Positions 1 to 34,548 of a stretch of 34,548 nucleotides of DNA are shown one piece after another. The first letter of the stretch is position 1, and the number at the start of each line of letters is the position of its first letter. Location: NCBI GenBank assembly GCA_945874455.1, contig CAMCHO010000029.1:1-34548 (forward strand), in the 5' to 3' direction. Below the pieces are notes generated by a model. That model had not been told where the DNA came from and ran no database searches. It saw only the letters and a list, made by a program, of their open reading frames with translations. The translations under genes and the position numbers were made by a program. The DNA comes from Opitutus sp. GAS368 (lineage in GTDB: Bacteria; Verrucomicrobiota; Verrucomicrobiia; Opitutales; Opitutaceae).

Positions 1-523
1 CCGGCGAATCTTCGATCCGGACGTCAATGACCCGCGATCCCATCGCGAGTCGGAGCAGACTCTTCCCCGCATCGACCGGCTGCACAGAGCGCACGATGCC
101 CTCAACCGTGACGCGCTGGTAGTGATAGCGCCCAAAATAGAGGTCGTCGAATTGGGCCCGAATGCCCGGCGGCAACTCCCGGCGACCCAGCAGGCGAAAC
201 GTCGAATCGTCGAGCCCCGGGAGATAGAGACCAAGACGGGTTTTGCTCGTCAGTTCGATCTCGTCGCCGACGGCCGGAGGCGGCGTCCGTGCCGGCAGGC
301 GAAAGAACGTGGTGGAAGTATCATCCTGCAGGAAGACAGCCGAAGGACTTTCGACAAACACGACGACCCCGCGCAGTCGCGCCGCGATGCCGCTCGCCGC
401 CTCCGCGGGCGTGAGCGCGCGGACCTCGATGGCTGTGGTGAGGACGCGGTCCTGGGCGTGCAGCGCGCCGGGGAGCGCGAGGAGGACGAACAGCGCGCAG
501 ACGTGGAAGCGGGACGGAAACAT
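1..523 (-). CDS. Exported protein, N-terminal part (runs off window)
   Basis: An open minus-strand frame starts with ATG at 523 and continues without a stop to the window edge, giving 174 residues. It begins with a clear signal peptide: a basic start, a hydrophobic core, and an AxA-type site near residues 21-24 (LHAQ). The mature part carries a short pattern, VRALTPAEAASGIAARLRGVV followed by FLQDD, which I associate with N-terminal sensory or OB-like segments found ahead of histidine kinases and other exported proteins in Opitutaceae. That link is from memory of the family pattern and not certain. The downstream domain is outside the window, so the function stays open. It lies downstream of the DUF1501 gene on the same strand, separated by a palindrome that may end the upstream transcript. 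Confidence 0.7.
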   Translation of the reverse strand, partial: MFPSRFHVCALFVLLALPGALHAQDRVLTTAIEVRALTPAEAASGIAARLRGVVVFVESPSAVFLQDDTSTTFFRLPARTPPPAVGDEIELTSKTRLGLYLPGLDDSTFRLLGRRELPPGIRAQFDDLYFGRYHYQRVTVEGIVRSVQPVDAGKSLLRLAMGSRVIDVRIEDSP

Positions 524-552
524 CGGGAAGAGAGCAGCGTTCGAAGCAGGCC

Positions 553-608
553 GGACTTCAGTCCGCCTTGCGAGGCCGTTACGGGGTCCGAAAGGCGGAC
601 TGAAGCCC
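553..608. repeat. Inverted repeat between DUF1501 gene and next gene
   Basis: Arms of 17 bases at 553-569 and 592-608 are reverse complements with one mismatch; the shared core is CTTCAGTCCGCCTT. The loop is 22 bases. There is no T-run after either arm, so it looks more like a REP-type palindrome than a standard intrinsic terminator. It directly follows the stop codon of the DUF1501 gene. A half copy with similar sequence follows the stop of the TonB receptor gene at about 28722-28744. Confidence 0.7.
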
Positions 609-616
609 TCCCTCCT

Positions 617-1924
617 CTACCCGAACAACGCCGCAATGGGTTTCCCGCCGTCGGTGATCGGCACGGGGCGCGAGGCGTTGACGAGGTCCTTCGCGGGATT
701 GATGCCGAGGGCGGCGTAGACCGTGGCGTGGAAATCAGGCACGGAGACCGAGTGCTCAACCGGTTTTCCGGCCAGTGCGTCGGTCACGCCGTAAGCCCCG
801 CGATGGCGCAGTCCGCCGCCGGCGAGTACGAGACTGAACGCCGACGATTGGTGTCCGCGACCGCCACCACTGTCGAATTGCCCCGGGCGACCAAACTCCG
901 TGCCCATCACAATGAGCGTTTTGTCGAGCAGCCGTTTTTCCTGAAGATCAGAAATCAACGCGGAGAGCGCGTTGTCGAGCTCGCGAATGAGGATGTGCTG
1001 GTTGAGCTGGCCAGCGTTGTGGGTGTCCCAGCCGGCGCCGTTGATGAAATTCAGATTGTGCGAGACCTCGATGAAGCGGACGCCGGCCTGCACCAACCGA
1101 CGCGCGAGGAGGCAGCGCTGGCCGAACTCGCCGCCGTAGCGTTGGCGGACCGACGCGGTCTCCTCGCCGAGTTTGAAGTGACGCATGAATCCAGGGCCAG
1201 CGAGGCGGAGGGCTTCGCGTTGCACTTCGGCGTAATCGGTCAACACCGCGTCGTCAGCCGCGCGTTGTTGCAAGGGCGCGAGGAGGCGTTGCCGGCCGGC
1301 CACGCGCGCCGGATCGATGCCCTCGGGCGGCATGAACCCAGCGGGGCCGGACTCGGTGTCGACGAGGTAAATGTAGCCATGTTTCGCTCCCAAGAATCCG
1401 GGGCCGCGACTCACGCTCGGGTAGCCAATAAGCAGATACGGGGGCAACTCGCTGCTCACGGCGCCGCGTTCGTGCGCGATGATCGAGCCCATCGACGGAT
1501 AAATCGTGCTCCCGCTCACGGGCCGGCCGGTGTGGACGTAGTTGGTCGCGAGGGCGTGCTCGATCCCGAGCGTGTGGTTCACGGTGCGCACGGCGGTCAC
1601 GTGCTCGGCAAGACGGGCGGTTTGCGCCAAATGCTCGGTGTAGCGCACGCCCGGCACAGCGGTGTCGATCAGGTCGTAATCCGTGCCCGGGAGCGACGGC
1701 GCGGACTTGGAGTTGCCGCGTTTTTTCGGATCGAAGGTATCGATCTGCGACATACCGCCCCCGAGCCAAATAAAAATGCAGTGCTCCGCTTTTCCGCGCG
1801 GCGCGGAGACGACGGTGCTCGGAGAAGCCGCGGCGGGAGACGAGGAGGCTCCGAACGCTCGGGGGAGCGTGGTGGCGGCGGTGGCGAGGGCGGCGGACTG
1901 GGCGAGGAAGGTACGACGATTCAT
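617..1924 (-). CDS. DUF1501 domain-containing protein, Tat-exported
   Basis: The 435-residue product matches the DUF1501 family, whose fold is related to alkaline phosphatase/sulfatase enzymes; the substrate is unknown. The start at 1924 gives [10 protein letters not shown], a twin-arginine signal (RRTFL) with a hydrophobic stretch and an AFGA cleavage region near residues 23-26. An upstream in-frame ATG at 1969 would only add residues ahead of this signal. Family landmarks are [15 protein letters not shown] at about 53-67, [13 protein letters not shown] in the middle, and TEFGRPGQ plus [17 protein letters not shown] near the C-terminus. The gene follows the DUF1549/DUF1553 cytochrome gene by 120 bases on the same strand. 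This pairing is typical of Planctomycetota and Verrucomicrobiota, where the two are thought to act together outside the cytoplasmic membrane. Export fits both partners. Confidence 0.93.
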
Positions 1925-1954
1925 GGGGTGAGGGCGAAAACAGCCGGAGTTTTT

Positions 1955-2038
1955 AACCACGGGTAACACGGATAAACACGGATAAAACTAAGGCACCGGA
2001 GATTCGGATTCGCGTAGCTTCGCGTGATCCGTGGTCAA
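1955..2038. repeat. Dispersed palindromic element (ACACGGAT type)
   Basis: The gap between the two DUF genes holds repeats of ACACGGATAA on one side and the complementary GATCCGTGGTCAA on the other, with outer ends TTAACCACGG and CCGTGGTCAA forming an inverted repeat. The same kind of element, with inverted halves, lies at 11061-11132. It codes for nothing sensible. Similar ATCCGTG-rich elements are common between genes in Verrucomicrobiota and Planctomycetota, as I recall. Confidence 0.6.
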
Positions 2039-2044
2039 GTGTTC

Positions 2045-5017
2045 TCATAGAATATGCGTCCACTCGGGCGCGTTAACGAGGGCCCACGTGACGTCTTCGA
2101 GTCGGCGACGCCAGTCCGGCTCGAGGCGGGACGTCGCCGGATCGCCGCGGCGGGCATCCGCTTCCTCTGCGAGACGCCACGAATTGGCTTCGCTCTTCAT
2201 ATGGTTGGACCACGCGACATATTTCGGGCGGACGCGGGGCGGCGTGGGCGCCGCGCCGGATGAGGCGGCGAACGCAGGAGCGACGCGTTTGTCGTAACCG
2301 GGACGGAGGAGGTCCGTGTAGATCTTGCGCTCCATCGCGGTGGGAGTCCGCGTGAACATGCGGAGGAACAGACGCTCCACGAGTGCGTCGAGCGATTGGC
2401 TTTCGAGCGCGAGACGCGTGAGGCCGTGATCGTCGCTGAGGCGCGTGAGCCACGTGGTCATCGTGCCGTTGGAGAGGAGCGCGGGCTGGAGGACGTTGGC
2501 GGCGACCTCGCGCACGCCGCTGCTCGCGTCGGGGCGGGCACCGCGCCACCCGAAGACCTCCAGCACCTCGGCGACCGCTTGGATGCGCGGTAACATAAGG
2601 CTTGGGCGGTCGCGCTCGTTCGACGTCGAGGCGAGCATCCATGCGCGGCTCGCACGTCCGAGGTCGAGCGCGTTTTCGATCGTGCGCACACTGTCGATAT
2701 CGAGGTTCACGGGCTCGACGGCGAACGGTTTTCCGGTCGCGACAAAAAGCGAATCGACGAATTGCTCGGCCGCGATGCGCCGCGGCGCGGGTGCGGTGAA
2801 CAGCGGGCCGGTCGCGGCGAGCGAGCGATCGGTCGAGCGCTGGTAGGCGTGGGAGTTCAGGATGACGCGGGCGAGGGCTTTGGAATCGTAGCCGGAGCGG
2901 ACCAACTCGCGCGCGAGCCAGCGGAGCAACTCGGGGTGCGACGGCTGGCTCTTTTCCCAATCGCCCACGGTCTCGACGAGGCCTCGATCCATGAAGCGTT
3001 GCCAGATGCGGTTGGCCATGACTTGGGCGAATCGCTCGTTCTGCGGTGCGGTCACGAGCGCAGCGAGGCGGTCGCGCGGATCGCCGGGGCGTTCGGCGAG
3101 CGGGGCGGCACCACCCTCGTCGCAGAATTCCGCGAACGACCACGCGGGCGCCACCGCCGTGCCGGCCGGCAGCGTGGACTCGATGAGCGGTTCGCGTCCG
3201 CCGAGCCGGAGGTGATCCATGGCGACCGTGCTCGTGACCGGCAGCTTGATGGCTTTCGCGCCGAGCATCGCGGCGAGCTGCATGAGGTCTTGCTGCTTCG
3301 ACGCGTGCGTCGGTGCGTCGTGACAACGCGCACACTTCATTTCCACTCCGAGAAACGCCGAGCTGACAATGATGCCCTTGGCGGCCATCGGGACGTCATT
3401 TTGCGAGGCGACGCTGAACCCGGCGGGTCCGCCGAAGCGCTCGCTGCCCTCTTGGCGGATGAGTTCGGTGACGAAGAGATCGAGCGGCTTGTTGTCGAGG
3501 AGCGATTCATAGATCCACCAGCGAAACGGGCCCGTGTTGTTGAGCGTGGGATTGATGAGATTCGGATTCTCCGCGAGCACATCGAGCCAATAGGGCATCC
3601 ACTGGTCGGCCCAGCGCGGATCAGCGAGGAGCCGGTCGATCGTGGCGGTGCGGCGCGAAATGGCCGGCAGCGCGCGGAAGGCCGCGATCTCGGACTCGCT
3701 CGGCACGACGCCCGCGGTATCGAGGGTGACGCGACGGAGAAACGTGAGGTCGTCGGTGAGCGGCGTGAGCGCGAAACTCGTGACCGGAAAAGCGGGCCAC
3801 GCCGCGCCTTCCTTAATCCACGTCTTGAGAACGTCGATTTCCTTCGTCGGCAACGGATCGCCCTTCGCGGGCATCACTTCCTCGGAGTCCGTGCTGGTGA
3901 TGCGCTGGATGATCGGGCTCGTCTCCGGGTGGCCGGCGATGAGCGCCGGACCATCGACCTTACCTCCCTTGAGCGCGGCCGCGAGGGAGTCGAGGCGCAG
4001 ACCGCCTTTGACCTTCGCACCTTGGTGGCAGCTGAAGCAGCGCGTCTCGAGAATGGGCTTCACGTCGCGATAGAAATCGACGCTGCCTTTTTTCAACGGC
4101 GCGTATTCCGCCGCGACGGTGGCGATGCGGTCGGCGATGAAATGGTCGATGACGTTCGTCGCCGGGAAGCCGGCGCGGAGCGACGGCACCGCGACCTCGG
4201 GCGTGGACGCGAGCCACGCGTTGGCCGCCGCGCGACGCGACGCCCAATACGCAGAAGACTCAGCGCGCTTCGCGGCGCGGGCCGCGGTGTTGACGGTGGC
4301 GAGGTGCGCGCGGCGCTCCGCCTCGTAGGCGGCCCAGCCCGCATCGGTGTAGGGGACGGTGCGCTCGCTAGGCGAGAGCAGCCACCACGCCGTGCTGCCG
4401 GCCGGCGAAAACGCGACGATGGTTTCGCCCAGTTCGGGGCGGAAGGGTTTTTTCCCCTTGGGCTCGATGCCGCCGATCACGGTTTCAAGAACGACGGTGA
4501 CGGGCGCTCCGGTGAATTCGAACGCGCCCCACTCCTCCCGATTGCCGGGCGTGGCGAAGCGGAATTCGGGGCCGAGGTTAAGATAGGTTTCCTGCGGCTC
4601 GACGGGGAGCTCGCCAGCGTTGCCGACGGCGAAGGCGGCGGGCTGGGCAAAGGGTGTTTCGAGGATTTTCTTCCCGTCGATCAACAGCCGCGCCGTGCCG
4701 CGCGAGCGTAGGAGCAGCCGATGTTTCCCTGCGGGCAAGCGCACCTCCGCCGTCGCGCGGAAGAGGGTGGGAAACGCCCGATCAGCCCGCACGCCGGTCG
4801 CTACATATTTTTGCGGCAACTCGAAAAATCCGAACACCTCGTCGGTAAACGTCTCCGCGATCTTCGTTTCTCCGGGCCAAGGGGCCGTGGCGATTGGGCC
4901 GGCAGTAGGTTCGCGAAGCTCCACGTGCACGCCTGCCGGTGCGCCAAAAGCTGACACGCCAAGCGTCAGCGCGAAGGCCACACAGAGTAAAAGGCTAGTA
5001 ACACGAGGGGACGACAT
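2045..5017 (-). CDS. Exported PSCyt1-DUF1549-DUF1553 cytochrome c protein
   Basis: A 990-residue secreted protein with a signal peptide (residues 1-26, ending SAFGA). Residues about 45-185 look like a PA14-type beta-sandwich (LLLRSRGTARLLIDGKKILE), which often binds carbohydrate. A planctomycete-type cytochrome c domain follows, with heme motif CFSCH at 327-331 and a candidate axial Met in VMPAKGDPL at about 382. DUF1549 comes next, with a second CxxCH (CARCH, 562-566), which is usual in this family. DUF1553 closes the protein (NRIWQRFMDRGLVETVGDWE). Such proteins are typical of Planctomycetota and Verrucomicrobiota; a redox role in polysaccharide breakdown has been proposed but not settled. 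It is the first gene of a probable two-gene unit with DUF1501 downstream. The start at 5017 is the only one giving a clean signal peptide. Confidence 0.93.
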   Translation of the reverse strand: MSSPRVTSLLLCVAFALTLGVSAFGAPAGVHVELREPTAGPIATAPWPGETKIAETFTDEVFGFFELPQKYVATGVRADRAFPTLFRATAEVRLPAGKHRLLLRSRGTARLLIDGKKILETPFAQPAAFAVGNAGELPVEPQETYLNLGPEFRFATPGNREEWGAFEFTGAPVTVVLETVIGGIEPKGKKPFRPELGETIVAFSPAGSTAWWLLSPSERTVPYTDAGWAAYEAERRAHLATVNTAARAAKRAESSAYWASRRAAANAWLASTPEVAVPSLRAGFPATNVIDHFIADRIATVAAEYAPLKKGSVDFYRDVKPILETRCFSCHQGAKVKGGLRLDSLAAALKGGKVDGPALIAGHPETSPIIQRITSTDSEEVMPAKGDPLPTKEIDVLKTWIKEGAAWPAFPVTSFALTPLTDDLTFLRRVTLDTAGVVPSESEIAAFRALPAISRRTATIDRLLADPRWADQWMPYWLDVLAENPNLINPTLNNTGPFRWWIYESLLDNKPLDLFVTELIRQEGSERFGGPAGFSVASQNDVPMAAKGIIVSSAFLGVEMKCARCHDAPTHASKQQDLMQLAAMLGAKAIKLPVTSTVAMDHLRLGGREPLIESTLPAGTAVAPAWSFAEFCDEGGAAPLAERPGDPRDRLAALVTAPQNERFAQVMANRIWQRFMDRGLVETVGDWEKSQPSHPELLRWLARELVRSGYDSKALARVILNSHAYQRSTDRSLAATGPLFTAPAPRRIAAEQFVDSLFVATGKPFAVEPVNLDIDSVRTIENALDLGRASRAWMLASTSNERDRPSLMLPRIQAVAEVLEVFGWRGARPDASSGVREVAANVLQPALLSNGTMTTWLTRLSDDHGLTRLALESQSLDALVERLFLRMFTRTPTAMERKIYTDLLRPGYDKRVAPAFAASSGAAPTPPRVRPKYVAWSNHMKSEANSWRLAEEADARRGDPATSRLEPDWRRRLEDVTWALVNAPEWTHIL

Positions 5018-5139
5018 GAGCAGGGTTGTGCCGATGAGAATGTGGAACGCGCGCGTTTACACGCTCAACGGCATCCCACTTTCGTGCAGCGATACCCGCT
5101 ATCCTGAATAAATCGCACCCGAATAATCAAGGAATGAGT

Positions 5140-5206
5140 CACCGAGGACACCGCGCCGCCGCAAAGAGCACAGGCAGACAAGGTGTTTGGCGCCGCGTCC
5201 TCCGTG
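5140..5206. repeat. Inverted repeat in the 5018-5337 divergent gap
   Basis: Arms CACCGAGGAC (5140-5149) and GTCCTCCGTG (5197-5206) pair with one mismatch; the flanks add GC pairs. It resembles the other palindromic mini-elements of the window in size and position. The rest of the 320-base gap between the divergent cytochrome and NHL genes should hold both promoters, but I see no convincing -35/-10 pair. Confidence 0.45.
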
Positions 5207-5337
5207 GCGGAGCTCCCGAGATTTGGGTGGCAAAAAAGTCTGCTCGCACGCGCGCTCGATGGAGGCGTCGCACCGTTTTCCCCTGACGTCGCCCTCGCTC
5301 TTCGATTCGCTGCGACCGTCCGACTTCCCTCCCCATC

Positions 5338-6387
5338 ATGAAATCCTCTCCTACCCTGCGGTTGCTCTCCGCTCTCCTGTTCGCGCCGGCCTTGCACGCC
5401 GAAAAAATCGTCCTCGTCGCCGGCGGCACCGAAGATCGCATCGGTCTTCCCGCCTTGCAGACAAAATTAAAAGAGCCGTTCGGTGTGGATTTCGACCGGG
5501 CGGGAAATCTCTTCATCGTCGAAATGGCCGCGGGTAACCGCCTGCTGCGCGTCGACGCGCAGGGCACGCTCACCCATGTCGCCGGCCTGCCCACCGCCGG
5601 CGACACCGGCGACGGCGGCGCAGCGCTCTCCGCGCAGTTCAACGGCCCACACAACCTCGCCGTTCTGCCCAACGGTAACGTCCTCATCTCCGATACGTGG
5701 AACGGCCGCGTGCGCCAGGTTGACGTCACCTCCGCTCGCGTTTCGACGCTGCCCGGCTACGGTGTGCCCGCGAAGCAAGGGAAGGCCAGCGGCCCCTATT
5801 GCATCGCCCTCGATTTCACCGGCACGCAGCTCTTCATCGCCGATTTGCGCCGTGTGCAGGCGCTCGATCTCAAAACGGGGAAACTCCGCCTTATCGCCGG
5901 AAATGGTGAAAAAGGCGTCCCCGTCGACGGCGCCCGCGCCACCGACGCGCCGCTCGTCGACCCGCGCGCCGCGGCCGCAGATCGGCGCGGCAATGTCTAC
6001 ATCCTCGAGCGCAACGGCCACGCCCTGCGTGTGGTCACGCCCGATGGAAAAATCCGCACCGTCGTCAATGCCTCGGGAGCAAAAGGCGCAACCGGCGACG
6101 GCGGCGACGCCTTGCTCGCCACAATGAGCGGCCCGAAACACCTCTGCATCGACCTCGACGACAACGTCCTCATTGCCGACGCCGAAAACCATCTCATCCG
6201 CAAATACGTGCCCGCCACGGGGAAAATTCTCCGCGTCGCCGGCACCGGGAAAAAAGGCACCGCCGGCGTCGGTGGCCCGCCCGAGCAATGCGAACTTGCC
6301 CGACCCCACGGGGTGACCGTGCGCGCCGACGGCACGCTGTTCATCACCGACAGTTACAATGATCGGATACTGAAGATCGTGCGGTGA
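5338..6387 (+). CDS. Secreted NHL-repeat beta-propeller protein
   Basis: The 349-residue product starts with a signal peptide (MKSSPTLRLLSALLFAPALHA, cleavage about residue 21). It then shows repeated NHL-type blades: GVDFDRAGNLFIVE, NLAVLPNGNVLISDTWNGRVRQVD, AAADRRGNVYILERNGHALRVV, HLCIDLDDNVLIADAENHLIRKY and GVTVRADGTLFITDSYNDRILKI. The blades are linked by glycine-rich TGDGGDAL-type loops. This pattern is a six-bladed propeller of the kind used for protein or ligand binding, or occasionally for lyase or lactonase activity. No catalytic residues can be assigned. It is transcribed away from the DUF1553/DUF1501 pair; NHL proteins often sit near such clusters in Verrucomicrobiota, so a shared extracytoplasmic role is possible but inferred. 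Confidence 0.9.
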   Translation: MKSSPTLRLLSALLFAPALHAEKIVLVAGGTEDRIGLPALQTKLKEPFGVDFDRAGNLFIVEMAAGNRLLRVDAQGTLTHVAGLPTAGDTGDGGAALSAQFNGPHNLAVLPNGNVLISDTWNGRVRQVDVTSARVSTLPGYGVPAKQGKASGPYCIALDFTGTQLFIADLRRVQALDLKTGKLRLIAGNGEKGVPVDGARATDAPLVDPRAAAADRRGNVYILERNGHALRVVTPDGKIRTVVNASGAKGATGDGGDALLATMSGPKHLCIDLDDNVLIADAENHLIRKYVPATGKILRVAGTGKKGTAGVGGPPEQCELARPHGVTVRADGTLFITDSYNDRILKIVR

Positions 6388-6400
6388 GCTGATTCAATGC

Positions 6401-6720
6401 TCCGTCGTGGCATGGGCTTTCCAGCCCATGGCTCGGGGATCATTTTCGAGCGTCCCTTCCTCCCGGCAAAACCCTCACGGGCCGGAAAGCCCGTGCCACT
6501 TCGATCCTCCGTCGTGGCATGGGCTTTCCAGCCCATGGCTCGGGGATCATTTTCGAGCGTCCCTTCCTCCCAGCAAAACCCTCACGGGCTGGAAAGCCCG
6601 TGCCACTTCAATCCTCCGTCGTGGCATGGGCTTTCCAGCCCATGGCTCGGGGATCATTTTCGGCGTCCCTTCCTCCCGGCAAAACCCTCACGGGCTGGAA
6701 AGCCCGTGCCACTTCGATCC
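6401..6720. repeat. REP/BIME array, three 107-base units
   Basis: Three near-identical units start at 6401, 6508 and 6615 (107, 107 and 106 bases). Each holds two hairpins in opposite orientation. Hairpin A is CATGGGCTTTCCAGCCCATG, at 6411-6430, 6518-6537 and 6625-6644. Hairpin B is CACGGGCTGGAAAGCCCGTG, at 6476-6495 (one base different), 6583-6602 and 6689-6708. Both are bordered by GTGG, or CCAC on the other strand, in the place where REP guide tetranucleotides sit. Two inverted REPs per unit is the layout of a bacterial interspersed mosaic element. The array lies at the 3' end of the RAYT gene. Confidence 0.93.
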
Positions 6721-7406
6721 TCCAAGTCAGCGACGAGGCGCGCTTCCTCGCTCGCCCACACCCACGGCCAGTCGCGCAAACCCGCTTTCGTCGGATTCTC
6801 CCACACGTACCGCACCGCATGGGCGAAATCCGCCGCGTCCCGGATCACGTGGTCGTAGGGCTCGGCCTTCCAGAACGCCCCCGACCGCCCCAGCAGCCGG
6901 TTTGCCGCCCGCGCGGAATACCCCTTCCACGATTGAATGACGTCCGGGAGCGTCTGCGGTGCGAGCGGGCGCACCACTGCATGGACGTGGTTGGGCATCA
7001 CGCACCACGCCGCGAGCAGGTGACGCTCGCCGTCGAAATACCGCAGCGCATCGGCCATAAGCGATGCGATCTCCGGCTGGCGCAACCAACACGTACCGTG
7101 ACCCGCGTCGAGCTGACACTCGATCTTCTCGGCGAAGAGTGCGCGGAGGCGTTCTTCGTGCGCTGGAGTCAGTGTGCCCTTAGCCGACTGCTCTGCCACG
7201 AGAGCGGCCCGCTCCTCGCGCCACGCCATGACGACGGCTTGAGGTAAAGAATCGGCGAGCCGGAAAACAACCGCATAGGTCGCGCCGTCGAGCGTCCAGT
7301 GCGGAAGATTGGCTCCCTGCCGAATCTGCACGTCATGTGAAAGCAGCGATTTTTCCACCGCAGAAAAATGACCTGCGCGAGGAATCCCGTGAAGGAAAAA
7401 CGCCAC
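6654..7406 (-). CDS. REP-associated tyrosine transposase (RAYT)
   Basis: A Y1-type HUH nuclease of the RAYT (TnpA-REP) family, single-strand enzymes that cut and join REP hairpins. Landmarks in order are NLPHWTLDGATYAVVFRLADSLP near the N-terminus, MPNHVHAVVR with the metal-binding HVH pair, WKGYSA with a candidate nucleophilic tyrosine about 20 residues later, FWKAEPYDHVIRD, and RYVWENPTKAGL. The frame is open up to 7523, but there it reads through REP DNA, so the start must lie nearer the gene. GTG codons at 7406, 7358 and 7328 are candidates; 7406 is the longest one outside the repeats. The last 20 or so residues (SGTGFPAREGFAGRKGRRK) are encoded by the flanking REP unit. REP arrays on both sides match how RAYTs occur: single copy, domesticated, with REPs as substrate. 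Confidence 0.88.
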   Translation of the reverse strand: MAFFLHGIPRAGHFSAVEKSLLSHDVQIRQGANLPHWTLDGATYAVVFRLADSLPQAVVMAWREERAALVAEQSAKGTLTPAHEERLRALFAEKIECQLDAGHGTCWLRQPEIASLMADALRYFDGERHLLAAWCVMPNHVHAVVRPLAPQTLPDVIQSWKGYSARAANRLLGRSGAFWKAEPYDHVIRDAADFAHAVRYVWENPTKAGLRDWPWVWASEEARLVADLEDRSGTGFPAREGFAGRKGRRK

Positions 7407-7418
7407 ACCGTGGCTTTT

Positions 7419-7662
7419 TCCGTCGTGGCATGGGCTTTCCAGCCCATGAGCCCAGTTTCCGTCCTCCGTCGTGGCATGGGCTTTCCAGCCCATGAGTCCG
7501 GTTTCCATCTTCCGTCGTGGCATGGGCTTTCCAGCCCATGAGTCCGGTCTCCATCCTCCGTCGTGGCATGGGCTTTCCAGCCCATGGCTCGGGGATCATT
7601 TTCGAGCCTTCCTCCCCCCAGCAAAGCCATCACGGGCCGAAAAAACCGCGCCACTTCAATCC
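7419..7662. repeat. REP array upstream of RAYT, 46-base spacing
   Basis: Four hairpin cores CATGGGCTTTCCAGCCCATG occur at 7429-7448, 7475-7494, 7521-7540 and 7567-7586, spaced exactly 46 bases. The first three units carry only hairpin A plus a short linker (GAGTCCGGTTTCCAT or close variants). The fourth continues like the 107-base unit of the downstream array, but its hairpin B is decayed (CACGGGCCGAAAAAACCG). So one flank has the double-hairpin layout and the other mainly the single-hairpin layout. Confidence 0.92.
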
Positions 7663-7975
7663 CATGATCGAGCCGCAGGTAAAGCGGCAGGTAGTCGGCC
7701 TCGCGCAGCAGCACGGGCAGGATAAAATAACCGGGGTCGTCTCGGCGAGAAAGGTTGCGCCCGCGCGAGGCCGGGTGGGTCAAGCTACGAGGCGGTCAGC
7801 GCGCCGCCCGGAAGCGATCAATGCTGGGCCCCGTTTCCGCCCTGCTCCACGTTCGGAGTTCCGCCTTTCGCGGTTCCGACCCTGCTCGTAACCGCCCGTG
7901 ACGGACTTAAGGGCGGAACTTCGAACCCAAAATCATCTTCGCGATCCGGCCCGAAATTATGCCCACCCTGCCGCC
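7663..7975. other. Gap without a clear gene
   Basis: Between the REP array and the phosphoesterase gene I see no gene with a start and normal length. A short minus-strand stretch at about 7660-7783 could encode RRDDPGYFILPVLLREAD and a little more before it runs into the repeats. It may be the remains of a gene cut by REP spread, but I cannot name a family. The rest, about 7790-7970, shows no repeat or terminator. Confidence 0.35.
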
Positions 7976-10516
7976 TCACTTTTCGCCATCATCCTTCGTG
8001 TGCGTTTTGTAGAAGGCGGCACGCACGGGGGCGGGCATCGGGGAATCCGCGCCACGCACACTGCGCCAGATGATTTCGTTGAGCTGGATATCGTCCGCTT
8101 TGTCGGGTTCGGAAAAATCCATCTTCCGCGATTCGCGTTCGCCCCAGGCGAGCTTGGCATTGAGCTCGTTTACATTCACCTGCGCGGGACGGGCGGTGTA
8201 AGGCGTCGGATCGGACCGGTCGCCAAAACAGGCCCACATCGGCATCGCCGCGGCGTCGAACTGCGACATCGGCTGCAGGCCTAAAATCAACTCCATCGTG
8301 CGGAGCATACTCGTCGTCGAATACAGCGTGGAATCCACGGTGCGGCGCTTCGTCCAGGAACTGATCACGAAGCCGGGCATGCGGTGCGCGTCCACGTGGT
8401 CGGGTCCATTTTGCGCGTCGTCCTCGAGGACGAAAATCGCCGTGTCGGCCCAGAATTTAGATTTACTCACGGCTTCGACGATGCGGCCGAGGGCCTCATC
8501 ATTGTCAGCGACCATCGCCGTCGGGGTGGGTTTGCCGGCCACCGTGCCCACCGTGTGATCGTTCCCGAGACGGAGCACCTGCAAGCGCGGCATGCCGCCT
8601 TCGCGCTCGAAGCGACGGATCTCCGAAGCGAACCGCTCGGCACGCTTGGTATCGGGATAGTCCATGTCCCACGCGCGATAGAGCGGGTCGATGTGGCCGA
8701 CGAGAATCGGCAGCGAAGGCGCGGACAGGTCCGGGCCGGTTTTAGGCGTGGAGCAATATTCGCCGTAGCTGCGGTAGCTCACGCCGGCCTCGGCCGCACG
8801 GTTCCAAAGATAGCCGTTGGCGGGCGTCGCGATCGGGAATCGCCCCTCGGAGGGGTAGTCGTATTTTTTCTTCGCGTTGTGCCCGTAGCTCAACGGCCAG
8901 TGGCGTTCGACGAAGTCCGTCGCATAGGCACCCATGCTCCACTCGTGGCCATCGGCGCTCACCTCACCATCGGCGTAGAGATTGTCGAGCAGCACAAATT
9001 CGCGGGCGAGCGCGTGGGCGTTGGGCGTGACCTTTTCCGGAAAGATACACAGCCGAGAATCACCTTTGCCCTCGAGCATGTCGCCGAAAACTTGGTCGTA
9101 GGTCCGATTTTCCCGGATGATGTAGATCACATTTTTAATCGGCGAAGGATCGCCGACCGTGGCCGGGACCGGGCTGCCGGCGGGCCGAGCCGCCAAACCG
9201 CGCGGCGACGCAGCGGCATCGAGGGGGCTGCACGTGTAGGCTGTCTTCGACCAGGCACCGAATTGCTCGGCGCGTTTTTTCGCCACCGGCAAGGCGATCA
9301 AGGCGACCGTGCCCTGAAAGAGTCCACCAATGTATTCCTGCAAATTGCGGGGCGCCGGCGACCCGGGAAACGGGCCGCGCGGATTGGCCGCGGAGGTCGT
9401 GCCCTTGCCGTTGGCGACGAAGAGCGTCTGGCCATCCGCTGACACCCGCACGCTGGTGGGAAACCAACCGACAGGGATGAAACCGAGCGACTTCGCCTTA
9501 CCTGTTTTTTCCACGTCAAAGATGGCGACGTTATTGTTGGTCGCGTTGGCTACGAAGAGGAGTTCGCCGTCGGGGGAGAGCGCGAGGCTGTTGGGCATCG
9601 AGCCGGGCGGGGAATTGGGAAAGAGCGACGCGGTGAGTTTTTCGCCGACGCGTCCGGTGGCGGTGTCGACGATGCTGACCGTATTGTGATTCGCCTCCGC
9701 GACAAACAAGCGCCCGTCCGGCGCGAGGAGCATCTCGTTCGGGTGCGAACCGACCGGCCACCGCGCCGTCTCGGCCCCCGTCGCCGCATCGAGGACCACC
9801 ACGGCGTTCGCGCCCCAGAGGCTCACGTAGACGCGACCCTTTTTCTCGTCGACGACGCAGGTGTAGGGAAAGGGCGCGAGACTGGCCGCGGCGGGCGCGA
9901 CGCGCGCCTCGTCGTGCACCATGGTGCTGCCGCCCTGAGGCGGGGCGAGTTGCTGCGTCCAGAGCGCGCGACCATCCGAAGTGGAGATTTTTTCAACGCG
10001 CTGGCCCCAAGTCTCCGCGACGTAGAGCGCTTGGCCGTCGGCCGAGGCCGCTAGGCCCGCCGGCATGCCGCGCTCCTTAGCGTCACGCAGGCGTAGTTCG
10101 CGATGCTCGGAGAGGTAACCCTCCTTGAAAGCAAAGGCGTGAATCACCTCCGCCGCCGCGCCGCTAATGTAGAGTTGCCGTCCGTCCGGCGACCAGGTGA
10201 GCCCATAAAATGTCTCCTCCAACGCAACCTGCGAGACGAGCGCGCCCGTCTTGGCATCGAGGATACGGACCTCGTGTTGACCCCAACCGCTGTGCAGGAC
10301 GGCGGCAAACGCACCGGCTGGGTGCAGCGCGATGTTCACCGGAAAATCGCCCACCACAGTGTGCTTTCCCACCGGACGCAGCGACCACTGGTTGGGCAAC
10401 AGCACCGAGCCGTCACGCTGGAGGCCCGGAAACGTCACGGGAGACTTCGTCGCCGCGTAAGCTGCAGGAAAAAACAGCGCCGCGATCGCGAACGCACGTG
10501 TCAGAGAGATTCTCAT
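7976..10516 (-). CDS. YncE-like beta-propeller/phosphoesterase fusion, exported
   Basis: The 846-residue product starts at 10516 (MRISLTRAFAIAALFFPAAYA, a good signal peptide); an in-frame ATG 17 codons upstream lacks this layout. The N-terminal half is a YVTN/YncE-type propeller with repeats such as GLTWSPDGRQLYISG, GLAASADGQALYVAETWG, MLLAPDGRLFVAEANHNTVSIVD and SLALSPDGELLFVANATNNNVAIFD. The C-terminal half matches the phosphoesterase family PF04185 (phospholipase C/acid phosphatase-like): NVIYIIRENRTYDQVFGD at its start, then NLYADGEVSADGHEW, FVLEDDAQNGPDHVDAHR and STTSMLRTMELILGL. The Glu-Asn of the opening motif and the DDAQNGPDHVDAHR acids and histidines are the expected metal-binding residues. 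The substrate is unknown; a periplasmic or outer-surface phosphoester is likely. The gene stands 86 bases after the FKBP gene on the same strand. Confidence 0.92.
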   Translation of the reverse strand: MRISLTRAFAIAALFFPAAYAATKSPVTFPGLQRDGSVLLPNQWSLRPVGKHTVVGDFPVNIALHPAGAFAAVLHSGWGQHEVRILDAKTGALVSQVALEETFYGLTWSPDGRQLYISGAAAEVIHAFAFKEGYLSEHRELRLRDAKERGMPAGLAASADGQALYVAETWGQRVEKISTSDGRALWTQQLAPPQGGSTMVHDEARVAPAAASLAPFPYTCVVDEKKGRVYVSLWGANAVVVLDAATGAETARWPVGSHPNEMLLAPDGRLFVAEANHNTVSIVDTATGRVGEKLTASLFPNSPPGSMPNSLALSPDGELLFVANATNNNVAIFDVEKTGKAKSLGFIPVGWFPTSVRVSADGQTLFVANGKGTTSAANPRGPFPGSPAPRNLQEYIGGLFQGTVALIALPVAKKRAEQFGAWSKTAYTCSPLDAAASPRGLAARPAGSPVPATVGDPSPIKNVIYIIRENRTYDQVFGDMLEGKGDSRLCIFPEKVTPNAHALAREFVLLDNLYADGEVSADGHEWSMGAYATDFVERHWPLSYGHNAKKKYDYPSEGRFPIATPANGYLWNRAAEAGVSYRSYGEYCSTPKTGPDLSAPSLPILVGHIDPLYRAWDMDYPDTKRAERFASEIRRFEREGGMPRLQVLRLGNDHTVGTVAGKPTPTAMVADNDEALGRIVEAVSKSKFWADTAIFVLEDDAQNGPDHVDAHRMPGFVISSWTKRRTVDSTLYSTTSMLRTMELILGLQPMSQFDAAAMPMWACFGDRSDPTPYTARPAQVNVNELNAKLAWGERESRKMDFSEPDKADDIQLNEIIWRSVRGADSPMPAPVRAAFYKTHTKDDGEK

Positions 10517-10602
10517 ACCCGCCACCGTGGGCGTGATTTCTCGGGGCGGCGAGCACGCGCTCGCCAAAACAGCCGTCGGCGTGTTACGCGCCGGTTAAAT
10601 CG

Positions 10603-11067
10603 TCAGTCCCGCTTGATCTCGATCAACTCGATCTCGAACACGAGCGCGGCATTGCGGCCGATCTTCGGCGGTTGCCCGCGCGTGCCGTAAGCCAGCTCCG
10701 CCGGAATCACGACCAGACGTTTTTCGCCCAGTTTCATGAGAGGCAACACTTGATCCCAGCCTTGGATCACCTGCTCGCGCGCTACGCGAAAGGTAAAGGC
10801 TTTGTCCTTTTCGGTGGCTTGGTCGAAGACGGTGCCGTTGAGCAGACGGCCCACGTAGAGCACCGCCACCTTGTCACCGGCCTTCGGCATATCGCCACTG
10901 CCCGGCTGAAGGATAATATAGCGGATGCCGGTATTGGTCTTCTTGGCCTCGGGCCAGGATTTCTCCACAAATGCGAGCTCTTCGGGCGACAGTTTTTCCC
11001 GCTGGGCGTAGACGGCGAGCGGCATCAGCACAGATAACAGACCCAGACAGAGGAGGAGTTTGATCAC
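10603..11067 (-). CDS. Exported FKBP-type peptidyl-prolyl isomerase
   Basis: A single FKBP domain fills the C-terminal two thirds: GDKVAVLYVGRLLNGTVFDQ, VIQGWDQVLPLMKLGEKRLVVIPAELAYG and ALVFEIELIEI are the usual strand and active-site segments. It should speed proline isomerisation in proteins outside the cytoplasm. The start is uncertain. The GTG at 11067 yields a textbook signal peptide (VIKLLLCLGLLSVLMPLAVYAQ, first residue Met in the protein; 154 residues). An ATG at 11112 would add 15 residues read from the ACACGGAT-type dispersed repeat and would leave only 30 bases to the divergent dehydrogenase start. I prefer 11067 for these reasons, although neither start has a good Shine-Dalgarno. 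The phosphoesterase gene lies downstream and may be co-transcribed. Confidence 0.88.
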   Translation of the reverse strand: MIKLLLCLGLLSVLMPLAVYAQREKLSPEELAFVEKSWPEAKKTNTGIRYIILQPGSGDMPKAGDKVAVLYVGRLLNGTVFDQATEKDKAFTFRVAREQVIQGWDQVLPLMKLGEKRLVVIPAELAYGTRGQPPKIGRNAALVFEIELIEIKRD

Positions 11068-11132
11068 AGATTTCACAGATAACACGGATAAGGCTTTTGC
11101 TATCCGTGCCATCCGTGTAATCGGTGGTCAAA
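11061..11132. repeat. Dispersed palindromic element, second copy
   Basis: The element has AACACGGATA on the left and TATCCGTGCCATCCGTGTAA on the right, so its halves are inverted, and it ends in GGTGGTCAA like the copy at 1955-2038. It fills the gap between the FKBP gene and the divergent dehydrogenase, so promoters for one or both genes probably lie in or beside it. Confidence 0.6.
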
Positions 11133-11142
11133 GAGTTTCTCC

Positions 11143-12114
11143 ATGACCAAACCCATCGTCGTGATCGTTTGCCCCAAGGAATTTCGTTTCACCGACACCG
11201 CCGCGACGGTCGAAACGCCGTTCCTCACGGACGTCGCCGACCTACGCACCGTGTGGTTGGATTTCAACGCACCGATACCCGAGGAGGTGCTCGCCGCCCA
11301 CGCCATTATCCTCTGGCACGGCCCCAAGCTTGAGGCCCCCATCCTCGCGCGGATGAAACACTGCCGCGCAATCATCCGCAACGGCGTGGGCTTCGACACC
11401 GTCGACATCGCCGCTGCCGCGCAGGCCGGAATCGCGGTCTGCAACGTACCCGACTACGGCACCGAGGAAGTCGCCGACCACGCTATCGCCCTCACCCTCG
11501 CGCTCTACCGCCAACTCTTCCCACTCGATGCGGAGGCCAAACGCCTCGGTTGGAAAATCGAAACCGCCGCCAAGATGCGCCGCCTGAGCACGCAGACCTT
11601 CGGCATTCTCGGCCTGGGCCGCATCGGCACCGCCGCCGCCCTGCGCGCAAAGGCGATGGGCTTTCGCACGATCTTTTTCGATCCCTACGTGCCGAGCGGC
11701 ACGCACAAAGCCATCGGCGTGGAGCGCGTCAGCTCCCTCGAAGAACTGCTGCGCCACGCCGATACGCTCTCCGTCCATTGCCCGCTCACCGCCGAGACGC
11801 GCGGCATCATCGGCGCGCAGGAAATTGCGCTGATGACACCCGGCTCCTACGTCGTGAACACCGCTCGCGGCGACATCGTGCAAAAAGCCCCCGTCTTCGC
11901 CGCGCTGCGCAGCGGCCACCTTGCTGGCGCCGGCCTCGATGTCGTCGAATCCGAGCCCCTCCGCACTGCCGAGGAAGCCGCCACGCCCAACCTGATCGTC
12001 ACTTGCCACGCCGCGTTTTGCTCCCCGGAGGGCATGATCGAAATGCGCAGTACCTCAGCGAAAATCGCCCGCGCGGCCGTGCTCGGTGAAGCGGTGTGGA
12101 ACCGGGTGAATTGA
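11143..12114 (+). CDS. D-2-hydroxyacid dehydrogenase, CtBP-like
   Basis: A 323-residue NAD-dependent dehydrogenase of the D-isomer-specific 2-hydroxyacid family (phosphoglycerate, glycerate and related substrates). The Rossmann motif GLGRIG is at 157-162, followed by an acidic residue (FFD, about 180) that suggests NAD rather than NADP. The catalytic set is visible: Arg242 in NTARGD, Glu271 in VESEP and His289 in CHAAF. VCNVPDYGTEEVADHAIAL at 99-117 is the sequence seen in the C-terminal-binding-protein branch, so many annotations would read 'C-terminal binding protein'. The exact substrate cannot be told from sequence. It is transcribed alone, away from the FKBP gene, with the palindromic element in between. 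Confidence 0.92.
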   Translation: MTKPIVVIVCPKEFRFTDTAATVETPFLTDVADLRTVWLDFNAPIPEEVLAAHAIILWHGPKLEAPILARMKHCRAIIRNGVGFDTVDIAAAAQAGIAVCNVPDYGTEEVADHAIALTLALYRQLFPLDAEAKRLGWKIETAAKMRRLSTQTFGILGLGRIGTAAALRAKAMGFRTIFFDPYVPSGTHKAIGVERVSSLEELLRHADTLSVHCPLTAETRGIIGAQEIALMTPGSYVVNTARGDIVQKAPVFAALRSGHLAGAGLDVVESEPLRTAEEAATPNLIVTCHAAFCSPEGMIEMRSTSAKIARAAVLGEAVWNRVN

Positions 12115-12215
12115 AGTGCTTCGCCCGAGAATTGAGCACCCACCGCAGCAGCGACTTTCCCTAGCTCCATCCGTGGCCAAAGTGCGGCGCTCCGCGGACG
12201 CGGTGGGGTGGGCAT

Positions 12216-12243
12216 AAAAAAGCGTAGGCCTTGCGGCCCACGC
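12216..12243 (-). terminator. Intrinsic terminator after helicase gene
   Basis: On the minus strand a stem GCGTGGGCC/GGCCTACGC (one mismatch, GCAA tetraloop) is followed at once by six T. It lies about 70 bases past the helicase stop codon, the right place and orientation to end that transcript. Confidence 0.75.
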
Positions 12244-12263
12244 TGGAAAACTGTCGTCGAAAA

Positions 12264-12287
12264 CACGGGCGGGAAAGCCCTTGCCAC
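12264..12287. repeat. Solitary diverged REP of the RAYT-linked family
   Basis: CACGGGCGGGAAAGCCCTTG followed by CCAC matches hairpin B of the REP units at 6401-6720 with two changes. It stands alone, 5 kb from the transposase, between the dehydrogenase and helicase genes. This shows that the palindrome is dispersed and not confined to the arrays. Confidence 0.65.
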
Positions 12288-12310
12288 GACGTCAGCACAC
12301 ACTCAGCGCC

Positions 12311-13534
12311 TCAGCGCCGACCGCGGAAGCGGTTGAAGCTGCCTTTGTGGCGGATCTGCCCGGGCAGACTGCCACGACCGCGCTGCTGTTGCGGTTCCTC
12401 GGTGCGCGCGACGAAGGCGCGATACGGGAAGCCTTCGAGGCGGAGCTCAGGAATCTTCGCGCCGATGAAGCGCTGGATGTCGCGGATGTCGTTCGCGTTT
12501 TCCGGAGTCACGAGCGTAAACGCGTCGCCGACGGCCTGCGCCCGGCCGGTGCGGCCGATGCGGTGAACGTAATCCTCGGGCTTTTCCGGGACATCGTAAT
12601 TGATGACGTGAGAGACGCCGGCGACGTCGATACCGCGGGCGGCGATGTCCGTCGCGACCATCACTTCATATTTGCCACTCTTGAATCCGGCGAGCGCCTC
12701 AATGCGCTGATTCTGCGAACGGTTCGCGTGGAGGACGGCGACGGAGTGGTTGGCGGATTTGAGCCGGCGCGCGATTTTGTCGGCGCCGTGCTTCGTGCGG
12801 GAGAATACCAACACGCTGTCGAAATCGGTCTTAGCGAGGAGCGCCTCGAGCAGTTCGAATTTCTGATCGGCGGCTACAGGATAGAGCGCGTGGTTGACGG
12901 ACGCGGTGACGGAGCGGGCAACGCCACACTCGACGCGCGCCGGATTCCGGAGTGCAAACGAGGCGACCGCCGCGATCTCCGGAGGAACCGTGGCAGAGAA
13001 AAACAGTGTCTGGCGCTCCTTCGGGCAGCGCGCGATGATATCTTTGACGACCGGGAGAAACCCCATGTCGAGCATCCGGTCCACCTCATCAAGGATGAGA
13101 ATAGTGATATCACGGAGGCTGATTTCGCCGGTTTTGAGGTAGTCCACTAGGCGGCCGGGCGTGGCGACGATGATGTCGACGCCGCGCTTCAGGTCGGAGC
13201 GTTGGGCACCATAACCGACGCCACCGAAGACGGCGACGGTGCGGATATCGGTGAAGCGGGCGAAATCGCGAAACGCGGTTTCGACCTGCGCGGCGAGCTC
13301 GCGCGTGGGTTCCAGGACGAGCACGCGGGCGCGCCCGTGCTGGCCGAGGCGGGTGAGGACGGGCAGCGCGAAGGCCGCCGTCTTACCGGTACCGGTCTGG
13401 GCGGAAGCAATGAGATCGCCGCCACCAAGGACGACGGGGATCGCGCGCAACTGAATGGGCGTGGGATCGGTGTAACCGGCGGCTTGGACGCCGCGAAGGA
13501 CATTTTCGGACAGATTGAGAGCTTTAAAGGCCAT
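12311..13534 (-). CDS. DEAD-box family ATP-dependent RNA helicase (RhlE-like)
   Basis: A 407-residue superfamily 2 helicase that should unwind RNA duplexes with ATP. Motifs in order: Q-motif TPIQLRAIP (25-33), I AQTGTGKT (45-52), Ia PTREL (76-80), GG (104-105), Ib TPGR (125-128), II DEVD (149-152), III SAT (180-182), then SRTKHGADKIARRL (IV), ATDIAARGIDV (V) and HRIGRTGRA (VI). Motif II reads DEVD because its third codon is GTG; the metal and water-binding Asp-Glu and the final Asp are kept, so activity is still expected. The C-terminal tail is short and basic (KGSFNRFRGRR), as in RhlE-type enzymes. The RRM protein gene lies just upstream on the same strand but has its own terminator, so the two are probably separate transcripts with related roles, perhaps in cold adaptation. 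Confidence 0.94.
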   Translation of the reverse strand: MAFKALNLSENVLRGVQAAGYTDPTPIQLRAIPVVLGGGDLIASAQTGTGKTAAFALPVLTRLGQHGRARVLVLEPTRELAAQVETAFRDFARFTDIRTVAVFGGVGYGAQRSDLKRGVDIIVATPGRLVDYLKTGEISLRDITILILDEVDRMLDMGFLPVVKDIIARCPKERQTLFFSATVPPEIAAVASFALRNPARVECGVARSVTASVNHALYPVAADQKFELLEALLAKTDFDSVLVFSRTKHGADKIARRLKSANHSVAVLHANRSQNQRIEALAGFKSGKYEVMVATDIAARGIDVAGVSHVINYDVPEKPEDYVHRIGRTGRAQAVGDAFTLVTPENANDIRDIQRFIGAKIPELRLEGFPYRAFVARTEEPQQQRGRGSLPGQIRHKGSFNRFRGRR

Positions 13535-13551
13535 GACTTATTTCGTGGTGC

Positions 13552-13641
13552 CATTCTGGGCGCAGCGAAGAATCCAAAAGGACATTCGTTGCTGAGTGCG
13601 GACGCTAAGGTGCCGCGGGATTCTTCGCTGCGCTCAGAATG
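13552..13641. repeat. 24-base inverted repeat upstream of helicase
   Basis: Arms at 13552-13575 and 13618-13641 are reverse complements with a single mismatch. The shared core is GCGCAGCGAAGAATCC, and the outer ends are CATTCTG/CAGAATG. This is the sequence type of a palindromic mini-element I recall from many environmental bacterial genomes. The 5' end lies 18 bases before the helicase start codon, so the hairpin would be in its leader or promoter. Confidence 0.8.
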
Positions 13642-13666
13642 ACAAACCGAAGAGAGCGCGGCGTGG

Positions 13667-13705
13667 AAAAAGAAAAAGGGACGGGCCCCAAAGGAGCTCC
13701 GTCCC
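13667..13705 (-). terminator. Intrinsic terminator after RRM gene
   Basis: Minus-strand stem GGGACGG/CCGTCCC (13699-13705 and 13678-13684) with a 14-base loop is followed by TTTTTCTTTTT. It begins about 30 bases past the stop codon of the RRM gene and is the strongest terminator I see in the window. Confidence 0.85.
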
Positions 13706-13735
13706 TCGAAAATTCAGTTCGTGAGAACGAATCGA

Positions 13736-14128
13736 TTAGTAACGGCGCTCGCCGCGATCGCGATCGCCACCGCGACCACCGCCGCCGCCGCCGCCGAAGC
13801 CGCGACCACCGCCGCCGCCGCCGCCGAAGCCGCGACCGCCGCCGCCGCCACCGAAGCCGCCGCCGCCGGAACGCTCTTCCTTCGGACGGGCTTCATTGAC
13901 GGTGAGTTGGCGACCACCGAGATCGGTGCCGTTAAGCTTTTCAGCCGCGGACTTGGCTTCGTCGCCAGTGCCCATGGTGACGAACGCGAAGCCACGGGGG
14001 CGACCGGTCATCTTGTCCATCGCGACGTAAACGTCGGTGACGGCGCCGAATTGACCGAAGGCCGAACGGAGTTCGTCTTCAGTGGTCTTAAAGGACAGAT
14101 TGCCGACGTATAGTTTGGAGTTGCTCAT
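13736..14128 (-). CDS. Glycine-rich RRM RNA-binding protein
   Basis: A 130-residue protein with one RNA recognition motif at about 5-82: RNP2 is LYVGNL and RNP1 is RGFAFVTM, with the two aromatic positions that stack on RNA. A linker (RPKEERS) leads to a tail of Gly with Arg and Phe (repeated RGFGGGGGG) ending in [10 protein letters not shown]. Small RRM-plus-RGG proteins like this occur in cyanobacteria and several other phyla, including Verrucomicrobiota, often as abundant and cold-induced RNA chaperones. The gene has a long untranslated leader on its upstream side and a strong terminator, so it is probably a single-gene, highly expressed unit. The helicase gene downstream suggests shared RNA work. 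Confidence 0.95.
13771..13857. repeat. 30-base tandem repeat coding the Gly-rich tail
   Basis: Two identical 30-base units at 13771-13800 and 13801-13830 and a 27-base variant at 13831-13857 encode [10 protein letters not shown]-type blocks of the RRM protein. Such a tract can change length by slippage. Confidence 0.85.
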
Positions 14129-14352
14129 GTGATGTCTCGTAGATCCTTCGTCCTGCTACCAGTCCGTTCCCAACTTGGGTTTCGAAATCATCACTTAAGC
14201 CAAACGCTCAGCCAACGACTCACCAGATACTGTCGCCTAACGCTATCTCTAACGATCGAGGCGCTAGGACACACGGTGCGCCGGCCATAGCAAGCGAATT
14301 CTCAGATGCGGGAATTTGCGGTGCCGGACGACAACCCCGCCGACACCGAGGC
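14129..14352 (-). promoter_or_regulatory. Leader/promoter region of RRM gene
   Basis: This 224-base stretch has no open frame of note. Read toward the RRM gene, it contains four versions of a short motif, CGTTAGAG, CGTTAGGC, CGTTGGC and CGTTTGGC (plus-strand positions about 14247-14254, 14235-14242, 14211-14217 and 14199-14206), then a perfect palindrome CCCAAGTTGGG and a purine-rich stretch ahead of the start codon. A cold-shock-like leader or an autoregulatory RNA site is possible. I could not place a convincing promoter. Confidence 0.4.
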
Positions 14353-14766
14353 TCAGATCGAATACTTCGACCTCACGTCCTCGGGGATCGGCGTCGCCCG
14401 GCCGGTCGCCAACGTCACCAGCACGTAATCACAAAAGCCGTCGCACACGCGCTTGCCCGTCGGATTCTTCTCAATCTCAAAGGCCACGCGGCAACCGGTT
14501 TCGGAAAAATGCTCGATCCAGCAACGCACGGTCATCCGGTCGCCCCAGCCCAGCGGGCGTTTGTAATGGATGTTGGCCGTCGTCATCCACCAGCCCAACC
14601 CACGGGACGCGAACGCCTGCATCGACATACCGTAATTTTTTTCCATCTGTTCGAACCGCGCCGCCAACACGTAATCGAGATAACGCGTCGAGTGCACGTG
14701 CTGGTAAAGGTCGATGTCATCGGGGCGGACCGACAACTCGGTTTCGAACTTGGAAAATACGTTCAT
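14353..14766 (-). CDS. Hotdog-fold acyl-CoA thioesterase (YbgC/FcbC-like)
   Basis: A 137-residue hotdog protein of the 4-hydroxybenzoyl-CoA thioesterase group, expected to hydrolyse acyl-CoA thioesters in the cytoplasm. The active-site helix is recognisable in VRPDDIDLYQHVHSTRYLDYV, where an Asp followed by the His of QHVH occupies the usual D-x-N-x-H-x-x-x-x-x-Y pattern. ANIHYKRPLGWGDRMTVRCWI forms the central strands. The start at 14766 (MNVFSKFET) was chosen because it places the active-site helix at the normal distance. An upstream ATG at 14802 would overlap the S4 gene by a few bases and adds an Arg/Pro-rich stub. It follows the S4 gene by 28 bases and is probably co-transcribed with it. 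Confidence 0.88.
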   Translation of the reverse strand: MNVFSKFETELSVRPDDIDLYQHVHSTRYLDYVLAARFEQMEKNYGMSMQAFASRGLGWWMTTANIHYKRPLGWGDRMTVRCWIEHFSETGCRVAFEIEKNPTGKRVCDGFCDYVLVTLATGRATPIPEDVRSKYSI

Positions 14767-14794
14767 GCAACATTCCGTTCGCGGCGGCCGCAGC

Positions 14795-15190
14795 CTAGCC
14801 AAAAAAACCGTCGATTTCCCGCCGATCCCGCTTGGTCGGCCGCCCGCTGCCCGGTTCGCGCGCCGAGGCCTGCTGCACGCTGCGCTCGCGAAGCTTCTCG
14901 AACTCTTCCGGTGGGGTCAGATCGACGCAGAAATCCGGTAACAGCTTGGCGCCCACCCGCGAGCGGGGCACGCCCACCACGCGCAACGTCCGCGTAAACA
15001 AGCCCAGCTTTACCGTCACGACTTCACCAGCCTGCACTTCGCGCGCCGGCTTGGCCACGCGTTCGTTGATCTCCACGCTGCCGGCCCGGCAGGCCTCGGT
15101 CGCGAGCGGCCGGGTCTTGAACACGCGCATCGCCCAGAGCCATTTATCGAGGCGGGCGGCAGAGCGGTCGGCTTCAGAAGGTGAGGTCAC
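14795..15190 (-). CDS. hslR: S4-domain RNA-binding protein, Hsp15-like
   Basis: A 131-residue protein with an S4 domain at about 13-60: RLDKWLWAMRVFKTRPLATEACRAG then VEINERVAKPAREVQAGEVVTV. This matches Hsp15 (HslR), which binds stalled 50S subunits carrying peptidyl-tRNA so that they can be recycled after heat shock. The basic C-terminal tail (GSGRPTKRDRREIDGFFG) is also Hsp15-like. The symbol is by similarity only. It is the first gene of a likely two-gene unit with the thioesterase. Confidence 0.88.
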   Translation of the reverse strand: MTSPSEADRSAARLDKWLWAMRVFKTRPLATEACRAGSVEINERVAKPAREVQAGEVVTVKLGLFTRTLRVVGVPRSRVGAKLLPDFCVDLTPPEEFEKLRERSVQQASAREPGSGRPTKRDRREIDGFFG

Positions 15191-15273
15191 GCGGGAAAAA
15201 TGAAAACGACCTCAAATCTGGCGGAGACGCACGGCCAGCGGCAAATCCGTTTCTCACGGAATCGCATTCAGAT

Positions 15274-15798
15274 TTATTTCCCACGGCGGAAATCCGCGCT
15301 CAACCAATCGTCGAGCAGCGCTTTCTCGTGACGAAGCGGATCATCGCGAAATCCCATCGTGAGTTTCATCAGGAAGGCCATGTCGCGCAGCTCGCGTTTT
15401 CCTGCTTTCACCACGGTTCCGTCAACGTTCGTCAGTCGAAACACCAGCGAGAAGCGGGGAGGATAGATGTCCTTCACGATGCGCACATCGCCCCACTGCC
15501 CGCCGCGCCACGGTTCAAACTCTCCCGCCAAATCCACTTCCGTGATCGTGAGGGAGAGCTTCTGACCCGGCAGGAGACCCCGCACGCCGCGGGTGGTGAG
15601 ATACTCCTTCAGCGTTTCCAACGTGGCGTCCCGTCCTTGGTCGGAGCCCATGTAACTGTCGCGGACGTCGATAAATTTCTCGGGCTCGAAAAACACGACT
15701 TCAACGCAGGAGGGTCCTTTGACGGTGTCGAGCGCCGAGACGGTCCCGGCACCCACCGACGCCAGCGCAGACAAAAACAGTATTCGGATCGTTTTCAT
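15274..15798 (-). CDS. DUF3016 domain-containing secreted protein
   Basis: A 174-residue protein with a signal peptide (MKTIRILFLSALASVGAGTVSA; cleavage about residue 22). The mature part fits DUF3016: VEVVFFEPEKFIDVRDSYMGS near the start, then LPGQKLSLTITEVDLAGEF and a C-terminal DDPLRHEKALLDDWL. DUF3016 proteins are exported and of unknown role. The start at 15798 gives the signal peptide directly; a further ATG nine codons upstream would place extra residues before it. It follows the FdhF-like gene by 58 bases on the same strand, so they may share a transcript, but no functional link is known to me. Confidence 0.87.
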   Translation of the reverse strand: MKTIRILFLSALASVGAGTVSALDTVKGPSCVEVVFFEPEKFIDVRDSYMGSDQGRDATLETLKEYLTTRGVRGLLPGQKLSLTITEVDLAGEFEPWRGGQWGDVRIVKDIYPPRFSLVFRLTNVDGTVVKAGKRELRDMAFLMKLTMGFRDDPLRHEKALLDDWLSADFRRGK

Positions 15799-15856
15799 AG
15801 GAGGGACTGTGACGAACGATAGCACAGGAATGTTCCCGGGCGAGCGCCGGAGCGAT

Positions 15857-18238
15857 TCAGCGCATCGCCGCCGCGATTGTCACGACGACATACTTGCTCG
15901 TCGGCGTGTTGCTCTTCGCCGCGACACTGCCGATCGGCACGAGGACGTTCGCCTCGGGAAAATACGTCGCCACGCAGCCGCGCGGGATGCGATACGGCGC
16001 CACCATAAACGAGCGCGCTACCCGCTCCACGCCACCAAACCGATTCGTCAGATCAACCAACTGGCCCTGCATCAGACCCGCCGTGCGAATATCTTCCTCG
16101 TGCATGAACACCACCCGCCGCCCGCCAAAGACGCCGCGATAGCGATCATCGAGACCATAGACCGTCGTGTTAAACTGATCGTGCGTGCGGATCGTCATCA
16201 TCACGAATTCGCCCGCCGCCAGCGCGCGGCGCGGAATCGGCGCGACCGTGAAATTCGCGCGCTTCGTCGGCGTCCGCCACTCACGGGCGTCCCGGGGCGC
16301 ATTGGGCAAATAGAAAACACCCTCGCGGATGCGCCGATTGTAATCCGCGAACCCCGGGACCACCCGGGCAATGCGGTCGCGGATGAGATCGTAATTGCCC
16401 GCGAACGTTGGCCAAGAGGGCCGCTCTTTGACCCGCTCTTTTAACTCAGCCGCGAGGCCCGAGGGCGGATCAGAGATCGGCCCTGCTCCGAACACCGCCA
16501 TCGCGATCCCGCAGACGATCGCCACTTCACTCCGCAATTCCGCCGCCGCCGGGACGAGCCGCCCGCGCGAGGAATTGATCACGCCCATCGAATCTTCCAC
16601 CGTCACAAATTGCTCGCCACTCCCCTGCACGTCGCGCTCGGTGCGACCGAGACAGGGCAAAATTAACGCCGTGCGACCTGTGACGAGGTGCGAGCGGTTG
16701 AGCTTGGTCGCCACGTGTGCCGTCAAGGCGCACTTCCGCAGCGCCGCGGCGGTAAACTCGGTGTCCGGCGTGGCCGAGAGAAAGTTTCCACCCATCGCGA
16801 CCAGCACCTGCACGCGACCGGCGTGCATCGCCTGGATCGCATCGACCGTATCGAGCCCGTGGGTACGGGGAGACTTCAGGCCAAACTCCGCGTCGAGCCG
16901 GTCGAGCCACCAGTCGGGCATTTTCTCAAAAATCCCCATCGTGCGATCGCCTTGCACATTCGAGTGACCGCGTACGGGACACACCCCGGCCCCCGGCCGC
17001 CCCAGGTCGCCGCGCAACAGGAGAAGGTTTACGATGGTCTGAATCGTCTCCACCGCATTCGGCTGCTGCGTCAGACCCATGGCCCAACAACAGATCGTCG
17101 TCCGCGATTTCATCGCGATCTGCGCCGCCGCGCGAATCTCCTCCCGCGCCACGCCGCTCGCCGACACAACCTCGTCCCACGAGGTGGCCCGCAAATCGGC
17201 CACGAGCGCGTCGTAACCGTGGGTGTGGGCACGGATAAACGCGTGATCAAACACTCCGCCGGGCACGGCGCCCGCCTCCTCCACGGCGAGCATTTCCTTC
17301 ATGATGCCCTTGAACAACGGGAGATCTCCGCCGATGCGGGGCTGCAGCCAAAGATCCGCGAGCCGCGCGCCGTCGCCGAGGAGCGTCGAAAACGCCTTCA
17401 GTGGATTCAAGAAATCCTGCGGGTTCTTAAACCGCTCCGTCCCGACCTCGGGCAGCGGATTCACCGACACAATCTTCGCTCCGCGTGCCTTGGCGGCTTC
17501 GAGCGCAGTCAACATGCGCGGGTGATTCGTGCCGGGATTTTGGCCGATCACAAAAATCGCCTCGGCCTTTTCGAAGTCCTCCAGTTTCACGGTGCCTTTG
17601 CCGATCCCGATGGTCTCGCCGAGCGCGACGCCGCTCGATTCGTGGCACATGTTGGAGCAGTCCGGTAAATTATTCGTCCCCAATTGCCGCGCGAAGAGTT
17701 GCCACAGAAACGCCGCCTCATTGCTCGTCCGGCCCGAGGTGTAAAACGCCGCCGCATCCGGCGTCGGCAGCGCCCGCAGTGCGTCCGCGATGAGCGCAAA
17801 CGCATCGTCCCACGAGATCGCCTCGTAGTGGCTCGCACCCGCGCGCAGCACCATCGGCGCCGTCAAACGCCCCTGCGCGTTCAGCCAGTGGTCGCTCTGC
17901 GCTGCGAGCTCGGCCACCGTATGCTGCGCGAAAAATTCCGCCGTGATCCGCCGCGGAGTCGCCTCGTCGGCCACGGCCTTTACACCGTTTTCGCAAAACT
18001 CAAACGTGTGCCGGTCGCCATCCGGGCTCGGCCACGCGCAACTCTGGCAGTCGAAGCCGTCCTTCTGGTTCACCTCGAGCAGCAGTTTCGCGCCGCGCAC
18101 CGCGCCCATTGCACCCAACGTGAGGCCCGTGGTGACGGCGACCGCTTGCAGTCCTCCAGCCGCTCCGCTCGGCACACCGAGCTTGATGTCGGCGACTTCG
18201 ACGGGCGGTTGCGCAGCGGGCACGGCGGGCGGGATCAT
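15857..18238 (-). CDS. FdhF/YdeP-type molybdopterin oxidoreductase
   Basis: A 793-residue molybdopterin enzyme of the FdhF/YdeP branch (formate-dehydrogenase alpha-like, TIGR01701 type). The N-terminal cysteines Cys64, Cys67 and Cys82 lie in FDCQSCAWPSPDGDRHTFEFC, as expected for this branch, which differs from the four-Cys cluster motif of classical FdhF. The cofactor domain shows YTSGRTSNEAAFLWQLFAR, DCSNMCHESSG (Cys194 and Cys198; one is a candidate Mo ligand), GQNPGTNHPRM, GMGLTQQPNAVETIQ-type text (here MGLTQQPNAVETIQ) and VRGHSNVQGDRTMG. The C-terminal dinucleotide-binding domain has RTHDQFNTTVYG. In E. coli the relative YdeP is linked to acid resistance, but the substrate is not known. 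It lies 79 bases after the sugar kinase gene on the same strand. Confidence 0.92.
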   Translation of the reverse strand: MIPPAVPAAQPPVEVADIKLGVPSGAAGGLQAVAVTTGLTLGAMGAVRGAKLLLEVNQKDGFDCQSCAWPSPDGDRHTFEFCENGVKAVADEATPRRITAEFFAQHTVAELAAQSDHWLNAQGRLTAPMVLRAGASHYEAISWDDAFALIADALRALPTPDAAAFYTSGRTSNEAAFLWQLFARQLGTNNLPDCSNMCHESSGVALGETIGIGKGTVKLEDFEKAEAIFVIGQNPGTNHPRMLTALEAAKARGAKIVSVNPLPEVGTERFKNPQDFLNPLKAFSTLLGDGARLADLWLQPRIGGDLPLFKGIMKEMLAVEEAGAVPGGVFDHAFIRAHTHGYDALVADLRATSWDEVVSASGVAREEIRAAAQIAMKSRTTICCWAMGLTQQPNAVETIQTIVNLLLLRGDLGRPGAGVCPVRGHSNVQGDRTMGIFEKMPDWWLDRLDAEFGLKSPRTHGLDTVDAIQAMHAGRVQVLVAMGGNFLSATPDTEFTAAALRKCALTAHVATKLNRSHLVTGRTALILPCLGRTERDVQGSGEQFVTVEDSMGVINSSRGRLVPAAAELRSEVAIVCGIAMAVFGAGPISDPPSGLAAELKERVKERPSWPTFAGNYDLIRDRIARVVPGFADYNRRIREGVFYLPNAPRDAREWRTPTKRANFTVAPIPRRALAAGEFVMMTIRTHDQFNTTVYGLDDRYRGVFGGRRVVFMHEEDIRTAGLMQGQLVDLTNRFGGVERVARSFMVAPYRIPRGCVATYFPEANVLVPIGSVAAKSNTPTSKYVVVTIAAAMR

Positions 18239-18317
18239 GGCGGCGACGTTGGTGGGTGCCGAGCGTTATTCAACTCTGCGCCGCTCGCCACCATCCATCC
18301 AAGCTCGCGCCCAGTCC

Positions 18318-19400
18318 TCACCGCTGGATCCGCGCGGAGCCACCGTGCGCGAACGCCCGCACTTGTTCCGCCGTCGCCATGGTGGTGTCGCCGGGAAAGG
18401 TCGTGAGGAGCGCGCCGTGGGCCCAACCGAGATTGACCGCGTCCTGCGGCGATTCGCCGCCGAGCAGCCCGTAGAAAAAGCCCGCCGCATAACCATCGCC
18501 GCCGCCCACGCGGTCAACGACATCGAGTTCGCAGGTCGGCGAGACATAGGTCGCACCATCGATCCACGCGACCGCACCCCAAGAGTGGCGGTTGGTCGAG
18601 TGCACTTCGCGCAACGTCGTCGCAACAATCTTAATATGCGGGTGCTTCTTGATGACATTTCCCATCATGCTGAAAAACGCGCTCGGATCCAATTTGGACT
18701 TCGCCGCGACCGCCGGCCCGGGGATGCCGAGGCCAAGCTGCAGATCCTCTTCGTTGCCGACGAGCACATCGACGTGGCGGATGATGCGATCGAGCACCGC
18801 GACCGCACGCTCGGGGCCGCCGGCGATATTCCAGAGCTTGGCGCGGTAGTTGAGATCAAAGGACGTGATCGCCCCCGCCGCCTTCGCCGCCTGCATGGCT
18901 TCGATAATTACCTCGGCCGTGGTCGTGGAGAGCGCCGCGAAAATCCCGCCGCTATGAAACCAGCGCACCCCGCCCGCGAAAATTTCCTGCCAATTGAAAT
19001 CACCCGGCTTGAGCTGCGCCGCCGCTTCGTTGCTGCGGTTATAGAAAACCACGGGCGCCCGCAGGCCCTGGCCGCGGTCGCTGTAAACGGTGGCCATATT
19101 GGGCCCGTGCACGCCGTCATGCTGGAAGTGTTTGTAGAACGCCGTGACTCCCATGGCGCGGACCCGTTCCGCAATCAAATGACCGATGGGATAATCGACC
19201 ATCGCGGAGGCGACGCCGGTCTTGAGGCGAAAACAGTCGGCCAGATTTCCCGCGACATTGAATTCTCCCCCGCTCACGTGGATGTCGCAGTGCGTCGCTT
19301 TGCGAAACGGAATGATCCCCGGGTCGAGGCGGTTAACCAAGGCACCGAGTGAAACGAAATCGAGCGCAGCAGCGGGGCGGATGTTCAGGCCATAGTTCAT
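18318..19400 (-). CDS. PfkB-family sugar kinase, KDG kinase-like
   Basis: A 360-residue ribokinase/PfkB-family kinase that should phosphorylate a sugar or sugar acid with ATP. The N-terminal sugar-binding part is DFVSLGALVNRLDPG and HVSGGEFNVAGNLA. The C-terminal PfkB signature is DRVGGGDGYAAGFFYGL, holding the anion-hole glycines and the catalytic Asp. The DRVGGGD form of this signature (most PfkB enzymes have DTxGAGD) is typical of 2-keto-3-deoxygluconate kinases, so the Entner-Doudoroff or uronate pathways are the best guess. The start at 19400 (MNYGLNIRP) was chosen because residues upstream are Arg-rich and not family-like. It diverges from the small membrane-protein gene at 19525; about 124 bases separate them. 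Confidence 0.9.
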   Translation of the reverse strand: MNYGLNIRPAAALDFVSLGALVNRLDPGIIPFRKATHCDIHVSGGEFNVAGNLADCFRLKTGVASAMVDYPIGHLIAERVRAMGVTAFYKHFQHDGVHGPNMATVYSDRGQGLRAPVVFYNRSNEAAAQLKPGDFNWQEIFAGGVRWFHSGGIFAALSTTTAEVIIEAMQAAKAAGAITSFDLNYRAKLWNIAGGPERAVAVLDRIIRHVDVLVGNEEDLQLGLGIPGPAVAAKSKLDPSAFFSMMGNVIKKHPHIKIVATTLREVHSTNRHSWGAVAWIDGATYVSPTCELDVVDRVGGGDGYAAGFFYGLLGGESPQDAVNLGWAHGALLTTFPGDTTMATAEQVRAFAHGGSARIQR

Positions 19401-19524
19401 CAGTGGGAGTGGAGTAATGGTTCTAGGGTCTGCGGCCAGACCTTTTATTGTACCCGAGCCGCGGCGCGATTGCATCCTCCGCTTTTCTTTTCCTCGGCCG
19501 TGATTATGGTCTGACCGCTGCCGC

Positions 19525-19809
19525 ATGTTCACCAGCTTTCTCCACCTCCTTGCCCGCCGAGCCACCTCCGAGGCCCATCATGACCCGTTTATCAGGGAGG
19601 TGGTCGTGCGCGAACGCGACGCCCGCAATCCCCGCGCGGAGCGGGTGATTTTCGTTTGCTGGATACTCATTGCGGTGAAACACGTCGCGATCATTTGGGT
19701 CTGCCAACGCTATCCCGTGCCCTTTCACCAGCTCTGGATAAATTTTCCGACGTGGCTGCTCGGCACCCTCGCCACTGGAATTTACTTCTGGCGCATCCGA
19801 CGCGGCTAG
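19525..19809 (+). CDS. Small membrane protein, two helices, unknown
   Basis: A 94-residue product with a charged N-terminal 40 residues (RRATSEAHHDPFIREVVVRERDARNP, basic and acidic) and two hydrophobic helices, about 42-60 (VIFVCWILIAVKHVAIIWV) and 69-88 (LWINFPTWLLGTLATGIYF), ending in RIRRG. The codon pattern and the divergent position beside the kinase gene support a real gene. No family was recognised. It is followed by DUF5069 after about 130 bases and might be the first gene of that plus-strand group. Confidence 0.7.
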   Translation: MFTSFLHLLARRATSEAHHDPFIREVVVRERDARNPRAERVIFVCWILIAVKHVAIIWVCQRYPVPFHQLWINFPTWLLGTLATGIYFWRIRRG

Positions 19810-19939
19810 CGGGTGGGCGGGCGCGGCCCGGCGCCCTTTCTGCACACGCCCCCTCCCTGCGGGCATCGGACGTGCCCGCCCTCCGCCGAACCGCATTTTT
19901 GTTGTCGGTTTTCTCATTTTCTCTGCACGCTGCCGACCC

Positions 19940-20392
19940 ATGCCCAACGTCCCCGGTCTCCGTTCACCCTATAGCAAAGTCGGCCGCCTCGTCTATTTCG
20001 GGCGCATGATCGACAAGATCCGCCTCCACGCGCGCGGTGCCCTCCCCGCCGATTACATCAAGAATCTCGGCAAGGGCTTCGATGCCCGTGCCTGCACGTT
20101 TCTCCGCATCGACTACCACGCGCTCACCGCCCACGTCCTTTCCGCCGCGGCCCCTGACGATGCTGCCGCACTTGCTTGGGCCGAAAAGACCGGCGGCGCC
20201 CGCAGCGACGAGGACTGCGAAATCTGGTGCGGATTCATGATGAAACGCGGTTGGCGCGATGAAGGGGCCGAGATCCTCGTCAAACGCATTAAGGATAGCG
20301 CCCTTGAGGCGGCTCCCATCATGACGATGTTCGATTACCTCGACTTCGACGAGGGCCGCGATCCCGTCACGCCGCGCGCGTGGGAACAGTGA
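19940..20392 (+). CDS. DUF5069 domain-containing protein
   Basis: A 150-residue cytosolic-looking protein that matches DUF5069: VPGLRSPYSKVGRLVYFGRMIDKIRLHARGALPADYIKNLG at its N-terminus, FLRIDYHALTAHVL next, and a conserved C-terminal part around CEIWCGFMMKRGWRD. The family is common in Verrucomicrobiota and has no known function. There is no signal peptide or membrane segment. The penicillin-acylase gene starts 34 bases downstream, so they are very probably co-transcribed. Confidence 0.88.
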   Translation: MPNVPGLRSPYSKVGRLVYFGRMIDKIRLHARGALPADYIKNLGKGFDARACTFLRIDYHALTAHVLSAAAPDDAAALAWAEKTGGARSDEDCEIWCGFMMKRGWRDEGAEILVKRIKDSALEAAPIMTMFDYLDFDEGRDPVTPRAWEQ

Positions 20393-20426
20393 ACGGCTCC
20401 GTTGATCGGCCCCGCCGCGGCACGCC

Positions 20427-22952
20427 ATGACTCCCGCCGTCGCGAAACGCTTCCGCCTCCTCGCCAGCGCCCTCAGCGTCCTGCTACTGGTCGGGGCGCT
20501 CGCGGCAGGTGGGTTCTATTTTCGGATCCGCGCAAGCCTTCCCCGCCTCGATGGCGCCACGACCGTTGCCGGCTTGGGCGCGCCCGTGACCGTCGAACGC
20601 GATGCGCAGGGCGTGCCCACGCTCCGCGGCCAGTCCCGCGCCGACGTCTCCCGCGCTCTCGGTTGGCTGCACGCGCAGGAGCGTTTCTTTCAAATGGATC
20701 TCCTCCGCCGCAGCTCGGCGGGAGAACTCGCCGAACTCTTCGGCAAGGCCGCCCTCCCCCGCGACCGCGCCACGCGGATGCACGGCTTTCGCAAGCTCGC
20801 TCAACGCGTGCTCGCCCAACTCTCTCCCGCCGAGCGCACGCAACTCGACGCCTATACCGCGGGCGTCAACGCCGGTCTCGCGGCACTCGGCGACAAACCT
20901 TTCGAATATCTCGTCCTGCGCACCACGCCGCAACCCTGGCGCCCCGAGGACAGTATCCTTGTCGTTTACGCGATGACCCTCGATTTGCAGGACGAAGTCG
21001 GCCTGCACGAGCAAACGCTCATGACGCTCCGCGATAAACTTGGCGACGAAGCCGTCGCGTTCTTCGCACCCGCGTTGACCCCCGCCGACGCCGCGCTCGA
21101 CGGCACCACCGCACCGGTGGCCCCCCTGCCCGGCCCGCAGCTCATCGATCTCCGCAAACGTCCCAAACCCCTTTCGTCGCTCGATCCACGCCTGCCGGTC
21201 AACGCACCCTCGGCGTTCCCGGCCTCCGATTTCGCCTCGAGTTTTCCCTTCCCGCCCCGCGATCCCGAGGCCGTCTTGGGTTCCAACGCATTTGCCCTCT
21301 CCGGCGCGCACACCGCCAGCGGAGCCGCTCTCATCGCAAACGATCCCCACCTCGACCACGGCGTACCCACTATCTGGTTGCGCGCCTCACTCGAGTGGCC
21401 CGGCCCTCCAGTGGTTCCCGGCTCTCCACCCTCCGCGCTCAACGCTCCACTTCATCGGATCACCGGCGTCACCCTGCCCGGAATCTTCGCCGTCGTCATC
21501 GGCAGTAACGGCCACATCGCGTGGGGCCTCACCGTCGCCAATGCGGACACCGGCGACCTCATCGTTCTCCAAGTGAATGCCATCTCACCGCGGCTCTACA
21601 CCGCGCCCGGCCACGACGAACTCCTCGAAATCGAAAAACGCCGCGAAACCATTCTCGTCAAAGATTCCGACGCCGTGACCGCCGACTACGAGTGGACGAT
21701 CTGGGGCCCCATCGTGACGAAGAACGAAAAAAAACGTCCCGTCATCCATCGCTGGACTGCGCACGAGCCCGCGGCGACGAACTTCACTTTTTTCGGCCTC
21801 GAGGACGCCACCACCGTCCCCGCAGCCGTCGCCATCGCCCACCGGTCGGGCATCCCGGCGCAAAATTTCCTCGTCGCCGATCGCGCGGGTGACGTCGCGT
21901 GGACGGTCGCCGGCGCCCTTCCCCGGCGCGTCGGCTACGACGGCCGCGTGCCCACCAACTGGGCCTTCGGCGACCGCCGCTGGGAGGGTTTTCTACCGCC
22001 GAACGACTACCCCGTCGTCACGACCAAGCCCACGGGAAACCCCACCGAAATCCTCAGTCCGTCCGGGCGACTCTGGTCCGCGAACCAACGCCAGATCGGC
22101 GGCCCATCCTTGGCCACCCTCGGTGACGGTGGTTACGCCCGCCCGGCCCGCGCCGCCCAAATCCGCGACGCCCTCACCCCGCTCGAACGGGCCACGCCCA
22201 AAGACCTCCTCGCGATCCAACTCGACGACCGCGCGCTCTTCCTCACCGCCTGGCAAAAGCTCCTCGTCGAGGCGCTCACGCCCACCGCCACCGCCGAGAA
22301 AAAATCTCGCGCCGAGCTCCGCGGCCTCGTTGAAAACTGGGCAGGCCGCGCCAGCCTCGATTCCGTGAGCTACCGCCTCGTGCGCGATTTTCGCGAGGCC
22401 GTTTACCAGCGCATCTTCCCGGCTATTTTTGATCCGTGTATCGACACCGGCCCGGCTTTCAATTGGCGGAAACTGCATTTGGAAAGCGCCCTGTGGACGA
22501 TGCTGCGTGAAAAACCCGCCCACCTGCTGAACCCCGCGTTCCCGACGTGGGACGCTGTGCTGCTCGCCGCCGCCGACGAAGTCGTCACCGGTATCGAGAA
22601 ATCCCGCACGCCGCTCGCCCGCGCCACGTGGGGCCAGCAAAACGTCCTCAGCATGCGCCACCCCTTCAGCCACTCCCTGCCCGCCTTTCTCACCAGCTGG
22701 CTGAACTTCCCCGCTACCGCGCTGCCCGGCGACCATGACGTGCCCCGCGTGCAAAGCCCCCGGCACGGTGCCAGCATGAGAATGGTGGTCTCGCCCGGCC
22801 ACGAAGCTGAGGGCCTCTTTCACATGCCCGGTGGCCAAAGCGGCCACCCACTCTCGCCCTTCTACCGCGCGGGCCACGAACGTTGGGAACGCGGCGACCC
22901 CGCGCCCTTCCTCCCGGGAAAAACCGCCCACACGCTTACGCTGACGCCGTAA
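20427..22952 (+). CDS. Penicillin acylase family Ntn hydrolase
   Basis: An 841-residue N-terminal-nucleophile hydrolase of the penicillin acylase family (PF01804), made as a precursor that cuts itself into alpha and beta chains. An N-terminal hydrophobic helix (about 11-33) would export or anchor it. The alpha-chain part shows GVPTLRGQSRADVSRALGWLHAQERFFQMDLLRR. The spacer ends before Ser286 in VLGSNAFALSG, the predicted new N-terminus and nucleophile of the beta chain; NDPHLDHGVPTIW is the next family block (about 305-317). MRMVVSPGHEAEGLFHMPGGQSGHPLSPFYRAG near the C-terminus is also typical. Substrates in this family range from beta-lactams to acyl-homoserine lactones and other amides, so the natural substrate cannot be assigned. 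It is the last gene of the plus-strand group and converges on the RDD gene. Confidence 0.93.
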   Translation: MTPAVAKRFRLLASALSVLLLVGALAAGGFYFRIRASLPRLDGATTVAGLGAPVTVERDAQGVPTLRGQSRADVSRALGWLHAQERFFQMDLLRRSSAGELAELFGKAALPRDRATRMHGFRKLAQRVLAQLSPAERTQLDAYTAGVNAGLAALGDKPFEYLVLRTTPQPWRPEDSILVVYAMTLDLQDEVGLHEQTLMTLRDKLGDEAVAFFAPALTPADAALDGTTAPVAPLPGPQLIDLRKRPKPLSSLDPRLPVNAPSAFPASDFASSFPFPPRDPEAVLGSNAFALSGAHTASGAALIANDPHLDHGVPTIWLRASLEWPGPPVVPGSPPSALNAPLHRITGVTLPGIFAVVIGSNGHIAWGLTVANADTGDLIVLQVNAISPRLYTAPGHDELLEIEKRRETILVKDSDAVTADYEWTIWGPIVTKNEKKRPVIHRWTAHEPAATNFTFFGLEDATTVPAAVAIAHRSGIPAQNFLVADRAGDVAWTVAGALPRRVGYDGRVPTNWAFGDRRWEGFLPPNDYPVVTTKPTGNPTEILSPSGRLWSANQRQIGGPSLATLGDGGYARPARAAQIRDALTPLERATPKDLLAIQLDDRALFLTAWQKLLVEALTPTATAEKKSRAELRGLVENWAGRASLDSVSYRLVRDFREAVYQRIFPAIFDPCIDTGPAFNWRKLHLESALWTMLREKPAHLLNPAFPTWDAVLLAAADEVVTGIEKSRTPLARATWGQQNVLSMRHPFSHSLPAFLTSWLNFPATALPGDHDVPRVQSPRHGASMRMVVSPGHEAEGLFHMPGGQSGHPLSPFYRAGHERWERGDPAPFLPGKTAHTLTLTP

Positions 22953-23267
22953 GCACACGTCCGCAACGCAGCGGCGGTTTTCTCATCACCGACGGGACGC
23001 CGCCCCTCAAACTGGGCGCTGGGAAAAGCACCTCTCCCCCCGCACCGTCCACCGGCCGATGCGCCCCGCGAGGCCACCCTCCGAGCCGCGCGTGTTTTCA
23101 AGCTTCGCCGGCGCACGCTCCATCACCCTCAACACACCTGCCCGCCACCCTGACTGCGTAAACTATCATCTCCCCGATCGTTTCCCCCACTAACGAGGAG
23201 AACGGAACGGCGGGTCGCCGCCGTCGCGACAGCGATCCTCCTGTCACCGAACCAGCCCTACGCCACC
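22953..23267. other. Convergent gap without a gene
   Basis: The 315 bases between the converging acylase and RDD genes contain no convincing open frame. I found no strong stem followed by T or A that would mark a shared terminator, and no repeat of the families listed here. Confidence 0.5.
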
Positions 23268-24836
23268 TCAGAGTAACGACCCGCCCTTCGGCACCCGCAC
23301 GACGGTCGTGCCCGCGATCTTGTCGTGCCACGACTGGCGATCGGTATCGAAGATCACCCAAATAAAGCCGAGGCCACCCACCATCAACGAGAGGAAGCAG
23401 CTCAGGGCGCGCACGGCAGCCGTGGGCCAGTCGATTTCGCGACCATCGAGGCGCACAACTTTTAAGCCGCAGACAATGCCACCAACCGTGGTGCCCTGGG
23501 TCTTCCACATCGCGGCGCCGTAGATGGCGAGCACGAGCAACCAGCTAACGAGGCCAAGGTCCATGTGCATCAAGCGCGGGAACACACTGGACGTCAGGCC
23601 GGCGATCATCGCTATCACCACGACATCGAGCAGCAGCGCACCCATACGAATCCAAAAACCCGCGCGCGGGAGCGTCGTCGCCGAGATCGCCGCCCGTGAC
23701 GGAGGCGGCGCGGACGCTGGCGCGGGAGCCGGTGTGTTGGGAACAAAAGCATTCTCGGCTGGGCCGGCGAACACAGGTGGCAGGGTCGCGCTTTTTTCCC
23801 GCGTCATCCCGAGCACGATCGTAGTGACAACGGCACCCAGCCCGATCGTGCCAGTGAGTTTAAAGACGAAGTAACCCAGCACGGGCACCGTATAGAGGAT
23901 CAGCACCATCACGCCGCCGAAAATCACCGCAAGGGCGACGTGGTTGAGCGGCCCGTCACCCCAGACGCGGGTAAGGCGCCGGCCGAGCCAAGCCAAAATC
24001 ACAACCTTGCCAAAGAGCGTCGCGCACAAAATACCCGCACCAACGAACGGCACGGCGATGAGGCCCCATCCGGTCAACACGAGCAGCGCCGTCAACACCG
24101 GCGTGATCAGCGCCGCCAGCAACGCCGCCAACGCGGAGAAACCGGGACGCGTTTCCAGAGTACTGAGACACTGCTCGACGCCGGTGCGGAAAAGTAAGGC
24201 GGCGAGCGCGTAAAGAACCAGAAAGGACAAAGCGATCGCCCACGCCCAGCCGAGGTGCGGTCCGATGGCGAGCGGGCGCGCTTTCAAAAAACACTCGCGC
24301 AACCACGCGAGGAGCCACGCGGCTCGAGTGGATACAATATTTCTGACCTGACCCGTGACCACCGCCGTCCCGTCGCGCTTGATCGAGCCGGCGATACACA
24401 TGACGTCGCCGTCGATGCGCGCGTCGGGTCCGAGTTCCAGATCACCGAACACCACGACGACACTCTTTTTGACCGTGCTGTTGACGTAACTATTACCGAA
24501 TACGGCGACGACGGCCGCACCGACCGGCCCGGTCACACGGTTGTCGCCAAAGACCGATACCACCGCATCGACGACTTCGCCATTGGCTGTCGCCTTGCCA
24601 AAGACAGCGACAACGGCCTCGGCTTTTTTATCTTTTTCGAGCAGCGCATCAGAGAATACTGTGACGACCGCCTCGCCCGAAGAGGACTCGGCGACGGGCG
24701 GAGCTGCGACGGGCGAGGCGGCCCGTTTTTCCTGGGCGAGCACGGCCAGCGTCAGTGTGAAAAAGAACGCGACGGCGACGCCAACCGAGAGAGAGCGAAG
24801 GGAAGGCGTCAGAGCAAGGAGAGCCGGAGAGTGCAT
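23268..24836 (-). CDS. RDD membrane protein with short-repeat solenoid domain
   Basis: A 522-residue protein in three parts. After a signal peptide (cleavage near VLAQ, residue 35) comes a run of five repeats with the pattern VVxVF(G/S), at 57, 75, 92, 109 and 126, then DGDVMCIAGSIKRDG. The 17-18 residue period looks like a narrow beta-solenoid, akin to bactofilin or DUF-type polymer-forming domains. Several transmembrane helices follow from about 190 to 360. A Pro/Ala linker leads to a C-terminal RDD domain (FWIRMGALLLDVVVIAMIAGL, GTTVGGIVCGLKVVRLDGREIDW, FDTDRQSWHDKIAGTTVV). RDD domains are membrane modules, some linked to sodium/proton exchange, but with no general function. The start at 24836 was chosen for the signal peptide; the open frame extends 33 codons further. 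The combination is the notable point. Confidence 0.88.
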   Translation of the reverse strand: MHSPALLALTPSLRSLSVGVAVAFFFTLTLAVLAQEKRAASPVAAPPVAESSSGEAVVTVFSDALLEKDKKAEAVVAVFGKATANGEVVDAVVSVFGDNRVTGPVGAAVVAVFGNSYVNSTVKKSVVVVFGDLELGPDARIDGDVMCIAGSIKRDGTAVVTGQVRNIVSTRAAWLLAWLRECFLKARPLAIGPHLGWAWAIALSFLVLYALAALLFRTGVEQCLSTLETRPGFSALAALLAALITPVLTALLVLTGWGLIAVPFVGAGILCATLFGKVVILAWLGRRLTRVWGDGPLNHVALAVIFGGVMVLILYTVPVLGYFVFKLTGTIGLGAVVTTIVLGMTREKSATLPPVFAGPAENAFVPNTPAPAPASAPPPSRAAISATTLPRAGFWIRMGALLLDVVVIAMIAGLTSSVFPRLMHMDLGLVSWLLVLAIYGAAMWKTQGTTVGGIVCGLKVVRLDGREIDWPTAAVRALSCFLSLMVGGLGFIWVIFDTDRQSWHDKIAGTTVVRVPKGGSLL

Positions 24837-24856
24837 GGGAACGGGCGGGTGGAGGT

Positions 24857-25287
24857 TTAGCAGCTCACGTAGAGCGCGGGGTAGGCGACGGTGTCGAGGC
24901 CGAAGCGGTGCTGCCACACTCGAATCAAGGCCCACGTTCCCCGAGACAAGTCCATCGCCGCGTTCGGATGGAAAAAGGTCGGTGGGATTACCCCACGCTC
25001 ACGCAGAGCGCCGCATAGTAATCGCGTGCGAGACTGGCGCACGTTGCCAAATCCGATTCGCTCACGCCGGCCAGCACGAGCTTGGCCGGATCGCAGGTCC
25101 AGTGGCCGCTCTCGCCCGGCAGATCCAAGGCGAAGCGGGCAACGCGAGCACTGCGGCGCACGAGATCCACGATCGACTCCAGCTCGGTGTTCGGATCCTG
25201 CCAGCGGGTCCGCAGCCGCCCAAACGTGATCGCGGCAGGGGCAAGTTTGCTACCGAGGGTGACGATGGTCTCGCGATTGAGCGGCAT
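24857..25287 (-). pseudogene. Small HDOD-like gene with frameshift in a G-run
   Basis: An ATG at 25287 opens a 99-residue frame that stops at 24988. Its start (MPLNRETIVTLGSKLAPAAIT, then DPNTELESIVDLVRRSARVARFAL) is weakly like the N-terminus of an HDOD domain, but it is far too short for one. Just before the stop is a run of four G on the coding strand (24991-24994). One extra G there would carry translation into a neighbouring frame that stays open to 24857, reading VIPPTFFHPNAAMDLSRGTW and a further 27 residues with strongly GC-rich third positions. I therefore suspect a single-base deletion, either real decay or a sequencing slip. The repaired product would be about 143 residues. The family is uncertain. 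Confidence 0.45.
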
Positions 25288-25364
25288 GGGTTCGTGCGAT
25301 TTTCGCCCGTGGCCCTACTCGGCACCTTTCACCCCCTGCCTAAGGAAAATTTTCCAGACGCGGC

Positions 25365-26135
25365 TCAAAAATCGATCGCCTTGAGCGCGCCGATCTGGAC
25401 CTCGAAGCGATCCCCAAAGGGCTTCACCCGCTTGTAGTCCTCCCGCCGCAGCTCATAGGAACGCCCGATGGGCACAAAAATAATCGAGCCCGAGCCGTTG
25501 GCCCGAATCTCGGCAAGCTGCGGAGGGTGCTTGGGATCGACGGTCTTGAATTCGATGTGGCCCTCACCCGCGCTCACCTTGATCACGATTTTCTCCCGCA
25601 ACGGTGACCGCAGCTTGGCCGAAACACTCTCGAGCGCCACCAACACTTTGTTGACGCGCGCGGTCACCAAAAACTTTTCCGGCGGCAGACGATCATTACC
25701 CTCTTTCTTGAGCGGCACCTCGTAAGTGATGATCGTTTCGTCCTCTTCAATGACTGTCGCCTTATCCAAGTCCATCAGCTCACCGACCGATTTACGCCGA
25801 GAGGGGGCAACGACGCCCGTCGTCGCCTCTTCCTCAATGCGCTCGCCGCGTTTCTCACCTTGTCGACGGTATTTCTTAATCTGACTTTCCGAGGGTTCTT
25901 GCCCGTCGATCTTCAGCGGAATGTATTGCTCGGCGTAAGGCTTCGAAGGGTCAAAACGGACCACCACATCACTCCTGGCCTTGCCCTTGCCGTCCTTCTC
26001 GATGGCCCTCTGGGTGTAGGCCCAACGGTCCGTATCTTGGGCGAGTTTCATCACCGCGGCCTGCAGCAAGGGCGGCACTGGCTCGCGGGCACTCACCGCG
26101 CCGGCTAAAAATAGAATGAGGAGCAAACGTCGCAT
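25365..26135 (-). CDS. Secreted protein of unknown function
   Basis: A 256-residue product with a clear signal peptide (MRRLLLILFLAGAVSA, cleavage about 16). The start at 26135 puts this at the N-terminus; an upstream ATG at 26174 adds an Arg-rich stub. The mature protein is mostly beta-like with a strongly charged middle (KKYRRQGEKRGERIEEE, about 88-104) and blocks such as RSDVVVRFDPSKPYAEQYIPL, VIEEDETIITYEVPLKK and KIVIKVSAGEGHIEFKTVDP. It recalls the layout of periplasmic lipoprotein-carrier-like folds, but I cannot support a family call. It lies downstream of pckG on the same strand, separated by about 145 bases. Confidence 0.8.
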   Translation of the reverse strand: MRRLLLILFLAGAVSAREPVPPLLQAAVMKLAQDTDRWAYTQRAIEKDGKGKARSDVVVRFDPSKPYAEQYIPLKIDGQEPSESQIKKYRRQGEKRGERIEEEATTGVVAPSRRKSVGELMDLDKATVIEEDETIITYEVPLKKEGNDRLPPEKFLVTARVNKVLVALESVSAKLRSPLREKIVIKVSAGEGHIEFKTVDPKHPPQLAEIRANGSGSIIFVPIGRSYELRREDYKRVKPFGDRFEVQIGALKAIDF

Positions 26136-26280
26136 ATTCGCCGGAGACCATGCGCGCTCGCCACGGTTCCGCAAGCCGCGACCTCCCCTCTCAGAAAGCG
26201 CCGACGGTTCGGCAAAACTGAAACGACTGGCGCAAAAAAGAGGGCCATCGAACGGCGCTCGGGGTGCCCGACCGAAGCGA

Positions 26281-28107
26281 CTACATCCGACAGATCAGGA
26301 GCTCGCGCTCGTAGATCATTTCCTTCGGCAGGTGCGCATGCAGATCGAGGAACAGTTCCTCGTGGCCGAGCACCTCGGCGCGCCACGCCGCGCGGTCGAA
26401 GGCCTGCAACGCGTCGAACTTCGCCTGGGGGAAATCCATGCCCGTCCAATCGATGTCCTGATAGCGCGGCACCCAGCCGATGGGCGTCTCTTTCGCGCGG
26501 CCACCCGCCTGCACGCGGTCGACGATCCATTTGAGCACCCGCATATTTTCCGAGAAGCCGGGCCAGATGAATTTTCCGTCCGCATCCTTGCGAAACCAAT
26601 TCACGTGGAAGATCCGCGGCGTCTCGGTGAGCTTGCGCTGCATGCTGATCCAATGGCGGAAATAATCACCCATGTTGTAGCCGCAGAACGGCAACATCGC
26701 CATCGGGTCGCGGCGCACCTTGCCGATTGTACCGGCGGCGGCAGCGGTCATTTCCGAACCCATCGTCGCGCCCACATAGACGCCGCACGACCAGTTGAAG
26801 GCCTGGTAGACCAACGGCATCGTCGTCGCGCGGCGGCCACCGAAAATAAAGGCACTGATCGGCACGCCAGCGGGATTTTCCCACTCCGCGTCGATGGTCG
26901 GACATTGCTTCGCGGGCGCAGTGAACCGCGAGTTCGGATGCGCGGCCTTGGCTCCGGTGGCTTTCGCGATTTCAGGCGTCCAGATTTTCCCCTGCCAATC
27001 AGTCGCCGTCGCCGGCGGCTCCGCGGTCATACCTTCCCACCAGACGCCCCCGCCGGGAGTCAGCGCAACATTCGTGAAGATGGTATTCTTCGCGAGCGAG
27101 GCCATCGCGTTGGGATTGGTCTGGTTCGACGTGCCGGGGGCGACGCCGAAGAAACCAGCCTCGGGATTGATCGCGCGCAGGCGCCCTTGAGCATCGGGTT
27201 TGATCCACGCGATATCGTCGCCGACGGTCCAGACCTTCCAACCTTGTTTTTGAAAATGCGGGGGTGGAATGAGCATGGCGAAGTTCGTCTTACCGCAGGC
27301 GCTGGGAAACGCCGCCGCCACGTAGGTCTTCTGCCCCTGCGGATTCTCCACCCCCAAGATGAGCATGTGCTCCGCCATCCAGCCCTCGTCGCGCGCCATC
27401 GCCGACGCGATGCGCAACGCAAAGCATTTTTTTCCGAGGAGAGCATTGCCACCGTAGCCGGAACCGTAGCTCCAGATCTCGCGGGACTCCGGGAAGTGCA
27501 CGATGTATTTTTCTTTGTTAGCCGGCCAAGCGACATCCTGCTGCCCCTGCGCCAACGGCGCACCGACAGAATGGATACACGGCACCACGCGCTTAAAATT
27601 CCGGTCGATCAACTCGAAGACTTTTTTACCGATGCGCGCCATAATGCGCATATTGACTACGACGTAGGGGGAATCCGTGAGCTCAACCCCGATCTGCGAC
27701 ATGGGCGACCCGATCGGCCCCATGCTGAACGGCAACACATACATGGTGCGGCCCCGCATACAGCCCGAGAAGAGCCCCTTGAGCGTCTTCCGCATCTCGA
27801 ACGGATCGACCCAATTATTCGTCGGCCCCGCGGCCTCTTTGGAGAGCGCGCAGATGTAAGTGCGATCCTCGACCCGGGCCACGTCGTTCGGATCAGAGCG
27901 GGCGAGATAACAATGGGGCCACTTCTTCTGGTTGAGTTTAATGAACGTGCCGCTGGCCACCATCTGAGCGCACAGGGCATTATACTCGCTCTGCGAGCCA
28001 TCCACCCAATGGATCGCGTCGGGCTTGCACAGCTCGGCCATTTTTTCGACCCAGCGCAGCAAGTGCTTGTTCGTGCTGAGGGGCGTGGCGGAGTTTTTCT
28101 TTGGCAT
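26281..28107 (-). CDS. pckG: Phosphoenolpyruvate carboxykinase (GTP)
   Basis: A 608-residue GTP-dependent PEP carboxykinase, which converts oxaloacetate and GTP to phosphoenolpyruvate, GDP and carbon dioxide at the entry of gluconeogenesis. The P-loop [12 protein letters not shown] is at about 267-278 and holds the reactive Cys271 that is a mark of the GTP-type enzyme. [11 protein letters not shown] (293-303) supplies the metal-binding Asp. [18 protein letters not shown] and [23 protein letters not shown] are further GTP-type blocks, and the length is normal for the family. The start at 28107 ([13 protein letters not shown]) was chosen over one at 28191 because the extra residues do not look like family sequence. 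It appears to be transcribed on its own. Confidence 0.96.
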
Positions 28108-28205
28108 CGGTGAGTGGAAGGTAGCGTGCCGCGACAGCGAGTAAACCGGAAAGCCCGATCCCGCGCGCGGGAAGAAGTTGGTCACGGGCAACCATTAGCC
28201 CTTCG

Positions 28206-28411
28206 CCTTACCGTGAAAACCCGCACCGCTGCCCGCTGAGGAAACTCGGCATCAGCTTCGGAAACACGGTCGGTCGTATCGGGGGAAGTATGCTCGCCCA
28301 CGCGCTCGATCTGGACACGTTTTCGCTGGGCCGGGGGGCGCACTGAGTGGCGTCGGCCGCATCGTCAGCGCGTACGCAGGCTGGAAGCTCGCGCGAAAAC
28401 TCGAGGGGTGA
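28206..28411 (+). pseudogene. Remnant of a small gene, frameshifted in a G-run
   Basis: The plus strand encodes KLGISFGNTVGRIGGSMLAH then ALDLDTFSLGRG, and stops at 28344-28346. If one G is added to the run of six G at 28333-28338, the reading continues as GALSGVGRIVSAYAGWKLAR and ends KLEG at 28409-28411. The two halves look like one Gly/Ala-rich short product. No ATG lies at the upstream end, so the 5' part is missing or decayed. The family was not recognised. Confidence 0.35.
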
Positions 28412-28746
28412 TTTCCCCCGACCGGCTGCGGCGTGCACAGGCTCGATGCCAAGTGGGGCTCCGCCGCAACCCCAGTGAATCACGGGTGTGCGGGAGGTCG
28501 GGCGACAACGGGGCGGCTGTTTTCTGTCGAGGCCGTTGACAGATTTCTCGCAGCGTTAAGAGCTATGATTTTCCCACAGAGTCAGGTTCGGTAAATTGAA
28601 ACGCCGCTGCTCTGAACTCTGCGGGGGTGGATTGGGTATCTGCGTTTCATTCCGTTACCCCATTCCATTGCCACTTTTCTGGGCCGGTCGCGGGACAATC
28701 CATTGGGCGAGGGAAGCTAGGCCGTGGACTCAAGCCCACCCTCCCG
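28412..28746. other. Gap without a gene
   Basis: This 335-base stretch has no supported gene. Near its right end, 28722-28744 (GTGGACTCAAGCCCACCCTC region) resembles one arm of the palindrome at 553-608 and lies just past the TonB receptor stop codon. No complete second arm was found. Confidence 0.45.
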
Positions 28747-31700
28747 CTAAAATTTTCCTTTGACGCCCATTGTCCACAGCGAGCCGAAATCGGCGGCGCT
28801 CTGACGCAGGCGGGCGACGGCGGGCGTATTCGGGCCGGAGATTTCCAGTTCGTCCGAGACGTGGTAGAGATTGCGCAGGTTGGCGAAGAACGTGAGGCGG
28901 CGGGTGAAGTGATATTCCGCGATCACGTCGGTCACGAGGCGCGTGGCACCCCAGTTGTAGGTCGATGGCTCGATGCCGTTGCCAGTCGCGACGAGGCCAC
29001 GGCGGGCGCGCCCTCGGTAGTTCCAGTTGACGTGCACCGTGACGCGCTCGCGCGTGAGGCTCGCGCCCCAACTGCCCGTCTTGGGCACATAGCCCGCGAA
29101 GTTGGCGTTGGTGTCGCCGAGGGCGCGCTGCACGCTGAGGTTGCCGAAGACCTGCACGCCCCGCGCCCACGGCGGCAGGAACGTGAGCGCCTGCTTGTAG
29201 TTCACGGTGATGCCTTCCATGCGCACGGTGCCGGGGAGGTTATATTGCGTCGCCACGTCGAAGTCGCCGTGGGTGTCGGCGTCGAGGCCGTAGAGCGCGA
29301 GGAACTCGGGCGTCGCGCGGAACACGGTATTGCCGAAGAAATTCTCAATCTCGCGGCGGAAGGCGCCGGCGGAGAGCTGGCCAACACCGGCGAAATAATA
29401 CTCGAGTCGGGCGCTGACCGTGCGCGCACTCCACGCCTTGATGCCCACGTTGTTGACCGCGATGCGATTCGCGGGCGACGGGAGTGCCTCTGTATCCGGC
29501 AGCGTGATCCCGCCGGAATATTGGCTAAAATCGGGGCGGCCCACCGACGGATAAACCGCAGCGCGGGCGACGAGGTCATCGCGGAGAGTGTAGCTGGCAT
29601 TGAGGCTGGGGAAGAGCCGCAGGTATTCCTTTTCCGCACTGGCACCGCGGTCGAGATAAGTGAGTTTCGAGACCTCCAGCGCATCGGTCGCGATGAGGAG
29701 CGGGCGGCGGTTGGCGCCGAGGATAACTTCACCGCGCGCGTCGCGCTGGAAATTGCGCGCAGGATCGGTGAGCGGACCAGCGGCGGCGATGTTGGTGTGT
29801 TCGGCACGCAGGCCAGTGACGAGCTTGAGGCGGTTTTGCAGCAGCGAGAGGTCGGCCCGCAGATAGGCGGAGGAGATGAGTTCGGCGGCGACGTTGGAGA
29901 GCCCCACCAGCGAGCGATAACGGGCGTTCGCATTGGGAGCGCCGAACTGCGCGGGGTTCGCTTGGAGGTGCTCGTAAAGACTCGCGTTGGAGAGACCGGG
30001 CACGCGGGGAAAGCCGTTTACCTGGCGACGCTCGCCAAAGTCTCCGCGCACAAACGCTACCGCGCCGTCGTCACCCGCGCCCGGCGTGGAACTCGCGACG
30101 CCGTCACGCCCGAGAAACGTATAATTGTCGGTGAAGCCACGGCCGTCGCGTCGCGCGTTACGCACGTCGAGACCGGCCTTGAGCACGAGCGGAACGGTGC
30201 CAGTAAAATCGCGACGGGCGTTGGCGTAGGCGGTGTGGCGCGTGTCGTCGGTCGCGCGCATGGAACCTACCGCGGCGGTCACCGCGTAGCTCGTAATCGC
30301 AAAAGGATCGATGGGCGCACCGGTCGTGCCGTCGGTGACGGCGATGTCTCGCGGGCGCCAGACACCGGCGTCGAGTAACGAGACGGTGACGCCCGTGCGG
30401 CGCATGGTGGCGGTGCCGAAGAGGCCGCCCTCGACGCTGCGCGTACGATTGCGGGAGCGAGACAGGCCGAGGCCGGCGTCGGCCTTCCACACCGGTCCAT
30501 CGTGGCGCCACGTCAGTGACGGGAGATAAGTCCAGTTGATGCGGAGGCTCCGCGTGGTGACGACTTGGAGCGTGCCGGCGCCCGCGGCACCGCGGGTGTT
30601 GGTGATCGAGAATTGTCCGGGTAGCACGCGGACCGCGTCGAAGGTGAGCGCGGCGTTGTCGAGCATCACGGCGAACGTGGAATACTGGAGCCCGAAGGAA
30701 AGGCGATCGTGGTTCCCGAGTTTCCAGTCGACCGAAGCCGCGAGCGAGCTGCGCGTCGTTTCACGGCCGTTACTCTGCACGACGTGACCGGAAAGATAAG
30801 GCGCATCGGGCGTGGTGACGGGATAGGCTGCTCCGTTGGTGGCGGTGTTCGCGCCGCGCCAGACGTTCTGGATCACCGGCGTGTCAGTCATGCGGGTCGA
30901 ATAGCCGCCCGAGAGGGTGAAGCCCCAGACCTTGCTCAGCGGGGCGATCACCGAGACGTCGAGGCCCGGAAAATATTTTTGAAACGCCGCAGGTTGACGG
31001 AGATCGCGGCCGTTGTTGAGCAGCGAAACGAACGTGCTCGTAGTGCCCGACGGACGCGTACGCTCGAAAGCGGACCTCGGCACCATGTTGACGGATCCCG
31101 CGAGGGCCGCGCCCTCGGTATCCGGGGTCGGCGAAAACGACACCTCGATCCGCGAGATATTACTCGTGGTAAAGACGTCCATGGAGTTGCTGCGACCCGT
31201 GCCGCCGTCGCCGCCACCGCCGATGGGACTCGCCACACTAAAGCCGTTGATGGAAACCGGCACGTAGGCGGAGGGCACGCCGTTGATCGAGAGTTCGCGC
31301 GCGCTATTCACACTCACACCCGGGAGAAACTTGATGAACTCCGCGACGTTGCCATCAGGCACGTCGCCAAACTCGTCGGTCGAGACCACGCTGCGCAGGT
31401 TGGGAGCGAAGCGTTGCTCGTTGATCGCGATGGCGGTGCCGCTCATCTCGCGCGAGTCGCCGACCACGAACGCATCGAGCTTCACCGGCGCGCCGGTGTC
31501 CGCCGATCGCGCGAGTGCCGAGAGCGGAATCTCGATCAGCGCGGTGCGGCCCGCCTCGATCGTCACCGGCTGTACCGTCGGCGCGAGGCCGGTATAGAAG
31601 ACGCGCAGCCGCGCGGGCCCGCTCGGCACGTGGCTCAACATGAAACGACCGTCCGCGTCGGTGAACGCCTCCAGCAGCGTGCCGTCGACGGTGAGCCGCG

Positions 31701-31839
31701 CCCGTTCGAGGTTCGCGCCGGTAGCAGATTGGAAGATACGTCCCGCGATCGTGCCGGTGGGCAACTCGGCGGCGTGGAGGGGGGCAAGCGGGGCAAAAGC
31801 AGCGGCGAGCACGATGGCAACGATCAGGCGAGGGGGCAT
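28747..31839 (-). CDS. TonB-dependent outer-membrane receptor
   Basis: A 1030-residue outer-membrane receptor. It has a signal peptide (MPPRLIVAIVLAAAFAPLAPLHA), then a carboxypeptidase-regulatory-like domain at about 28-105 (GTIAGRIFQSATGANLERARLTVDG, DADGRFMLSHVPSG). The plug domain follows, with EFIKFLPGVSVNSARELSINGV and NISRIEVSFSPTPDTEGAALAGSVNMV as family blocks. A long beta-barrel fills the rest and ends in MGVKGKF, with the terminal Phe typical of outer-membrane beta-signals. Receptors of this size and layout are numerous in Opitutaceae, where many are thought to take up oligosaccharides or metal complexes; the ligand here is unknown. The CDF transporter gene lies 86 bases upstream on the same strand, which might point to a metal complex, but co-transcription is not certain. 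Confidence 0.94.
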   Translation of the reverse strand: MPPRLIVAIVLAAAFAPLAPLHAAELPTGTIAGRIFQSATGANLERARLTVDGTLLEAFTDADGRFMLSHVPSGPARLRVFYTGLAPTVQPVTIEAGRTALIEIPLSALARSADTGAPVKLDAFVVGDSREMSGTAIAINEQRFAPNLRSVVSTDEFGDVPDGNVAEFIKFLPGVSVNSARELSINGVPSAYVPVSINGFSVASPIGGGGDGGTGRSNSMDVFTTSNISRIEVSFSPTPDTEGAALAGSVNMVPRSAFERTRPSGTTSTFVSLLNNGRDLRQPAAFQKYFPGLDVSVIAPLSKVWGFTLSGGYSTRMTDTPVIQNVWRGANTATNGAAYPVTTPDAPYLSGHVVQSNGRETTRSSLAASVDWKLGNHDRLSFGLQYSTFAVMLDNAALTFDAVRVLPGQFSITNTRGAAGAGTLQVVTTRSLRINWTYLPSLTWRHDGPVWKADAGLGLSRSRNRTRSVEGGLFGTATMRRTGVTVSLLDAGVWRPRDIAVTDGTTGAPIDPFAITSYAVTAAVGSMRATDDTRHTAYANARRDFTGTVPLVLKAGLDVRNARRDGRGFTDNYTFLGRDGVASSTPGAGDDGAVAFVRGDFGERRQVNGFPRVPGLSNASLYEHLQANPAQFGAPNANARYRSLVGLSNVAAELISSAYLRADLSLLQNRLKLVTGLRAEHTNIAAAGPLTDPARNFQRDARGEVILGANRRPLLIATDALEVSKLTYLDRGASAEKEYLRLFPSLNASYTLRDDLVARAAVYPSVGRPDFSQYSGGITLPDTEALPSPANRIAVNNVGIKAWSARTVSARLEYYFAGVGQLSAGAFRREIENFFGNTVFRATPEFLALYGLDADTHGDFDVATQYNLPGTVRMEGITVNYKQALTFLPPWARGVQVFGNLSVQRALGDTNANFAGYVPKTGSWGASLTRERVTVHVNWNYRGRARRGLVATGNGIEPSTYNWGATRLVTDVIAEYHFTRRLTFFANLRNLYHVSDELEISGPNTPAVARLRQSAADFGSLWTMGVKGKF

Positions 31840-31925
31840 GGTGGGGGTGGACCGGAGGAAAACGTGTCACCATGATTCCGCAGCGGCGAGTCGTTTCTCC
31901 GCGACGACACCCAGACGCTGCCGGT

Positions 31926-32834
31926 TCACTTCGTCGGCTCGATGTGTACCGTCACATCGCTGATCGCGTGCGGCTCGGACGCGAGCAACGCATCCTTCAC
32001 CGCGTGCGCGATCGTGTGGCCCGCGCGCACCGTGAGCTCGCCGTCAACACACACGTGGATGTCCACGAGGTGACTCAGCCCGCTCTTGCGGACGCGACAT
32101 TTGTCGAGCGCACGCACGCCCGCCACGGCGAGGGCAATCGCCCGCACTTCGTTCTCGAAATCCGTCGGCGCAGCCGAATCCATCACGTCGCCCAGCGCCT
32201 TACCGACCATCGTGACGCCGTTAAACGCGATGATCACGCACGCAAACAACGCCGCCCAATCGTCAGCCGTCTCCCACCCTTGGCCACCCCACAGCGCGAT
32301 ACTGATCCCCACAAACGCCGCCGCCGAAGTCAGCGCATCCGAGTAGTGGTGCAACGCCTCGACGCCCAACGCGGTGCTGCCGACTTCCTCACCCGCCATA
32401 CCCATCCGGCGCGAGAACCACATCTTCGTGACAACGACGCCCGCCAGCAGCACCAGCGTCCACCCAGCCGGCCCCTCGTGCGGCGTCATAATTTCGTGGA
32501 CCGCGTGCACGGCGATCCAGCCAGCCATGAAGAACACGAACACCGCGACCGCCAACGCGGCCAACGGCTCTGCTTTCCCGTGACCGTAGGGGTGATCCGC
32601 ATCGGGTGGTTTCGCGGCGAGCCGAAAGCCCGCCCAGACCAACAACGAAGAGAGAATATCCAGCATCGATTCCGCCCCGTCAGCAATCAGCGCGTAAGTG
32701 TGACCGAAAATCCCGCCCGCGAATTTCACGGCCGCGAGCACGGCATTCAGCGCGATGCCGCGCAGGACCAGCTTCGCGCTCGCGTTTGCGCGGCGCTGGG
32801 TAGCGGCATAATGGCTCGGCAATTCGGCAGGCAT
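31926..32834 (-). CDS. Cation diffusion facilitator (CDF) metal transporter
   Basis: A 302-residue CDF-family exporter of divalent metals (zinc, cobalt, iron or manganese) in exchange for protons. The metal site in the membrane is visible as E55 and D59 in ALIADGAESMLDIL (TM2) and H162 and D166 in LHHYSDALTS (TM5). DHPYGHGKAEPLAALA (80-95) is the conserved cytoplasmic loop. The C-terminal cytoplasmic domain (about 215-300) has VDIHVCVDGELTVRAGHTIAHAVK and VTVHIEP. The open frame runs upstream to 33464, but that part is antisense to the ACT gene. The start at 32834 (MPAELPSHYAATQRRANAS) gives the normal length. It diverges from the ACT gene with 81 bases between them. Confidence 0.94.
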   Translation of the reverse strand: MPAELPSHYAATQRRANASAKLVLRGIALNAVLAAVKFAGGIFGHTYALIADGAESMLDILSSLLVWAGFRLAAKPPDADHPYGHGKAEPLAALAVAVFVFFMAGWIAVHAVHEIMTPHEGPAGWTLVLLAGVVVTKMWFSRRMGMAGEEVGSTALGVEALHHYSDALTSAAAFVGISIALWGGQGWETADDWAALFACVIIAFNGVTMVGKALGDVMDSAAPTDFENEVRAIALAVAGVRALDKCRVRKSGLSHLVDIHVCVDGELTVRAGHTIAHAVKDALLASEPHAISDVTVHIEPTK

Positions 32835-32915
32835 CCACGCCAGCAAGGTAACAACCCTGCACCGCCGCGAGCCCGCAATTGACCGCACCTCCCTCGTCCG
32901 CCAATTTCCGTCGGT

Positions 32916-33371
32916 ATGGCCGCGCAAATCAGCACCTCGTCCGCCAATCCCGTGAAGCAGTTCTCCGTCTTCTGCGAGAACCGGATTGGTCGCCTCTTCG
33001 ATCTCACCGCGCTCCTCAAAGACAACGAGGTCCACGTCGTGGCGATGACCGTGCTCGACACGACCGACAGCGCGATCGTGCGCGTGATCGTCGATGACCC
33101 GGACAAGGCCCGCGAGCTGATGGTGAACAATGATTTTCCCTACACCGAGTGCGACGTGCTCGCCGTCGAAATCACCGACGAGTCGGAACTCAAGGGCGTG
33201 CTCGCTGCGCTCTACGAAGCCGAGATCAACGTCCACTACGTCTACAGTTTCATCAAGCGCCCCGAGGGTAAATCTGCCCTCGCGATCAACGCCGAGGACC
33301 CCGACGTCGCCGCGCAAGCACTCACTCAGCGCGGTTTTCGCGCCCTCTCGCAAAGCGACATCGCGCGCTGA
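32916..33371 (+). CDS. ACT-domain protein, tandem
   Basis: A 151-residue protein of two ACT-type units, at about 15-70 (FSVFCENRIGRLFDLTALLKDNEVHVVAMTV) and 80-145 (VLAVEITDESELKGVLAALYEAEINVHYVYSFI). ACT domains bind amino acids or other small ligands and control metabolic enzymes or transcription. There is no attached catalytic domain, so it is probably a stand-alone regulator. The ligand cannot be predicted from sequence. No close gene partner on the same strand supports a pathway. Confidence 0.9.
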   Translation: MAAQISTSSANPVKQFSVFCENRIGRLFDLTALLKDNEVHVVAMTVLDTTDSAIVRVIVDDPDKARELMVNNDFPYTECDVLAVEITDESELKGVLAALYEAEINVHYVYSFIKRPEGKSALAINAEDPDVAAQALTQRGFRALSQSDIAR

Positions 33372-33411
33372 TTCCCATTTGCTTCCAATATGATACTCAT
33401 TTGCCTGACGG

Positions 33412-33485
33412 TAGGCCCCTGCTTGCGGGCGACCCCGGACGTGGTCAGTCGGTGAAAAATACAATCGCCCGCAAGCAGGCTCCTA
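33412..33485. repeat. Inverted repeat after the ACT gene
   Basis: Arms at 33412-33432 and 33465-33485 are reverse complements over 21 bases with two mismatches; the inner 15 (CCTGCTTGCGGGCGA) are perfect. The loop is 32 bases. The sequence type resembles REP palindromes I recall from Pseudomonas and other genera. No T-run follows, so it is not clearly a terminator. Confidence 0.8.
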
Positions 33486-33595
33486 CAAAAAACCGGTGTT
33501 CGTCTCATCTTGAACGCGCATGGGAATGGGCCCCGGCGGCGAGTCCGCCGAGGATTACTCGGTTACTTTGCCCGCCGAAGACACCGTCTTTTCAG

Positions 33596-33745
33596 ATGAA
33601 CGACCGGACCACCCCGGAGGAAACCGCGTCTTCAGTTTATTCTCACGCCGCCTTTTGCACCACAGAGCCGAAACCGGAACCCAGGGAAAACCCGTGGGCT
33701 CAGGAGCCTGACCTGACGTTCCTGCACAACGACAAGTGGTGTTGA
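33596..33745 (+). CDS. Possible 49-residue protein, Cys at end
   Basis: An ATG at 33596 opens MNDRTTPEETASSVYSHAAF and runs 49 residues to HNDKWC. The middle is Pro/Glu-rich (CTTEPKPEPRENPW), and there are two Cys. The frame is preceded by no clear Shine-Dalgarno, and the same bases are open in another frame. I list it because the composition is unlike a random GC-rich reading. No family was recognised. Confidence 0.35.
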   Translation: MNDRTTPEETASSVYSHAAFCTTEPKPEPRENPWAQEPDLTFLHNDKWC

Positions 33746-33818
33746 GCCTTCTTCGAAGAGAATGGGCGAATCGCCCGTGAGCTCCCTCGCGCTCGATGCA
33801 GCGCCGATCCCCACGCGC

Positions 33819-34379
33819 TCACTCCTTCACTTCAGCCATCTTCTCGCCGTCGAGTTCGTAGAGGCCGGTCATGTAGCCGTTCTCGAACATCGCGCCGACT
33901 TTCAGCGAACCATAAAATGACACCGGTACATCCATCAACGGCTGCACACCTTTGCTCATCTTGATCACGACCCACTCGTTCATGTTCGGCACCGAGCCGT
34001 AGCAACAGGCCATCGTGTTCCGCATCAGGAGCAGTTCGGTCACGAGCCCTTTCTCCATTTTTACGGGTACCATAAAACCGGTGACGACCGCTTTCTTTCC
34101 GTTCCATGCTTTGACGGCCGCCGGGATCTGCTCTTCGCCCGTCGGCGGCACCGCCTTGGCATCGGCCGTCGGATCAAACGCTGGGGGCGTGAATCCATAC
34201 GAAGCGAGTTGTTCGAATCCGAGCTTCAGGTAACCGTTATCGAGCCCCGGCTCCGCGAGTTTTTCCGGGGCCACCACCGCAGGCACCGCTGCCGGCTTCG
34301 CCTCCTCCGCCCACACCGCCAGCCCACTACTCAGAGCTGTCACACCAATCACCGAGAGCAAGAGACGGGGAATTTTCAT
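33819..34379 (-). CDS. DUF3299 domain-containing secreted protein
   Basis: A 186-residue protein with a signal peptide (MKIPRLLLSVIGVTALSSGLAVWA). The DUF3299 signature is present: IPAAVKAWNGKKAVVTGFMVPVK (about 85-107), then LLLMRNTMACCYGSVPNMNEWV (117-138) with the adjacent Cys125-Cys126 that mark the family. The Cys pair could bind metal or be redox-active, but this is not shown. In other bacteria DUF3299 proteins are often encoded beside FtsX/MacB-type ABC transporters, some of them zinc-regulated. The same arrangement is seen here, with a permease fragment 66 bases upstream on the same strand. Confidence 0.9.
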   Translation of the reverse strand: MKIPRLLLSVIGVTALSSGLAVWAEEAKPAAVPAVVAPEKLAEPGLDNGYLKLGFEQLASYGFTPPAFDPTADAKAVPPTGEEQIPAAVKAWNGKKAVVTGFMVPVKMEKGLVTELLLMRNTMACCYGSVPNMNEWVVIKMSKGVQPLMDVPVSFYGSLKVGAMFENGYMTGLYELDGEKMAEVKE

Positions 34380-34445
34380 GATGGGAGAGACGGTAAGCGC
34401 CGGTTTGCGTTCGTCAAAAACATCTTTTCCCGGTCACGCCGTCCG

Positions 34446-34548
34446 CTACGAGGTCGGCGCCAGCGTCTCCGCCACCGGCGTCCGATACGCCTTGATCGCC
34501 GGCACGACACCGCCGAGAGCACAGAGCCCGATCATGGCCAACGGGCAA
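34446..34548 (-). CDS. FtsX/MacB-type ABC permease, C-terminal fragment
   Basis: The last 33 codons of a minus-strand gene that continues beyond the right edge: PLAMIGLCALGGVVPAIKAY, then RTPVAETLAPTS and stop at 34446. A final hydrophobic helix, then VPAIKAYRTPVAETLAP, is the usual end of FtsX-domain ABC permeases (MacB/LolC group). Only the end is visible, so the call depends on this short motif and on DUF3299 being its neighbour. Confidence 0.65.
   Translation of the reverse strand, partial: CPLAMIGLCALGGVVPAIKAYRTPVAETLAPTS

Follow-up and report, generated by a model that had tools for sequence, protein, structure and literature searches.

A candidate REPtron in an uncultured Opitutae genus: a REP-associated tyrosine transposase gene between two REP arrays of unlike layout

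A gene for a domesticated transposase, a REP-associated tyrosine transposase (RAYT), lies between two REP arrays in the genome of Opitutus sp. GAS368, raising the question of whether gene and hairpins belong to one system and how the two arrays came to differ. The DNA analyzed here (the window, 34,548 nt) is one entire contig of an assembly of 333 contigs, and the exact copy numbers within the arrays therefore depend on the assembly. The coordinates of the features are collected in Table 1. A preliminary description of the locus had placed the gene between arrays of unlike layout, and this was recovered: three tandem 107-nt inverted pairs on its 3′ side, and three 46-nt singles followed by a decayed pair on its 5′ side.

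Table 1. Features of the RAYT locus and a REP-like core elsewhere in the window
Feature	Coordinates	Strand	Basis or detail
RAYT (REP-associated tyrosine transposase), 234 aa; start probable	6654..~7358	-	PF01797, NF047646, motifs, 4er8
3′-side array, three tandem 107-nt inverted REP pairs (REPIN layout, GTGG outside)	6393..6723		Tandem Repeats Finder: period 107, 3.1 copies, 96% matches
Double unit D1	6407..6499		+ core 6407-6430, - core 6476-6499
Double unit D2	6514..6606		+ core 6514-6537, - core 6583-6606
Double unit D3, one base shorter	6621..6712		+ core 6621-6644, - core 6689-6712
5′-side array, three single REPs, then + core of D4 (7563-7586)	7419..7586	+	Tandem Repeats Finder: period 46, 3.7 copies, 95% matches
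Single REPs of the 5′ array	7425-7448, 7471-7494, 7517-7540	+	46-nt spacing
Double unit D4, second arm decayed (7631-7654)	7563..7654		GTGG foot kept, stem lost
Solitary REP-like core elsewhere in window	12264..12287	-	3 mismatches vs + core

The locus holds seven + cores, with the letters GTGG-CATGGGC-TTTCCA-GCCCATG, and four − cores, three intact and one decayed. Those of the 107-nt units are of the type GTGGCACGGGC...GCCCGTG, and the feet of both cores point outward. GTGG had been reported at every core, and it was indeed found at the own 5′ foot of all 11, ten of which have also kept the stem. A single core is predicted to form a hairpin of 8 bp, with the GTGG left unpaired in front of it (fold z −4.3), and unit D2 to fold into one long hairpin (z −5.8), while the fold of D4 reaches a z of just −1.9. 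The reversed pattern, used as a control, had no match in the 5.07-Mb genome, indicating that the cores are not due to chance; a search of Rfam gave no match at the gathering threshold. The periods of 46 and 107 nt stood as first described, but their exactness did not, since D3 is a base shorter than D1 and D2. Units within an array are 91–99% alike (104/107, 103/104 and 102/104 for the pairwise comparisons among D1–D3), and the bases between the cores, the linkers, were copied along with them, which agrees with the local tandem expansion proposed earlier.

The RAYT frame is open from 6654 to 7523 on the − strand and runs into REPs at both ends: through the 5′ array on one side and, with its final ~19 codons, into D3 on the other. 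The stretch VEKSLLSHDVQIRQGA is common to the window RAYT and a 71%-identical homologue in genome G001, whereas the residues before it are not shared, so that the start likely lies at or near the GTG at 7358. The frame scored 25.8 bits with the Y1_Tnp model PF01797 (cut-off 23) and 70.6 bits (E 1.2e-19) with NF047646, the model for REP-associated tyrosine transposases, which is below that model's cut-off of 80, a naming threshold and not a biological feature. All 38 aligned homologues matched NF047646 at E ≤ 0.001 (best 5.6e-28), and 23 of them also matched an IS200 model. Residues N123-H124-V125-H126 (NHVH) and Y184, N188 and P189 of the YVxxNP motif are invariant in 38/38. The HUH motif and the tyrosine are intact, the catalytic role of Y184 being assigned by analogy. 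When the alignment profile was compared with solved structures, TnpA-REP of E. coli (4er8) came first (E 1.5e-8), aligned over profile positions 96–192 of 193, and the predicted fold (mean pLDDT 83) led Foldseek to the same structure (E 1.7e-7). Among solved structures, the protein is thus closer to TnpA-REP than to IS200 in sequence and in predicted fold.

The gene had also been called single-copy. This is valid for its own lineage, since the genome yields a single full-length match with more than 50% identity, but not genome-wide, because two more RAYT-like ORFs occur at 42% identity (contigs C58 and C166), with different hairpins nearby, and C114 carries a further Y1_Tnp ORF and C140 a weak one. 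With one copy of the gene, the several near-identical copies of a mobile IS200/IS605 unit are not seen. The RAYT-like gene on C166 (L029) has a C-terminus made of 15-nt tandem repeats (SATPRSATLGS...) and lies beside hairpins of another family. RAYTs of another lineage within the genus (L046, L047, L050 and L163) are accompanied by hairpins with a GGAG foot, not GTGG. Footed hairpins around these other RAYTs were located by an exact-stem scan, a scan by energy alone being too noisy.

The association between gene and hairpins was examined at 80 homologous loci from named genomes (the best 80 of 329), which belong to Verrucomicrobiota, Planctomycetota, Acidobacteriota, Lentisphaerota, Pseudomonadota and other phyla. 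Hairpin density was 8.2/kb up to 250 nt from the gene and 0.84/kb at distances above 1 kb, a roughly tenfold difference, and a GT[AG]G foot was present in 230 of 322 hairpins near the gene versus 51 of 183 far from it. Such footed hairpins occurred on both sides of the gene at 62 of the 77 loci with enough flank and at none of 142 control placements (at least one side: 72/77 versus 13/142), bearing out the earlier proposal of a RAYT with cognate REPs. The control tetramer GGTG was enriched too (51/322 near, 8/183 far), because it overlaps GGTGG. Since the flank hairpins had been pre-selected for pairing, covariation counts were replaced by a count that started from GTGG and involved no selection on pairing. 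By this count, a 7-bp stem came after GTGG in 159/607 cases near the gene and 28/1977 far from it, and after GTAG in 73/248 and 24/943; other tetramers were also enriched near the gene, at the far lower level of 1.3–4.7%, as against 26–29% for GTGG and GTAG. The 7-mers after stem-leading GTGGs near homologues were of 37 different kinds, a few of them probably due to chance, and the foot switches between GTGG and GTAG at least eight times on the homologue tree, a quick tree in which 39 of 78 inner branches are weak.

REPs commonly lie between genes and are able to act on mRNA. The arrays here are located in the two gaps beside the RAYT gene, as they might if the hairpins were transcription terminators or mRNA-stabilising structures that had been amplified by slippage and stood next to a RAYT by coincidence. 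This is very improbable in view of the homologous loci, where hairpins are enriched at RAYTs in many phyla and the foot is near-constant while the stems vary but still pair; REP presence moreover follows the RAYT across genera, as shown below.

Cores were also present elsewhere in the genome, as had been anticipated: eight were counted beyond the locus when ≤3 mismatches were allowed, and two of these make up an inverted pair, so the REP system has spread little in this genome. Ten of its 18 cores thus sit at the RAYT gene; a looser pattern gave 14 cores outside the locus, some of them doubtful. Across 141 genomes, REPs were found in 23. The first search pattern, with a 4-nt loop, missed REPs with a 3-nt loop, and a second was therefore run on the same genomes and the tables combined, by which G032 went from 0 to 13 copies and G086 from 2 to 2 + 77. 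Neither pattern detects REPs with other stems, for example those next to the RAYTs of G044 and G038. A RAYT was counted as close at 227.9 bits and above, a limit set once the scores had been seen to drop from 227.9 to 180.8 bits. REPs were present in 9/9 genomes with a close RAYT and in 14/132 without one (p = 1.7e-8), and the same held outside the genus (7/7 versus 8/125, p = 5.5e-8). With identity ≥50% as the criterion and the first pattern, the picture was similar (8/11 versus 9/130). Inside the genus, however, REPs occurred in 2/2 genomes with a close RAYT and in 6/7 without (p = 1). The expectation that these REPs are found only together with the RAYT is accordingly upheld across the 141 genomes but fails within the genus, an outcome that the preliminary description had itself named as a refutation, and the six congeners speak against dependence on the RAYT.

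These six congeners carry 6–20 REP copies each, or 1.07–2.99 per Mb, compared with 1.18 per Mb in the genome under study outside the RAYT contig; the seventh, G004, had no copy in the two-pattern search. The absence of a RAYT from the congeners is uncertain because their genomes are fragmented. Less fragmented assemblies gave similar cases: G011 (1 contig) has 14 REP copies and no RAYT match, and G053 (2 contigs) has 32 copies and RAYT-like genes at 40–42% identity, none of them close. REPs can thus outlive or outspread the RAYT. The two patterns gave 104 + 234 copies in G013.

Neighbouring REPs outside the RAYT contigs were compared in eight genomes of the genus, the present one included. The 15 neighbour pairs comprised ten with the feet outside, three direct and two with the feet inside; fewer than 0.01 neighbour pairs per genome are expected by chance. 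Three of the ten foot-outside pairs represent one orthologous pair, a REPIN found at a matching site in the present genome (G000:C121) and in G002:C168 and G003:C308, and hence inherited. The starts of the two cores were 40–41 nt apart in eight of the ten dispersed inverted pairs, as against 68–69 nt at the locus; the 107-nt unit was accordingly rejected as the dispersed form.

It is quite possible, at odds somewhat below even, that the dispersed copies are old, vertically inherited REPs of an earlier RAYT, with the present gene having either arrived later or survived, and recent REP activity confined to the arrays. The inherited REPIN fits this, as do the REP densities of the congeners, the concentration of cores at the gene and the occurrence of the RAYT at non-syntenic sites in two genomes (see below). 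It leaves the near-confinement of REPs to close-RAYT genomes outside the genus unexplained, and the fragmented genomes may hide a RAYT. Such a history is compatible with a RAYT and its cognate REPs forming one system, and is not opposed to it.

Tandem arrays of single REPs arise elsewhere too, as three tandem copies, 84 and 81 nt apart, lie at G001:C26:47075-47263 (L173), on a contig without a RAYT match. In three relatives, REPINs (L175, L179, L180 and L181) fall inside stretches that read in frame VARAFQPV...TGWKARAT; coding is unproven there since other frames are open as well. A check of open frames at dispersed REPs was not selective, many REP-crossing frames being open on both strands. 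Passages of PMC3733652 report intragenic REPs that code for 20–30 aa.

Relatives were also used to follow the history of the locus. The congener G008 shares the neighbouring NHL-repeat and phosphoesterase-domain genes in DNA that is 94–98% identical, and has ~100 nt where the window has positions 6399–7970, the RAYT and both arrays being absent. Genome G003 shares the phosphoesterase side and then, beyond ~500 nt absent from the window, the D4 unit. In that equivalent the second arm is intact, but in the first core the foot reads CAGG where D4 has GTGG, and one base pair is a T-G mismatch. Between the pair and the end of its contig lie 240 nt without a match in positions 1001–12000 of the window, and the single-REP array is therefore not beside the G003 pair; a search of the rest of this genome, which is 83% complete, gave no close RAYT. 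D1–D3 are nearly identical to one another, while D4 is about equally far from them (90–91 of 101–103) and from the G003 unit (90 of 99). A pair thus probably occupied the site before the tandem expansion, and the second arm of D4 decayed in its own lineage. A short block beside D4 (7656–7709 and L155) is common to G003, where it continues into what appears by eye to be a broken NTPase gene.

The 71%-identical RAYT of G001 lies elsewhere, between genes that appear by eye to encode an aldo/keto reductase and a DNA-3-methyladenine glycosylase. On contig C33 of the present genome (G000), the sequences flanking that site lie ~440 nt apart without a RAYT, and the RAYT is thus non-syntenic between the two genomes, whether by movement, transfer or rearrangement; the reductase of the G001 site had no match in the present genome at E ≤ 1e-20. 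REP pairs stand on both sides of the gene in both genomes, and the singles are on different sides.

The unlike arrays had first been taken to show single REPs turning into double or mosaic elements, with the transposase processing both forms. Singles and pairs beside this one gene do share the core, the foot and a [CT]TCCGTC leader, and the two forms are mixed at 23 of the 64 homologous loci (of the 80) whose two flanks both carry footed hairpins within 400 nt. Against this, G003 has a pair at the orthologous site where the single-REP array is lacking, the singles change sides between G000 and G001 while pairs stand on both sides in each, and D4 is a pair in decay, the opposite direction; singlets are likewise read as remnants of doublets in the relevant passages of PMC3116915. 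This course of events is therefore quite unlikely, and singles as precursors of pairs were rejected on the orthologous pair of G003 and the presence of pairs in G000, G001 and G003 alike. Layouts differ between left and right at 34 of the same 64 loci, so the architecture seen here is common, and the idea that its asymmetry is special was rejected. Unequal layouts being common, and G003 having an orthologous pair and G001 pairs on either side of the gene, the paired form looks ancestral, and the single form derived or of separate origin. The locus alone does not show how mosaics form.

We therefore read the locus, with a probability of about 0.86, as a REPtron: a RAYT of an Opitutae lineage with its cognate REP hairpins (GTGG foot, ~8-bp stem), in which the pair is probably older and the arrays most likely arose by later local duplication. 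Against this reading stand the occurrence of REPs without the RAYT within the genus and in G011 and G053, the small number of dispersed cores, the NF047646 score below its cut-off together with the IS200 matches of 23 homologues, the enrichment of GGTG and other tetramers near the gene, and the altered foot and mismatch of the G003 pair. By analogy with known systems, we infer that the RAYT is active: the HUH/tyrosine protein would bind the REP hairpin as single-stranded DNA, read the GTGG foot as a guide, and cut and rejoin beside it, occasionally depositing REP pairs elsewhere. In the order of events suggested by the comparisons above, the REP pair (REPIN) was probably the older form at the locus. 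The 107-nt array most likely formed afterwards by local duplication of a pair, and the 46-nt array by that of a single, in each case through slippage or unequal exchange that included the linkers.

A more elaborate possibility, to which we give little credence, is that in this clade a REP triad, that is, an inverted pair preceded by an extra direct REP, also spreads, and that a RAYT bracketed by triads moves as a composite. The gene occupies unrelated sites in two congeners, and triads flank it on both sides in G086 and on one side in G001. Among the places listed for the first 1.31 Mb of G013:C1 (L039, L186), 45 REP clusters include nine pairs and nine triads (seven ‘++-’ and two ‘+--’), and none of these 45 is foot-inside (150-nt linkage, two loop types). 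If the triad reading were true, the SSS-D array of the window would be a triad with an expanded leading REP.

As a REPtron, the locus adds one more case to a well-described system and is not a new kind. The REPtrons of E. coli, Stenotrophomonas and Marinomonas (4er8; sections of PMC8266576) likewise combine an HUH/Tyr gene with flanking hairpins that have a GTAG-type foot, and their REPs occur in inverted pairs. The window RAYT differs from these in belonging to another subfamily and having a long region ahead of the part aligned to 4er8, and in its relatives, most of which come from PVC, Acidobacteriota and other phyla; its REPs also have few dispersed copies. For Marinomonas, the same sections describe REPs that are concentrated at the gene, which is read as a recent arrival with local multiplication, and cleavage of a GTGG version of the foot at CC and, with lower efficiency, at CA. 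Closer in taxonomy is GTAG-20 of Opitutus terrae, also from Verrucomicrobia and with mostly GTGG feet, likened here by its description in passages of PMC3733652; the REP families of that species include dimers, clusters, intragenic copies and GTGG-footed REPs, and trimers are described in that paper too. In P. fluorescens SBW25, according to portions of PMC3116915, near-identical REPINs form tandem arrays that include the flanks, as in the window, and a REPIN cluster lies beside each of three RAYTs. SBW25 differs in its hundreds of dispersed REPIN copies, and its tandem arrays of REPs (not REPINs) alternate GI and GIII types, with no tie to RAYT flanks described in those portions. IS200/IS605 elements share with the window RAYT the Y1 transposase fold, subterminal hairpins and guide tetranucleotides, whereas the window system has one gene copy and inverted REP pairs. 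A literature search for Opitut* together with ‘REP-associated tyrosine transposase’ returned no paper, a weak result given its partial coverage.

The locus extends REPtrons to an uncultured genus of Opitutae, as a clean example with 80 comparable loci in several phyla. Because their GT[AG]G feet are combined with stems that change freely while remaining paired, guide recognition versus stem recognition becomes testable across natural variants. Elsewhere in the window, positions 13770–13868 hold a CCG-rich tandem repeat with a period of 30 or 3.
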